In this document: in pieces, positions 1 through 64,000 of the stretch
How the letters are laid out: the number at the start of each line of letters is the position of its first letter
Numbering within the stretch: position 1 is the first letter of the stretch
Source: Clostridiales bacterium
GTDB taxonomy: Bacteria > Bacillota > Clostridia > Oscillospirales > Oscillospiraceae
DNA length: 64,000 bases
Assembly: GCA_021202515.1 (NCBI GenBank)
Contig: JAJQCW010000068.1
Coordinates: forward strand, 26,489-90,488
Direction: 5' to 3'
Made by a program: the position numbers and the translations under genes
Notes under the pieces: generated by a model
Told to the model about the DNA's origin: nothing
What the model saw: only the letters and a program-made list of their open reading frames with translations
The model's database searches: none

Positions 1-416
1 ACATCGTCGTCAGTGGTCAGGTTTTCCGATAATGGGAAATACAGATGAAACCTCGGCTTGGCGGGCTTCTCACCTTTCGGTAACAGATGATGTTCAGAGT
101 ACGTCACTACCATTTGCACGTTGGAGAAGGTTTCCTGAACGTCCTGGGGTGTCTTCCACTCATCGGGATTCTCGGAGTCGTTGTCCACATCCAGCATGAC
201 GCAGTTGCACCAGATGAAGTTTTCTTTTTTCCGATGGTTGTCTTTGAATTGCCCAGCACAATGGTCATACTGCGCAACTTCGTTCATGCGTTCCAGGCTG
301 TCAACTTGGGCGGGAAAGGGATAGTCCGCATTCCCCGGCCGCTTTTTGCAGTGAGCCACGCAGAAAAACATCGTTGGAAACGCCAGTGTGCGATTAGTAC
401 GGGTTGGGTTATCCAT
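1..416 (-). CDS. Replication/primase-like protein of mobile element, N-terminal part (partial, runs off left edge)
   Basis: Open reading on minus strand from ATG at 416: MDNPTRTNRTLAFPTMFFCVAHCKKRPGNADYPFPAQ...NFIWCNCVMLDVDNDSENPDEWKT...VVTYSEHHLLPKGEKPAKPRFHLYFPLSENLTTDDD; DxD-like motif and RFHLYFP motif resemble archaeo-eukaryotic primase (PrimPol) domains. Not in supplied ORF track because it lacks a stop in the window. Confidence 0.6.
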   Translation of the reverse strand, partial: MDNPTRTNRTLAFPTMFFCVAHCKKRPGNADYPFPAQVDSLERMNEVAQYDHCAGQFKDNHRKKENFIWCNCVMLDVDNDSENPDEWKTPQDVQETFSNVQMVVTYSEHHLLPKGEKPAKPRFHLYFPLSENLTTDDD

Positions 417-574
417 ACATCAAAATTCACTTCCTCTCTGGTAAACGGTGCGGGGATTGCCCCGTCTAATTACATGTTATCCGATAGGCCAGCTCTTTTC
501 AAGGCCCCAAGGTGAAGAAAAACTGCCCACCAAGACCGGCGCGGCGGAGAGGTCCCCGCCGCGTGGATGGTGGA

Positions 575-817
575 TTACAGGCGCAGGGTGCCGTCGTCGA
601 TTTGTTGCAACAACCAGGGCATGTCCACGTAGTAGGACCTCCCAGAGATGATGTGCTTAATCTTTCCGGCTTTGCAGCCGTTGCGGATATAGCTGGGAGA
701 AAGCCCGGTAATCTCGCTGGCGGGGATAATCTTCTGGAGCCGGGGTCCGGTGTAGGTCGCGGCGGTTTCCCACATCGGGGCGAGCTTCGCGGCCTTCGCT
801 GCGTTCATATCGTTCAT
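575..817 (-). CDS. Small DNA-binding protein, excisionase/MerR-type HTH-like
   Basis: 80 aa, 'IIPASEITGLSPSYIRNGCKAGKIKHIISGRSYYVDMPWLLQQI'; AAGGAGG RBS upstream; beside integrase. Confidence 0.6.
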   Translation of the reverse strand: MNDMNAAKAAKLAPMWETAATYTGPRLQKIIPASEITGLSPSYIRNGCKAGKIKHIISGRSYYVDMPWLLQQIDDGTLRL

Positions 818-1068
818 GTTGTCCTCCTTGATGTATTTCTGTTGTTTGTTGTATCTTTATTGTACTGTTATTGTATCCCTTTCTGCGGCTCTGTTCAAGA
901 GGTTTTCGCAAATCTCGTTAATTTTGGTTAATCATCTAAAAGCAAGCCGCTTCACAGCGTTCTTTTTCAGCAGTTCGCCCAATGTATTTTTAACTCCGGC
1001 GCTTGCATTTGTGTAATTTTCGCGGTAAACTATCTGTATCCAAAATGTATCATTCGAGGTGAACCCAT

Positions 1069-1563
1069 ATGCTGCGAGGAAAGGAAATCCAACGTCTCCG
1101 CAAGGCCAGGAACATGACCCAGGGAGATGTCGCTGACGCGCTCGGCGTGACACGGGGCGCGGTCGGCCTGTGGGAGAATGGGAAACGGACTCCCAACGGA
1201 AAACAAGTGGCGGCACTGGCAAGGCTATTCAACGTTCCTCTGGAGCAGCTCTGGGATGGGGAGCCGGAACGTCCGTTCGCCGAACTGCGAACGGAGACCG
1301 ACATCCTCAAAGCCGTCACCGCTTTGGTGGACATCGGTGCCGCCGTGAACGTAGGAATCCAGGGGAAAACCACCATCTCGCTGAATGTTGACCCGGATTC
1401 CCGGCTCTGCGCCGCGCTCGAAATGCTGGAAGATGCAGCCGATTTGATGGACCCGTCCACCAGTGACGAGGCGCGGCAGAGCAACCGGGCCTACCTCGAC
1501 CTTTGGTTGACCAAGACGCTGTCCAAGATGGAGAGGGCGAACGATGGCGACGACAATCCTTAA
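1069..1563 (+). CDS. XRE-family transcriptional regulator
   Basis: N-terminal HTH 'EIQRLRKARNMTQGDVADALGVTRGAVGLWENGKRTPNGKQVAALARLFNV'. Confidence 0.85.
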   Translation: MLRGKEIQRLRKARNMTQGDVADALGVTRGAVGLWENGKRTPNGKQVAALARLFNVPLEQLWDGEPERPFAELRTETDILKAVTALVDIGAAVNVGIQGKTTISLNVDPDSRLCAALEMLEDAADLMDPSTSDEARQSNRAYLDLWLTKTLSKMERANDGDDNP

Positions 1564-2746
1564 AAAGACGAAGTCCGGGAAGGACTTCATCGAGATTCGG
1601 GTCAGCCGTGGACGTGACCTCCCACCTATATGCCGGAGGTGGTATCCACCGGAAGGATGGTCAAAACGTGCAGTCCAGCGGCAACTTGATAAAGAAGTCG
1701 CTGAACTGGAACGTCAAGTCCGAGAGGGGAAAGTCACCACCCGAAGGGAACAAAAGGCGAAGGAGGCGGCAGAAGCCGCAGCCAAGGCTGAATTGGAGGC
1801 GCGGACATACACAGTCGAGAGGTTCGTCCGGGAACTGTGGCTGCCGGAGAAGATGCAGACCTGCGCAGCCAGCACCGTTGACCTCCACCAGCGCAACCTC
1901 CGGAACTGGGTGTTGCCCGTCATCGGGGATATCCGCATCGACCAGGTGACGCCACCAATGTTGTCCAAGATTATTTTGGATGTCCAGCAAGCCGGACGGA
2001 AAGCATCAACCACGTTGAACATCTACCATCTGCTTAACAACATCTTCGCCGCGGCGGAGTTCCAGGAACTGATTTCTACGAACCCAGTACGCCGGGTGAA
2101 AAAGCCCCAGCCAAAGAAAGATGATGTCCGTCCCGATTCCGAGAAAGCCCTGACCGCCGAGCAGTTGAAGATAGTGCTGACGGCATCGGAGGAGATGCCA
2201 CTGATCTACACCACCATCATCCGCGTTCTGGCGGACACAGGCATCAGGCGCGGCGAGTGTGCAGCCATCCAGTGGACGGATATAGATTGGGAATCCGGTT
2301 CCATCAACATCGACAAGCAACTCGTCCAGGCCAAGGGCGAGGGCTACCACCTGGCGAACACAAAAACCGGCAAGCCGAGGACGGTGTATCTCTCGAAGGA
2401 AGGGCTGCACCTACTCCAACGGCTCCGGCAGGAACAGATGGACGTGTGTCTCTGCGTCTATGCCTTTGTGTGGGACCCTCTGGTGGGCAAGCCGATAAGC
2501 CCCAACACCGTCACCGAGAAGGTTGAGTCGCTTGGCAGCCGGATTGGCATACCAGGATTGCATCCGCACACGCTGCGGCACACCTGGGCATCCTTGGCCG
2601 TCCAGAGCGGGGCAGACGTGGCCTCCGTAGCTGCGGCCTTGGGTCACAGCAAGCCCACCATGACTTTGACTCGATACACCCATGCCAGTGCGGATGGTGC
2701 GAAAAATGCCGCCCAGAAGTTCCGGGCGGCAATGGGTGAAGATTAA
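1544..2746 (+). CDS. Site-specific tyrosine recombinase/integrase (Tn916/phage type)
   Basis: C-terminal 'DTGIRRGECAAIQWTDID...HTLRHTWASLAVQSGADVASVAAALGHSKPTMTLTRYTHA' with R..HxxR..H..Y catalytic residues. Confidence 0.93.
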   Translation: MATTILKKTKSGKDFIEIRVSRGRDLPPICRRWYPPEGWSKRAVQRQLDKEVAELERQVREGKVTTRREQKAKEAAEAAAKAELEARTYTVERFVRELWLPEKMQTCAASTVDLHQRNLRNWVLPVIGDIRIDQVTPPMLSKIILDVQQAGRKASTTLNIYHLLNNIFAAAEFQELISTNPVRRVKKPQPKKDDVRPDSEKALTAEQLKIVLTASEEMPLIYTTIIRVLADTGIRRGECAAIQWTDIDWESGSINIDKQLVQAKGEGYHLANTKTGKPRTVYLSKEGLHLLQRLRQEQMDVCLCVYAFVWDPLVGKPISPNTVTEKVESLGSRIGIPGLHPHTLRHTWASLAVQSGADVASVAAALGHSKPTMTLTRYTHASADGAKNAAQKFRAAMGED

Positions 2747-2957
2747 GCGGTTGTAGTTTTTGTTGTAGTTTCTGATTTTCGCTGATTCTTAGAAAATCGA
2801 GATTCGTTGCAAAGTAAGCATAAATTAAGGCAAATCAAGCTGATTTAATGCGTTTGAGTTCTGGTTTTATGGTGTGAGAATGATACACCAGAAAATGCGG
2901 TACAATAATAGCCACTGAACCAACCGTATCATTGCAAAAATACAAGAGGGTGCGCCT

Positions 2958-3722
2958 ATGAGAAATTACCTTTACCCCTGTCTCGGCCTGCTCCTGGGGG
3001 GAGCGGGCTGCGCCCTGCGCCGGTGGCAGTTGGTCACCTGCTTTGACGAAAACGGCCTGCCGGTGGCAGGCGCGGCCACAGTTCTGCTCATCGCCCTGGC
3101 GGTGGGTGGGACGGTATGCTTTCTGTTGCTGGCCCAGACCCGGCGGACGGCGGCCAGAGACTGGGTGGGAGCCTTCGGACCGGGGCCTCACCCGGAGCTG
3201 CTGCCCGGCGGCGCGCTCTATCTGGCTGCCGGAGCCACCTATGTCCTCTGGACCCGGCAGACCGCCCCGGCTAGCTCGGTTTTTCAGGCCATCAACGTGG
3301 TGCTGCCGGTGGTGCTGGGGGCGTTCCTGCTCCTCTCCGGGGTTGCTGTCTGCCTGTTGGCCCGGCAGGGGGCGGCGGAACCGCTGGCGGCCATGGTGCC
3401 GGGGTTTTGCGGCTGCTTCTGGCTGATTCAAATTTACCACACCAACGCCAACAACCCGGTGGTGCAGGTCTTTGTCTGGCAACTGCTGGCGGCAGTGGCC
3501 TCCGTCGCCGCCTGGTACTACCTGGCGGGGTTCTCCCTGGGCATTGGGAAGGGCCGCACCGCCCTCTTCTGGTCGCTGACGGCGGTGATGCTGTGCCTGG
3601 TGGCCCTGGCGGACGAGGGCGCCCTCTTCACCCGGCTGCTGCTGTTGGCCCAGGTGTTCTGCCTGACGGTGCAGTTGACCCGGCTGGCCGCGGGGATGGA
3701 ACCCGCCGGACGGAAAACGTAA
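2958..3722 (+). CDS. Multi-spanning membrane protein of unknown function
   Basis: 254 aa with repeated hydrophobic segments. Confidence 0.6.
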   Translation: MRNYLYPCLGLLLGGAGCALRRWQLVTCFDENGLPVAGAATVLLIALAVGGTVCFLLLAQTRRTAARDWVGAFGPGPHPELLPGGALYLAAGATYVLWTRQTAPASSVFQAINVVLPVVLGAFLLLSGVAVCLLARQGAAEPLAAMVPGFCGCFWLIQIYHTNANNPVVQVFVWQLLAAVASVAAWYYLAGFSLGIGKGRTALFWSLTAVMLCLVALADEGALFTRLLLLAQVFCLTVQLTRLAAGMEPAGRKT

Positions 3723-3799
3723 GTCAAATGTGCAATTAACGTGAAGAAGGCGTCCTGTAGAAAAGAACTCCACGGGATGCCTTCTTGTTTGTCTATCTG

Positions 3800-3940
3800 A
3801 TTATTCCTTTATAGAATCAAAACGGCTCCAGACGATAAGCACTATCCCCTCTTGCCTCCCCTGAAAGGGGAGGAGGGCCGCCGCCTTTAGGCGGTGGCGG
3901 AGGGGTTTCTGGCGCAGGGTTGAGTAAATGGGACAGCCAT
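3800..3940. repeat. Family A MITE-like repeat
   Basis: Core CCCCTCTTGCCTCCCCTGAAAGGGGAGGAGGGCCGCCGCCTTTAGGCGGTGGCGGAGGGGTTT; left end GATTATTCCTTTATAGAATC. Confidence 0.75.
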
Positions 3941-4002
3941 ATTTGACAACATCTGAGTATAGCTGTGCATTTCAAAAGCGAGGACGCGCCCCAACTTCGC
4001 AG

Positions 4003-4035
4003 AATTGCACATTGCAAATTGCTAATTGCTAATTA
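4003..4035. repeat. 7-bp-periodic repeat (AATTAGC/AATTTGC/AATGTGC)
   Basis: AATTGCACATTGCAAATTGCTAATTGCTAATTAG at 3' end of cytidylate kinase-like gene. Confidence 0.8.
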
Positions 4036-4038
4036 GCC

Positions 4039-4620
4039 TCAGTACAGGCTGGAAATCAGCTCCACGCACCGCTCGATGCCCAGCTCGCCGCTGTCCAGGG
4101 CGATGTGGTAGTTCCGGGCCACGCCCCATTCGGTGTCGGTGTAATACTGGTAATAGGCCCGGCGGCGCTGGTCCTTGTCCTTCAGTCGCTTCTCCGGGGA
4201 CTCCTCCCGCTGGCCGTAGACCTGGACGATGCGGGCGGCCCGCTTGCCCATGCTGGCGTGGATGAACACCCGCAGGCAGTCCGCCGACCCCCGCAGAATG
4301 TAATCCGCGCAGCGGCCCACGATGACGCAGGGGCCTTCCTCTGCCAGCTCTAAGATCACGTCCCGCTGGTGGTTCCACAGGTAGTCCTGGGTGGACTTGC
4401 CGGTGGAGTCCCGCCCAGCAAAGGCGTTGATGAACCAACTGCCGTGGGCGGTGTACTCGCCCCGGTCCTTGATATACTCCTTGGTGAAGCCGGACTTCTC
4501 CTCGATTTTCTCCAGCAGCTCCTGGTCGTAGCAGGGGATGCCCAGCTTTTCGGCGGTCAGCTTGCCCACTGTGCGCCCGCCGCTGCCGAACTCCCGGCTG
4601 ATGGTGATGATTCTGTTCAT
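4039..4620 (-). CDS. Cytidylate kinase-like family protein
   Basis: 'MNRIITISREFGSGGRTVGKLTAEKLGIPCYDQELLEKIEEKSG'. Confidence 0.85.
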   Translation of the reverse strand: MNRIITISREFGSGGRTVGKLTAEKLGIPCYDQELLEKIEEKSGFTKEYIKDRGEYTAHGSWFINAFAGRDSTGKSTQDYLWNHQRDVILELAEEGPCVIVGRCADYILRGSADCLRVFIHASMGKRAARIVQVYGQREESPEKRLKDKDQRRRAYYQYYTDTEWGVARNYHIALDSGELGIERCVELISSLY

Positions 4621-4674
4621 GGTTCTGCCTCCTTTATTTGATGTGTGTATCGGTATCTCTATTATACATCATTT

Positions 4675-6069
4675 TCAGTCGGTGCTCAACTCCCGATAGG
4701 TGTTGCGGATGACCACCGCCGCGATGAGGAAGGTCAAAATGTCCGCCGCCGGGAAGGAGTACAGCAGGCCGTCCAGCCCGAAGAACATGGGCAGCAACAG
4801 GGCAAAGCCCACACCGAACACAATCTCACGTACAAGGGAGATCACGGTGGAGGCCAGCGCCTTGCCGATGGATTGCAGGTAGATGAAGGTGCCCTTGTTC
4901 ACCGTAGCCAGCACCATCATGCACAGGTAGGTGCGGAAGCACTTGATGGCGAAGGTGGTGTAGTAGGCGCTCTCGTTGGCCGCGCCAAAGATGCCGATGA
5001 GCTGCCGGGGGAACAGTTCCACGATGAGCAGCGCCACAAAGCCCACGATAGCCTCCAGCGCCAGCAGATGGGTAAAGAAGCTCTTAGCCCGGTCCTTGCG
5101 TCCCGCGCCGATGTTGTAGCCCACCACGGGGATACACCCGGCGGAGAGGCCCACGGCGATGGAGATGACGATCTGGAAGAACTTCATCACGATGCCCAGC
5201 ACCGCCAGGGGAATTTGCGCGTACTCCTCCTGTCCAAAGACCGGGTCCAGCGCGCCGTATTTGGTACACATATTCTGCACCGCCGCCATGGAGATCACCA
5301 GCGAAATCTGGGAGAGGAAACTGGTGATGCCCAGGGGGAGGAAGCGCTTCATCAGGCTGGGGAACAGGCCAAAGCTGCTCCGCTCCAGCTTCACTGCCTT
5401 CATGTGGAACAGATACCACACAGACAGGATGGCGGTGATGATCTGGCCGGTGATGGTGGCAACAGCCGCGCCCATCATGCCCCACTTGAGGACATAGATG
5501 CAGATGGGGTCAAAGACGATGTTGAACGCCGCGCCCACCAGAGTGGAGGCCATGGCGAAGGTGGGGCTGCCGTCGGACCGGATGATGGGGTTCATGGCCT
5601 GGCCGAACATATAGAACGGCACGCCCAAGGTGATCCAGAAGAAGTATTCTTTGGACAGGGCAAAGGTGTTGTCGTTGACCCGGCCACCGAAGAGAGTCAA
5701 AATCGGCTCCTGGAAAATCAGGTACGCCGCCGTCAGCACAATGCTGACCAGGATGCACAGCACCACGGCGTTGCCGATGCTCTTGTGGGCGTTCTGCTTG
5801 TTGTTGGACCCCAGGCTGATGCTGACGAAGGCACAGCAGCCGTCGCCGATCATCACGGCCAGGGACAGGGCCACCACCGTCAGCGGGAACACCACCGTGT
5901 TGGCGGCGTTGCCGTAGGAACCCAGGTAACTGGCGTTGGCGATGAAAATTTGGTCTACGATGTTGTACAGCGCGGCAACCAGCAGGGAAATAATGCAGGG
6001 GACAGAGTATTTCCGAATCAGGGTGCCTACCTTTTCCGTTTCCAAAAAGGCGTTGGATTTTTGCTCCAT
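4675..6069 (-). CDS. MATE family efflux transporter
   Basis: 'METEKVGTLIRKYSVPCIISLLVAALYNIVDQIFIANA...' and ~12 TM segments; start chosen at MEQKSN with RBS GAGGAGG. Confidence 0.9.
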   Translation of the reverse strand: MEQKSNAFLETEKVGTLIRKYSVPCIISLLVAALYNIVDQIFIANASYLGSYGNAANTVVFPLTVVALSLAVMIGDGCCAFVSISLGSNNKQNAHKSIGNAVVLCILVSIVLTAAYLIFQEPILTLFGGRVNDNTFALSKEYFFWITLGVPFYMFGQAMNPIIRSDGSPTFAMASTLVGAAFNIVFDPICIYVLKWGMMGAAVATITGQIITAILSVWYLFHMKAVKLERSSFGLFPSLMKRFLPLGITSFLSQISLVISMAAVQNMCTKYGALDPVFGQEEYAQIPLAVLGIVMKFFQIVISIAVGLSAGCIPVVGYNIGAGRKDRAKSFFTHLLALEAIVGFVALLIVELFPRQLIGIFGAANESAYYTTFAIKCFRTYLCMMVLATVNKGTFIYLQSIGKALASTVISLVREIVFGVGFALLLPMFFGLDGLLYSFPAADILTFLIAAVVIRNTYRELSTD

Positions 6070-6109
6070 TTTGGTTTCCTCCTCAAAAAATAAAATGCGC
6101 CCACGCAAA

Positions 6110-6290
6110 GCCGGACTTACGCTTTACGCAACACGCAGAAAGAGACCCCGCCCGGACGAAGCCACCGGGCGAAGCAGGTATAAAATTGTCCGCCCGGTTT
6201 CCTCACGAGGGGAAACGCAGGCCAAAAAAGAACAGCGTGTAACGCACAACCGGATTTACGAGTTGAACACTACACGCTGCATGATTATTG
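6110..6290 (-). promoter_or_regulatory. Putative structured 5' leader (attenuator/riboswitch-like) of the MATE gene
   Basis: Minus strand: CAGCGTGTA...TACACGCTG stem (6271-6279/6233-6241) followed by TTCTTTTTT, then mutually exclusive CGCCCGG/CCGGGCG arms at 6191-6197, 6165-6171 and 6149-6155. Confidence 0.4.
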
Positions 6291-6374
6291 TAGCAAGACC
6301 GCCGGAATTTGTCAAACGCATTTTTGCCGATTTTTCTCCCGGAAAAAGCGGCCTATTTTGGTGCTTTCGGGGAC

Positions 6375-7649
6375 TTATCTCTCCCCATACACCCACGGGC
6401 TGGAAGCGCTGGAAAGATAATCGTCCCCCAGGGCGACGACCTGGTATTTTGTGCGGCCTGTCCCCGCCTCAACCGTGCAGGTGGTGGTCTCCGCGTCCAG
6501 GGCTGCCAGCACTTCCCCGGTGCCGTCGGTGACTTCGTAGCCGGTGGCTCCCTCTACCGCCGTCCAGGTCAGGGTCTGGCCGTTTTCCGCCGCCTCAACC
6601 GTCAATTCCGGCTGCTCCAGCATCGGGGCAGTCTCGCTCTGCTGGGTGATGGCGTAGGGGGTCTGCTCCGCATCCGCCACGCACTGGCGCAGCAGCGGCA
6701 GGTGCAAAGTGGAGAGGGTGGTTTGAGACTTGGACGAGACCGACGTATCCAACTTGTCCACCCCAGACAAATCCATGCCGCAGGCGGAGGCCACGCTCAT
6801 CGCCGCCAGGTAGCGGCCCAGGTCGTAGGAGAGGTGCTTGCCGTCCCGGTCCAGGGTGTCCCCCAGGTAGCTGCTGCGGGCGTTCTGGATGGCAGTGCCG
6901 GTGGCGATAATGAAGTCTGTCGCGCCGGTGTCCTCCACCTCGCTCTGGACGGCGGCGCAGATTTTTTCGTAGAGGTCCAGCTCCCCGGTGAACCGCTTCA
7001 CGTAGTACCGCTCGGTACACTCCCGCAGGGACCAGGTCATCTGCCAGCCGATTTTGACCGCCTCGTTGGAGCAATGCTCTCTGGCGAAGTCCGCCAGCTT
7101 CTCCACATAGCTGGTCTCCCCGTGGCGGTAGGTGGAGGCCACCCCCGCCTGATAGCTCTGCTGCTGAAACAGGATGATGTCCCAGTCCTCGTCCTCCAGG
7201 GCTTGGGACATGGTGGCGCTCTCCTTCGCCAGGACCTCCCAGCTCCCGTCCCCGTTTTTCCGGTAGTTGTACACTGCCTCGTCGTTTTTGGCGAAGCCCC
7301 AGTGGTCGGCCAGGGGAGTGCTGCTGCGGTTCAGGTTGCCCACCAGCACCTGATACCCGGCGTCTGTGGCCACTTCGTAGAGAAACTCGGAGGAGTCCAC
7401 GCTGAAGCTGTTGCCCACCACCAGGATTTTCAGCAGGGTATCCGGGTCGGCAGCGGCGAGGCGATAGAGGCTCCCCTCATCCGGTTCTTCCTCTGCTTCT
7501 TCGGTGGAGGAATCGGCCTCGTAGACCACCGGCTGGGCGGAGCTTTCTCCGGCGCTGCTGTCGGTGGAGGTGGAGGAATCCGCCTGTCCTCCGGCGCAGC
7601 CGGTCAGCAGCAGAGCAAGGAGCAGCAGCAGCGAAACAGCCTGTCTCAT
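6375..7649 (-). CDS. Lipoprotein with DUF4886/SGNH-like domain
   Basis: Lipobox 'LLLLALLLTGCAGG'; 'KILVVGNSFSVDSSEFLYEVATDAG' typical of DUF4886. Confidence 0.75.
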   Translation of the reverse strand: MRQAVSLLLLLALLLTGCAGGQADSSTSTDSSAGESSAQPVVYEADSSTEEAEEEPDEGSLYRLAAADPDTLLKILVVGNSFSVDSSEFLYEVATDAGYQVLVGNLNRSSTPLADHWGFAKNDEAVYNYRKNGDGSWEVLAKESATMSQALEDEDWDIILFQQQSYQAGVASTYRHGETSYVEKLADFAREHCSNEAVKIGWQMTWSLRECTERYYVKRFTGELDLYEKICAAVQSEVEDTGATDFIIATGTAIQNARSSYLGDTLDRDGKHLSYDLGRYLAAMSVASACGMDLSGVDKLDTSVSSKSQTTLSTLHLPLLRQCVADAEQTPYAITQQSETAPMLEQPELTVEAAENGQTLTWTAVEGATGYEVTDGTGEVLAALDAETTTCTVEAGTGRTKYQVVALGDDYLSSASSPWVYGER

Positions 7650-7933
7650 GGCTGTCCCTCCCGCCGGAGGCCGCAGAGGGCGGCGTTAAGCAAAATCGTC
7701 ACCAGCAGCAGCACCGCCACCCCGAAGATGGTCACGTCGATGGTGTCCAGCAGACCCGCGATGTCGTTCACGCCCAGCCGCAGCCGGACCTCGAAGAACT
7801 GGGCCAGCACCGCCAGCGAGCAGGCGGTTAGGCTGGCCCCCGCCGCGAGGCCCCGCGATGGGAGCTTGCCCGTAATGCCCAGCCCGGCAAGGACCCAGGA
7901 CAACAGGCCGAAGAATAGAGAAAAAAGCAGCAT
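7646..7933 (-). CDS. Small membrane protein
   Basis: 95 aa with hydrophobic segments; overlaps the next gene's start by 4 nt. Confidence 0.55.
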   Translation of the reverse strand: MLLFSLFFGLLSWVLAGLGITGKLPSRGLAAGASLTACSLAVLAQFFEVRLRLGVNDIAGLLDTIDVTIFGVAVLLLVTILLNAALCGLRREGQP

Positions 7934-7963
7934 AGGAACCTCCTGAGTGTGATTTGTGTGCTT

Positions 7964-8176
7964 GGCTATTTCTTTGAATCAGCTTTAACAGTAATTCCGG
8001 CGAACCCCCCTCCACCACACTTCGCATGGGCGGCGAGGGAAATAATGTTTGATGTCTTTCCAGCAAAGTACAGGTTTTCCGCGGAGAACTACCCTTCGGC
8101 AACTGATCGCCCCTCTTGCCTCCCCTGAAAGGGGAGGCAGGCCGCCGCCTTTAGGCGGTGGCGGAGGGGTTCCCCC
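7964..8176. repeat. Family A MITE-like repeat (composite)
   Basis: Left end GGCTATTTCTTTGAATCAGC; core at 8110-8176. Confidence 0.7.
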
Positions 8177-8187
8177 CGCGCCTCCGC

Positions 8188-9000
8188 TCAGAGCCGCAGC
8201 GTATACCAGCCGTTCCCAAACAAAACGATGAAAATGAGCACTAAAACCCCCAAATGCAGGGGATAATAGGCGTAGAAGAACCACTGCCCCCACTTGCCAC
8301 CGGGATTCGGACCCCGCTGGCCGTTGTAGAGCAGGATGGGCACCATCGCCACAACGCCCCAAATTTCAATGCCGCCAAAGTACACCGTCAGTTCCACCAA
8401 CACGGCGATACACAGGCAAACGGGCCGCTTGCGGAAAAAGTAGAACAGCAAAATCAGCAGCACACCGCCGCCGGAATAATCCGTACAGCAGAAATCCGCC
8501 AACCAGATGCCCGCCCAGCAGAACGCCAGGATCAACACTCCCGTCAACGCCATCTGTACCAGGGTCAAAGGCGGCTGTTCCCCCTCCTGCGCTTCCGCCG
8601 GGGCCTTCTGCCCCCGGTTCCACAGGGCCAGCACCCAACCCCGGCTGTGGTCCACCAAATAAACCGTCACCAGGCCGATGGCAAGGGTGAGCATGACGTT
8701 TTGGCTGTACCAGCTGGGCCAAAAGCCGTCAACGGCCAGGTCAAAGGGGATATCCGACACCACCGCCGCAAGGAGCAGCCGGAGGGTGTACTTCCTGACG
8801 CTGTGGGTGTGGAAATAGCCCTCCACCAGCAAAAAGCAGTAGATGGGGAAGGCGATGCGCCCGATGATGCGCATGGGCCAATAAGGTGCGTCACCGACCA
8901 GCAGCACCATAGCGATGTGGTCGATGGTCATGGTGACGAGGGCGATGAGCTTAAGGGTGAAACCATTGATGCACTTCCGGCTTTGTAGGGCTGCTGCCAT
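8188..9000 (-). CDS. TraX family membrane protein
   Basis: 'INGFTLKLIALVTMTIDHIAMVLL...MRIIGRIAFPIYCFLLVEGYFHTHSVRKY'; start chosen at MAAALQSRK. Confidence 0.85.
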   Translation of the reverse strand: MAAALQSRKCINGFTLKLIALVTMTIDHIAMVLLVGDAPYWPMRIIGRIAFPIYCFLLVEGYFHTHSVRKYTLRLLLAAVVSDIPFDLAVDGFWPSWYSQNVMLTLAIGLVTVYLVDHSRGWVLALWNRGQKAPAEAQEGEQPPLTLVQMALTGVLILAFCWAGIWLADFCCTDYSGGGVLLILLFYFFRKRPVCLCIAVLVELTVYFGGIEIWGVVAMVPILLYNGQRGPNPGGKWGQWFFYAYYPLHLGVLVLIFIVLFGNGWYTLRL

Positions 9001-9198
9001 GGCGACCTCTCCATTCACGATTGAACTAGCACTAATATAACACTTCTGCCGCCGCCGCGCAAGCCCTTTTCGCCCTGCTTTTTCCAATTATCCATAGATA
9101 TTTTCTTTTGAATTGGCTCAACCAATTTATCTGTTCTATAAAACGCTTAACTTTCGGTATTTACCGAATATTTTCCTGTGAAATTCTTTGATAAATTC

Positions 9199-9227
9199 TT
9201 GACAATCTCGTAGAGGTATGCTATATT
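9199..9227 (+). promoter_or_regulatory. Sigma-A type promoter upstream of pflB
   Basis: TTGACA (9199-9204), 17 nt spacer, TATATT (9222-9227). Confidence 0.6.
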
Positions 9228-9448
9228 CACCTTGACCGGCGAAGCGGAAAAGCACCCTATCCCCCTGTTTTTTCAAAAACCGGTCATCCGTTTCCAGCAT
9301 AGTTAGTTTTTGCTAACTCAACTTTCGGAAATGTCGCTCACAGAATATCAGGGCGGCACACCGAGAACTTTAGCACCCCCTGCGCAAAAGCCCTGTTTTC
9401 CTGTCACATTCATCCTATTTCGTTACAATCATCAAAAGGAGTGTTAAA

Positions 9449-11701
9449 ATGACTGATTTCAAACAGTGGGAAGGCTTTGAAGGCCGCATTTGGAAGGAAG
9501 AGGTCAACGTCCGCGACTTCATCCAGAAGAACTACGTCCCCTACGACGGCGACGAGGCGTTCCTCGCCGACCCCACCGAAGCCACCGACAAGCTCTGGGG
9601 CGCGCTCCAGAAGCTCCAGAAGGCCGAGCGCGCCAAGGGCGGCGTGCTGGACTGCGAGACCGAGGTGGTCTCCGGCCTGACCGCCTACGGCCCCGGCTAT
9701 ATCGACGAGTCCCTGAAGGACCTGGAGCAGGTGGTTGGCATCCAGACCGACAAGCCCCTGAAACGGGCCTTCATGCCCTACGGCGGCATCAAGATGGCGG
9801 TCCAGGCCGCCGAGACCTACGGCTACACCGTCAACCCGGAGCTGAAAAAAATCTTCACCCAGTATATGACCACCCACAACGACGCGGTTTTCTCCGCCTA
9901 CACCCCGGAAATGCGCGCCGCCCGGAAAACCCATGTTGTCACCGGCCTGCCCGACACCTACGGCCGGGGCCGCATCGTGGGCGACTACCGCCGCATCGCC
10001 CTCTACGGCATTGACTACCTCATCAAAGAGAAGGAGCGGGACAAGCTGAACTGCGGCTGCGGCAACATGTACGACGAGGTCATCCGCCTGCGGGAGGAAA
10101 TTCAGAAGCAGATCAACGCCCTGAAGGGCATGAAGGAGATGGCCAAGCTCTACGGCTTCGACATCTCCCAGCCCGCCGCCAACGCCAAAGAAGCCTGCCA
10201 GTGGCTGTACTTCGGCTATCTGGCCGCCGTCAAGACCCAGAACGGCGCGGCCATGAGCGTGGGCCGCATCTCCACCTTCCTGGACATCTACTTTGAGCGG
10301 GATCTGAAAAACGGCGTGCTCACCGAGACCGAGGCCCAGGAGATCATCGACCATATGACTATGAAGTTCCGCATGGTCAAGTTCGCCCGTATCCCCTCCT
10401 ACAACCAGCTCTTCTCCGGCGACCCCACCTGGGCCACCCTGGAGGTGGGCGGCATCGGCATGGACGGCCGCAGCATGGTCACCAAGACCGACTACCGCTT
10501 CCTGCACACCCTGGAGAACATGGGCCCCTCCCCGGAACCCAACCTGACGGTGCTCTATTCCTCCCATCTGAATGAGAATTTCAAGCGGTACGCCGCTAAA
10601 ATCTCCGTCAACACCAGCTCCATCCAGTACGAGAACGATGACGTGATGAAACCGGTGTGGGGCGACGACTACTCCATCTGCTGTTGCGTCTCCGCCACCC
10701 AGACCGGCAAGGAGATTCAGTTCTTTGGCGCCCGTGCCAACCTGGGCAAGACCCTGCTCTACGCCATCAACGGCGGCTTCGACGAGAAGCACCGCATCCA
10801 GGTCGGCCCCAAGACCGCGCCCATCACCAGCGAGTACCTGGACTATGACGAGGTCATCGAAAAATACGAGTTCTGGCTGGACTGGCTTGCGGACATCTAC
10901 GTCAACGTGCTGAACCTTATCCACTATATGCACGACAAGTATTACTACGAGGCCAGCCAGATGGCCCTTATCGACACCGACGTGCGCCGCACCTTCGCCA
11001 CCGGCATCGCCGGGTTCTCCCACGTCATCGACTCCCTCAGCGCCATCAAGTATGCCAAGGTGAAGGTCATCCGGGACGAGGACGGCATCTCCAAGGACTT
11101 CGAAATTGAAGGCGACTTCCCCAAGTACGGCAACGACGACGACCGGGCCGACGAGATCGGCATCTGGGTGCTGAAAACCTTCCTGGAGAAGATCAAGCGC
11201 CGCCACACCTACCGGGACAGCGAGCCCACCACCTCCATCCTGACCATCACCTCCAACGTGGTCTATGGCGAGGCCACCGGCGCAATGCCCAACGGCCGCG
11301 CCGCCTACACCCCCTTCGCCCCCGGCGCTTCGCCCTCCTACGGCGCGGAGGAGAACGGCCTGCTGGCCTCCCTGAACAGCGTCGCCAAAATCCCCTATCA
11401 CTGGTCCCTGGACGGCATCTCCAACACCCAGACCATCAACCCCGACGCGCTGGGCCACTCCGCCCAGGAGCGCACCGGCAACCTGGTACAGGTGCTGGAC
11501 GGCTACTTTGACCAGGGCGCTCACCACCTGAACGTCAACGTCTTTGGCAAGGAAAAACTGCTGGACGCTATGGAGCACCCAGAGAAGGAGGAGTACGCCA
11601 ACTTCACCATCCGCGTCTCCGGCTACGCCGTCAAGTTCATCGACCTGACCCGCAAGCAGCAGTTGGACGTCATCGCCCGGACCTGCCACGGTTCGCTGTA
11701 A
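9449..11701 (+). CDS. pflB: Formate C-acetyltransferase (pyruvate formate-lyase)
   Basis: '[29 protein letters not shown]', active-site '[12 protein letters not shown]', glycyl-radical motif '[11 protein letters not shown]'. Confidence 0.97.
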
Positions 11702-11744
11702 GATTATTTGAGTATCCCCGCTTACGTTCTTTGCTCAAAACCCT

Positions 11745-11857
11745 TCCGTCGCGGCTTGCGCCGCGCCGCCTCCCCTTTCAGGGGAGGTGGACCATGCGAA
11801 GCATGGTGGAGGGGTTTTCGCCCAAAATCACCGACACGGCTGATTCAGAGGAATATA
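11745..11857. repeat. Family A MITE-like repeat between pflB and pflA
   Basis: GTCGCGGCTTGCGCCGCG + CCTCCCCTTTCAGGGGAGG + ACCATGCGAAGCATGGT + GGAGGGG; right end CGGCTGATTCAGAGGAATA. Confidence 0.75.
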
Positions 11858-11930
11858 CAACAGATTACACCCCCCGCAGAGGTGCATTTCGCGCCTCTGC
11901 GCCTATCTATTTTTGAGAGGAATCCTTTCT

Positions 11931-12680
11931 ATGGCAATCGACCCGCAAACCATCGGTCACGTTCACTCGTTAGAAACCTTCGGCCTGGTAGACGGCCCCG
12001 GCGTGCGTTTTGTGGTCTTTTTGCAGGGCTGCCGGATGCGCTGCCAGTACTGCCACAACCCGGAGACCTGGGCCGCCAGTGGCGGCACGGAGTGGACGGC
12101 ACAGGCGCTATTCCAGCGGGTGTGGCGTTACCGGAACTACTGGGGCAAACAGGGAGGCGTCACCGTCAGCGGCGGCGAGCCGCTGCTGCAACTGGACTTT
12201 CTCACCGCGTTTTTCACCCTGGCAAAAGAAAAAGAGGTCCACACGGTACTGGACACCGCAGGGAACCCTTTCACCAGAGAGGAACCGTTTTTCAGCCGGT
12301 TCCAGCGATTGATGGAGGTCACAGACCTGGTCATGCTGGACCTGAAACACACCGACCCCGCCGCTCACAAATCTCTGACCGGCTGGGACAACGGCAACAT
12401 CCTGGACATGGCCCGGTATCTCTCCGACGCCGGCAAGCCCATGTGGGTGCGGCGGGTGCTGGTGCCCGGCCTGACCGACGAGGCGGCAGAACTGTCCCGG
12501 CTCAAAGCCTTCCTGGACAGCCTGCACAACGTAGAGCGGGTGGAAATTTTGCCCTACCACACCCTGGGCGCCTTCAAGTGGGACAACCTGGGTATCCCCT
12601 ACCCGCTGGAGGGCGTTCCCACCCCCACCGGGGAACAGGTGGCTCAGGCGGAGGCGCTGTTGGGCATCCCAAAGAACTGA
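11931..12680 (+). CDS. pflA: Pyruvate formate-lyase-activating enzyme (radical SAM)
   Basis: CxxxCxxC 'GCRMRCQYCHNPETW'; directly downstream of pflB. Confidence 0.95.
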   Translation: MAIDPQTIGHVHSLETFGLVDGPGVRFVVFLQGCRMRCQYCHNPETWAASGGTEWTAQALFQRVWRYRNYWGKQGGVTVSGGEPLLQLDFLTAFFTLAKEKEVHTVLDTAGNPFTREEPFFSRFQRLMEVTDLVMLDLKHTDPAAHKSLTGWDNGNILDMARYLSDAGKPMWVRRVLVPGLTDEAAELSRLKAFLDSLHNVERVEILPYHTLGAFKWDNLGIPYPLEGVPTPTGEQVAQAEALLGIPKN

Positions 12681-12755
12681 CCCGCCGAACCTTCCCATGG
12701 AACGCAGAAACCCCCATCCGCTGTGGATGGGGGTCATTTCTGTTCCGGATGGGCA

Positions 12756-13835
12756 TTAAAACACCGTCTCCTGCCCGTAGCACCGGGCGGGCAGCACGCC
12801 GCTCAGCTCGGTGAGGACCTGGTTGTAGTTCTGGGTCGGGTCGAAGATGCTCTCGTCCCGGAGCAGGTCGCGCTGGGAGGGTGGACACAGCGGCAGGGAC
12901 AGGGTGACTGCCGTCCCCGCCCCGGCGGGGGCCAGCAGCAGCGTCCCGCCGAAGAAGTGGGCGATCCGGCGGCAGATGGGCAGACCCAGCCCGAAGCCCT
13001 CCGGCAAACCATCGGCCAGGAACCGGTCCGCCTCCGGCGCAAAGACCCGCTCCAGCTTCTCCGGGGGAATACCTCCGGCGCTGTCCGCCAGGGTCAGCAC
13101 CGCCCGGTCCCCCGCGACACGCAGGGTCAGCACCAGTTCGCCTTTTTGTCCCAGGGCGTTGGCGGTCAGGTTGTAGAGCAGTCTGCGCAGCAGGTACTCG
13201 TTGACCCACACCGTCGCGCTGGCCGCTTCCTCCCGGTAGACGAAGCGGCAGCCGATCTGCCGGAGCAGGTGGTCCAGGAGATGCTCCAGCTCCCGGCAAA
13301 ATCCCGCCAGCTCCAGAGGGGCGGAGGGGTAGAGGATGGCCAGGTCGTCGTCGCTCTGGCTGTAAAAATCCAAATCGTCCACCAGCCGGAGCAGCTTGTG
13401 CTGGCTGTGGTTCAGATAGGAGATCCACTTCTCGTTGCGGTGCTGCTCTGTCTCCACCAGGGTGTCTTGCAGCGTCTCGATGGAGGCGTTCAGCGGCCCC
13501 AACAGCCGCCGAAGCTGCACAGCCAACTCCCGCACCCGTTGCGTGGAAAATTTCCCATCCTCGGCCCGCTGGAACAGGCAGAGGGTGCCGTCGTCTCCCA
13601 GCCCCCGGCTGCGGACGGTCCAGCGCTCTCCGCCCATGGTCAGCTCCGCTAAAACGCCGTCCCCATCGGGCAGCCCGTCGGGCGCAGGCGCGCCCTCCGT
13701 CAACGGAACGGCGCAGGCGTGAAAAAGGGCCTGAGCCGCCGGATTCCAGTATTTGATTTTTTTGTCCTTTACCAGCAGCACCGGCTGGGATACACCATCA
13801 AAATAGGCGTTCCCAGACAAGGTAAACTCGCCCAT
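12756..13835 (-). CDS. Sensor histidine kinase-like protein with HATPase domain
   Basis: N box 'LLRRLLYNLTANALGQ', G1 'LADSAGGIPPEKL', G2 'GFGLGLPICRRIA'; start chosen at MGEFTL with GGAGAAAGG RBS. Confidence 0.75.
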   Translation of the reverse strand: MGEFTLSGNAYFDGVSQPVLLVKDKKIKYWNPAAQALFHACAVPLTEGAPAPDGLPDGDGVLAELTMGGERWTVRSRGLGDDGTLCLFQRAEDGKFSTQRVRELAVQLRRLLGPLNASIETLQDTLVETEQHRNEKWISYLNHSQHKLLRLVDDLDFYSQSDDDLAILYPSAPLELAGFCRELEHLLDHLLRQIGCRFVYREEAASATVWVNEYLLRRLLYNLTANALGQKGELVLTLRVAGDRAVLTLADSAGGIPPEKLERVFAPEADRFLADGLPEGFGLGLPICRRIAHFFGGTLLLAPAGAGTAVTLSLPLCPPSQRDLLRDESIFDPTQNYNQVLTELSGVLPARCYGQETVF

Positions 13836-13950
13836 ACCTTTCTCCACTCTCCAACCTGATTGCAGTTTCCTTTTGAATGGAGCAACGCACCATTCGAGGC
13901 CGTCAAACCTACGGAACTTATTTTGAAATGCGCGAAAAACCTTTTGTATC

Positions 13951-14021
13951 TTGTAGGGGCGGCCCGTGGCCGCCCGGAGAGCCATCTTCTTTCCCAGGGC
14001 GGCCGAGGGCCGCCCCTACAA
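13951..14021. repeat. Family B palindromic repeat (TTGTAGGGGCGGCCC...GGGCCGCCCCTACAA)
   Basis: 15-bp perfect terminal inverted repeats; recurs at 57193-57262 and 60305-60374, half copy at 26243-26268. Confidence 0.85.
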
Positions 14022-14361
14022 AGAAAGAAGGAAATAACACACAAGAAACAGACCGTTTTTCACGACCCCAGCAAAACGGATTTTCCACGCCACGCCGCCT
14101 TAGCTTGCCCCAAAAGGCGGCTGGCGCTTCCTTTTTCACTAGTATACCAAAACATGGCGCGGCAAACAAGAATTTTGTCGAAAAGTGTCAGCATAATTTT
14201 GTGAAAAAAATAACAATGTCCCTCTTCCCATTTCACGCCGACTGCGTTATAATGGAATGGACGACAATGGGCCGCCCCAGTATCCTATGACGGGCCGGCC
14301 CCACCGGTCACCGGCGAACACAGAACAGGATTTCATATTCCATCAGCAGGAGGTTTCTCTT

Positions 14362-15702
14362 ATGGATTATCAGGCACTTTATCAGAGCAAGCTGACCACG
14401 GCGGACGAGGCGGTCAAGTGCGTCCGCAGCGGCGACTGGGTGGACTACGGCTGGACCGTCACCACCCCCGTGGCGCTGGACAAGGCCATGGCCAAACGCA
14501 TGGACCAGTTGGAGGACATCAACTTCCGGGGCGGCATCCTCATGTGGGAGCCGGAGATCTTCAAAATCGACGACCCCGCCAGCCGCCTGACCTGGAACAG
14601 TTGGCACATGGGCGGCATCGAGCGCAAGGCGGTCAACAAGGGCTTCGCCTTCTACGCCCCCATCCGTTACTCCGAGCTGCCCCGCTACAACCGGGAACTG
14701 GACTGCCCCAGCCGGGTGGCCATGTTCCAGGTCTCCCCCATGGATGAGCACGGTTATTTCAGCTTCGGCCCCAGCGCCTCCCACATGGCGGCGGTCTGCG
14801 AGCGGGCGGAGGTCATCATCGTGGAGGTCAACCAGAATATGCCCCGGTGCCTGGGCGGGTTCCAGGAGGGCATCCACATCTCTCAGGTCAGCATGGTAGT
14901 CGAGGGGGACAACCCTCCCATCGCTGAGATGGGCTCCGCCGCCGCCACCCCCGTGGACGAGGCCGTGGCAAAGCTCATCGTCAATGAGATCCCCAACGGG
15001 GCCTGTCTCCAGCTCGGTATCGGCGGTATGCCCAACGCCGTGGGTTCCCTCATCGCCAAGTCCGACTTGAAGGACCTGGGCGTTCACACCGAGATGTACG
15101 TGGACGGCTTTGTGGACATCGCCAAGGCGGGCAAGATCACCGGCGCACGGAAGCCCATCGACAAGGGCCGCCAGGTCTACGCCTTCGGCGCGGGCACCAA
15201 GAAGCTCTACGACTACCTGGACAACAACCCCACCTGTATGTCCGCCCCGGTGGATTACACCAACGACGTGCGCACCATTTCCGCCATCGACAACTTCATC
15301 AGCATCAACAACGCCGTGGACATCGACCTTTACGGCCAGGTGAACGCCGAGTCCGCCGGCATCAAGCCCATCTCCGGCGCGGGCGGACAGTTGGACTTCG
15401 TGCTGGGCGCGTACCTCTCCAAGGGCGGCAAGAGCTTCATCTGCATGTCTTCTACCTTCAAGAGCCGGGACGGGGTGCTGCACAGCCGCATCAAGCCCAC
15501 CCTGGACAACGGCTCCATCGTCACCGACACCCGCGCCAACACCATGTATGTGGTCACGGAATACGGCCTGGTCAATTTGAAGGGCCTGTCCTCCTGGCAG
15601 CGGGCCGAGGCGCTGATCTCCATCGCCCACCCCGACTTCCGGGACGAGCTGATCGCCAGCGCGGAGAAAATGCACATCTGGAAGCGCAGCAACCGCCGCT
15701 GA
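14362..15702 (+). CDS. Butyryl-CoA:acetate CoA-transferase / 4-hydroxybutyrate CoA-transferase family
   Basis: '[43 protein letters not shown]' and C-terminal '[28 protein letters not shown]'. Confidence 0.9.
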
Positions 15703-15723
15703 TGGTATCACATTGAGTTTTAA

Positions 15724-15751
15724 GGGGACGCGCCCGGCGCGTCCCCTTTTT
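15724..15751 (+). terminator. Intrinsic terminator after CoA-transferase gene
   Basis: GGGGACGCGCCCGGCGCGTCCCC followed by TTTTT. Confidence 0.8.
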
Positions 15752-15767
15752 GTGGGCTGTAAGACGC

Positions 15768-15868
15768 GAAACCCCTCCGCCACCGCCTAAAGGCGGTGGC
15801 CCTCCTCCCCTTTCAGGGCAGGGAGCGCAGCGGAAGTGCCGCTTGACGGCGGAGGCAAGAGGGGTAGA
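15768..15868. repeat. Family A core, inverted orientation
   Basis: ACCCCTCCGCCACCGCCTAAAGGCGGTGGCCCTCCTCCCC...GGCGGAGGCAAGAGGGG. Confidence 0.75.
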
Positions 15869-15959
15869 CGGTTACGGAACAACCGTTTTTAAGACAAACA
15901 TCTGCTTTGTTGACGGGAAATACACATCTGTCAATGTACATTTCCCGTCAAACCGGCAG

Positions 15960-15988
15960 TTGACAGTTTATATGTTATGATATATAAT
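15960..15988 (+). promoter_or_regulatory. Consensus promoter for T-box/proS transcript
   Basis: TTGACA, 17 nt, TATAAT. Confidence 0.7.
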
Positions 15989-15995
15989 ACAAATA

Positions 15996-16375
15996 AAATT
16001 TTGACAGGCTGTGACGAAGAACAGTAGGCGTTTTCCAGCGGCAAAGAGAGGGGCTGGACGGTGCGAGGCCCTCCAACGGGACGCCGAACCCACTTCTGAG
16101 CCACGCGGCACAGGGGCAGACCGCCCGGAAGCCGCGCCGGGCGCGCCCGTTACAGCGCGAGGGTAAAGAGCTTTATTGGTTTTCCTTTGTATCAGCCCAT
16201 TTGATGAGCTGCCAGCCAAAAGCCAGGCACTAACAGCTAAGAGCTAAAAAGCCGACAGGCTTTTACCCACAGAGGCTCTCACCGCGAGGCGGGGGCAAAC
16301 GCAAGGTGGTACCGCGGGACATTCGCTCCCGTCCTTCGAGGACGGCAGAGGATGTCCTATTTTGTTACCGAAAAC
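15996..16375 (+). ncRNA. T-box leader upstream of proS
   Basis: T-box core AAGGTGGTACCGCGGG followed by antiterminator/terminator region (GTCCTTCGAGGAC), directly upstream of a tRNA synthetase gene. Confidence 0.85.
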
Positions 16376-16414
16376 CCCGTATTTTCGGGGAACAGAGGAA
16401 AGGATGAACGAGAA

Positions 16415-17854
16415 ATGGCGAAAAACAAGAAACAGGTGAAGGCGATCACCTCCATGAGCGAGGACTTCGCCCAGTGGTATACGGACATCTGCCTGAAAGC
16501 GGAGCTGGTGGACTACGCCAGCGTCAAGGGCTTTATGATCATGCGGCCCTACGGCTACGCCATCTGGGAGAACATGACCAACATCCTGGACGGAAAGTTC
16601 AAAGAGACCGGCCACCAGAACGTGGCTATGCCGGTGCTGATCCCCGAAAGCCTGCTGAAAAAAGAAGGCGAGCTGGTGGAGGGCTTCGCGCCGGAGGCCG
16701 CCTGGGTCACCATGGGCGGCAGCGACAAGCTGGAGGAGCGGATGGCGATTCGCCCCACCTCCGAAACCATGTTCTGCGACCACTGGGCGCACACCCTCCA
16801 CTCCTGGCGGGAGCTGCCCATGCTCTATAACCAGTGGTGCAGCGTGGTGCGCTGGGAGAAGAGCACCCGCCCCTTCCTGCGCTCCCGTGAGTTCTGGTGG
16901 CAGGAGGGTCACACCATCCACGAGACTGCCGCCGAGGCCGAGGCCGAGACCGAGCAGCAGCTCAACTGCTACGCCGACTTCTGCCGGGACGCCCTGGCCA
17001 TGCCCGTGCTGAAAGGCCGCAAGACGGACAAGGAGAAGTTCGCCGGGGCCGAGGCCACTTACACCATCGAGGCCATGATGAAGGACGGCAAAGCCCTCCA
17101 GTCCGGCACCAGCCACTATTTCGGGGACAAGTTCTCCCGGGCCTACGACGTGACCTTCACCGGGCGGGACAACACCCTGCAATACCCCTATCAGACCTCC
17201 TGGGGCGCGTCTACCCGGCTCATCGGCGCGGTCATCATGACCCACGGCGACGACAACGGCCTGGTGCTGCCGCCTGCCATCGCTCCCATCCAGGTGGTGG
17301 TCATCCCCGTGGCCCAGCACAAGGAGGGCGTGCTGGACGCCGCCTATGCCCTGGAGCAGCGCATCAAGGCCCTGGGCCTGCGGGTGAAAACCGATGATTC
17401 CGACCAGTCCAACGGCTGGAAGTACGCCGAGTACGAGATGAAGGGCGTTCCCCTGCGGGTTGAGATCGGTCCCAAGGACATGGAAAAGAACCAGTGCGTC
17501 ATCGCCCGGCGGGACACCGGCGAGAAGTACTTCGTCCCCCTGGAGCAGTTGGAGGAGAAGGTACAGGCCCTGCTCACCGAGGTCCACGACAACCTGTATG
17601 AATCCGCCAAAAAGCGGCTGGAGGAGAACACCTTCGCCTTCACCAAGGTGGAGGACGTGAAGGCCGCCATGGAGAAGCACACCTGCTTCGCCAAGACCAT
17701 GTGGTGCGGCGATGAAGCCTGTGAGATCGCCATGAAGGAGCTGGCGGGCGTGTCCAGCCGTTGTATCCCCTTCGAGCAGGAGCATCTGGGGGATGTCTGC
17801 CCCGTCTGCGGCAAACCCGCCAAGAAGATGGTGGTCTGGGGCGTGGCGTATTAA
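16415..17854 (+). CDS. proS: Prolyl-tRNA synthetase
   Basis: 'AIRPTSETMFCDHWAHTLHSWRELPMLYNQWCSVVRWEKSTRPFLRSREFWWQEGHT' is ProRS class II motif 2 region. Confidence 0.96.
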   Translation: MAKNKKQVKAITSMSEDFAQWYTDICLKAELVDYASVKGFMIMRPYGYAIWENMTNILDGKFKETGHQNVAMPVLIPESLLKKEGELVEGFAPEAAWVTMGGSDKLEERMAIRPTSETMFCDHWAHTLHSWRELPMLYNQWCSVVRWEKSTRPFLRSREFWWQEGHTIHETAAEAEAETEQQLNCYADFCRDALAMPVLKGRKTDKEKFAGAEATYTIEAMMKDGKALQSGTSHYFGDKFSRAYDVTFTGRDNTLQYPYQTSWGASTRLIGAVIMTHGDDNGLVLPPAIAPIQVVVIPVAQHKEGVLDAAYALEQRIKALGLRVKTDDSDQSNGWKYAEYEMKGVPLRVEIGPKDMEKNQCVIARRDTGEKYFVPLEQLEEKVQALLTEVHDNLYESAKKRLEENTFAFTKVEDVKAAMEKHTCFAKTMWCGDEACEIAMKELAGVSSRCIPFEQEHLGDVCPVCGKPAKKMVVWGVAY

Positions 17855-17885
17855 TTTGCAATTTGCAATGAGCAATGTGCAATTC
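17852..17885. repeat. 7-bp-periodic repeat
   Basis: TTAATTTGCAATTTGCAATGAGCAATGTGCAATT immediately at proS stop. Confidence 0.8.
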
Positions 17886-17963
17886 TGCGAGGGCGGAACG
17901 CTCTGCTCCTCTGCGGAGCGCACAGCTAACCCCTGCGAAATCACTTATTAAATCACAAAAACA

Positions 17964-17998
17964 AGGCGTCCTGTGGAAAACTCCACGGGACGCCTGAT
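17964..17998. terminator. Hairpin (AGGCGTCCTGTGGAAAACTCCACGGGACGCCT), probable terminator
   Basis: Inverted repeat followed by T-rich tract; a related hairpin occurs at 3742-3786. Confidence 0.6.
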
Positions 17999-18069
17999 TT
18001 TATCGTTTTTTTGTATACGGCCATGTGCAAATCTGCCATATGCAGAGAGCGACCAGTGTTCCCGCTGAT

Positions 18070-18098
18070 TCATTGCACATTGCTAATTGCTAATTGCC
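18070..18098. repeat. 7-bp-periodic repeat
   Basis: TCATTGCACATTGCTAATTGCTAATTGCC spans rfbB stop. Confidence 0.8.
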
Positions 18099-19129
18099 TT
18101 CAGCCGCTCCCCGTACATCTCCTCATAGTACCGCTGATAATTCCCGGAGAGGATATGCTCCCACCAGGGCCGGTTGTCCAGATACCACTGGATGGTTTTC
18201 TGGATGCCGTCGGCAAACTTCGTCTCCGGCAGCCAGCCCAGTTCCTTGTGGATCTTGGTGGGGTCGATGGCGTAACGCATATCGTGGCCCTTCCGGTCCT
18301 CCACGTGGACGATGAGGCTCTCCGGCTTGCCCAGGGCCTTGCAGATGAGCTTCACGATGTCGATGTTCCGCATTTCGTTGTGGCCGCCCACGTTGTAGAC
18401 CTCGCCCACCCTGCCGTTGTGGATAATGAGGTCGATGGCCCGGCAGTGGTCCTCCACGTAGAGCCAATCCCGGACGTTTTTGCCCTCGCCGTAGACGGGC
18501 AGGGGCTTGTCGTTCAGTGCGTTGGCGATCATCAGGGGGATGAGCTTCTCCGGGAAATGATACGGCCCGTAGTTATTGGAGCAGCGACTGATGGTCACAG
18601 GCAGGCCATAGGTGCGGTGATAGGCCATGACCAGCAGGTCCGCCGAGGCTTTGGAGGCGGAATAGGGGCTGGAGGTGTGGAGGGGGGTCTCCTCGGTGAA
18701 GAACAGGTCGGGCCGGTCCAGGGGCAGGTCGCCATAGACCTCGTCAGTGGAGACCTGGTGGTAGCGGCCAATGCCGTACTTGTTGCAGGCGTCCAGCAGA
18801 ACGCCGGTGCCGATGACGTTGGTCTCCAAAAAGACGGAGGGGTTCTCGATAGAGCGGTCCACATGGCTCTCAGCGGCGAAGTTCACCACCACGTCGGGGT
18901 GCTCCTCCTCAAACAGGCGGTACACCGCCGCCCGGTCGGTGATGGAGTCTTTGACAAAACGGAAATTGGGGTTGTCCATCACCGGGGCCAGAGTCTCCAG
19001 GTTGCCGGCGTAGGTCAGGCAGTCCAGGCAGACGATGCGGTAGTCCGGATGAGTTTTCAGCATATAGTGGACAAAGTTGCCGCCGATGAAGCCTGCGCCG
19101 CCGGTGACAATAATGGTTTTGGTGGTCAT
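18083..19129 (-). CDS. rfbB: dTDP-glucose 4,6-dehydratase
   Basis: 'MTTKTIIVTGGAGFIGGNFVHYM', YxxxK 'YSASKASADLLV'. Confidence 0.93.
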   Translation of the reverse strand: MTTKTIIVTGGAGFIGGNFVHYMLKTHPDYRIVCLDCLTYAGNLETLAPVMDNPNFRFVKDSITDRAAVYRLFEEEHPDVVVNFAAESHVDRSIENPSVFLETNVIGTGVLLDACNKYGIGRYHQVSTDEVYGDLPLDRPDLFFTEETPLHTSSPYSASKASADLLVMAYHRTYGLPVTISRCSNNYGPYHFPEKLIPLMIANALNDKPLPVYGEGKNVRDWLYVEDHCRAIDLIIHNGRVGEVYNVGGHNEMRNIDIVKLICKALGKPESLIVHVEDRKGHDMRYAIDPTKIHKELGWLPETKFADGIQKTIQWYLDNRPWWEHILSGNYQRYYEEMYGERLKAISN

Positions 19130-19269
19130 AAAATTCCCCTTCCCTGGCGGACAGCCTCCTGGGGGCAACCCCTGTTAAAGTCCAGCTTGCCTGCGTCCGC
19201 CGCGATTTCTTTCTGACAGGGCATATTTTACAATAGAACGGCCTGTCTGTCAACGAGAACGCAGACGTT

Positions 19270-21513
19270 TTACTTGATATCCAGCGACATCTGCACCTCG
19301 CCCTTGTCCTCCGGCTTGAGCAGTGCGCCGGTGGCGGGGATGTTCCTGGCCCGGTAGCGGGCCAGGTTGACGATGCCGCTCTCCTCCGCGGGGACAACCC
19401 GGCTGAGCCGATATTTGGGCTTGAGGGTCAGCACCGCCACGCCCTGAGTGGTGCGGGTGGCTTTGGGTGTCAGGGCGGCGGTGTTGAACAGCAGCGCCCG
19501 GTTCTCGGTGGAGAACACCGCAAGCTCTATGTCCTCGGTCAGCCGGAACGCCGCTTTCAGGGGGGATTTGTCGGAGTAAGCGCCGGTCAGCCGCCGCCGG
19601 TTGGTGACGGTGCGGTACTTCTCCAGCTCCACACGGGCGGCCTTGCCGTTCTCGAAGAAGAAGAGCAGGGTGCCGGAGTAGTCCCCCGGCAGACAGGCCC
19701 ACACCACGTTTTCTCCCTCGTCCATACCCAGGCGGGAGGGCAGGTACTCGCCCAGCACACTGGCCTTGCTGTCGGCAAAGTCGTTGAGCCGGGCCTTGTA
19801 GCACTGCTGCCGGTCGGTGAAGAACATGATCTCCTGGCTGCTGGTGGTCTCCCAGTACTGGCTGGGGCCGTCCCCCTCCTTGTACTTCTGCTCCCCGGAC
19901 ATCCGCAGGGACTGGGGGGTGATTTTCTTGAAATACCCCTGCTGGGACAGGAACACATGGACCGGGTTGTCCGGCACATCCTCTGTCTCCTCCGGCACGT
20001 CCTCCTGGTAGTCGTAGACGATTTCCGTCCGCCGGGGCACGGCGTACTTCTTTTTGACCGCTTGCAGCTCGCCGGTGATGATTTTCTTCACCCGCTGGGG
20101 GTTGTCCACCACGTCCTGGAGGTCGTCGATCTCTTGCTGGAGCTGGTCCACCTCGTTGGTGCGGCGTAAAATATACTCCTGGTTGATGTTGCGCAGCTTG
20201 ATTTCCGCCACGAACTCCGCCTGTACCTGGTCAATGCCGAAGCCGATCATCAGATTTGGAATGACCTCCGCCTCGGTGGGAGTCTCCCGGATGATTTTGA
20301 TGGCCTTGTCGATGTCCAGCAAAATTTTCCGCAGGCCCAGCAGCAGGTGGAGCTTCTCCCGCTTTTTCGCCATGTCGTAGCTGGCCCGGCGGCGGACACA
20401 CTCCATCCGCCAGGCGATCCACTCGTCCAAAATCTCCCCCACGCCCATGACGCGGGGGTTGCCGTTGATGAGGATGTTGAAGTTGCAGGGGTAGGCGTCC
20501 TGGAAGGGGGTCAGCTTGCACAGCTTCGCCATCAGCTTTTCCGGGTCCACGCCCCGTTTCAGGTCGATGGCAAGTTTCAGGCCGGAGAGGTCGGTCTCGT
20601 CCCGCATATCGGTGATCTCCCGAATCTTTCCGGCCTTCACCAGGTCGGCCACCTTGTCCATAATGGCCTCGATAGTGGTGGAGTAGGGGACCTCGTAAAT
20701 TTCAATCAGGTTTTCCGCCTTGACGTAGCGCCAGCGGCCCCGGACCTTCAACGACCCCCGCCCGGTGCGGTAGACCTGCTCCAGCGCCTTCTGGTCGTAG
20801 AGCAGTTGGCCGCCGGTAGGGAAATCCGGGGCCTTGAGGGTGGCGAACAGGTCGGATTTGGGATTTTTCATTCGGGCGATGGCGGCGTCGCAGACCTCCC
20901 CCAGGTTAAACCCGCAGATGTTGGAGGCCATGCCCACGGCGATGCCCTGGTTGGCGGAGACCAGCACGTTGGGGAAGGTGGTGGGCAGCAGCGTCGGCTC
21001 TTTCAACTGACCGTCGTAGTTGTCCACAAAGTCCACGGTGTCCTTGTCGATGTCCCGGAAAAACTCCTGACAGATGGGGTCCAGCCGGACCTCGGTGTAC
21101 CGGGAGGCGGCGTAGGCCATGTCACGGGAGAATACCTTGCCGAAGTTGCCCTTGGAGTCCACCGGCGGGTGGAGCAGCGCCCCGTAGCCCCGGGAAAGGC
21201 GCACCATGGTCTCGTAAATGGCGGCGTCGCCGTGGGGGTTGAGCTTCATGGTGGAACCCACCACGTTGGCGGACTTGGTGCGGTTGCCCCCCAGCAGGTG
21301 CATCTGGTACATGGTGTACAGCAGCTTCCGGTGGCTGGGCTTGAAACCGTCGATCTCAGGAATGGCCCGGCTGATGATGACGCTCATGGCGTAGGGCATA
21401 TAGTTGATTTCCAGCGTCTCAGTGATGGGCTGCTCCAGCACCTCGGCGTGGAGGCCCTTGACGTTTTCGTTGTTGGTTGGTTTGGGTGCGGTGTCTTTTT
21501 TGCGTCTTGCCAT
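19270..21513 (-). CDS. DNA topoisomerase (gyrase/topo IV) subunit A
   Basis: 'YMPYAMSVIISRAIPEIDGFKPSHRKLLYTMYQM...GNFGKVFSRDMAYAASRYTEVRL'. Confidence 0.93.
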   Translation of the reverse strand: MARRKKDTAPKPTNNENVKGLHAEVLEQPITETLEINYMPYAMSVIISRAIPEIDGFKPSHRKLLYTMYQMHLLGGNRTKSANVVGSTMKLNPHGDAAIYETMVRLSRGYGALLHPPVDSKGNFGKVFSRDMAYAASRYTEVRLDPICQEFFRDIDKDTVDFVDNYDGQLKEPTLLPTTFPNVLVSANQGIAVGMASNICGFNLGEVCDAAIARMKNPKSDLFATLKAPDFPTGGQLLYDQKALEQVYRTGRGSLKVRGRWRYVKAENLIEIYEVPYSTTIEAIMDKVADLVKAGKIREITDMRDETDLSGLKLAIDLKRGVDPEKLMAKLCKLTPFQDAYPCNFNILINGNPRVMGVGEILDEWIAWRMECVRRRASYDMAKKREKLHLLLGLRKILLDIDKAIKIIRETPTEAEVIPNLMIGFGIDQVQAEFVAEIKLRNINQEYILRRTNEVDQLQQEIDDLQDVVDNPQRVKKIITGELQAVKKKYAVPRRTEIVYDYQEDVPEETEDVPDNPVHVFLSQQGYFKKITPQSLRMSGEQKYKEGDGPSQYWETTSSQEIMFFTDRQQCYKARLNDFADSKASVLGEYLPSRLGMDEGENVVWACLPGDYSGTLLFFFENGKAARVELEKYRTVTNRRRLTGAYSDKSPLKAAFRLTEDIELAVFSTENRALLFNTAALTPKATRTTQGVAVLTLKPKYRLSRVVPAEESGIVNLARYRARNIPATGALLKPEDKGEVQMSLDIK

Positions 21514-21542
21514 AACTTACCTCAGCTTAAGTTCTTCTAATT

Positions 21543-21751
21543 GGTTGTCCCCTTAAATCAGCCGTGTTTTAGTGGCTAGTGGCTAGCAAAAGGGCGTTTC
21601 TACTGAATTCCATATCTGTCCGACAAAACTGACATCAAACAACAAGCACTATCCCCCCTCGCCGCCCCTGAAAGGGGAGGGGGACCATGCGAAGCATGGT
21701 GGAGGGGTTTCTCGTTGGTGTCATTGATATGGCTGATTTTAAAGAATAACC
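21543..21751. mobile_element. Family A MITE-like element, full length (~209 bp)
   Basis: Left GGTTGTCCCCTTAAATCAGCC, right GGCTGATTTTAAAGAATAACC; core CCCCTGAAAGGGG + ACCATGCGAAGCATGGT. Confidence 0.8.
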
Positions 21752-21872
21752 AGATTCTTCTCTTCTTCAAATTCATCCTAGTATATCACGCTCAGGCCGC
21801 CCCCGCAAGACAAAAACACAGCGCGGAGATTCCCAAAACCTCCGCGCTGTGAAAGCAGCGTAAAAACGAATT

Positions 21873-22226
21873 TTACAGGCTGGCCTTGGCGACCTGCACC
21901 AACTGAGTGAAGGCGGCCTTGTCGTTGACAGCCATCTCAGAGAGCATCTTGCGGTCGATGGTGACGTTGGCCAGCTTCAGGCCGTGCATAAAGGTGGAAT
22001 AGTTGATGCCGTTCTGCTTGCAGGCGGCGCTGATGCGGGTGATCCACAGGCGGCGGAAGTCGCGCTTCTTCAGGCGGCGGCCGGTGTAGGCGTAGGTCAG
22101 GGACTTCATGACGGCCTGGTTGGCCATCTTGTAGTGCTTGCTCTTGGCGCCCCAGTAGCCCTTGGCCATCTTGAGGATCTTATTTCTTCTCTTGCGCGTC
22201 ATCATTGCGCGTTTGACTCTTGCCAT
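21873..22226 (-). CDS. rplT: 50S ribosomal protein L20
   Basis: '[33 protein letters not shown]'. Confidence 0.98.
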
Positions 22227-22246
22227 TTCAGTTGCCTCCTATCGAC

Positions 22247-22444
22247 TTATTTGTAAGGGATCATCTTGCGGATGGTATCGCTGTTGGTCACGTCCGCATA
22301 GGCGCCCTTGCGGAGGCCTCTCTTACGCTTGGTGGTTTTCTTGGTCAGGATGTGGCTGGCGTAGGCGTGGGAACGCTTGACCTTGCCGTTTTTGGTGAGA
22401 TTGAATCTCTTTTTCGCACCGCTGTGCGTTTTCATCTTAGGCAT
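22247..22444 (-). CDS. rpmI: 50S ribosomal protein L35
   Basis: '[37 protein letters not shown]'. Confidence 0.98.
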
Positions 22445-22477
22445 GGTGAAAGACTCCTTTCGTTGGTGGCAACAGCA

Positions 22478-23044
22478 TTATTTTTTCTCAGGCGGGCGGC
22501 GGTTGTCGCGCCGGGCCGCGCCCTTGGAGGCGGCGTCCTTGGACGCCTTGGGGGAGAGCAGCATGGTCATATGGCGGCCATCCAGGACGGGCTTGCGGTC
22601 CATCACGGCGATCTCCTCGCTCTCCGCGGCAAAGCGGCGCAGCAGCTTCTCGCCGATGTCGGTATGGGCCATTTCGCGGCCCCGGAAGCGGACAGTGACC
22701 TTGACGCGGTTGCCTTCGCCCAGGAACTTGTGGGCGTTGCGGAGCTTGGTGTTGAAGTCGCCCACATCGATGCTGGGGGACATCCGGATCTCCTTGATTT
22801 CAACCACATGCTGGTTCTTTTTCGCTTCTTTTTCCCGCTTGGACTGCTCGAAGCGGAACTTGCCGTAGTCCATGATCTTGCACACGGGAGGGACGGCCTT
22901 GGGAGAGATCTTGACCAGGTCCAGACCGGCCTTCTGCGCCTCCTGCAACGCTGCGCGGGAGGACATGATACCCATCTGCTGACCGGTAGAGGAAATCAGG
23001 CGAACCTCTTTGTCGCGGATCTCCTCGTTGATCTGATGAGACAT
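22478..23044 (-). CDS. infC: Translation initiation factor IF-3
   Basis: 'INEEIRDKEVRLISSTGQQMGIMSSRAALQEAQKAGLDLVKISPKAVPPVCKIMDYGKFRFEQSKREKEAKKNQ'. Confidence 0.98.
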   Translation of the reverse strand: MSHQINEEIRDKEVRLISSTGQQMGIMSSRAALQEAQKAGLDLVKISPKAVPPVCKIMDYGKFRFEQSKREKEAKKNQHVVEIKEIRMSPSIDVGDFNTKLRNAHKFLGEGNRVKVTVRFRGREMAHTDIGEKLLRRFAAESEEIAVMDRKPVLDGRHMTMLLSPKASKDAASKGAARRDNRRPPEKK

Positions 23045-23069
23045 ACTGCTAATACGAAAACACCTCCAG

Positions 23070-23200
23070 AATAAAATCAAAACGGATACCGAAACGGTAT
23101 CCGCACAAACCACACCCACCCGAAACGCGCCGGGTGAGAAGGACTAGCGCTATTGACCACTGCGCCCAGGCGCAGAAGGTGAGGAACCGTTCCTGCTTTG
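23070..23200 (-). promoter_or_regulatory. Structured leader with terminator-like hairpin upstream of infC-rpmI-rplT
   Basis: GGATACC-GAAAC-GGTATCC hairpin (23084-23102) followed on the minus strand by GTTTTGATTTTATT; matches known attenuation leaders of this operon in Firmicutes. Confidence 0.55.
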
Positions 23201-23394
23201 TTTTGCGTAGCTATTATACCAGCGGAAATTTCGCCTGTCAAGGGGAATGTTCGGATTTTTTGCCGCGCCCCCGAATCATATAGCAGGCCCCGCCAAACCG
23301 ACGGCCAGGGGGCGCAAAAGGGGAGCGCGCCGCATGGCGACGCGCGCTCCCCGCTGTCTGGATTTCTGGGTTTGTTGCGCCGTGCAAAGGGACC

Positions 23395-24447
23395 TCATTC
23401 ATCGCCCTTGCTGGAAAGCAACTGCAACAGCTCGCTCAGCGAACCTCCGCTTTCCTTTTCCAGTCTGTCAAAGTCGATCCCACTTGGTATCTTGCTGTCA
23501 AACTCCAGCACTGAGACCTGTCTCTTGATCGACGTTTTCAAGTCCTCCCGTCCTCTGTCCATGTACTGATAGGCGGCATAATAGGCGGAATAAATCTCGC
23601 TCATCCGATTTGCAGTATTGATCGCGTTTTGATCTCTTGCAAGCCTCTCCAACGACATGGCTAAAATGTAATAGGTATACCCCAACTTGATGGAGGCCTG
23701 GTCCTCTTTCACATCGACTGCAATTCTGGCATAGTTGGCCGCATCCTGATAGCAGCCCTCTTCAAATTTGTAGTCGGCGTAATTCAGTGCGCATTGCGCA
23801 CATTTTCCCGGCAGCGCTTGGACGCCTTCTGCCAGCGCAACAAGCGCACGGTCTTCCTCCCCCTTGGAGATGTAAAACTCGAACTCCATCATATACGCTT
23901 TTTCCCGGTCGGATTTGTCCTTCAGGTAGCGAAAGTTGTCCTTATAGCCCACAAAAATCGATTCGATCTCTTTCTCCTGTTCGGCAAGCTCTTCCTCTGT
24001 TTCAGCGTAGGGCAATGCCTCCATCAAATAATCGAAAGCGAATTGATAGGCCCGCCAGGTCCAGAAGCGCTTCGGAATATGGACCAGTTGGTCATACCAC
24101 TTGCGAAGCTCTGTCAGCGGTCTGCACCGAGTTCCATATGCCAACAAATCTCCCAGCAGATCCGTATTTCTCGGATAGCGCTTGATCCCCGCATTTTCGA
24201 GCAGTCCATAGGCCAAATCGTAAAAGCCATCACGGGTGAGTCGGACACCCGCATTGTGAAACTCGTTCGCACTACCGGCAATATGATTTTTTACCTGTTG
24301 TGTATTCAGATAATCGATGACAACAGCCAACTGCTGGTAGTCCTTTTGGGCATAGTAGCGGCGAATCATGTTTACCGCTTCATCAATACTTGGAATGTAC
24401 AGATGCTTATCAAGCACGTTCTGATCGCTTGTTTTTTTATCCGGCAT
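23395..24447 (-). CDS. Alpha-helical/TPR-like protein paired with TIR-like gene (unknown function)
   Basis: 350 aa, repeated helix-pair pattern ('ALVALAEGVQALPGKCAQCALNYADYKFEEGCYQDAANYARIAVDVKEDQASIKLGYTYYILAMSLERLA'); AGAGGAGGA RBS; lower GC than neighbours. Confidence 0.7.
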   Translation of the reverse strand: MPDKKTSDQNVLDKHLYIPSIDEAVNMIRRYYAQKDYQQLAVVIDYLNTQQVKNHIAGSANEFHNAGVRLTRDGFYDLAYGLLENAGIKRYPRNTDLLGDLLAYGTRCRPLTELRKWYDQLVHIPKRFWTWRAYQFAFDYLMEALPYAETEEELAEQEKEIESIFVGYKDNFRYLKDKSDREKAYMMEFEFYISKGEEDRALVALAEGVQALPGKCAQCALNYADYKFEEGCYQDAANYARIAVDVKEDQASIKLGYTYYILAMSLERLARDQNAINTANRMSEIYSAYYAAYQYMDRGREDLKTSIKRQVSVLEFDSKIPSGIDFDRLEKESGGSLSELLQLLSSKGDE

Positions 24448-24484
24448 TTGAATTCCTCCTCTAAGTTAAGTGGTGATATGTCTA

Positions 24485-25153
24485 TTAGTATTTTGTTAGG
24501 CTCCGTCCAGATTCAGTCCGATCCCCCACATAGTCCCCCACTTTGAGTGCTGCATTTGATGAAGAACTGTTCGTCGGGGTGGGTGTTCTTGCGTTGTCGC
24601 TCGGTATTGGTGGAGACAACTTCTTTTCTATCTCAAAAATATCATAAAAAATCCCTTGAGCAACTTTGAATAATGCATCTTCCGCCTGAGCTGAATTTGC
24701 ATTTTTTTCGTAGCTTTGGTAGTATTGGGACGTGATTCCTTTTAAATCTGACAGTGTATGGAACTTCGGCAAATCATCATTCGCTTTTTCAGGAGGAATA
24801 AGCAAAAATGTCCGGGCATGTCCCAATTTTCCAAGGAACAACCCATATTCAAATAGGACATTATCTCTGGCAACCGAATACTCTTCGCTTCTCATCGTAA
24901 TGATTTCGTCCGGCGTCAGCACACAAGCCGCATATCCCATTTTATTGGTATCACCTTTCGCATATAACTCGTCTGCGATGCGTTCCAAGTTAGCAAGGGT
25001 GCTCTCACCATTTCGGAACACACCCCGGTCTTTCCATCGCACACAGGCAATATTAAGATTGTGTTCTGCAAAATGCCCCGACAGAAGGCGCTGCAAAGCG
25101 GTTGCATATTCCAGCCCTTCAGAAGAAGAAGCGATAAATAATTTTTTTGACAT
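24485..25153 (-). CDS. TIR-like nucleotide-binding domain protein (PF10137-like)
   Basis: 'KKLFIASSSEGLEYATALQRLLS...VRWKDRGVFRNGESTLANLERIADE...AACVLTPDEIITMRSEEYSVARDNVLFEYGLFLGKLGHARTFLLIP' is the typical pattern of the predicted TIR-like nucleotide-binding family. Confidence 0.85.
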   Translation of the reverse strand: MSKKLFIASSSEGLEYATALQRLLSGHFAEHNLNIACVRWKDRGVFRNGESTLANLERIADELYAKGDTNKMGYAACVLTPDEIITMRSEEYSVARDNVLFEYGLFLGKLGHARTFLLIPPEKANDDLPKFHTLSDLKGITSQYYQSYEKNANSAQAEDALFKVAQGIFYDIFEIEKKLSPPIPSDNARTPTPTNSSSSNAALKVGDYVGDRTESGRSLTKY

Positions 25154-25194
25154 AGGCTCCCACCTTCACTTCGTCATCATCTCTTACATAAAAT

Positions 25195-25223
25195 AGTATA
25201 AATGATTCCCCACAGAAAGTAAA
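25195..25223 (-). promoter_or_regulatory. Candidate promoter of TIR/TPR module
   Basis: Minus strand TTTACT, 17 nt, TATACT; ~40 nt upstream of the TIR-like start codon. Confidence 0.5.
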
Positions 25224-25320
25224 GGCTTTTTTACAAAATCCTTTCATTTTCGCCATTCCATCCCACAAGAGAGAACCGCAGACACATCTCGCTTCCCTTA
25301 TCCCCTCCTTTTCCTACAGC

Positions 25321-25353
25321 AAAAAAGCGGCAGGCTTTCGCAAGCCTGCCTCT
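25321..25353 (-). terminator. Intrinsic terminator downstream of ABC permease
   Basis: Minus strand GGCAGGCTTGCGAAAGCCTGCCGCTTTTTT. Confidence 0.8.
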
Positions 25354-25364
25354 GAGAGGTTCCT

Positions 25365-26147
25365 TTATACCGATTTCACATACCGCCGCTCATACTTATA
25401 AATCAGCCGAACACCGATAATCGCCAGCAGCAGTCCCACCACCGCCCAGGCCAGATACCAGTTCAGCAGGGGGGCCTTGCCGTAGAGCATGGAGTTGCGC
25501 AGTTGGGTGATGATATAACAGGTGGGGTTCACCCGGATCATGACGTATTGGGCCAGCCCTTCCAACTGCTTCTCCGGGTTGTAGAAGATGCCGGACAGGT
25601 AGAACATCAGCCGCAGCAGCACCCGGATGATGTTGGACAGGTCCTCGATATACACACCGCCGTGGAGCAGGATACAGCTCAGCCCGAAGGTCAGCAGGAA
25701 CAGCAGCAGCAGATAGGGCACCACCCACAGCACCTTGAGGCTCCAAGGCACCCGATAGAGCAGCATGGTGATAAAGACCAGGCCGAAACCGATGAGCATT
25801 TTGAAGCCCTGCACCATCATGTTGGACAGAATCAAAACGAACTTGGGCAGATAGACCTTGGACAGCACCGGCTGGTATCGCTTTACCAGCTTGACGCTCT
25901 GGTTGACACAGCGATCAAAGAACTGCCAGGTGGTGTAGCCGATGAAGATGAAGGCGCACAGGTAGTCCTGGCTCTTGCCAAAGACGATGGTATAGACAAA
26001 GGTATAGACCAGCATGAACAGCAGCGGGTCCAGAATCCACCACAGCCAGTTCAGGAAGGAACCGGCCACCTCATCCTTTAGCTGCGCTCTGGCGGAATAG
26101 AGGATGTAGCGCCAGTATTTGTGTACGTCTTTTAGAAACCGGATCAT
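25365..26147 (-). CDS. ABC-2 type (teichoic acid/polysaccharide) transporter permease
   Basis: 'LKDEVAGSFLNWLWWILDPLLFMLVYTFVYTIVFG...' TagG/RfbA-type topology. Confidence 0.87.
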   Translation of the reverse strand: MIRFLKDVHKYWRYILYSARAQLKDEVAGSFLNWLWWILDPLLFMLVYTFVYTIVFGKSQDYLCAFIFIGYTTWQFFDRCVNQSVKLVKRYQPVLSKVYLPKFVLILSNMMVQGFKMLIGFGLVFITMLLYRVPWSLKVLWVVPYLLLLFLLTFGLSCILLHGGVYIEDLSNIIRVLLRLMFYLSGIFYNPEKQLEGLAQYVMIRVNPTCYIITQLRNSMLYGKAPLLNWYLAWAVVGLLLAIIGVRLIYKYERRYVKSV

Positions 26148-26242
26148 AGCTTCGCTCCCTTACCGGCGGTTCCGCCGCAGCACTTCTTGCACAAAAACAG
26201 CATTTGATTGTCCATTTTGCTATCGGTAAGCAGGTGGTTCCT

Positions 26243-26268
26243 GCGGGCGGCCAAGGGCCGCCCCTACA
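26243..26268. repeat. Half copy of Family B repeat, abutting a Family A terminal repeat (26299-26317)
   Basis: GCGGGCGGCCAAGGGCCGCCCCTACAGG; followed by CTGATTCAAAAGAATAACC. Confidence 0.7.
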
Positions 26269-26354
26269 GGCTGTGGGAATCATTCTGCGCGAATTTGTTC
26301 GTACTGATTCAAAAGAATAACCAATAAACAGTATACCACAGGACGGCCCCAGCG

Positions 26355-27671
26355 TCAAACGTGCGCGGCCTCCCGCTGCTGGCTGGCCCGAACGTTGGGC
26401 TTTTCGCCCAGGATGATCTCCAGCGCCCGCTGGCTGGCGTGACCGTCGTCAAAGGGGCTGAACTTCTGGCAGAAGGTCTCGTACTGCTCCGCCCACTGGC
26501 TGCTGTCGGCCAGTTGCGCGGGGATGGCCCGGATCAGCTCGTCCTCCGCCTCCACAATGGGGCCGGGCAGCTCGTCCAGGCCGATGTAGAAGCCCCGGAT
26601 GTCGTCCCGGTAAGCGGCCAGGTCGTACATATAGAACAACATGGGCTTGCGGAGGTTGGCGTAGTCGAAGAACACCGAGGAGTAGTCGGTGATAAGCAGG
26701 TCGGCGGCCAGGTACAGGTGGTTGATGTCGGGGTAGCTGGAGACGTTGTAGACAAAGCCCTCGTAGGCGGCGAAATCGAACTGACTGGCCACCAGGTAAT
26801 GGGCGCGGAACAGCACCACGATATTCTCCCCCAGCTCCTGGCGCAGCCGCTGGAAGTCCAACCCCAGCTTGTAGCTGTAGCCGTTGGCGTCGTCATGCTG
26901 GTTGTCCCGCCAGGTGGGGGCGTAGAGGACGATCTTCCTGCTGCCGATCTCCGACCGGGTGATGTGGAGCCGGGCCTTGATGTCGTCCACGTCGGCTTGG
27001 GTGTGGTTCAGCAAAAAGTCGTTCCGGGGGTAACCCTGCTCCAGAATGGTATTTTCTTTACCGGTGGCGGTCAGGTTCCAGGCGGAGGCGAACTTTTCCG
27101 AACAGTAAGGGGAGGGAGAGATGAGGTATTTGAACTTGGCGGAGTCCAGGTCGTACTTCCGCTGAATCTCCTTGGAGGTGTTCATCACGTTGCCCCCGGC
27201 GGTAATGTCGTAGCCCAGCCGTTTCAGGGGTGTGCCGTGCCAGCACTCCACATAGGTCTGGTCCTCCTTGGGCCAGACGTGGTCGCTGACCCGGTAGTTG
27301 AAGATCCAGTACCCGGCGGAGGCCATGGCCCGCTCGTACTCCTTGGAGGCCCAGCGGACGATGTTGGTGTTGCGGTTTTCCTCCAGCCAGCGGAAGTTGT
27401 CCGGTTCCCGGAAGATCCAGACAAAGCGATAGTCCGCGTACTTTTCCTCCGTGAGCATATACTCATAAATGGCCTTGGGGCTGTCGGAATAGCCCTTGCC
27501 GGAGAAGGTGCAGAACACCACCAGTTTTTTGTCCACCGTCAGCCCGCGGGTGTGAATCCAGTAGTGGAACCGGCGATAGGCGAACAGACAGCGGCGGTAC
27601 ACCCGCCGCAGAGGAGGGCAAGCTTTGGCCACATTGTAGGCGGTGGTTTTGATGGCTTTTTTTATGTTCAT
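26355..27671 (-). CDS. CDP-glycerol glycerophosphotransferase family protein
   Basis: 'YVECWHGTPLKRLGYDI...LYAPTWRDNQ...DLLITDYSSVFFDYANLRKPMLFYMYDL'. Confidence 0.92.
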   Translation of the reverse strand: MNIKKAIKTTAYNVAKACPPLRRVYRRCLFAYRRFHYWIHTRGLTVDKKLVVFCTFSGKGYSDSPKAIYEYMLTEEKYADYRFVWIFREPDNFRWLEENRNTNIVRWASKEYERAMASAGYWIFNYRVSDHVWPKEDQTYVECWHGTPLKRLGYDITAGGNVMNTSKEIQRKYDLDSAKFKYLISPSPYCSEKFASAWNLTATGKENTILEQGYPRNDFLLNHTQADVDDIKARLHITRSEIGSRKIVLYAPTWRDNQHDDANGYSYKLGLDFQRLRQELGENIVVLFRAHYLVASQFDFAAYEGFVYNVSSYPDINHLYLAADLLITDYSSVFFDYANLRKPMLFYMYDLAAYRDDIRGFYIGLDELPGPIVEAEDELIRAIPAQLADSSQWAEQYETFCQKFSPFDDGHASQRALEIILGEKPNVRASQQREAAHV

Positions 27672-27697
27672 AGTGTCTCACCCGATATGTTTTATGT

Positions 27698-27905
27698 GGT
27701 TATCTCTTTAAATCAGCCGCGTTATTTCAGTGGCTAGTGATTAGTGGCTAGAAAGAGAGCATTTTCTACTCAATATCCAATATCTGTCGGACAAAACTGA
27801 CATCAGACGACAAAGCGCTATCCCCTCTTGCCTCCCCTGAAAGGGGAGGTGGCGCGGCGCAAGCCGCGACGGAGGGGTTTCAACGCAATGCTAAGCAGAG
27901 GAAAT
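27698..27905. mobile_element. Family A MITE-like element
   Basis: Left GGTTATCTCTTTAAATCAGCC; core CCTCCCCTGAAAGGGGAGGTGGCGCGGCGCAAGCCGCGACGGAGGGG; degenerate right end. Confidence 0.75.
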
Positions 27906-27931
27906 CGTGGAAATGCTTGATATACAATAAC

Positions 27932-29077
27932 TCAAACCTTCGCCGCTTTCTGTTGCCGCAGTTCGGCTGGAATGTGCTCCAGCAGGAACTCGGTGATGGC
28001 AGCGGTGTTGTCCTCGTCAGCGGTCTGGATGTACTTGGCCCGGAACCGTTCCAGCGCCTCCAGGTCGTAGTTCCCGGCGCGTATCTTCTCCATCATCCCG
28101 GCGGCGTCCACAGAGACGGCCCCCGGCATCTCCTTGCTGGGGTCGATGTTCAGCCCCTGGTTGTACTTGTACGCCTCGTAGTCGAAGAGGTAGAAGTACA
28201 CCGGCTTGTGGAGCAGACTGGCCTCCAGGGAGGAGGCGGAGTAGTCGGTGATAACGCCGTCGCAGACCTTCATCAGGTCATAAGTAGACCAGCCCTTCCC
28301 CGGCCGGTTGCCTCGTGGGACGTGGAAATTGGAGAGGGGGTGGGGCTTGACCAGCAGCGCCAGCTCGTCCATCCCGGCGGCGGCGTGGAGCAGCTTCTCG
28401 GTGCCCTCGTCGATCCCGTCCCGGAAGGTGGGCAGGTAGAGCATCAGCTTTTTGCCCCGCAGGTCGGGCCGCTGCTCCAAAAACTTCTCCCGCAGGCCGG
28501 GGGCCGGGCGCTGGATGTAATCCACACGGGGCATCCCCAGTACCAGAATTTTCTCCGGCGCGGTGTGGAACGCCTCCACATAAATAGCTTTGGTGGCCTG
28601 GGAGGTGCAGAGGATGTAGTCGTAATTTTTGTGCATACACATCTGTTCCGCCATCTGACTGGTGCGGCCATTGGGGGTGTCCAGACATTGATAACTGAAC
28701 CGCTTCACCGCACCGATGGCGTGCCAGATCTGCACCACCGTCAGGCTCTTTTTGTGGGGCAGCACGCACAACTGGATGGAGTAGGTGTCCGTCACCGCGA
28801 CAGAGGCGGTGGCGATGTGGTACAGGCTTTTCAACGTCATCCAGCAGTAAGAGGGGATGTTGACCTGCTTGGTCATTTTGCGGCAGAAGTAGACCACCTT
28901 TGTCTCCGGGGAGCGGTGCTTGATCTCCTCCTCCAGCAGAAGAAAGTCCACCGGTGGAGTGTCCGACTCCCGCGAGAGCATGACCACCTTGTTCTGGGCC
29001 TTCATGGGCATAAAAAACAGGTAGAGGAAGCGCAGGCCCCACCTTGCGATCAGTAGAAAAAATCCCATCGGCTCCAT
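27932..29077 (-). CDS. CDP-glycerol glycerophosphotransferase family protein (second copy)
   Basis: 'VVQIWHAIGAVKRFSYQ...LYLPTFRDG...DGVITDYSASSLEASLLHKPVYFYLFDYEAY'. Confidence 0.9.
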   Translation of the reverse strand: MEPMGFFLLIARWGLRFLYLFFMPMKAQNKVVMLSRESDTPPVDFLLLEEEIKHRSPETKVVYFCRKMTKQVNIPSYCWMTLKSLYHIATASVAVTDTYSIQLCVLPHKKSLTVVQIWHAIGAVKRFSYQCLDTPNGRTSQMAEQMCMHKNYDYILCTSQATKAIYVEAFHTAPEKILVLGMPRVDYIQRPAPGLREKFLEQRPDLRGKKLMLYLPTFRDGIDEGTEKLLHAAAGMDELALLVKPHPLSNFHVPRGNRPGKGWSTYDLMKVCDGVITDYSASSLEASLLHKPVYFYLFDYEAYKYNQGLNIDPSKEMPGAVSVDAAGMMEKIRAGNYDLEALERFRAKYIQTADEDNTAAITEFLLEHIPAELRQQKAAKV

Positions 29078-29223
29078 CCTTTCCCCTGTTTGTTTTCAGG
29101 CCATGTCGTTTCTATTTTTATACCATACAAACATCGGTTTTTCAATATGCTTTCATTGGAAAAACGGCAAACGGGCGGAAAAGCGCCGCCCTGTCAAAAA
29201 GCAGGGCGGCTGCACGCTCAGGT

Positions 29224-30105
29224 TTATTCCGTCACAGTGGAGAGAAACCGTTCCTCGTCCTCCGCCAGGGCGATGTGCCCGTCCCCCAGGTAGGCCAAGT
29301 CGCTCAGCGGCTCCGGTCCGGAGAAGGGGCGCAGGGTGTGGGTAACGGAGACCAGGGTCATGTCCTCCCCCAGCAGCAACTGCACCAGGTAAGCGGCGAC
29401 GGTGGCGATGCCGTACTGGGTGCGGCCCTTTTTGGCGATGATGTCCGCTCCCATCTCCGTGACCTTGTCCTCCAGCCAGGCTTTGATGTCGCTGTTCCAG
29501 GAAATACCCTGTTCCCGGCAGAAGTCGTCGATGGGCTGGCCGTCCACCGTCACCAGAGGCCACAGCAGCCGCTGACCGCTGCCGTGCTTGCCCACGGAGT
29601 AGGCGTGGACCCGGCTGCACTTGACGTTCAGGTACTTGGCAAGCTCGCTGATCCACCGGGAGGTGTCCAGCATACAGCCGGTGCCGCACAGCTTTTCGGC
29701 GGGGATAAAGCCCTGCCGGGACACGTATCCGGTCAGGTAATCCACCGGGTTGCTGACCACGATGACGAAGCTGTCGGTGTAAAAGGGCCGGAGCTGGGCC
29801 AGAACGGAGTCCATGACCTTCTGGTTACGCTCCAGCAGGTCGTCCCGGGTCTGGCCCACCTGTCGGCTGAACCCGGCGGTGATGATGATAACGTCGCTGT
29901 TGCGGCAGTCCTCGTAGTCCCCGGCCCGGACGCTGGCAGTGCTGAGGGCGCCGATGCCGTGGCCGATGTCCAGCGCCTCGCCGTCCGCCGCCCGGATGTT
30001 CAGGTCCACAAAGACGATCATATTCACGGAGGGGATGAAATTCAGGGCGTATCCGATGGCGGAGCCAACGCCGCCGCTGCCGATGATGGTGACTTTTCCT
30101 GTCAT
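29224..30105 (-). CDS. Lactate/malate dehydrogenase family protein
   Basis: 'KVTIIGSGGVGSAIGYAL...DVIIITAGFSRQVGQTRDDLLERN...VVSNPVDYLTGYV...GTGCMLDTSRW'. Confidence 0.85.
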   Translation of the reverse strand: MTGKVTIIGSGGVGSAIGYALNFIPSVNMIVFVDLNIRAADGEALDIGHGIGALSTASVRAGDYEDCRNSDVIIITAGFSRQVGQTRDDLLERNQKVMDSVLAQLRPFYTDSFVIVVSNPVDYLTGYVSRQGFIPAEKLCGTGCMLDTSRWISELAKYLNVKCSRVHAYSVGKHGSGQRLLWPLVTVDGQPIDDFCREQGISWNSDIKAWLEDKVTEMGADIIAKKGRTQYGIATVAAYLVQLLLGEDMTLVSVTHTLRPFSGPEPLSDLAYLGDGHIALAEDEERFLSTVTE

Positions 30106-30142
30106 AATGCTATGGTTCCTCTTGGGTAATGCTGTCGTGGGA

Positions 30143-31267
30143 TTATTTCGCCCAGTTGCCGGTGGCCTCGGCGGTCAGGTAGGCGTTGATGAACCCATCC
30201 AGATCGCCGTCCATAACGGCGTTGATGTTGCTGGTCTCGTAAGCGGTGCGCATGTCCTTGACCATCTGGTAGGGCATAAAGACGTAGGAGCGAATTTGGC
30301 TGCCCCACTCGATCTTCATCTGCACGCCTTTCAGGTCGGAAATTTTCTCCGCGTGGGCCTGCATTTGCAACTGCACCAGCTTATCCCGGAGCATCCGGTA
30401 GCAGGTGTCCTTGTTCTGGAACTGAGAGCGCTCCTGCTGGCTGGACACCACGATACCGGTGGGCTTGTGGATGAGCCGGACGGCGGAGGAGGTCTTGTTG
30501 ATATGCTGGCCGCCCGCGCCGGAGCTGCGGAACACCTGCATTTCCACGTCCTCCGGCCGGATGTCCACCTCTACGTCGTCGGGCAGATCGGGCATGACTT
30601 CCACCGCGGCGAAGGAGGTCTGCCGCCGGGCGTTGGAGTCGAAGGGTGAGATGCGCACCAGCCGGTGAACGCCGTGTTCGCTGCGGAGGTAGCCGTAGGC
30701 GTTCTCACCGGAGATCATCAGCGTGGCGGTCTTGATGCCCGCCTCGTCGCCATCCTCGTAGTCCAGCGTCTCGCACTTGAAGCCCCGGCGGTCCGCCCAG
30801 CGCTGGTACATCCGGAACAGCATGGCGGCCCAGTCCTGGGCCTCGGTGCCACCCGCCCCCGCGTGGATGGAGAGCATACAGTCGTTGTGGTCGTATTCCC
30901 CCCGGAACAGGGTGGACAGCCGGGCGGACTCGATGTCCGCCTCCAGCGCGGCATAGGTGGACTCCAGCTCGTCCAGCAGATCGTCGTCGTCCTCTTCCAT
31001 ACCCATTTCGCACAGGACCAGCAGGTCCTCCACGGTGGAGAGGCGCTTATTCTGGGCCTCGATCTTGTCCTGGAGGTTCTTGATGCGCTGGGAGACCTTC
31101 TGGGCCTTTTCCATGTTGGACCAGAAATCCTCCGCCGCGCTCTGGGCCTGGAGCAGGTCCAGTTCCTGCTCGGCGGCCTCCAGCCCCAGGGACTTGCCCA
31201 GGTCCTCCAACACCGGGGATAAATTGTGGAGTTTTACGCGATATTCATCAAACTTGATGGATGCCAT
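30143..31267 (-). CDS. prfB: Peptide chain release factor 2
   Basis: GGQ motif 'RSSGAGGQHINKTSSAVRLIHKPTGIVV'; tripeptide region 'SPFDSNARRQTSFA'. Confidence 0.95.
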   Translation of the reverse strand: MASIKFDEYRVKLHNLSPVLEDLGKSLGLEAAEQELDLLQAQSAAEDFWSNMEKAQKVSQRIKNLQDKIEAQNKRLSTVEDLLVLCEMGMEEDDDDLLDELESTYAALEADIESARLSTLFRGEYDHNDCMLSIHAGAGGTEAQDWAAMLFRMYQRWADRRGFKCETLDYEDGDEAGIKTATLMISGENAYGYLRSEHGVHRLVRISPFDSNARRQTSFAAVEVMPDLPDDVEVDIRPEDVEMQVFRSSGAGGQHINKTSSAVRLIHKPTGIVVSSQQERSQFQNKDTCYRMLRDKLVQLQMQAHAEKISDLKGVQMKIEWGSQIRSYVFMPYQMVKDMRTAYETSNINAVMDGDLDGFINAYLTAEATGNWAK

Positions 31268-31408
31268 ACTTTTCCCTCACCTTTTACTGCTTGCCGTTTC
31301 GCAGGCATTTTAAGATATTGTTTTAACAATCACTTGAATTACCCAATGATGCAGTTCTACTTAATTTTTGTGTGGCGTTTTTCGCAGTTACGACTTACGT
31401 TCCGTAAC

Positions 31409-31515
31409 TGACCGCCCCTCTTGCCTCCTCTGAAAGGGCAGGGAGGGGCAAAGCCCCGGAAGTGCCGCTTGACGGCGGAGGGGTTTCTGCCACATTGCTG
31501 ACTCAAAGGGATAAC
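31409..31515. repeat. Family A MITE-like repeat
   Basis: Core CCCCTCTTGCCTCCTCTGAAAGGGCAGG...GCTTGACGGCGGAGGGG; right end GCTGACTCAAAGGGATAACC. Confidence 0.7.
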
Positions 31516-31706
31516 CAGTTTCATTATTTGTTATCTTATCATCTCTCCCCCTTAAAGTCTATGGCAAAAGAGAACAAATTAAACTTTTTCGGGCGGGTTT
31601 TCCAATCACATTAAAAATAGGAAACAGTCTTGTTTTCTTCTGGAGGACAGGTTATAATAATCCTGTCGAATCGCCACACACTAAACAAATCGAAAGGCAG
31701 GACGCT

Positions 31707-32552
31707 ATGGTCTACGACTGCATCATCATCGGCGGCGGCCCGGCGGGGCTCAGCGCCGCCATCACCCTCCGCCGCCGGAACCGCACCGCCCTGGTGCTCT
31801 CCAACCCCGCCTCCCGGAACCCTCTCTCCAAGGCGGAGCGGGTGGACAACTACCTGGGCCTGCCGGGGCTGACCGGGCAGGAACTGATGGACAAATTTCT
31901 GGACCACGCACAGCAGGCGGGGGCGGAGCTGCGGACGGGCAAGGTCCTCTCCGCCATGCCCTTCGACGGCTGGATGCTCACCGTGGGCAGCGAGGTGTTT
32001 CAGGCCAAAACGCTGCTCATCGCCACCGGCGTGGCGCGGGGGCAGAAGTACCCCGGCGAGCAGCGGCTGCTGGGCCGTGGGGTCAGCTACTGCGCCACCT
32101 GCGACGGGATGCTCTACCGGAACAAGCCGGTCATCGTGGTGGGCCGCAGCGCCGATGCGCCCCTGGAGGCCAATTACCTGGCGGACATCGGCTGTCAGGT
32201 CACCTACGTCAGCCCCGCCCAGCCGGAGGGTCTGTCCCCGACCATCCCCTTTGTGCGGGCGAACCGGCTGGAGGTGCTGGGGGAGAACGCGGTGGAGGGC
32301 CTGCTGGCGGACGGGGCAAAGCTGCCCTGCTCCGGGGTGTTCATCCTCCGGGAGGCGGTGGCCCCCACCGACCTGCTGCCCGACCTGGCCACAGAGGACG
32401 GGTACATTGCGGTCAACCGCCGGATGGAGACGAATTTGCCCGGCGTGTTCGCCGCCGGGGACTGCACCGGCAAGCCCCTCCAGGTGGCGAAGGCAGTGGG
32501 AGAAGGCCAGGTTGCGGCGGAATCTGCCGACCGCTGGCTGGAAAACCAATAA
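31707..32552 (+). CDS. NAD(P)/FAD-dependent oxidoreductase, thioredoxin-reductase-like
   Basis: 'YDCIIIGGGPAGLSAAITLRRRN', redox motif 'SYCATCDG'. Confidence 0.88.
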   Translation: MVYDCIIIGGGPAGLSAAITLRRRNRTALVLSNPASRNPLSKAERVDNYLGLPGLTGQELMDKFLDHAQQAGAELRTGKVLSAMPFDGWMLTVGSEVFQAKTLLIATGVARGQKYPGEQRLLGRGVSYCATCDGMLYRNKPVIVVGRSADAPLEANYLADIGCQVTYVSPAQPEGLSPTIPFVRANRLEVLGENAVEGLLADGAKLPCSGVFILREAVAPTDLLPDLATEDGYIAVNRRMETNLPGVFAAGDCTGKPLQVAKAVGEGQVAAESADRWLENQ

Positions 32553-32584
32553 ACCCTATTACAAACAGAAAAGGAGTATTTACC

Positions 32585-32911
32585 ATGGCAGATATCATTC
32601 ATTTTTCCGAAGAAGGTTTCAACAACGCTCTGAAACAGCCCGGCGTCATGCTGGTGGACTTTTGGGCGACCTGGTGCGGCCCCTGCCGGATGATCGCCCC
32701 GGCCATTGAAGAACTGGCGAAGGAATACGACGGCAAAGTGCTGGTAGGCAAGGTGGACGTGGACCAGGAGCCGGGTCTTGCCGCGGAATACGGCGTCATG
32801 AGCATTCCCAACGTGGTCATCTTCAAGGACGGCGACCAGGTGGACCGCAAGGTGGGGGCCATGCCCAAGGACGCTTACGCCGCCGCTCTGGACGAAGCCC
32901 TGGCTCTGTGA
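32585..32911 (+). CDS. trxA: Thioredoxin
   Basis: 'VMLVDFWATWCGPCRMIAPAIEELAKEY'. Confidence 0.97.
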   Translation: MADIIHFSEEGFNNALKQPGVMLVDFWATWCGPCRMIAPAIEELAKEYDGKVLVGKVDVDQEPGLAAEYGVMSIPNVVIFKDGDQVDRKVGAMPKDAYAAALDEALAL

Positions 32912-33687
32912 CGGAACCGGACGTTCCCCAGCAGGAGCTGGAACAGGTTTTTTCGGGCCGGTATGAAATCACCCGCCGCCTGGGACAGGGAGGACAAAGT
33001 CTGGTTTACTGCGCCCGGCGGCGGTCTGACGGCGCTCTCTGCACTGTCAAGCAGGTGCGCCCGGAGGCCATTCCCGACCTGGCGCAAAACCTCCGCATCC
33101 TTCGGCGGCTGAATCACCCCCAACTGCCCCGTTTTCATGAACTGGGGCAGGGGGACGGGGTGCTTTACATCGTGCAGGACTACCTCCCCGGCGTCAGCCT
33201 GAAACAGATTTTGGAGAGCAACCGGCGCATGGGCGTCCCCGCCCGCTGGCCCAGGGTGCTTGGATGGGTGCGCTCTGCCTGCGAGCCGCTGGCGTATCTC
33301 CACGAGAGCCAGCCGCCCATCCTCCACTGCGACATCAAGCCCGCCAACCTGATTTTGCGGCGGGACGGGGCGGTCTGCCTGGCGGATTTCGACATCGCCA
33401 GAGAACTGACCGGCCAAGCCGTCCCCATCCGGGCCATGTCCATGGCCTATGCCTCCCCAGAGCAGAAGCAGTTCCTCCCGCTGGACCCGCGGACGGACGT
33501 GTACTCCCTGGGGGTCACGGCGTTCCATCTGCTCACCCACGAGCTGCCGGGAGAGAGCCTGTTTCATCGCCCTCTGCCCCGTCGGGTGGAGCGGCTGCTG
33601 GGCCGCTGCCTGGCGGCAAACCCGGAACGGCGGTTTCAATCGGTGGGGGAATTGCGGGAAGAGATTCAATTTGCAATGTGCAATTAG
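32908..33687 (+). CDS. Serine/threonine protein kinase, soluble
   Basis: 'GRYEITRRLGQGGQSLVYCA', 'ILHCDIKPANLIL', 'LADFDIAR', 'MAYASPEQ'; starts GTG overlapping trxA stop (GTGA). Confidence 0.85.
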   Translation: MTEPDVPQQELEQVFSGRYEITRRLGQGGQSLVYCARRRSDGALCTVKQVRPEAIPDLAQNLRILRRLNHPQLPRFHELGQGDGVLYIVQDYLPGVSLKQILESNRRMGVPARWPRVLGWVRSACEPLAYLHESQPPILHCDIKPANLILRRDGAVCLADFDIARELTGQAVPIRAMSMAYASPEQKQFLPLDPRTDVYSLGVTAFHLLTHELPGESLFHRPLPRRVERLLGRCLAANPERRFQSVGELREEIQFAMCN

Positions 33688-33700
33688 CAATGTGCAATTT
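33667..33700. repeat. 7-bp-periodic repeat
   Basis: CAATTTGCAATGTGCAATTAGCAATGTGCAATTT spans kinase stop. Confidence 0.8.
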
Positions 33701-33715
33701 TGTGATGAGGAATAC

Positions 33716-33785
33716 CACTTGTCTCCGCCGTCAGGCGGCACTTCCAAGAGGGTGCGGCGTAAGCCGTGATGGAGGGTTCAGCGCA
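33716..33785. repeat. Degenerate Family A core fragment
   Basis: CTTGTCTCCGCCGTCAGGCGGCACTTCC...GCGGCGTAAGCCGTGATGGAGGG. Confidence 0.5.
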
Positions 33786-33874
33786 AAGCAACGGGATTGT
33801 CAGCAAAAGAACAAAAAAGAAAGAGGAAAACCGCTCTACAATGGCGTTTTCCTCTGTTTTTATGCAATTTTTGC

Positions 33875-34417
33875 TTAGAGGCCGTTTTCCTTCAGCCCCA
33901 TCTCCTCGGCCAGGTTCAGCTTGTCCAGCAGGGTGAGCAGGGTCTCTTTTTCTTCTTCGGTCAAGGGCTTGAAAAACTCCGCGTTCTGCCGGTTTTTGAT
34001 CTGCCGCAGCTCCGCGGCCCGTTCCTCGCCCTGTTTGGTCAGGGAGACGCAGGGTTCCCGCAGGCTGTCCTTGCTGCGGGCCCGGGTCACGTAGCCCTTC
34101 CGCTCCAGCCTGCCCAGCTCCTCCGTCAGCATCTGGGGGGACATGGAGAGCTGACTTGCCAGTTGCCGCTGGCTGAGGGGCTTTCCCTCCTGACACACCG
34201 CCTCCAGAATCATCTCCTGGAGCAGCGCGGAGCGTTCCTCTTTCATTTTGAGCAGTTGTTTCTTTTCCATATCCGATGCGCCTTTCGTCCTCGGTTGCCT
34301 GATGATCGCTCCCTGGCTTTCGCCGCTCTCCAGCAGGACCCCCTGGATGCGCCGCCTGCGCAGCAGGTTATATGTGAGTCGGAGGCTGTTCATCAGTCGG
34401 CGGTTCAGGTCCTCCAT
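33875..34417 (-). CDS. MarR-type winged-helix transcriptional regulator
   Basis: 'LSQRQLASQLSMSPQMLTEELGRLERKGYVTRARSKDSLREPCVSLTKQGEE'. Confidence 0.75.
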   Translation of the reverse strand: MEDLNRRLMNSLRLTYNLLRRRRIQGVLLESGESQGAIIRQPRTKGASDMEKKQLLKMKEERSALLQEMILEAVCQEGKPLSQRQLASQLSMSPQMLTEELGRLERKGYVTRARSKDSLREPCVSLTKQGEERAAELRQIKNRQNAEFFKPLTEEEKETLLTLLDKLNLAEEMGLKENGL

Positions 34418-34597
34418 ACCATCACTTCCTCAGTCAAGATTCCCCACGTGTACCAGTATCAATCATAGCGCAACCAAAATTGTTTGTCAAGGCGGCCAGC
34501 GGCTTTGACGCTCTCCCAGCGGCATTGTTTACACTTTGGACAAATAAACTTTACAAAAATCTTGATAAAACTTTACGATTTCTCAAACACAAAACCC

Positions 34598-34732
34598 GAC
34601 ACCTCGTCGTCGCAAGCTCCATATCGCTCCCTTCCGCGCAAGCGCGAAAGGTCACTCATTCCGGCTGCTCCTCCTCTCCCAGCCGAACCCACTTCGTTGG
34701 GCTTCGGCTGGGTTCCTTTGAATGGTCAAAGG
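34598..34732 (-). ncRNA. Candidate structured RNA downstream of rqcH
   Basis: Four consecutive hairpins: CCTTTG/CAAAGG (34715-34732), CCCAGCCGAA/TTCGGCTGGG (34678-34712), CCTTTCGCG/CGCGGAAGG (34630-34651, needs G-U on minus strand), CGAC/GTCG (34598-34610). Confidence 0.4.
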
Positions 34733-34774
34733 GGGATAACGTTTGGCTTCTGGTGCTGGGTTTTCCTTCTGGTA

Positions 34775-36541
34775 TCACTTGATGCGGAGCTTTTCCGCCA
34801 GCTTTTTGTCCGGGTCCACATAGGCGGTCTGATAGGTGGTGTAAATGACCATGCCGGGCCGCGCACCGCCGGGCTTTTTCACGTACCGCACTTGGGTGTA
34901 ATCCACCGGCACATGACTGCCCTCCCCGCTCTGGGAGTAGGTGGCGGCCAGCACCGCCGCCTCGGTAACGGACTGCAAATCCGGCTGGCCTCCCTCGCAC
35001 CAGAGGATGACGTGTGCCCCGTGGATCTTCTGGGTGTGGAACCACAGGTCGTTCCGCCCGGCCTGCTTGCAGGTCAGCGCGTCGTTTTGGGTGTTGTTGC
35101 GGCCTACGGAAATACGCATCCCGGTGCTGCTGCGGAACTCCATGGGGCCGGAGCGCACCCGCTTGGGGGCTTTGCGACCGGTGGTTTTCTTTTTGCGGAG
35201 ATAACCGGTGTCCTCCAGCTCCTGGCGAATTTCGGCCAGGTCCTTCTCCCCTTCGGCGCGGGACAGGGCCTCCAGCACGCTTTCCAGATAGTCCAGCTCC
35301 TTCCGTCCCTTGTCCAACTGCTGGGACAGCACCTGGTCGGCGGTCTTGGCCTTGGTGTACTTCTTGTAGTACCGGGCGGCGTTCTGCTGGGGGGTCAGCA
35401 GCGGGTCCAGCGGGACGGTGATGGTGGCATAGTCCGGGTCATAGTAGTTCTCGCAGACCAGCTTGTCCATGCCCTTTTCCATTTGGTAGAGGTTGGAGGT
35501 GATGAGGTCGCCGTAAATCCGGTACTTGTCCCGGTCTGCGGCGGCGGCGCGCTCCCGCTCCTGGTTGGCGATTTTCCGGGCTGCCCGGTTTCGGGCGTTG
35601 GTCAGGGTTTTGATGAGTTCCTGCCCCCTGGCCCGGACCCGTTCGGTCCGCTCCTGGTCGGCGTAAAACTCATCCAGCATCTGGGAGAAGCTGGGGTACT
35701 GACGGCACTCCATCGACAGGCCGTACTGATAAATGCGCAGGCAGGAGAAGTCCTTGGGCTTGCCCCCCTGGTACAGGGCGCAGGGGATGAGCCGCTCCTG
35801 ACGAATGTTCTCCAACATCTGCCAGAGCGTGTTCAAAAAGCTGCCCTGGGCGCAGAGGGACAACTGACAGACCCGCGTGTCCACCCCGTCGGTGGACTGA
35901 CACACCAGCTCCCGGCACAGCAGCGGCGAAAAGCCCGCGAAGTGGTCCAGCATCCAGTCGGTGAGCTTGCGTTCCGGCGGAGCCTGGAGGAACATCGTCT
36001 GTAGTTCCTCCCAGGTCAGGTCCAGCGGGTTCACCCGTTCCCCCCGCACCGGCGGCAGACGGTAGTACAGGCCGGGCAGCACCGGGCGCTCGGACATCTC
36101 CGGGTCGATGCGGTGGATGCAGTCGATGACCCGCCCGTCCTCCGCCGTCAAAATCAGGTTGGAGCGGCGGCCCATGGCCTCCAGAATCAGGTGCAGCTCC
36201 ACCCGGTCCCCCAGCTCGTTCAGCGCCTCCATGGTCAAATCCACCAGCCGCTCCATGGGGGGCTGGGTGATGGCGACGATGCGCCCGCCGGTCAAATGCT
36301 TGCGCAGCAGCATACAGAACATGGGGGGCGCGGCGGGGTTCTCCCGGCGGCTCTCGGTGAGCTGGAGCCGGGGATGGGCGGGGTTGGCGGTGATGAGCAG
36401 GCGGCAGTTGCCCTGCCGAGTGCGGAGCTGAAACAGCAGCTCATCCTTGGCGGGCTGAAAAATTTTGTCCAGTTTGGCCCCTTCCAGCACCGGGCGCAGT
36501 TCACTGACCACGCCGGTCAGGGTGGCGGCGTCAAGCGGCAT
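34775..36541 (-). CDS. rqcH: NFACT family protein RqcH (Rqc2 homolog, FbpA-like)
   Basis: 'MPLDAATLTGVVSELRPVLEGAKLDKIFQPAKDELLFQLR...' and C-terminal 'SSTGMRISVGRNNTQNDALTCKQAGRNDLWFHTQKIHGAHVIL'. Confidence 0.93.
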   Translation of the reverse strand: MPLDAATLTGVVSELRPVLEGAKLDKIFQPAKDELLFQLRTRQGNCRLLITANPAHPRLQLTESRRENPAAPPMFCMLLRKHLTGGRIVAITQPPMERLVDLTMEALNELGDRVELHLILEAMGRRSNLILTAEDGRVIDCIHRIDPEMSERPVLPGLYYRLPPVRGERVNPLDLTWEELQTMFLQAPPERKLTDWMLDHFAGFSPLLCRELVCQSTDGVDTRVCQLSLCAQGSFLNTLWQMLENIRQERLIPCALYQGGKPKDFSCLRIYQYGLSMECRQYPSFSQMLDEFYADQERTERVRARGQELIKTLTNARNRAARKIANQERERAAAADRDKYRIYGDLITSNLYQMEKGMDKLVCENYYDPDYATITVPLDPLLTPQQNAARYYKKYTKAKTADQVLSQQLDKGRKELDYLESVLEALSRAEGEKDLAEIRQELEDTGYLRKKKTTGRKAPKRVRSGPMEFRSSTGMRISVGRNNTQNDALTCKQAGRNDLWFHTQKIHGAHVILWCEGGQPDLQSVTEAAVLAATYSQSGEGSHVPVDYTQVRYVKKPGGARPGMVIYTTYQTAYVDPDKKLAEKLRIK

Positions 36542-36547
36542 GATTTG

Positions 36548-36961
36548 TCACTCCTCTTCGTCGATTTCGTCCACAATGACGGCGAACAGCCGGTTCAGCC
36601 GTTCTTTGTCCCCCTGGAGGTACAGCCAGCCGAACAGGGCCTCCAGGCCAGTGGCCTGGGCGTACTCGCCCCGGCTGGCGTTTTTGGGGATTTGGTGGAC
36701 GTTGGCGTTCCGGCCCCGGCGGTAGACCGCCTTTTCCTCGTCGGTGAGATGGGGCAGCAGCTTTTTCACGCTGGCGGCCTGGGCGGGGGCCTTCACCATG
36801 TCCACCGTGGCCCGGTGGAGGTTGCCAATGGTCTCCTCCCGGCTGCACAGCCAGCCCCGGCAGAGGATTTCATAGACGGCGTCTCCCATGTGGGCCAAGG
36901 CCAGCACGTTCCTGCCGGAGAGTTGGCTGGGGGTGAGCTGTGGGGTAAAATAATCCTTCAT
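36548..36961 (-). CDS. mrnC: Mini-ribonuclease 3
   Basis: 'LALAHMGDAVYEILCRGWL...EEKAVYRRGRNANVHQIPKNASRGEYAQATGLEALFGWLYL'. Confidence 0.92.
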   Translation of the reverse strand: MKDYFTPQLTPSQLSGRNVLALAHMGDAVYEILCRGWLCSREETIGNLHRATVDMVKAPAQAASVKKLLPHLTDEEKAVYRRGRNANVHQIPKNASRGEYAQATGLEALFGWLYLQGDKERLNRLFAVIVDEIDEEE

Positions 36962-36982
36962 AGTCTGTTCCTGTTCTGCAAG

Positions 36983-37873
36983 TTATGCCTCGCGGCCTTT
37001 CAGGTCGGGCTGAGGCCGGTTGTTGTAAAAGAAGATAGCCACCGCCGCCCCGATGATAAGGACGTAGCCCAGAAAGCTCCAGCCGTCCGGCACGTCATGG
37101 AACAGGAAGTAGCCGAACACGGCGGAAAAGATGATTTGGGAGTAGTCGTAGACCGACACCTCCCGCCCCGGCGCGTGGGTGTAGGCGGCGGTGATGGAGA
37201 ACTGTCCCCCGGCGGCAGCCACGCCCGCCATGATGAGGCACACCAACTGTACCCCGGTCATGGGCTGGAAGTTGAACACCATCCACGGCAGCACACACAG
37301 GCAGGAGAACGCGGAGAAAAACAGCACGATAACGGAGCCTTTTTCTCCCTTCAAGCCCAGCATCCGCACAAAGGTGTAGGCGGCGCCGGCGCTGACGCCG
37401 CCCAGCAGCCCGATGAGCGAGGGGACCAGATCCAAGTTGGTCAACGTGGGCTTGACGATGAACAGGCTGCCACAGAAGGCCACCGCCACCACGCCGATCT
37501 GGAAGGGGGTCAGCTTCTCCTTCAGGATAAAATAGGAGAAGATGAGCACGAAGAAGGGCGACATTTTGTTGAGCATGGAGGCGTTGGCCAGCACCAGATG
37601 GTCCACCGCGTAGAAGTTGCAGAGGATGCCCAGGGTGCCGAAGGCCGCCCGACATACGAACCAGGGCAGGTTCTTGGGGTTCAGGTGGAACCCTTCTCCG
37701 CTGCGCAGAATCATGACCGCCGCCACCAGCATGGCGATGAAGTTCCGGAAGAAGCTCTTCTCGATGCTGGGCAGGTCGCCGGACAGCCGGACGAAAATGT
37801 TCATCCAGGTGAAGCAAAAGGCGGAGCAGATGATATAACAGACGGCTTTTCCTTTGCGGGACATTTCTTTCAT
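36983..37873 (-). CDS. EamA/DMT family transporter
   Basis: ~10 TM segments, two EamA-like repeats. Confidence 0.88.
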   Translation of the reverse strand: MKEMSRKGKAVCYIICSAFCFTWMNIFVRLSGDLPSIEKSFFRNFIAMLVAAVMILRSGEGFHLNPKNLPWFVCRAAFGTLGILCNFYAVDHLVLANASMLNKMSPFFVLIFSYFILKEKLTPFQIGVVAVAFCGSLFIVKPTLTNLDLVPSLIGLLGGVSAGAAYTFVRMLGLKGEKGSVIVLFFSAFSCLCVLPWMVFNFQPMTGVQLVCLIMAGVAAAGGQFSITAAYTHAPGREVSVYDYSQIIFSAVFGYFLFHDVPDGWSFLGYVLIIGAAVAIFFYNNRPQPDLKGREA

Positions 37874-38198
37874 CCTTTCAATCCCTGCCGACTTCTCTGG
37901 GCGGCTGGGTATTCTTTATTGTATCACAACTTTGGGCAAATGCAACTGTTCCGACGTTTTGAACGCTTTTGCAAGTCTCATTTCACAAAATTTCATTTCC
38001 GGTCGGCGATATTTTTGTCAATCGGCGGCGTAAATCGGTTGCGCGCCCGCCTTCTTTTGTGCTATACTATTCTCTGGTAACCAAAGGCGGCACCGCACAG
38101 TCCTGCACAGGCGGATCGTGCTGTGTCGCCAAAATTTAGAAGAATCCAAAAAACGTCGCAGGTGTGCGGCGACCCCAACTGTACTGGAGGTATCTCCC

Positions 38199-40448
38199 AT
38201 GCTGAACATCCTTCACTCCGGCGCGTACTACTCCGGCGGGCGGTTCATCCCCGCCGCGGACGCCTCCGCCGCCGGTCTGCCCTCCGCCGAGACCGCCAAA
38301 AAAGGCACCATGGCCTATTCCATCCTGGCCAGCCACAACACCAGCGGCAATATGTCGGACCTGAAAATCAAGTTCGACGCCATGGCCTCCCACGACATCA
38401 CTTACGTGGGTATCATCCAGACCGCCAGGGCCTCCGGCCTCAAGGAGTTCCCCCTGCCCTATGTGCTGACCAACTGCCACAACAGCCTTTGCGCCGTGGG
38501 CGGCACCATCAACGAGGACGACCACGTCTTCGGCCTCTCCGCCGCGAGGAAGTATGGCGGCGAGTTCGTCCCCGCCCACCAGTCCGTCATCCACTCCTAT
38601 ATGCGGGAACGGTACGCAGGCGGCGGCAAAATGCTGCTGGGTTCCGACTCTCACACCCGCTACGGCGCGTTTGGCACCATGGCTATGGGCGAGGGCGGCC
38701 CGGAGCTGGTCAAGCAGCTCTTGGGCAAGACCTATGACATCGCCTATCCCCGCGTGGTGGCCATCTACCTGACCGGCGCGCCCCGCCCCGGCGTGGGTCC
38801 CCAGGACGTGGCCCTGGCCCTCATCGGAGCGACCTTCACCAAGGGCATCGTGAAAAACGCCGTGATGGAGTTCTTCGGCCCCGGCGTGGCTTCCATGGCA
38901 ATGGATTACCGCTGTGGCATCGACGTGATGACCACCGAGACCTCCTGCCTGTCCTCCGTCTGGTCCACCGACGAGACAGTGAAGCAGTACATGACCGCCC
39001 TGGGCCGGGGGGACGAGTTCAAGGAGCTGAACCCCACCGACGGCGCGTATTACGACGACGTCATTGAAGTAGACCTCTCTAAAGTAGAGCCGATGATCGC
39101 GCTTCCCTTCCACCCCTCCAACGCCTACACCATCGCGGACTTCAAGGCCAACATGACCGACATCCTCCACCAGGTAGACGAGGCCACCGCCCGCCAGTTC
39201 CAACTGAAAACACCTCCCGCCTCCCTGACCGAAAAGATTCGGGACGGCAAGTTCTACGTGGACCAGGCGGTCATCGCGGGCTGCTCCGGCGGCACCTATC
39301 AGAACCTGATGCGGGTGTCCGAGATGCTCGCCGGCAAGAGCCTGGGGGACAAGGCCCTGTGGCTGAGCTGCTACCCCGGCTCCATGCCCGCGTTCCTGGC
39401 CCTGTCCAAGAACGGTGCTATCACCAACCTGCTGGCGGCTGGTGCTTCGGTTCGCTCCTGCTTCTGCGGCCCCTGCTTCGGCGCGGGCGACGTGCCCGCC
39501 AACGGCGCATTCTCCATCCGCCACTCCACCCGGAACTTCCCCAACCGGGAAGGCTCCAAGCCCGCCGACGGCCAGCTCAGCTATGTGGCCCTGATGGACG
39601 CCCGCTCCATCACCGCCACCGTCCTGAACGGCGGCGCGCTGACCGCCGCTACCGAGCTGCCGGACGTGCCTGCCGACCCCGCTTATGAGCCTTACGACTA
39701 CGACGACTCCGCTTACAAGAACCGGGTCTACTTCGGCGTGGGCAAGCCACAGCCGGAAACAGAGCTGGTCTTTGGCCCCAACATCGCAGACTGGCCGGAG
39801 CAAATTTCTCTGCCGGAGAACCTGCTCATGACCGCCGCCTCCGCCATCTACGACCCCGTCACCACCACCGACGAGCTGATCCCCTCCGGCGAGACCTCCT
39901 CCTATCGCTCCAACCCGCTGAAGCTCTCCGAGTTCGCCCTGAGCCGGAAGGACCCCGCCTATGTGGGCCGGGCCAAGTCCATCCAGGCCGTGGAGCGCAA
40001 GCGCCGGGAGGGGAACTACGACGAGGAAGTGCGCTCCGCTCTGCGGGGCTGCGACCCCGCCACCACCGGCCTGGGTTCCTTCGTCATGGCGCTGAAGCCC
40101 GGCGACGGCTCCGCCCGTGAACAGGCCGCCTCCTGCCAGCGGGTGCTGGGGGGCGTGGCGAACATCGCCGCCGAGTACGCCACCAAGCGCTACCGCTCCA
40201 ACGTGGTCAACTGGGGGATGCTGCCCTTCATCGCGGACGGTCTGGCAGAGCTGAACATCCAGCCCGGCGACCAGGTCTATCTGCCCGGTATCAAGGCCCT
40301 GCTGGAAGGGGACGGCGAGGAGCTGAACGCCACCCTCATCCAGAACGGCGCGGAAACTCCCGTCACCCTCAAGCTGCCCGCCATGACCCGCGAGGAACGG
40401 GACATCGTGCTGGCCGGGTGTCTCATCAACTACTACGCCGCGGAATAA
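38199..40448 (+). CDS. Aconitase-family hydratase
   Basis: '[32 protein letters not shown]', '[22 protein letters not shown]', '[37 protein letters not shown]'-like aconitase signatures. Confidence 0.9.
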
Positions 40449-40466
40449 TTCCCCTGTAAAACATTT

Positions 40467-40498
40467 GGGAGCGCCGGTTTCGGCGCTCCCGCTTTTTG
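40467..40498 (+). terminator. Intrinsic terminator after aconitase-family gene
   Basis: GGGAGCGCCGGTTTCGGCGCTCCC GCTTTTTG. Confidence 0.85.
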
Positions 40499-40502
40499 TC
40501 TG

Positions 40503-40537
40503 TAATGTGCAATGTGCAGTTAGCAATGTGCAATTAT
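40503..40537. repeat. 7-bp-periodic repeat
   Basis: TAATGTGCAATGTGCAGTTAGCAATGTGCAATTA. Confidence 0.8.
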
Positions 40538-40620
40538 CCTGTTTTTCTGTGTTTTCCTGTCATTGTTCGGCAAGTGTGAACGGTACGTTTCGTTCGGAGC
40601 AGTTGCTATCAGCTCTGCAT

Positions 40621-40652
40621 CATTGCACATTGCACATTGCTAATTGCTAATT
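40621..40652. repeat. 7-bp-periodic repeat
   Basis: CATTGCACATTGCACATTGCTAATTGCTAATT at amidohydrolase 3' end. Confidence 0.8.
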
Positions 40653-41808
40653 ACTCCTTCACCCGCGCGCCGTCGATCCACACCCCCTGGATTTGAGACT
40701 GCAAATCAAAGGGGTGGCCGCTGTACAGCACCAGGTCTGCGTCCTTGCCCGGCGTGATGGAACCCACCCGGTCGGCGATACCGGCGATCTCCGCCGCGTC
40801 GATGGAAATGGCGCGAAGGGCCTGCTCCGGGTCCAGGCCGTTTTTCGCTGCAATCGCCGCCGCCAGGGGGAGATACTGCACCGGGTTTTCCGGGTGGTCG
40901 GTGCAAATGGCCACCTTGACCCCGGCCTTCGCCAGCGCCGCCGTGTTGCCCAGGGTCTGGCGGGACAGCTCCGGCTTGCTCCGGTCCCCGATGATGGGGC
41001 CGGTGACCACACGAGCGCCCTCCGCCGCCAGCAGGTCGGCCACCAGATGGCCCTCCGTGCCGTGAATGATGACGTAATTCAAATCAAATTCCTTGGCGAT
41101 GCGGACGGCGGTGGCGATGTCGTCCGCCCGGTGCGCGTGGAAGTGGGCGGGGAGCTTTTTCTCCAGCACCGGGGCCAGGGCCTCCAGCTTGGCGTCGAAG
41201 TCAGGCGGGTCCTTGTCCTCGTCCTCCGCTGCGGCCTGCTTTTTGCGCAGATACTCTGCCGCCTGCGCCAGGTTTTCCCGAATCAGGGCGGCGGTGGCCA
41301 TGCGGGTCATGGGACTTTCCTTTTTCTCGCTGTAGACCCCCTTGGGGTTCTCGCCCAGGGCGAACTTCATGGCGACGGGGGCCTTTACCACCATGTCGTC
41401 GATCCAGCGCCCGGCGGTCTTGACGGCGGCGAACTGCCCGCCAATGGCGTTGGCGCTGCCGGGACCGGTCAGCACCGTGGTCACGCCCCCCTCTCTGGCC
41501 TCCTTGAAGCAGTTGTCCAGGGGATAGAGGGCGTCAATGGCCCGCAGGTGGGGGGTGACGGGGTCGCTCTCCTCGTTGCAGTCGTCCTGGTCGTAGGTCT
41601 GACCGTCGGCCAGCAGGCCCAGGTGACAGTGGGCGTCCACCCAGCCGGGGTAGAGCTGCCCACCCTGGGCGTCCACGTCGCCGGGGAGGACGGGTGGGCA
41701 GTCCTCCATGGGTCCCAGAGCGGCCACCTTGCCGTCCTCCAAAAGGACAAATCCGTTTTCAATCACTTTTTTGTCCATTGGATGGACATTTGCGTTAAAA
41801 ATCAGCAT
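40651..41808 (-). CDS. Amidohydrolase
   Basis: 'LYPGWVDAHCHLGL...HFHAHRADDIATAVRIA...VIIHGTEGHLVADLLA...ICTDHPENP'. Confidence 0.9.
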   Translation of the reverse strand: MLIFNANVHPMDKKVIENGFVLLEDGKVAALGPMEDCPPVLPGDVDAQGGQLYPGWVDAHCHLGLLADGQTYDQDDCNEESDPVTPHLRAIDALYPLDNCFKEAREGGVTTVLTGPGSANAIGGQFAAVKTAGRWIDDMVVKAPVAMKFALGENPKGVYSEKKESPMTRMATAALIRENLAQAAEYLRKKQAAAEDEDKDPPDFDAKLEALAPVLEKKLPAHFHAHRADDIATAVRIAKEFDLNYVIIHGTEGHLVADLLAAEGARVVTGPIIGDRSKPELSRQTLGNTAALAKAGVKVAICTDHPENPVQYLPLAAAIAAKNGLDPEQALRAISIDAAEIAGIADRVGSITPGKDADLVLYSGHPFDLQSQIQGVWIDGARVKE

Positions 41809-41837
41809 AATTCGCTCCTTTTTGACAAAAGTAGTGT

Positions 41838-42000
41838 TTGACACATGGGAGAAGTTCTGGTATTCTATTCTTGCAGCTCATCCAATGCACCGCCGCGCCA
41901 GCCGTGCGGCGGACGGCCCCAAGGCCGTTTGACTTCATTCTCCCTTTGTGCAGCGTCTGCACAGGACGCGCCCTGATTCTTTTCAGGGCGCGCTTTTTTT
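41838..42000 (+). ncRNA. Candidate sRNA transcription unit (promoter, three hairpins, terminator)
   Basis: TTGACA-17-TATTCT promoter (41838-41866); hairpins CCGCCGC..GCGGCGG, ACGGCC-CCAA-GGCCGT, GTGCAG-CGT-CTGCAC; terminator GCGCCCTGA..TCAGGGCGCGCTTTTTTT ending ~42000; downstream gene has its own promoter. Confidence 0.5.
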
Positions 42001-42095
42001 GCGGCGGACAATATTATACCTGACAAACACGCCCGCTGCAAGCGGAAAAGCGGCGGTTCCTTCGGAAGAAAATCAAAGCTTCTTTATGAAAAGTG

Positions 42096-42124
42096 TTGCA
42101 AAAACAGCGGCAGTGGAGTACAAT
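42096..42124 (+). promoter_or_regulatory. Promoter for PfkB-family kinase gene
   Basis: TTGCAA, 17 nt, TACAAT. Confidence 0.55.
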
Positions 42125-42171
42125 AAAACCAATGAAGCAAACCGTTTTGCCAAAGCGAAAAGGAGGTCCCT

Positions 42172-43260
42172 ATGGAAACCTATAATCCGCTGCTGAGGAA
42201 CAGCAAAAGTCCCCAGAAGTTCATCACTATCGGCGAGATCATGCTCCGGCTGACCCCGCCCAACTACGCGAAGATCCGCATGGCCTCCAGCTTTGAGGCC
42301 AGCTACGGCGGCAGCGAGGCCAACATCGCCATGGCCCTGGCCAATTTGGGCGTGGACAGCACCTTTTTCAGCGTGGTGCCCAACAACAGCCTGGGCAAGA
42401 GCGCCATCCGTCTGCTGCGCACCAACGACGTTCACTGCACCCCCATGATCCTCTCCTCCCCGGAAGAGACCCCCTCCTTCCGCCTGGGGACCTACTACCT
42501 GGAGACCGGCTTCGGCATCCGCCCCAGCAAGGTCACTTATGACCGGAAGCACAGCGCCATCACCGAGTTCGACTTCTCCCTGGTGGATCTGAACGAGCTG
42601 CTGGAGGGGTATGACTGGCTGCATCTGAGCGGCATCACCCCCGCCCTGTCCCCCAGTTGTGCCGACTTTATCCTGGACTGCCTGAAAACCGCCAAGGAGA
42701 AGGGCATGACCGTCAGCTTTGACGGCAACTTCCGCAGCCGCCTGTGGACCTGGGAGGAGGCGCGGGACTACTGCACTCAGTGCCTGCCCTATGTAGACGT
42801 ACTGTTTGGCATCGAACCGTATCACCTGTGGAAGGACGAGAACGACCACAGCAAGGGCGACTGGAAGGACGGCGTCCCCCTCCAGCCCAGCTATGAGCAG
42901 CAGGACGAGGTGTTCCAGCACTTTGTGGAGCGGTATCCCAATCTCAAGTGCATTGGCCGTCACGTCCGCTACGCCCACTCCGGCAGCGAAAACAGCCTCA
43001 AGGCGTATATGTGGTATCAGGGCCACACCTTCGAGAGCAAGCTGTTCACCTTCAACATCCTGGACCGGGTGGGCGGCGGCGACGCCTTCGCCAGCGGCAT
43101 GATCTACGCCATGATGCACAACTACAAGCCCATGGATCTGGTCAACTTCGCCGTAGCCAGCAGCGTCATCAAGCACACCATCCACGGCGACGCCAACATC
43201 ACCGACGACGTGCAGAGCATCCGCAACCTGATGAACATGAATTATGACATCAAGCGGTGA
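42172..43260 (+). CDS. PfkB-family sugar kinase (2-keto-3-deoxygluconate kinase-like)
   Basis: 'FITIGEIMLRLTPP...GGSEANIAMALANLG...DRVGGGDAFASGMIYAMM'. Confidence 0.92.
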   Translation: METYNPLLRNSKSPQKFITIGEIMLRLTPPNYAKIRMASSFEASYGGSEANIAMALANLGVDSTFFSVVPNNSLGKSAIRLLRTNDVHCTPMILSSPEETPSFRLGTYYLETGFGIRPSKVTYDRKHSAITEFDFSLVDLNELLEGYDWLHLSGITPALSPSCADFILDCLKTAKEKGMTVSFDGNFRSRLWTWEEARDYCTQCLPYVDVLFGIEPYHLWKDENDHSKGDWKDGVPLQPSYEQQDEVFQHFVERYPNLKCIGRHVRYAHSGSENSLKAYMWYQGHTFESKLFTFNILDRVGGGDAFASGMIYAMMHNYKPMDLVNFAVASSVIKHTIHGDANITDDVQSIRNLMNMNYDIKR

Positions 43261-43404
43261 GCCTGTTTTTCCATTGACCTGCGGCCCGGAGTTCCTTTCT
43301 TCGGGCCGCTTTTCTTCGTCCCTGCCCTTGACGCGCCGCCGCCCATTCGTTATTATACATAGATAGGAATATGTACGGAAAAAGTCGAGCAGAGAGGAGC
43401 GGAA

Positions 43405-44118
43405 ATGATACGAATCGCCATTGTGGAGGATGAGGCCGCCTTTGTCCAGCAGATGGAGGACTACGCAGCCCGCTACCAGCGGGAGCGGGGGGAGAGCCTC
43501 CGGGTCACGGTCTACACCGACGGCACCGAGCTGGTGGAGCGGTACAGCGGGGACTGCGACATCATCTTTATGGATGTGCAGATGGAGTACCTGGACGGCA
43601 TGACGGCGGCGGAGCTGATTCGCCGGACCGACCCGGAAGTCATTCTCATCTTCGTGACCAATATGCCCCAGTACGCCATCCGGGGCTACGCTGTGGGCGC
43701 CATGGACTACGTCCTCAAGCCCATCACCTACTTTGCCTTCTCCCAGCAGCTTGACAAGGCCATCGCCGCCGTCCACCGGCGGGAAAAGCGCTATCTGGTC
43801 ATCACCTCCGCCGGGGAGACCCGGAAGCTGGACGTCTCTCATATTTTCTATGTGGAGAGCCAGGGCCACTCCCTGACCTTCCACACCCAGGAGGGGGATT
43901 TCGTCTCCACCGGCACCATGCAGCAGACGGAAAAGAGCCTGGCCTCCAGCGGCGCGTTTTTCCGGTGCAACAAGGGCTGTCTGGTCAACCTGGAGCACGT
44001 GGACGTGATACGGGACAACTGCGCCCTGGTGAATGGCGCAGCCCTGCCCATCAGCCGGGGCAAAAAAGCCCCCATGATGAAGGCCCTGACCGACTACGTG
44101 AACGGGGTGACGCCATGA
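43405..44118 (+). CDS. LytTR-family response regulator
   Basis: REC domain 'MIRIAIVEDEAAF...DIIFMDVQMEYLDGMTAAELIR' plus LytTR 'FYVESQGHSLTFHTQEGDFVSTGTMQQTEKSLASSGAFFRCNKGCLVNLEHV'. Confidence 0.93.
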   Translation: MIRIAIVEDEAAFVQQMEDYAARYQRERGESLRVTVYTDGTELVERYSGDCDIIFMDVQMEYLDGMTAAELIRRTDPEVILIFVTNMPQYAIRGYAVGAMDYVLKPITYFAFSQQLDKAIAAVHRREKRYLVITSAGETRKLDVSHIFYVESQGHSLTFHTQEGDFVSTGTMQQTEKSLASSGAFFRCNKGCLVNLEHVDVIRDNCALVNGAALPISRGKKAPMMKALTDYVNGVTP

Positions 44119-45443
44119 GCAATATTCCTGACATCCCCCGCATCTACACCGCCCTGGCGGAGTGGCTGGCCTGCGTGTCCTATATCAGCCTGGCCCCCAA
44201 ACGGCGGTTTGCCCCGCTGCCTCTGACACTGATTTGCGCCGGGTTTCTGGCGGTGCAGAGCGCCTTTCTGGTGCTGACCGACAACGCGCCCTTTGTACTG
44301 TGGGTGCCGTGTATGCTGTTCGCCATTGGGCTGATGTTCCTGCTGTTGTACGTGTGCGTCGATGTCCCCCTCATCAACGTGGGGTTCTGCTGCGTCCGGG
44401 CCTTTCTGCTGGCGGAGTTCGCCGCCAGTCTGGAGTGGCAGCTCTACTACTATTGCTGCGCCCGGCTGGGCTACAATCCCGGCGGCGGCCCGGTGCTTTC
44501 CGTGGTGTTCCTGGCGGCGGTCTACGCCGTCATCTACGTGACCATGTGGCAACTGGACCGGCGGCACATGGACAGCACCGGCTTAAAGGTCAACCCCAAC
44601 GAGCTGATCATCGCCTTCCTCATCGGGGCGGGGGCTTTCGCCCTGAGCAACCTGAGCTTTGTAGCTGCCAACACCCCCTTTAGCACCAGCGACAGCTCCG
44701 ACATCCTCTATATCCGAACGCTGGTGGACCTGGCGGGCGTGGCCATCCTCTACGCCTACCACATCCAGCGGGTGGAGACCTATATGCGCTATGAGCTGAC
44801 CGCCATCAACACCACCCTGAAAAACCAGTACGACCAGTATTGCACCTCACGGGAGAGCATCGAGCTTATCAACCGGAAGTACCACGACCTGAAACACCAG
44901 ATCGCCGCGCTCCGGGCGGAATCGGACCCCCAGCGCCGGAGCCAGTGGCTGGACGAGATGGAGAGCGACATCCGCCAGTACGAGGCCCAGAACAAGACGG
45001 GAAACCCCGTGCTGGACACAGTGCTCACCGGCAAGAGCCTCTACTGCCAGAAGCACGGCATCAGCCTGACCTGTGTGGCCGACGCGGAAAAGCTGGACTT
45101 CATGCGGGTGATGGACATCTGTTCCATCTTCGGCAACGCCCTGGACAACGCCATCGAGAGCGCCCTCCAACTGGAGGACAAGGAGCAGCGGCTCATCCGC
45201 GTCACCGTCGGCCCCCAGAAGGGATTTCTGCTCATCCGAGTGGAGAACTACTTTGGCGGCAGCCTGACCTTTGAGGACGGTTTGCCCGTCACCACCAAAA
45301 CCGACAAGGATTACCACGGCTTCGGCGTCAAGAGCATCAAACGCTCGGTGGAGCAGTACAACGGAGCTATGACCATCTCCACCGACAGCGGCTGGTTCCG
45401 GCTCAAGCTGCTCATCCCTCTGCCGGAGGGTAAAACCAGTTGA
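44115..45443 (+). CDS. GHKL sensor histidine kinase (AgrC/NatK type)
   Basis: 'NRKYHDLKHQIAALR', N box 'DICSIFGNALDNAIESA'; overlaps regulator stop by ATGA. Confidence 0.9.
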   Translation: MSNIPDIPRIYTALAEWLACVSYISLAPKRRFAPLPLTLICAGFLAVQSAFLVLTDNAPFVLWVPCMLFAIGLMFLLLYVCVDVPLINVGFCCVRAFLLAEFAASLEWQLYYYCCARLGYNPGGGPVLSVVFLAAVYAVIYVTMWQLDRRHMDSTGLKVNPNELIIAFLIGAGAFALSNLSFVAANTPFSTSDSSDILYIRTLVDLAGVAILYAYHIQRVETYMRYELTAINTTLKNQYDQYCTSRESIELINRKYHDLKHQIAALRAESDPQRRSQWLDEMESDIRQYEAQNKTGNPVLDTVLTGKSLYCQKHGISLTCVADAEKLDFMRVMDICSIFGNALDNAIESALQLEDKEQRLIRVTVGPQKGFLLIRVENYFGGSLTFEDGLPVTTKTDKDYHGFGVKSIKRSVEQYNGAMTISTDSGWFRLKLLIPLPEGKTS

Positions 45444-45517
45444 TTCGTCAACTTTTACAATTTCCATTCCGAAATTTTGTGCAAAAAAACGAACCAATTT
45501 GCAATTTAGGAAGAAAA

Positions 45518-45560
45518 AGAGACTACTTGTGAATTTTTTATGTCCAAGTGTCTCTTTTTT
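45518..45560 (+). terminator. Terminator after two-component operon
   Basis: AGAGACTACTTG...CAAGTGTCTCTTTTTT. Confidence 0.65.
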
Positions 45561-45634
45561 GTTATACTCTTTTATGTAATAGCACTTCGTTAAAGCAAGT
45601 GCCTGTACGTATCATTTTGTAAGGAGGAAGAAAA

Positions 45635-48600
45635 ATGTTACAGTTACTCATCAACCTGCTGACACCTCTGTTCACCAGCATGGGCGTCAGCGCCGCTGAC
45701 GTGCAGACCTATGCCAACACGCTGAGCAGCTACATCTACGCCATTTTCGCGCTGATCGTCGCCCTCATCGTGGTGCTGATCGCGGCCCACTGGGTCAAGA
45801 AAGGCACCCGCCACGTGGTCCGCTGGTCCGCAGTGGTGGCCGTGGTGCTGGTCATCGGCATCCTGGCCAACGTCATCTGCTTCGGTCCCATGTACAGCAC
45901 CCTCTCCCCCGTCCTGAACGGCTCAGTGGAGCTGTCTGACGAGACGGTGGCCGCCAGCACCGCCATCGTGCAGGAGCTGGGCGAGGAGGGCATTGTCCTG
46001 GCCAAGAACGACGGTACCCTGCCCCTGGACGGCACCACCAACCTGAACGTGTTCGGCTGGGCCTCCACCAACCCCATCTATGGCGGCACCGGCTCCGGTT
46101 CCTCCAGCACCGAGAGCAACGTCAGCATTCTCCAGTCCCTGGCTGACGCGGGCTTCACCACCAACGAGACCCTGACCCAGATGTACACCGACTACTGCTC
46201 TGAGCGGCCCGAGGTCGGCATGAGCACCCAGGACTGGACCCTGCCTGAGCCTACCACCGACTACTACACCGACGAGATCATGGAAGAGGCCAAGGAGTTC
46301 TCCGACACCGCCATCATCGTCATCGGTCGTTCCGGCGGCGAGGGCGCTGACCTGCCCACCGACATGTACGCTGTCATCCACGGCACCTACAACATCGCCA
46401 GCGAGGTCTCCACCGTACCCGACAGCTACGGCTACACCAACGCCTCTTACACCAACAACGGCGACTATGACGACTTCGACGAGGGCGACCACTATCTGGA
46501 GCTGTCCAACACCGAAGAGGCCATGGTTGACCTGGTCTGCTCCAACTTTGACAACGTCATCGTCATTGTCAACGCCAACAACACCATGGAGCTGGGCTGG
46601 ACCGACGAGTATGACAACATCAGCGCCGTCCTGCTGGCCCCCGGCGCAGGCGCTTCCGGCTTCGCCGCCCTGGGCGAGATCCTCAACGGCACTGTCAACC
46701 CCTCCGGCAAGACCGCTGACACCTTCGTCAAGGATCTGACCGACACCCCCACCTGGAACAACGCCGGTGCCTACAATTACACCAACATCTCCGACATCCA
46801 GGACGCCAACACCGCTGCGGACTCCGCCTATCAGGGCACCGCTGCCTTTGTGGACTATGTGGAGAGCATCTATGTGGGCTACAAGTACTATGAGACCGCC
46901 TCTGACGACGGGGTCATCGACTACGATTCCAAGGTACAGTATCCCTTCGGCTATGGCCTGAGCTACACCACCTTCGAGCAGGTCATGGAGAACTTCTCCA
47001 TCAGCGACACCACCATCACCTTCGACGTGACCGTCACCAACACCGGCACCGTAGCCGGTAAGGACGTGGTGGAGGTCTATTACACTCCGCCTTACACCGA
47101 CGGCGGCATTGAGAAGGCTTCCGTCAACCTGGTGCAGTACGCCAAGACCGACAGCCTGGAAGCCGGAGCCTCCCAGACCATCTCCTTCTCCATCGACCTG
47201 GAAGAGCTGGCCTCCTATGACTCCTCCTGCATCAAGACCGAAAACGGCGGTTACATCCTGGAGGCCGGTGACTACACCATCTCCGTCCGCTCTGACTCCC
47301 ACACCGTGCTGGACGAAGAGTCCTTCACCCTGGACGAGGACATCGACTACAGCGTGACCGGTCGTGAATCCGACGGCACTGTGGCCACCAACCAGTTCGA
47401 GGACTACTCCGCCGGTGACGTGACCTACCTCTCCCGCGCCAATGGCTTCGCCAATTACGATGAAGTCACCGCCGCCCCCACCGACGAGGATTACGAGATG
47501 GACGACGACACCAAGGCCGCTGTGGAGCTGAGCCTGGTCGCCACCTATGATTCCACCCTCTATGACGACGACAGCGACGAAATGCCCACCACCGAGGCCG
47601 ACAACGGCCTGACCCTGTCCGACCTGACCGGCCTGGACTACGACGACGAGACCTGGGATTCCCTGCTGGACCAGATGTCCGTGGACGACATGATCACCCT
47701 GGTTTGCCTGGGCGGTTGGCAGACGGCTGAGATCACCTCCGTGGGCAAGGTCGCCACCAACGACTGCGACGGCCCCGCCGGCGTGAACAACTTCCTGACC
47801 GGCGCTCAGGGCACCGCCTTCGGCACCGAGGTGCTGATGGCCCAGACCTGGAACACCGAGCTGGCCTACCGTATCGGTGAGGCCATGGGCACTGAGTACG
47901 CCGAAGTGGACAACTACGGCTGGTACGGCCCCGCCATGAACACCCACCGCTCCGCCTTCGCTGGCCGGAACTTCGAGTATTACTCCGAGGACGGCGTGCT
48001 GGCCGGTTACTTCACCGCGGCTCAGGTCAACGGCGCGGCCTCCAAGGGCGTTTACGCCTACATCAAGCACTTCGCCCTGAACGACCAGGAGACCAACCGC
48101 TGCGCGGTGCTGCTGACCTACTCCAACGAGCAGGCCATCCGCGAGATCTACCTGAAGCCCTTCGAGATCTGCGTCAAGAACTATGAGGGCACCGGCCTGG
48201 CCGTCATGTCCTCCTTCAACTGGATCGGCACCGTGCCCTGCGGCGCCAACGGCAACCTGCTCAACAACGTCCTCCGGGACGAGTGGGGCTTCGTGGGCTT
48301 CGTGGAGACCGACTATGACGGCGGCTACGGCTACATGATCGCTGACCACAGCGTCCGCAACGGCAACGACCTGATGCTGGGCTTCACCGTCAACACCGGC
48401 GACAACGAGTTCACCAACCTGAGCGCCACCATGGTCCAGGCCCTGCGCCAGGCCAGCAAGAACATCCTGTATGTGGTGGGCAACAGCGGCTATTACACCA
48501 ACGAGTCCACCTCCGGCGGCCTGAGCAACATGATGAAGATGTTCCTGACCATCGACATCGCGGGCGGCGTGGTGCTGCTGGCGATCGAGGCCATCGTCCT

Positions 48601-48640
48601 CATCCGCTGGACCCGGAAGCGCAAGGCTGTCAACGCTTAA
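45635..48640 (+). CDS. Membrane-anchored glycoside hydrolase family 3 protein, circularly permuted domain order
   Basis: N-terminal TM helices, then GH3 C-terminal-type domain ('GEEGIVLAKNDGTLPL', 'YPFGYGLSYTTF', fibronectin-III-like), then N-terminal-type catalytic barrel ('KVATNDCDGPAGVNNF', 'GFVGFVETDYDGGY'), C-terminal TM helix and KRK. Confidence 0.88.
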   Translation: MLQLLINLLTPLFTSMGVSAADVQTYANTLSSYIYAIFALIVALIVVLIAAHWVKKGTRHVVRWSAVVAVVLVIGILANVICFGPMYSTLSPVLNGSVELSDETVAASTAIVQELGEEGIVLAKNDGTLPLDGTTNLNVFGWASTNPIYGGTGSGSSSTESNVSILQSLADAGFTTNETLTQMYTDYCSERPEVGMSTQDWTLPEPTTDYYTDEIMEEAKEFSDTAIIVIGRSGGEGADLPTDMYAVIHGTYNIASEVSTVPDSYGYTNASYTNNGDYDDFDEGDHYLELSNTEEAMVDLVCSNFDNVIVIVNANNTMELGWTDEYDNISAVLLAPGAGASGFAALGEILNGTVNPSGKTADTFVKDLTDTPTWNNAGAYNYTNISDIQDANTAADSAYQGTAAFVDYVESIYVGYKYYETASDDGVIDYDSKVQYPFGYGLSYTTFEQVMENFSISDTTITFDVTVTNTGTVAGKDVVEVYYTPPYTDGGIEKASVNLVQYAKTDSLEAGASQTISFSIDLEELASYDSSCIKTENGGYILEAGDYTISVRSDSHTVLDEESFTLDEDIDYSVTGRESDGTVATNQFEDYSAGDVTYLSRANGFANYDEVTAAPTDEDYEMDDDTKAAVELSLVATYDSTLYDDDSDEMPTTEADNGLTLSDLTGLDYDDETWDSLLDQMSVDDMITLVCLGGWQTAEITSVGKVATNDCDGPAGVNNFLTGAQGTAFGTEVLMAQTWNTELAYRIGEAMGTEYAEVDNYGWYGPAMNTHRSAFAGRNFEYYSEDGVLAGYFTAAQVNGAASKGVYAYIKHFALNDQETNRCAVLLTYSNEQAIREIYLKPFEICVKNYEGTGLAVMSSFNWIGTVPCGANGNLLNNVLRDEWGFVGFVETDYDGGYGYMIADHSVRNGNDLMLGFTVNTGDNEFTNLSATMVQALRQASKNILYVVGNSGYYTNESTSGGLSNMMKMFLTIDIAGGVVLLAIEAIVLIRWTRKRKAVNA

Positions 48641-48680
48641 TTCTTTCCCCTGCTATCCCCCATTTTTACCCTTTCCCAAA

Positions 48681-48706
48681 GGGCCTCCCGGTTCGCCGGG
48701 AGGCCC
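48681..48706. terminator. Strong hairpin after first GH3 gene
   Basis: GGGCCTCCCGGTTCGCCGGGAGGCCC. Confidence 0.55.
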
Positions 48707-48844
48707 GGCGGAAACGATGGGGTATTTTTTGGGCAATTTTAAGGCCGGTTTGAGTATCACAGAGCTGTTTCTGTGGTTTTGAAATCAGTCTTAAAGGAAA
48801 ATCCGTATAGATTGATGAATGAACAAGAAAAGGAGGAGTTATAT

Positions 48845-51262
48845 TTGAAACATCAGGACATCATCAGCCAACTGACCCTGGAGGAGAAGTGTTACCTGCT
48901 CTCCGGCAAGGACTTCTGGCAGACCCGCAGCGTGGAGCGGGTGGGCATCCCCAGCATCACCCTTTCTGACGGCCCCCACGGGGTCCGCAAGCAGGAGGGA
49001 GCCGGAGACCAGTTGGGCCTGAACGGGTCGCTTCCCGCCACCTGCTTCCCCACTGCCGCCACCATTGCCAACAGTTGGGACCCCGACCTGGGCGAGGCCA
49101 TTGGCCGCTGCCTGGGCGAGGAAGCCGCCAGTCAGGATGTCAACGTCCTGCTTGGCCCCGGCATGAACATCAAGCGCAGCCCCCTCTGCGGCCGGAACTT
49201 TGAGTATTTCAGCGAGGACCCCTATCTGGCGGGTAAAATCTGCGCCGGGTACATCCGGGGTATCCAGTCAAACGGCGTCTCCGCCTGCCCCAAGCACTTC
49301 GCCGCCAACAACACCGAGCTGCGCCGGATGGCCAGCGACTCCGTGGTGGACGAGCGCACCCTGCGGGAGATTTACCTGACCGGGTTCGAAATCGCCGTGA
49401 AAGAGGCCCATCCCAAGAGCCTGATGTCCTCCTACAACCGGGTCAACGGGGTCTATGCCAACGAGAACCCCCATACCTTGCAGGAGATTTTGCGGGACGA
49501 GTGGGGCTTCGACGGCTTCGTGGTCTCCGACTGGGGCGGCTCTAACGACCATGTGGAGGGCGTCCGCGCCGGTTCCCATCTGGAAATGCCCACCACCGGC
49601 GGCGACAGCGACGAGGAGCTGATTCAGGCCGTCAAGGACGGGCGCATCGAGGAGTCCATTGTGGACCGCCGGGTGGATGAGCTGCTGGACGTGGTGTTCG
49701 CCACCCGCACCGCCGTGGACAAGACCAAGGGCCAGCCCTTCGACCAGGACGCCCACCACGCCATGGCCCAGAAAGCCAGCGAGGAGAGCATCGTCCTGCT
49801 GAAAAACGAGGACAACATCCTGCCTCTGGCCGCCGGGACCAAGGTGGCCGTCATCGGCGACTTCGCGGAGACCCCCCGCTATCAGGGCGCCGGTTCCTCC
49901 GTGGTCAACTGCACCAAGCTGGATTCCGCCAACCAGGTCATGGGCCAGTTCGATTTGAACGTGGTGGGCTTCGAGAAGGGCTATCCCCGCGTGGGCGCGG
50001 GCGACGCCTCCATGCAGGCCGCCGCGGTAGAGCTGGCGAAAAAGGCGGACGTGGCGCTGCTGTACCTGGGCCTGGACGAGATCTCCGAGTCCGAGGGCCT
50101 GGACCGGGGCAACATGAAGCTGCCCCAGAGCCAGGTGGACCTGCTCTGTGCTGTGGCGGAGGTCAACCCCAACGTGGTGGTCGTCATGGCCGCCGGTTCC
50201 TCCATCGAAATGCCCTGGCTGGACAAGTGCAAGGGCCTGCTCCACGGCTACCTCTGCGGACAGGCGGGAGCCGCCGCCCTGCTGAAGGCCGTCACCGGGC
50301 AAATCAACCCCTCCGGCAAGCTGTCCGAGACCTACCCCATCGCCTACGAGGACACCCCCTCCGCCCCCTACTTCCCCGCCAAACAGCGGAACGCGGAGTA
50401 CCGGGAGGGCCTGTATGTGGGCTATCGCTACTTTGAGACGGTGCAAAAGCCCGTGCTGTTCCCCTTCGGCTTCGGCCTGAGCTACACCACCTTCGCTTAC
50501 AGCGACTTGAAGGTGGACGGGAACAACGTCACCTTCATCCTGACCAACACCGGCAAGGTGGACGGCGCGGAGGTGGCCCAACTCTACGTCAGCGCCAAGA
50601 ACCCCTCCATCTACCGCCCGGCGAAGGAACTGAAAGGCTTCCAGAAGGTCTTTTTGAAGGCCGGAGAGCGCAAGACCGTCACCATCACCCTGGACGACAA
50701 GGCGTTCCGGTATTTCAATACCAAAACCAACCGGTTTGAAGTTGACGGCGGCGAGTATGACATCCTCATTGGCGCGTCCGTGGCGGACATCAAGCTCCGC
50801 GCAGCCGTTACCGTCACCGGCACCAACGCCCCCCTGCCCTATGACATGAGCCAGCTCCCCAGCTACGCCTCCGGCAACATCCTGGCGGTCTCCGACGCGG
50901 AGTGGACCACTCTGCTGGGACATCCCATCCCCGACGGAAGCTGGAGCGGCACTCTGGAGGCCAACGACGCCCTGTGCCAGCTCTACTACGCCAAGAGCGG
51001 CGTGGCCCGGCTGATTTACAAAATCATGACCAACATGCTGGACAAGAGCATGGCCAAGGGCAAGCCCGACCTGAACATCATCTTTGTCTACAACATGCCC
51101 TTCCGCGGCATCGGCAAGATGACCGGCGGCATGGTCAGCCAGTACATGGTGGAGGGCCTGCTGAAAGCCGCCAACGGCCACTTTTTCGCCGGTGTGGGCC
51201 AGTTCATCTCCGGCTTCTTCAAGCAGAAGAAGGTCGCCAAGCACGCGGGCGAAATGAAATAA
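48845..51262 (+). CDS. Beta-glucosidase-like glycoside hydrolase family 3
   Basis: 'ITLSDGPHGVRKQEG', 'GFDGFVVSDWGGSNDHV', 'YPFGFGLSYTTF'-type motifs; AGGAGGAG RBS supports TTG start at 48845 rather than track start 48773. Confidence 0.92.
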   Translation: MKHQDIISQLTLEEKCYLLSGKDFWQTRSVERVGIPSITLSDGPHGVRKQEGAGDQLGLNGSLPATCFPTAATIANSWDPDLGEAIGRCLGEEAASQDVNVLLGPGMNIKRSPLCGRNFEYFSEDPYLAGKICAGYIRGIQSNGVSACPKHFAANNTELRRMASDSVVDERTLREIYLTGFEIAVKEAHPKSLMSSYNRVNGVYANENPHTLQEILRDEWGFDGFVVSDWGGSNDHVEGVRAGSHLEMPTTGGDSDEELIQAVKDGRIEESIVDRRVDELLDVVFATRTAVDKTKGQPFDQDAHHAMAQKASEESIVLLKNEDNILPLAAGTKVAVIGDFAETPRYQGAGSSVVNCTKLDSANQVMGQFDLNVVGFEKGYPRVGAGDASMQAAAVELAKKADVALLYLGLDEISESEGLDRGNMKLPQSQVDLLCAVAEVNPNVVVVMAAGSSIEMPWLDKCKGLLHGYLCGQAGAAALLKAVTGQINPSGKLSETYPIAYEDTPSAPYFPAKQRNAEYREGLYVGYRYFETVQKPVLFPFGFGLSYTTFAYSDLKVDGNNVTFILTNTGKVDGAEVAQLYVSAKNPSIYRPAKELKGFQKVFLKAGERKTVTITLDDKAFRYFNTKTNRFEVDGGEYDILIGASVADIKLRAAVTVTGTNAPLPYDMSQLPSYASGNILAVSDAEWTTLLGHPIPDGSWSGTLEANDALCQLYYAKSGVARLIYKIMTNMLDKSMAKGKPDLNIIFVYNMPFRGIGKMTGGMVSQYMVEGLLKAANGHFFAGVGQFISGFFKQKKVAKHAGEMK

Positions 51263-51324
51263 CCTCCTTATCACCGCCGGGGGCTCTCCACAGGGAGAGG
51301 GCCTCCGGTGGGCAGAAGAAAATT

Positions 51325-51542
51325 GGTATCCCGTTCACTCAGCCGCACTTTTAGCGGATAGCGATTAGTGATTAGTGGTTAGAAAAGGCAAAGTCAAATG
51401 TCAAGCACTATCCCCTTGCCTCCGCCGTCAAGCGGCACTTCCGCTTTGCTCCCTGCCCTGAAAGGGGAGGGGGACCATGCGAAGCATGGTGGAGGGGTTT
51501 TCCGCTGGAATAAATGATAAGGCTGAATCAGAGTGGATACCG
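51325..51542. mobile_element. Family A MITE-like element, full length (~218 bp)
   Basis: Left GGTATCCCGTTCACTCAGCC, right GGCTGAATCAGAGTGGATACC. Confidence 0.78.
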
Positions 51543-51579
51543 AGAAAAGCGAAAAATCCAACGAAAGGGGAACTGTTCC

Positions 51580-52146
51580 ATGAACGCTTTGAAAAACTTT
51601 TGGGAATCCTTTGCCGACTCCCATCCCGGCGCGGCCCGTTGGCTGCGGGAGGGCGGTCTGTTCGTCATTTTCAGCTATGTGGTCACCTTTTTGAAGTACC
51701 TGATGCTGATGTTCCTGCCGGCGCTGTTCGCCGCTTACGCCGCCATCGGCTGGGGCTGGCCCTCCATCCAGGGCAGCCTGTTCGGTGTCAGCTTCACCTT
51801 CAACGTCATCGGTTACGCCGTGGAGGACGGCGGCCTGGCCTATCTGTACGCCTACCTGGTGTCCAGCTTCCTGGGCGAGTGCATCAACTTCCCCCTCCAG
51901 CGGAACGTGACCTTTAAGAGCCACGGCCCCCTGGCCCTCCAAATCCCCATCTACTTCCTGGGCTGGGTGGTCATCACCCTCATCGTCAACTCCATCAACA
52001 GCGTGTGGGTCGGCGTGGCCAGCTACCTCGTCCCGGCGGCCATCTACAACATCGTCACCATCGTCCTGAACGGCGGCGTGTCCATGGTGGTGTTCTTCGT
52101 GCTGAACAAAATCATCTTCGCGGAGAACTTCGGCAAGAGGAAGTAA
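51580..52146 (+). CDS. GtrA-like small membrane protein
   Basis: Four predicted TM segments; 'FPLQRNVTFKSHG' resembles GtrA family 'F.....wtF' motif. Confidence 0.55.
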   Translation: MNALKNFWESFADSHPGAARWLREGGLFVIFSYVVTFLKYLMLMFLPALFAAYAAIGWGWPSIQGSLFGVSFTFNVIGYAVEDGGLAYLYAYLVSSFLGECINFPLQRNVTFKSHGPLALQIPIYFLGWVVITLIVNSINSVWVGVASYLVPAAIYNIVTIVLNGGVSMVVFFVLNKIIFAENFGKRK

Positions 52147-52233
52147 TTTCCCTTATTGACAACCGAGAAAATCAAAAAACGGGATCGGTCTGCTGGCCGG
52201 TCCCGTTTTGACGCAATTCCTATAAATATAATT

Positions 52234-52427
52234 GGATATTCCTTTAAATCAGCTACGTTTTTAGCGGCTAGAAAAAATTTACTGAAAATTCCTCATCTAT
52301 CGAACAAAAGCAGCAACAATCGACAAGTACTTTCCCCTCTCGCCTCCCCTGAAAGGGGAGGAGGGCCGCCGCCGTAGGCGGTGGCGGAGGGGTTTCTGGT
52401 ACATGACGGAGTAAACCGGATAATCAG
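52234..52427. mobile_element. Family A MITE-like element
   Basis: Left GGATATTCCTTTAAATCAGCT; core CCTCCCCTGAAAGGGGAGG + CCGCCGCCGTAGGCGGTGGCGG + AGGGG. Confidence 0.75.
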
Positions 52428-52458
52428 AAATGAAAAAATCCCCTGGGAGGGGACCAAA

Positions 52459-52535
52459 TGGTGGACGATAAGAGATTTGAACTCCTGACCCTTCGCACGT
52501 CAAGCGAATGCTCTAGCCAGCTGAGCTAATCGTCC
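52459..52535 (-). tRNA. tRNA-Val (GAC)
   Basis: Minus strand GGACGATTAGCTCAGCTGGCTAGAGCATTCGCTTGACGTGCGAAGGGTCAGGAGTTCAAATCTCTTATCGTCCACCA; anticodon loop TTGACGT, encoded CCA. Confidence 0.95.
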
Positions 52536-52919
52536 AAATTGTCGTTGGCACATTCCCAACGTATGATATTATACTGACCCGGCGGGGAAAAGTCAAGCAT
52601 AATTTCAGGAAATTCGCAAATCCGACTGTTCCGGGGTGCGGAGGGCCGGAGGCAGAGGAATTTTTCCCAGCGCACCGCCGCCGGGCGGCTGCTCCCGGAA
52701 GGACAGGCACGAAAAATAATATATTTTTTACAAGTCTTTTAAAATGTTTGTTTTTTTACTTTTCCTCTTTACTTTCTCCGGGTTTTTGTTATAATTATAC
52801 TCGGAACAAAGTTAGAGTTCGCCCTTTCCACCGGTGCTGCACTGTGACGACAGATGTTTCCGATGAGAGGACAACCACAAAAAAGCAACCGCGAAAAGAA
52901 AAAATGGAGGTGTAACGTT

Positions 52920-54326
52920 ATGCGAGTTCAATTCACTGAAACCGTATTGCGTGATGCAAACCAGTCCCTGATGGCTACCCGCCTTCCTTATTCTGATTAC
53001 GAGCCGATCCTCTCCACGATGGACAAGGCCGGCTATTATTCAGTGGAGTGCTGGGGCGGCGCCACGTTCGACTCCTGCCTGCGTTACCTGGACGAAGATC
53101 CCTGGGAGCGTCTGCGGGGCATCCGCAAGAATATGCCCAACACCAAGCTGCAAATGCTGCTGCGGGGCCAGAACCTGCTGGGCTACAAACATTACCACGA
53201 CGACGTGGTGGAGAAGTTCGTCGAGCTGTCCATCAAGAACGGCATCGACATCCTGCGTATTTTCGACGCGCTGAACGACTTCCGCAACCTGGGCACCGCC
53301 CTGGACGCCACCAAGAAGTACGCCACCGCCAACACCGTGGCCTCCGGCTGTATCTCCTACACCCAGTCCCCCGTCCATACGGTGGATAAGTACGTGGAGA
53401 TGTGCAAGGAGCTGCAGAAGATGGGCTTCGACACCATCTGCCTGAAGGATATGGCCGGCACCATGAGTCCCTATGAGGCCGAGCACCTCATCAAGGGCAT
53501 CAAGGACGCCGTGGGCGACATGCCCCTGATCCTCCACACCCACTGCACCACCGGCATGGCTTACCAGACCGTCACCAAGGCCATCGAGTCCGGTATCGAC
53601 GTCATCGACACCGCCACCTCCTGCTTCTCCAACGGCACCTCTCAGCCCGCCACCGAGACTATGTTCTATGCCCTGTCTCAGTACGGCATCGAGACCGGCC
53701 TGAACGAGAAGGCCATCAACGAGGTCAACGACTTCTTCAAGCCCGTCAAGCAGAAGTACATCGACAACGGCCTGCTGAACCCCAAGAGCATGGCCACCGA
53801 TTCCCAGGCCCTGGTCTACAAGGTCCCCGGCGGTATGCTGTCCAACATGATCGCTAACCTGACCGACATGGACGCTATGGACAAGTTCGACGAGGCTCTG
53901 GCTGAGATCCCCACTGTCCGGGCCGACATGGGCTATCCTCCTCTGGTCACCCCCCTGTCCCAGATGGTGGGCAACCAGGCCGTCACCAACGTGCTGGTGG
54001 GCGAGCGCTACAAGAACATCTCCAACGAGGTCAAGAACTACTTCAAGGGTGAGTACGGCATCGCGCCCGCTCCCGTGAACCCCGACCTGGAGAAGAAAAT
54101 CCTGGGCGAGGGCGGCAAGCCCATCGACTGCCGCATCGAGGACGCCAAGCGCACCGGCGAGGACTTCGAGCAGGCCAAGAAGGACCTGGGCGATCTGGCC
54201 CGCAGCGAAGAGGACATCATGAGCTACATCTGCTTCCCCAAGCAGGCCAAGGACTACTTCGAGGCCCGCAAGGAGAAGGAAGAGCGCACCTGCAAGTACA
54301 CCATGGAAACCCTCGACGAGGAATAA
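52920..54326 (+). CDS. oadA: Oxaloacetate decarboxylase alpha / carboxyltransferase (pyruvate carboxylase subunit B-type)
   Basis: 'VQFTETVLRDANQSLMATRLPYSDYEPILSTMDKAGYYSVECWGGATFDSCLRYLDEDPWERLR'. Confidence 0.93.
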   Translation: MRVQFTETVLRDANQSLMATRLPYSDYEPILSTMDKAGYYSVECWGGATFDSCLRYLDEDPWERLRGIRKNMPNTKLQMLLRGQNLLGYKHYHDDVVEKFVELSIKNGIDILRIFDALNDFRNLGTALDATKKYATANTVASGCISYTQSPVHTVDKYVEMCKELQKMGFDTICLKDMAGTMSPYEAEHLIKGIKDAVGDMPLILHTHCTTGMAYQTVTKAIESGIDVIDTATSCFSNGTSQPATETMFYALSQYGIETGLNEKAINEVNDFFKPVKQKYIDNGLLNPKSMATDSQALVYKVPGGMLSNMIANLTDMDAMDKFDEALAEIPTVRADMGYPPLVTPLSQMVGNQAVTNVLVGERYKNISNEVKNYFKGEYGIAPAPVNPDLEKKILGEGGKPIDCRIEDAKRTGEDFEQAKKDLGDLARSEEDIMSYICFPKQAKDYFEARKEKEERTCKYTMETLDEE

Positions 54327-54344
54327 GCGCAGGAGGTATATTCT

Positions 54345-54683
54345 ATGGAAGAAATTACGATTGTTGAAGGATTGGGCGTCACTGTGCTGGGCATGGCCGT
54401 CGTGTTCGGCGTGCTGGTGCTGCTGATGGCGATCATCATCGCGGAGAGCAAGGTCATCGCCAGCATTGAGAACCGCGGCAAGGCAAACGCCGCCCCCAAC
54501 GCTGTCCCCGATGCTCCCGCTCCTGCCGCTACCCCCGCGCCTCTGGCCAAGGGGTCCTGCGGCGGCGTCATGCTGCATGACGTCCCCGACCGCACCGCCG
54601 CCATGATCATGGCCATCGTCGCCGACGAGCTGAAAACCCCGCTGAATGAGCTGAGATTTATTTCCATCAAGGAGGTAAAGTGA
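54345..54683 (+). CDS. oadG: OadG-type sodium pump decarboxylase gamma subunit
   Basis: Single N-terminal TM helix 'GLGVTVLGMAVVFGVLVLLMAIIIAESKVI', position in operon. Confidence 0.8.
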   Translation: MEEITIVEGLGVTVLGMAVVFGVLVLLMAIIIAESKVIASIENRGKANAAPNAVPDAPAPAATPAPLAKGSCGGVMLHDVPDRTAAMIMAIVADELKTPLNELRFISIKEVK

Positions 54684-54684
54684 G

Positions 54685-55080
54685 ATGAAATATAAAATCA
54701 CACTGAACGACAAGACCTATGAGGTCATTGTCGAAAAGGGTCAGGCCATCCTGGCCGACGAGTACGACGCTCTGGCTCCCGCCGCCGCGCCCGCTGCCCC
54801 TGCTGCCGCACCCGCCGCTGCTCCTGCCGCCGCACCCGCTCCCGCCGCCGCCGCGCCCACCGCTGCCGGTGAGCCTGTCACCGCCCCGCTGCCCGGCACC
54901 GTCGTCTCCATGAAGGTCAGCGCCGGTCAGGCCATCAAGAGCGGCGACATCGTGGCCATCATCGAGGCCATGAAGATGGAAAACGAAGTTCTCGCTCCCC
55001 GGGATGGCACCGTCGCGCAGGTCGTTGCCGGTCAGGGTACTGCTGTCAAGACTGGTGATCCTCTGGTGATCCTGTCCTAA
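54685..55080 (+). CDS. Biotinyl carrier protein of decarboxylase
   Basis: Ala/Pro-rich linker and biotinylation motif 'IIEAMKMENEVLAP'. Confidence 0.93.
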   Translation: MKYKITLNDKTYEVIVEKGQAILADEYDALAPAAAPAAPAAAPAAAPAAAPAPAAAAPTAAGEPVTAPLPGTVVSMKVSAGQAIKSGDIVAIIEAMKMENEVLAPRDGTVAQVVAGQGTAVKTGDPLVILS

Positions 55081-55092
55081 GGAGGAACCAAT

Positions 55093-56292
55093 ATGGAATT
55101 TATCGGTAGAATCTTTTCCAATTTGGCGGCCCAAACCGGCTTCGTCAATATGTTTGCCGATGGCCCCGTCGCTGCGCTGAAGATCGTCATCATGCTGTTC
55201 CTCTCCTGCGTACTGCTGTACATGGGCATCGCCAAGAAGTTCGAGCCGCTGCTGCTGGTGGGCATCGCCTTCGGTATGCTGCTGACCAACCTGCCCGGTT
55301 CCGGCATCTACCACGCTGAGCTGTGGTACGCCGGTGCGGGCGCTAACATCAACTTTGGGGAGGTCCTCCACGAGGGCGGCTTCCTGGATATCCTCTATCT
55401 GGGCGTCAAGCTGGGCATTTACCCCTCCATCATCTTCATGGGCGTAGGCGCGATGACCGACTTCGGCCCCATGATGGCCAACCCCAAGAGTATGATCCTG
55501 GGCGCTGCCGCTCAGTTCGGCGTGTACGCCGCCCTGCTGATGGCCATTGCCCTGGGCTTCTCCGGCCCTGAGGCCGCTTCCATCGGCATCATCGGCGGCG
55601 CTGACGGTCCTACCGCTATCTGGCTGACCAGCCAGTTGGCTCCTGACCTGCTTGGCCCCATCGCCGTGGCTGCGTATTCTTACATGGCGCTGATCCCGCT
55701 GATCCAGCCGCCGTTTATGAAACTCATCGTATCCAAGGAGCGCCGCTCCATCAAGATGGAGCAGCTCCGCCCCGTGTCCCAGACCGAGAAGATCGTGTTC
55801 CCCATCATGGTCACCATCGTCTGCTGCCTGATCCTGCCCTCCGTGGCAGCGCTGCTGGGCTGCCTGATGCTGGGCAACCTGTGGGCCAACTGCGGCGTGT
55901 GCGACCGTTTGTCTGACACCGTCCAGAACGCCCTGATGAACATCATCACCATCTTCCTGGGCATCTCCGTGGGCGCTACCGCCACCGCCGAGCAGTTCCT
56001 GTCCGCCAAGACAGTCATGATCATCGTGCTGGGCCTGCTGGCCTTCTGCTTCGCCACCTGCGGCGGCCTGCTGGTGGGTCAGATCATGTGCACCCTGACC
56101 CATGGCAAGATCAACCCCATCATCGGCTCCGCCGGCGTGTCCGCCGTGCCGATGGCGGCCCGTGTTGCTCAGGTCCAGGGCCAGAAGGACAACCCCTCCA
56201 ACTTCCTGCTGATGCACGCCATGGGCCCCAATGTGTCCGGCGTCATCGGTTCCGCCGTGGCCGCTGGCTTCCTGCTGGCTGTGTTCGGCTGA
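55093..56292 (+). CDS. oadB: Sodium ion-translocating decarboxylase beta subunit
   Basis: 'SIGIIGGADGPTAIWLTSQLAPDLLGPIAVAAYSYMALIPLIQPPFMK'. Confidence 0.95.
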   Translation: MEFIGRIFSNLAAQTGFVNMFADGPVAALKIVIMLFLSCVLLYMGIAKKFEPLLLVGIAFGMLLTNLPGSGIYHAELWYAGAGANINFGEVLHEGGFLDILYLGVKLGIYPSIIFMGVGAMTDFGPMMANPKSMILGAAAQFGVYAALLMAIALGFSGPEAASIGIIGGADGPTAIWLTSQLAPDLLGPIAVAAYSYMALIPLIQPPFMKLIVSKERRSIKMEQLRPVSQTEKIVFPIMVTIVCCLILPSVAALLGCLMLGNLWANCGVCDRLSDTVQNALMNIITIFLGISVGATATAEQFLSAKTVMIIVLGLLAFCFATCGGLLVGQIMCTLTHGKINPIIGSAGVSAVPMAARVAQVQGQKDNPSNFLLMHAMGPNVSGVIGSAVAAGFLLAVFG

Positions 56293-56477
56293 TAACCGCA
56301 TAAACAACCTTCGGGGCTGTGCCGTTGGGCGCAGCCCCATTTTACAACCGAACGACAGAAAAACCGCCCCAAATCCCCCATGCAACTGCCGGTTGACAAA
56401 CTGCAAGGCCGGAATGGTTGCGCCGCAACCGCTGTTTTTCGTACAATGGAGCCACCAAAACAAGGAGGCGTTTCGAT

Positions 56478-57116
56478 ATGAACATTGCAGACAGGATTCA
56501 GCAGTTGAGAAAGGCAAATGGGATCTCCCAGGAGGAGCTGGCGGACCGGGTGGGTGTGTCCCGCCAGGCGGTCAGCAAGTGGGAGAGCGAGCAAAGCGTC
56601 CCCGACCTGAACAAAATCATCCTGCTCAGCGACTACTTCGGTGTGACTACGGATTATTTGCTCAAGGGCATTGAGCCGATGCCGGAGCAGCCGGTGAAAG
56701 GAAAGCCGGACGCCCGTATATTCACCGTGATTGGCACCGCCCTGAACTTCATCGGGCTGGTGACAGCTATTGGAATTTGGGTGATTTGGTACACGCAATT
56801 ATCCGTAGTAGTGGGCTTTGTCCTCATGGCGGCGGGCTGCGCGGTGTTCGCCGTGGGCCAGCTCCTGGGGGAGAACACCCGGAGCGCTGCCAGATGGTTC
56901 TGGCTGGTCAACGTGTGGCTGCTGGCGCTGATGCCCATTTCCTGCGTGTTCAACGCGCTGGACGGGACCTTTGGCGGGTTCTGGTGGCGGCTGTCGCCCA
57001 TCCCGGAGCTGGGGAACTCCTATATCACCTATGTGCTGTGCTGGCTGTTCTACGGGGCGGTGTGCGTGGCCGCAGACCGCTGGCTCAGGAAAAAGCTGCC
57101 CAAAGAACAAAAATAG
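56478..57116 (+). CDS. XRE regulator with membrane domain
   Basis: 'MNIADRIQQLRKANGISQEELADRVGVSRQAVSKWESEQSVPDLNKIILLSDYFGVTTDYLLKG' followed by hydrophobic segments. Confidence 0.9.
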   Translation: MNIADRIQQLRKANGISQEELADRVGVSRQAVSKWESEQSVPDLNKIILLSDYFGVTTDYLLKGIEPMPEQPVKGKPDARIFTVIGTALNFIGLVTAIGIWVIWYTQLSVVVGFVLMAAGCAVFAVGQLLGENTRSAARWFWLVNVWLLALMPISCVFNALDGTFGGFWWRLSPIPELGNSYITYVLCWLFYGAVCVAADRWLRKKLPKEQK

Positions 57117-57192
57117 AGCGGCAAAAACCGCTCTATCCATCAAAGTAAATTTGTTTATCCCTTTTTTCGGTTCCGCTTTTTGCTGCCGTATG

Positions 57193-57262
57193 TGTAGGGG
57201 CGGCCCTCGGCCGCCCGCAGGGAAATGTGCGGTTTTCCGGGCGGCCACGGGCCGCCCCTACA
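57193..57262. repeat. Family B palindromic repeat
   Basis: TGTAGGGGCGGCCC...GGGCCGCCCCTACA. Confidence 0.85.
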
Positions 57263-57344
57263 GGTGTGTCGTAACACTTCTGAGCTAAATTTGGGGGACC
57301 GCTTCAAAGGGAACACCACAAAGCAAAAAAACGGAGGTATCACC

Positions 57345-57548
57345 ATGAACACAAATAAATTCCTGGCCCTCGCCTGGTTCGTCACCGGCGTGGCGGACAT
57401 CCTGGCGGCCATTTCCTGGCTGCTGGACGGCAAAAAGTCCCTGGGTGCACAGTGGCTGTGCATCGGCAGCATGAACCTGTGCCTGGGGGCTATCAATCTG
57501 GGGAAGTCCCGGAAGGAACGGGGCGGAGAGGTGACCGTCGAGGAATGA
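57345..57548 (+). CDS. Small membrane protein, unknown function
   Basis: 67 aa with one to two hydrophobic stretches; ACGGAGG RBS. Confidence 0.55.
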   Translation: MNTNKFLALAWFVTGVADILAAISWLLDGKKSLGAQWLCIGSMNLCLGAINLGKSRKERGGEVTVEE

Positions 57549-57570
57549 CGGCGCACACCAGGGGCAGACA

Positions 57571-58041
57571 ATGAAACCGGAACTAATCAGAGCCACTGTG
57601 GAGGACGCGGAGGAGCTGTGGAAGATGCAGCGGGCGGCGTTCGCGGAGCTACTGGAAAAGTATCAGGATTTCGACACCAGCCCCGGAAATGAGCCGCCGG
57701 AAAAGGTACAGATGCGCCTAAAGCAGCCCTTTACCTATTTCTACTTCATCTGCGTGGAGGGAGAAAAGGCGGGGGCCATTCGGGTCGTTGACCAAAAGGA
57801 AGCGGGCCGACCGAAACGAATCAGCCCGCTGTTCTTGCTGCCCGCCTACCGGGGGCGGGGAATCGCACAAAAAGTGATTCAGTTGTGCGAGCAGCTACAC
57901 GGGGAACCCGGTTGGGCGCTGGACACTATTTTACAGGAGGCGGGGAACCGCCATTTATACGAAAAAATGGGATACCGCGCAACGGGCAAAACGGAGCAAA
58001 TCAACGACAAAATGACGCTGATTATTTATGAGAAGGAATGA
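57571..58041 (+). CDS. GNAT family N-acetyltransferase
   Basis: 'RISPLFLLPAYRGRGIAQKVIQLCEQLHG...NRHLYEKMGYRATGKTEQIND'. Confidence 0.88.
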   Translation: MKPELIRATVEDAEELWKMQRAAFAELLEKYQDFDTSPGNEPPEKVQMRLKQPFTYFYFICVEGEKAGAIRVVDQKEAGRPKRISPLFLLPAYRGRGIAQKVIQLCEQLHGEPGWALDTILQEAGNRHLYEKMGYRATGKTEQINDKMTLIIYEKE

Positions 58042-58061
58042 ACTGCAAGCGCATTTCCTGC

Positions 58062-58820
58062 TTAGCCCACCAGCCAATACACCTCCAACAGCCCGTACAG
58101 CACCGGCTGGTGCAGCAGATAGACCACCAGCGAGTGCCGTCCCAGCCAGCTCAGGCCGGGCACGTCACGGCGCAGCAGGGGCAGCTCCTTCCAGCGGTCC
58201 CACCACAGCCGATGGGCGAAATACCCCACGCAGAACAGGAAAAACCAGGGCAGCAGCGGGAAGTAGTCGGCGGAGTAGAACCCCGCCGGGGGAAACCCGA
58301 AGAAGGCGGTAGCCAGGTTTTGGTAGAGAGCGCGGGGCAGCGCCAGCGTCCCCAGTCCGGGGAGGCCCACCGTTCCGCTGGCGATGCTCCGGGTCAGGGC
58401 GAAGAGCAGGGCGCTGAGCGCCAACCCCGCCGCCGGGTGGAGCTTCCGCAACAGCGGCTCCAGCGCCGTCAGCAGCAGCCCCGCCGCCCCCAGCAGGGAA
58501 AGCACCCCCCCCCAAATCCGGGCGGGAGGGGCCCCCCGCGCCGGCACCGCCGTTACCAACAGGCCGCAGGCGAACACGCCGAGGCCGTGGCGGACCGGGT
58601 GGCGGCTCATGCCCCAGCAAAAGCCGGAGAGCAGGATGAACGTCCAGCAAATGCCCTGCTGCCAGTAGAAGGCCCCGCCTTCGTTGTACCAGCCGGGGGT
58701 GAACCCCGCCAGGTAAATCAAATCCCAGAGACCGTGGTAGGCGATCATATTCACCAGGGCGAAGCCCCGGAGCGCGTCCAGCAGGGCGTAGCGGGGACGT
58801 TTCGCCGGTTCGCTGGTCAT
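58062..58820 (-). CDS. DUF1624/heparan-alpha-glucosaminide acetyltransferase-like membrane protein
   Basis: 'RYALLDALRGFALVNMIAYHGLWDLIYL...LSGFCWGMSRHPVRHGLGVFACGLLVT'; overlaps mtaB stop by 4 nt. Confidence 0.8.
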   Translation of the reverse strand: MTSEPAKRPRYALLDALRGFALVNMIAYHGLWDLIYLAGFTPGWYNEGGAFYWQQGICWTFILLSGFCWGMSRHPVRHGLGVFACGLLVTAVPARGAPPARIWGGVLSLLGAAGLLLTALEPLLRKLHPAAGLALSALLFALTRSIASGTVGLPGLGTLALPRALYQNLATAFFGFPPAGFYSADYFPLLPWFFLFCVGYFAHRLWWDRWKELPLLRRDVPGLSWLGRHSLVVYLLHQPVLYGLLEVYWLVG

Positions 58821-60106
58821 AAAATCACTCCCTCCAGGGCGCTGCCCCGAACGCCGGTGACGCGCACCGTCCGCAGGACGTTGTGCAGCTCTTCTCCCGG
58901 CGCGTAGACCTCCACATAGTTGGGCGCGTGGCCCCGCCACAGGCCCTCCGCCGCCTCCTCAAAGAGGACTTCCAGCGTCTCGCCCACCCAAAGGTTCAGA
59001 TAGGCCCGCTCTGTCTCCGCCGCCACGTTTGCGGCCCGGTGGCAGCGGGTCTCTTTCGCGGCGTTGGAAAGTTGACCGGGCAGCTTGTCCGCCACGGTGC
59101 CGGGCCGCCGGGAGTAGGGGAAGATGTGCATGGCGGAAAACTGTGCCTGACGCAGAAATTCCAGCGTCCGGGCAAATTCCGCCTCCGTCTCGCCGGGGAA
59201 GCCACAAATCAAATCGGTAGTAATGGCGGGACGGTCGAAATACTTCCGCAGCAGGCGGCAGGACTCCAGGAACCGGGCGGCGTCGTACCGCCGGTGCATC
59301 CGCGCCAGCGTCTCATCGCAGCCGGACTGGAGGGACAGGTGGAAGTGGGGACACAGGTTGGGCAGCGCCGCCGCCCGGCGGCAGAAATCCTCCGTCACCG
59401 TCCGGGGTTCCAGACTGCCCAGCCGCACCCGCAGACCGGGGGCGGCGGCACAAACCGCCTCCACCAGGTCGATGAGGGTCTGGCCGGTTTTCAGGTCCCT
59501 GCCCCAGCTTGAAATTTCAATGCCCGTGAGCACCAACTCCTGATACCCCGCCTGAGCCAGCCCCCTGGCCTGTTCCGCCGCCCCCTGGAGGGAGACGGAC
59601 CGCACCGGCCCCCGGGTGTAGGGGATGATGCAGTAGGTGCAGAAGTTGGCGCAGCCGTCCTCTACTTTGAGCATGGCCCGGGTACGCCCTGGCAAACCCC
59701 CGGCGGGCAGCGTCTCGAAGGGGTCCTTCCGACGCAGCGCATCGTCTACAGAGAGGGAGGGTTCCCGCGTCAGGGCGCAGCGCTCCACCTGGTCTAGAAA
59801 TTCTGTCCGCCGCCCGGTGCCGGAGATCACGTCCACCCCCAGGGCCTGCACGTCCTGGGGACTGGCCTGGGCGTAGCAGCCGCAGACCCCCACCACAGCC
59901 AGGGGGTGGTCCCGGCGGGCGCGGCGGATGATGTTGCGGCACTTTTTGTCGCTGACGGCGGTGACGGAGCAGGTGTTGACCAGGTACACGTCGGCCTCGC
60001 CGTCGAAGGGGACCAGCGTGTGGCCCCGCCCGGTGAGCAGGGTCTCCATGGCCTGGGTTTCATACTGGTTGACCTTGCAGCCGAGGGTATAGATGGCAAA
60101 ACGCAT
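58817..60106 (-). CDS. mtaB: tRNA (t6A37) methylthiotransferase MtaB
   Basis: 'MRFAIYTLGCKVNQYETQAME' and radical SAM 'VEDGCANFCTYCIIPYTRGPVRS'. Confidence 0.94.
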   Translation of the reverse strand: MRFAIYTLGCKVNQYETQAMETLLTGRGHTLVPFDGEADVYLVNTCSVTAVSDKKCRNIIRRARRDHPLAVVGVCGCYAQASPQDVQALGVDVISGTGRRTEFLDQVERCALTREPSLSVDDALRRKDPFETLPAGGLPGRTRAMLKVEDGCANFCTYCIIPYTRGPVRSVSLQGAAEQARGLAQAGYQELVLTGIEISSWGRDLKTGQTLIDLVEAVCAAAPGLRVRLGSLEPRTVTEDFCRRAAALPNLCPHFHLSLQSGCDETLARMHRRYDAARFLESCRLLRKYFDRPAITTDLICGFPGETEAEFARTLEFLRQAQFSAMHIFPYSRRPGTVADKLPGQLSNAAKETRCHRAANVAAETERAYLNLWVGETLEVLFEEAAEGLWRGHAPNYVEVYAPGEELHNVLRTVRVTGVRGSALEGVIL

Positions 60107-60304
60107 AAAGAGAACCGGCTTTCTACAGCTTGTTTTTGGCGCGCAGGTACGCTATAATGACAACAAGGCGAACCCTGTTCTGGGGCCGCCCGGCTGCCTG
60201 TGCGCAACAGCACAGCAGTATTATACCGGATTTCTCACATCTTGTACAGTCTTTTTCCCCAGGCAACAGGGAATCCGTGTTGAAGGACGCAAAAAATGAT
60301 GCTT

Positions 60305-60374
60305 TTGTAGGGGCGGCCCGTGGCCGCCCGGAAAACAATCTTCTTGCCCAGGGCGGCCAAGGGCCGCCCCTACA
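60305..60374. repeat. Family B palindromic repeat
   Basis: TTGTAGGGGCGGCCC...GGGCCGCCCCTACA. Confidence 0.85.
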
Positions 60375-60475
60375 GGCGGAAGGGCAAAGAAATTCCTGCG
60401 TATCCTGTTCAGCACAAGGAAGCTTCCCGTTTGTATCTCTGGCGGAAAAGAACACTTGCATTGGAGGTCTGAACC

Positions 60476-60739
60476 ATGAAACTCTATCAGGTCACCTTAA
60501 ATTCCATCGACAGCGTGAAAAAGTTCGTGGACGTTACCACGGTGCTGCGCTGCGACATCGACGTGCTCTCCGGCCGCTACGTGGTGGACGGCAAGAGCAT
60601 TATGGCCCTCTTCTCCATCGACCTGAACCGGCCCGTCACCGTCCGCGTTCACGACGACAAGGAGGGCAAGCTGTTCCAAAAGAACGTTGCGCCGTTCCTG
60701 ACTGTGAAAGAGGTCCAGGAGGACCCGGAAAAAGCCTGA
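60476..60739 (+). CDS. HPr-like (PtsH-fold) protein lacking the canonical His15 region
   Basis: 'LSGRYVVDGKSIMALFSIDL' matches the HPr Ser46 region; N-terminal GLHARP is absent. Confidence 0.7.
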   Translation: MKLYQVTLNSIDSVKKFVDVTTVLRCDIDVLSGRYVVDGKSIMALFSIDLNRPVTVRVHDDKEGKLFQKNVAPFLTVKEVQEDPEKA

Positions 60740-60769
60740 CCGGGACAATAGAGAAAAGGAGAGCGCTTT

Positions 60770-61039
60770 ATGCACGCAATCGTAACCGTCATCGGCAAGG
60801 ACCGGGTTGGCATCATCGCCGACGTGTGCGCCCTGCTGTCTCAACAGAAGGTCAACGTGCTGGACATCAGCCAGACCGTCATGCAGGAATACTTCACCAT
60901 GATCATGATGGTGGATGTCACCGACGCGGAGCTGCCCTTCGCCGAGCTGGTGAAGCTGCTGGAGGAGGAGGGCAAGGGCCTGAATCTGACCATCCGCGCC
61001 CAGCGGGAGGACATCTTCAACGCCATGCACCGCATCTGA
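60770..61039 (+). CDS. ACT domain protein (UPF0237)
   Basis: '[49 protein letters not shown]'. Confidence 0.94.
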
Positions 61040-61052
61040 CGGGGGTGGACAG

Positions 61053-62411
61053 ATGCTCAGCAGGAACGAAATTTTACAGACCATCGACATGATCGACCAG
61101 CAGCACCTGGACATCCGCACCATCACCATGGGCATTTCGCTGCTCAGTTGCTGCGACCCCGACCCGGAGGCCGCCTGCCGGAAAATCTACGACAAAATTT
61201 GCCGCACGGCGGAAAACCTGGTGAAAACCGGTGAGCAAATCGAGCGGGAGTTCGGCATCCCCATCGTCAACAAGCGCATTTCCGTCACCCCCATGGCGCT
61301 GGTGGCCGCCGCCAGCGAGACCAGCGACTACGTCCCCTTCGCCAAGGCCCTGGACCGGGCCGCCAAAACCTGCGGCGTGAACTTCATCGGCGGTTACTCC
61401 GCCCTGGTACAGAAGGGCATGACCGCCGCCGACCGCAAGCTCATCGCCTCCATCCCGGAGGCCCTGGCGGAGACGGATTTTGTCTGTTCCTCCGTCAATG
61501 TGGGGTCCACACGGGCGGGCATCAACATGGACGCGGTGCGGCTGATGGGCGAGACGGTGAAAAAGACCGCTCTGCGCACCGCCGACCGGGACGGCTTCGG
61601 CTGCGCCAAGCTGGTGGTGTTCTGCAACGCTGTGGAGGACAACCCCTTCATGGCGGGAGCCTTCCACGGCGTGGGCGAGGCGGAGAGCATCATCAACGTG
61701 GGGGTCTCCGGCCCTGGCGTGGTGTACCATGCCCTCCAGTCCGTCAAGGGCCGGCCCTTCGACGAGGTGGCGGAGACGGTGAAAAAGACCGCCTTCCGGG
61801 TCACCCGCATGGGCCAGCTTGTGGCGCGGGAGGCCAGCCAGCGGCTGGACGTACCCTTCGGCATTGTGGACCTGTCCCTGGCCCCCACTCCCGCAGTCGG
61901 GGATTCTGTGGCCCGCATCCTGGAGGAGATGGGCCTGGAGACCTGCGGCACCCACGGCACCACCGCGGCCCTGGCCCTGCTGAACGACGCGGTGAAGAAG
62001 GGCGGCGTGATGGCGTCCAGCAGCGTAGGTGGTCTCTCCGGTGCGTTTATCCCCGTCTCCGAGGACGAGGGCATGATCGCCGCCGCCCGCTCCGGCACGC
62101 TGGGCATCGACAAGCTGGAGGCCATGACCTGCGTCTGCTCCGTGGGACTGGATATGATCGCCATTCCCGGCGACACCCCGGCGGAGACCATCGCCGCCAT
62201 CATCGCGGACGAGGCCGCCATTGGCATGATCAACAACAAGACCACCGCCGTCCGCGTCATCCCCGCCCCTGGCAAGGACGTGGGCGACACCGTGGAGATG
62301 GGCGGTCTGCTGGGGACCGCTCCGGTGATGCCCGTCCACAAGGAAAGCGCGGCGGACTTCATCGCCCGTGGCGGGCGCATCCCCGCGCCGCTGAACAGCT
62401 TGAAAAATTAA
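61053..62411 (+). CDS. PFL family protein, UPF0210/DUF711
   Basis: '[30 protein letters not shown]'; adjacent to ACT partner. Confidence 0.94.
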
Positions 62412-62486
62412 ATCACTTTTCAAAGCAAAAAAACGCCCGAACCCAGGCAAAAAACCTGTGTTCGGGCATCTTTTACACTTTTTTGC

Positions 62487-63317
62487 TTATTTCAGCATAG
62501 AGGTGACGATGCTGGCGGTGTCCGCCAGACCATTCGGTTCGATGTTCTCCACCATCCCCGCGTCCACGGCGGCGGCGATGGCCGGGTCGATGGGCAACTG
62601 GGCCAGCACGGGCAGGTGGTTCTCCACAGCCACCTCCGCGATGTGGCTCTCGCCAAAAATGCGATGGCGCATCCCGCAGTCGGGGCACTCGAAGTAGCTG
62701 TAGTTCTCGATGAGGCCCAGAATCGGCACGTTCATCAGGGTTGCCATGTTCACGGCCTTGGCGACGATCATGGAGACCAGATCCTGGGGGGACGTGACCA
62801 CCAGGATGCCGTCCACGGGCAGGGACTGGAACACGGTCAGGGGCACATCGCCGGTTCCGGGAGGCATATCCACAAAGAGATAGTCGATGTCGCCCCAGTA
62901 CACGTCGGTCCAGAACTGCTTGACCACACCGGCGATGACCGGTCCACGCCAGACCACGGGGTCGGTCTCGTGCTCAGTCAGCAGGTTCAGGGACATGATC
63001 TTCACGCCGGTGCGGGTGACGGCGGGGACAATACCCTCGTCCACGCCGATGGCCCGTTCGTGAACGCCGAAGCTCTTGGGGATGGACGGGCCGGTGATGT
63101 CCGCGTCCAGGATGCCCACTTTGTAGCCCAGCTTGGCGGTGGCGACCGCCAGAGACGCGGTGACCATGCTCTTGCCCACGCCGCCCTTGCCGCTCATGAC
63201 GGCGATGACGTGTTTGACGTTGGAATATTGGTTGACCGGCTCCTTGGGGATGGCGTTTTCCCGCGAGCTGCAATTGGCGCTGCAACTGGAGCAGTCATGA
63301 GTACATTCTTCAGCCAT
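62487..63317 (-). CDS. Mrp/NBP35 family Fe-S carrier ATPase
   Basis: 'VIAVMSGKGGVGKSMVTASLAVATAKLGYKVGILDADITGPSIPKSFG'; start at MAEECTHDCSSCS. Confidence 0.94.
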   Translation of the reverse strand: MAEECTHDCSSCSANCSSRENAIPKEPVNQYSNVKHVIAVMSGKGGVGKSMVTASLAVATAKLGYKVGILDADITGPSIPKSFGVHERAIGVDEGIVPAVTRTGVKIMSLNLLTEHETDPVVWRGPVIAGVVKQFWTDVYWGDIDYLFVDMPPGTGDVPLTVFQSLPVDGILVVTSPQDLVSMIVAKAVNMATLMNVPILGLIENYSYFECPDCGMRHRIFGESHIAEVAVENHLPVLAQLPIDPAIAAAVDAGMVENIEPNGLADTASIVTSMLK

Positions 63318-63418
63318 AGGTTGGTTCTCCTCCGTTTTTACAGACTGGGAATAGCATACCACATTTTTGTGGGTTGTGCAATATCCTGGGGAACGCTTTT
63401 CTCCGTCTAAACGCCGCT

Positions 63419-64000
63419 TCACCGCAGCAAATATTCCACATCCTCCAGGGTGACGCCCTCCTGGAGGGCCATGGTCACACCATAGCCGATGATTCGGGCC
63501 AGCTCCGCCGCCAGTGCGTCGATGTCCTTGGGGGTCACCAGCAGGCCGCCCAGCGTCTCCCGCTGTCCCTCGTCCGCCCCCAGGTCGGCGGCCAGCGTTG
63601 CCGCCCGCACCACCGTGGGGACCCCCACCGCCAGCACGGGGACCCCCAGCTCCTCGCGGGTCAGGGCAAAGCGGGCGTTGCCCACCCCGGAACCAGGGAC
63701 GATGCCGGTGTCCGTCAACTGAATGGTGCTGCACAGCCGCCGGGCGGAGCGGGCCGCCAGCGCGTCGATGGCGATGACAACCGCTGGGCGGAGCCGCTGA
63801 CACAGAGCCTTCACCAGCTCACCGCTCTCCACGCCGGTGGTGCCCAAAACGCCGGTTGCCACCGCCGCCACCGGGCGGAAGTCCCCGAAGGTCTCCGGCA
63901 GGCGGGCCACCAAATGTCGGGTAACGACGGTGTGGTCCACCGCCCAGGGACCCACCGCGTCCGGGGTGATGGCCCGGTTGCCCAGCCCCACCACCAGGGC
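63419..64000 (-). CDS. gpr: GPR endopeptidase (germination protease), partial at right edge
   Basis: 'VGLGNRAITPDAVGPWAVDHTVVTRHL...ALAARSARRLCSTIQLTDTGIVPGSGVGNAR'. Confidence 0.93.
   Translation of the reverse strand, partial: ALVVGLGNRAITPDAVGPWAVDHTVVTRHLVARLPETFGDFRPVAAVATGVLGTTGVESGELVKALCQRLRPAVVIAIDALAARSARRLCSTIQLTDTGIVPGSGVGNARFALTREELGVPVLAVGVPTVVRAATLAADLGADEGQRETLGGLLVTPKDIDALAAELARIIGYGVTMALQEGVTLEDVEYLLR

Follow-up and report, generated by a model that had tools for sequence, protein, structure and literature searches.

An inserted gene pair encoding a CAP12-type TIR protein and a TPR-solenoid partner, a candidate two-gene immune module in a Clostridiales genome

Described relatives and the TIR protein

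TIR NADases of the CAP12 type have been described as components of cyclic-nucleotide signalling systems, namely CBASS and Pycsar. The CBASS Cap12 TIR-STING protein SfSTING (PDB 7un8; also 9lmq) belongs to the same Pfam TIR family as the protein described here, and PF10137-type TIR domains are likewise common to this protein and to PycTIR of Pycsar (PDB 8jsj). Thoeris and TPR-S systems resemble the present locus in having a small TIR gene and an adjacent second gene, possibly a TPR component. The active site of SfSTING comprises S10, R78, N80, the catalytic E84, and D110, which is supplied by the dimer mate (PMC9402430). In the constant-core variable-effector system TPR-GreA/B-PIN, a constant TPR-containing core is combined with alternative effectors that include TIR, and calcineurin-type effectors occur in related systems (PMC8195603). 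In single-protein TIR defence systems such as SpbK and Swarozyc (PMC12847820, PMC13174449), a TIR or TIR-like NADase brings about abortive infection upon recognition of a phage protein.

The window is the whole 64,000-nucleotide stretch of DNA that was analysed. An earlier note, made from its letters alone, had described two co-directional minus-strand genes with the TIR-like one first, and both open reading frames were found: a TIR effector gene encoding 222 aa (24485..25153, (-)) and a gene encoding a 350-aa TPR-solenoid partner, a putative effector controller or adaptor (23395..24447, (-)). The 37-nt intergenic gap reported between them (24448..24484, (-)) is present and, on reading the sequence, carries the expected strong ribosome-binding site, of the AGAGGAGG type, immediately 5' of the partner ATG. 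The pair had also been called AT-richer than its surroundings, and its GC content is indeed 42-54% versus mostly 55-65% in the flanking genes. The promoter-like TTTACT-17-TATACT 5' of the TIR gene (25195..25223, (-)) is there, read from 25223 to 25195 with 9/12 consensus matches, but a scan found six promoter-like sites in the region against 2.9 expected from shuffled sequence, about a two-fold excess, so that this site taken alone is weak evidence. On the other side, 3' of the partner gene, a G+C-rich hairpin followed by TTTT (23306..23350, (-); RNA fold -21.2 kcal/mol) is the probable terminator of the cassette; a terminator scan that needs five T did not flag it.

Assignment of the first protein to a TIR-like family, as originally suggested, lies far above chance. 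It matches PF10137 at E=4e-18, scoring 66 bits against a curated cut-off of 24.7 that three paired TIR homologs also exceed, and the PADLOC model for CBASS TIR effectors at 1.6e-27. Residues ~1-165 form a CAP12/PycTIR-type TIR domain and residues ~183-222 a low-confidence tail that is probably disordered. No fused sensor domain was found in the 222-aa protein, its C-terminal tail giving no match. A profile built from four paired TIRs matches TIR-STING in the PDB at 5.3e-22. The TIR fold is supported by these sequence matches and by Foldseek, in which all five significant matches are to TIR-STING, although the structure model used as query is of low confidence (AlphaFold pLDDT 58, from a thin alignment).

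Mapping by hand from printed alignments, allowing for a chain offset of 8 throughout, places SfSTING S10, R78, N80, E84, and D110 opposite S10, R96, N98, E102, and D136 of the window TIR, and these residues are invariant in 4/4 paired TIRs. Given that all five active-site residues are kept, including the aspartate contributed by the dimer mate, the protein is predicted to be an NADase active only when TIR domains pack against each other. The catalytic set is the same as in SfSTING, with its E84 and trans-acting D110, and activation by packing is expected.

The settings of the two proteins differ. In contrast to SfSTING, the window TIR has no STING domain and no adjacent cyclase, and a separate TPR protein is present instead. 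Only TIR matches were obtained for the effector, with neither of the CBASS cyclic-nucleotide sensor domains STING and SAVED among them, and its score against the NCBIfam Cap12 equivalog was 75 versus a cut-off of 450. No CBASS cyclase was found among the neighbouring open reading frames, and SMODS (PF18144), a profile that represents only some of the cyclase families, has no match in the source genome (97.6% complete). CBASS acting in trans was rejected for lack of a SMODS cyclase in the genome, which also holds no second PF10137 gene.

The PADLOC PycTIR model was matched at 1.3e-18, over its TIR part only (positions 152-271 of 288). Unlike PycTIR, the 222-aa protein has no fused cyclic-nucleotide domain; no adjacent cyclase was recognised, and inspection of the neighbouring open reading frames revealed nothing resembling a Pycsar cyclase gene. 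Relative to Thoeris and TPR-S systems, the TIR is of another subtype and the partner is not TPR-S and carries no SIR2/SLOG or caspase domain. Neither protein has a PADLOC match to ThsB or ThsA. The earlier judgement that the pair corresponds to none of canonical CBASS, Pycsar, and Thoeris is upheld by these searches. In TPR-GreA/B-PIN the TPR region is part of the core, whereas here it is a separate gene of ~330 aa that matches neither the GreA/B-C nor the PIN domain and lies downstream of the effector gene. SpbK and Swarozyc carry the sensor in the same protein and belong to different TIR families, and the Swarozyc paper makes no mention of a TPR partner.

The TPR partner and its alternative effectors

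The partner's own sequence has no match in Pfam, PADLOC, NCBIfam, or PHROGs. Its description as a helical, TPR-like protein is nevertheless borne out by its homologs, by a profile search of the PDB, and by structure prediction. Homologs match TPR families in Pfam (TPR_14 at 4.6e-10 in L003/L018), and the partner profile finds consensus TPR in the PDB at 6e-16. The AlphaFold2 model is a confidently predicted 17-helix solenoid (pLDDT 87.3) whose top Foldseek matches are TPR proteins (4e-6). The homologs have in common the motifs [DE]-[YF]-H-N and W-[TSN]-W-R-A.

Pairing of the two genes recurs in other genomes; its absence elsewhere was one of the outcomes that the earlier note had named as refuting the module. 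The partner adjoins a PF10137 TIR gene in four loci from distantly related Clostridia (the window, L017, L018 (=L003), and L019); the two genes are 37, 101, and 58 nt apart in three of these and overlap or nearly overlap in the other. Scanning genomes with the partner yielded six loci, and whole-genome searches added three more (G1103, G1019, and G1410). When 321 genomes of the class were searched with the TIR profile, this TIR subtype (E < 1e-80) was detected in two, the window and G344, both with the partner adjacent. The other 11 matches were weaker PF10137-type proteins in longer open frames with no partner within about 1.5 kb. This reverse search is supportive and is not independent proof, because few genomes hold the pair and G344 was already in the profile.

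The same partner family is also found with an unrelated enzyme. In three genomes (L020, L021, and L078) it lies directly 3' of a calcineurin-like metallophosphoesterase gene, with a 4-nt overlap in L021 and a 16-nt gap in L078; L020 is from the same genus as the window (G013). The phosphoesterases match PF00149, and DxH, GDxxx, GNHD, and GHxH-type motifs can be read in them by eye. PADLOC recognises them with its models for the CBASS 'Endonuclease' effector and for PDC-S60, and they are predicted to be nucleases or nucleotide hydrolases. In a further form the partner region is fused behind N-terminal transmembrane helices predicted by reading the sequence (L058:838-2439, =L060:8189-9790). The L058 fusion lies near a TnpV transposon gene and an HTH regulator.

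Close homologs of the partner each adjoin a TIR or a metallophosphoesterase gene, and none was found in a housekeeping operon, the context in which the earlier note had said a lone partner would speak against the module. More distant members (L022 and L059) are ambiguous in this respect; they sit on very long branches and were left out of the count of system members. In L022 an AAA ATPase gene begins 2 nt after the TPR relative (L022:7755-9930) and is possibly a further kind of partner. A phylum-wide profile search returned weak matches to what appear to be generic TPR proteins, and the two best-covered ones (L005 and L009) were rejected on reading.

In a tree of the family, a supported clade (99/99) unites the partners linked to TIR and excludes those linked to phosphoesterases; the deep branches of the tree are long and unsure. 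Separate clades of this kind suggest that the exchange is old or rare rather than constant. We found no clear C-terminal docking motif, of the kind that could fit into a TPR groove, shared by the TIR and metallophosphoesterase tails, which are mostly of low complexity. Exchange of effectors is typical of defence modules, and it strengthens the earlier suggestion of a sensing or regulatory role of the partner towards the TIR.

That one TPR family is found with enzymes of two unrelated classes also bears on the direction of signalling. Burroughs and Aravind reportedly proposed, in 2020, architectures of a TIR plus a TPR sensor that use NAD-derived signals, and Pfam holds a TPR-S family. Along these lines, the TIR would produce a messenger from NAD, and the TPR protein, as receptor of that messenger, would act on an effector whose gene lies elsewhere. 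We consider this improbable. TPR-S (PF20308) has no Pfam match in the source genome or in the partners of the window, L002-L004, L017, L019, L021, L058, and L078; the partner has no effector domain; and in three genomes the family accompanies a metallophosphoesterase and no TIR. The phosphoesterase-linked forms argue against a receptor for a TIR product and for a TPR protein that is a controller rather than a sensor of NAD products.

Proposed control of the TIR effector

We think it probable that the pair is a horizontally acquired two-gene module of the immune type, a TPR-controlled TIR NADase that depletes NAD+ upon an infection cue; the earlier reading was largely right overall. Since the active site needs the aspartate of the dimer mate, the TIR would be inactive until TIR domains pack. 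In known relatives the TIR is fused to a STING or cyclic-nucleotide sensor, whose role the TPR protein would fill here, and we infer that the TIR and TPR proteins form a physical complex. The TPR protein would be engaged by an infection cue, for which a phage protein binding to the solenoid is the likeliest candidate, and would then either drive assembly of a TIR oligomer or release the TIR from inhibition. Destruction of NAD+ would cause the infected cell to stop growing or die (abortive infection). In other bacteria, the same controller family would run a metallophosphoesterase. A role in phage defence is suggested by the effector families, the pattern of presence and absence, the effector exchange, and the restriction-gene neighbourhood of L017.

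Several of these features would also suit a toxin-antitoxin-like arrangement, in which the TIR is a constitutively dangerous NADase neutralised by the TPR protein and is activated by loss or sequestration of the latter, with no specific sensed ligand. A two-gene operon with the effector first, overlapping or tight spacing, sporadic distribution, and effector exchange are all consistent with it. Next to the L018 pair, DinJ-like and PIN proteins, recognised by eye, make up a predicted toxin-antitoxin pair, and TirC, a eukaryotic relative without a sensor, is spontaneously toxic (PMC13142454). Against this, the CAP12-type TIR-STING whose structure has been solved acts as an NADase only after its ligand has induced filament assembly (PMC9402430), a solenoid of 300-350 aa is large for an antitoxin, and no separate effector gene was recognised beside the membrane-fused L058 form. 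We regard this arrangement as unlikely and retain the reading of an infection-responsive, TPR-controlled TIR.

We put forward a broader proposal only tentatively: a stand-alone small TPR phage sensor may activate interchangeable effectors that are adjacent or fused to it (TIR NADase, calcineurin-like metallophosphoesterase, membrane helices), constituting an undescribed class of immunity. A literature search, which covered few subscription papers, found no description of a TIR-TPR or metallophosphoesterase-TPR pair. The locus would represent immunity by a TIR effector under a novel kind of controller, the effector swap being the new information. The CAP12-type catalytic domain stands alone here, apparently under a separate TPR protein that is reused with a different enzyme class. 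Such a system would offer a messenger-free way to switch a CAP12-type TIR and a natural controller whose ligand could be found by co-purification or through phage escape mutants. It would also be a simple two-gene system in which to study how one sensor drives unrelated effectors.

Insertion between infC and an ABC transporter, and distribution

We compared 12 kb around the pair by blastn with six genomes (L049-L054) that are among the closest in the genus. Alignment on the infC side ends at about 23260-23270 and resumes on the ABC-transporter side at about 25365-25369, with 84-98% identity on both sides, and the 2.1 kb between them is unmatched in 6/6 relatives. The inserted cassette as delimited by its flanks (~23261..25368, no strand assigned) is wider than the two genes and takes in the hairpin 3' of the partner gene. 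No integrase or terminal repeat was seen by inspection of its edges. On the evidence of these alignments, the two-gene cassette is an insertion.

The partner family is rare. At E<1e-8 it was detected in 3/394 genomes of the order, the window included, and among the 59 nearest relatives one besides the window has it, with a different effector. With the partner as query, no copy was found in 50,697 phage records, 72,556 plasmid records, or two IMG/VR scans.

An obvious defence neighbour is present at only one TIR locus, L017, where the pair adjoins type I restriction genes; the window site is among core genes. A position between core genes might be expected of a pair with a routine accessory role that has nothing to do with phages, such as stress-responsive NAD metabolism with a TPR scaffold, and the distant member L022, which adjoins an AAA ATPase and no known effector, points the same way. 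This explanation appears very improbable to us, as PF10137 TIRs are named for CBASS and Pycsar effectors, presence and absence vary strongly, effectors are exchanged, and restriction genes lie beside L017. An immune-type module remains the favoured reading.

In L017 a gene for a 247-aa protein lies on the same strand 18 nt upstream of the TIR gene (L017:6616-7359 (+)). It has no Pfam or PADLOC match and could be a third component of the module as it occurs there. In the window, infC is preceded by a consensus-perfect promoter, TTGACA-17-TATAAT, and a leader of ~130 nt (23080-23241, (-)) that has no Rfam match at the gathering threshold. The gap between infC and the ABC transporter holds only a short terminator-like spacer in four relatives. 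In the other two it contains a different small gene, DUF1810 in L051 and a similar one by reading in L050, indicating that this gap is a site of gene turnover at which small accessory genes are exchanged.
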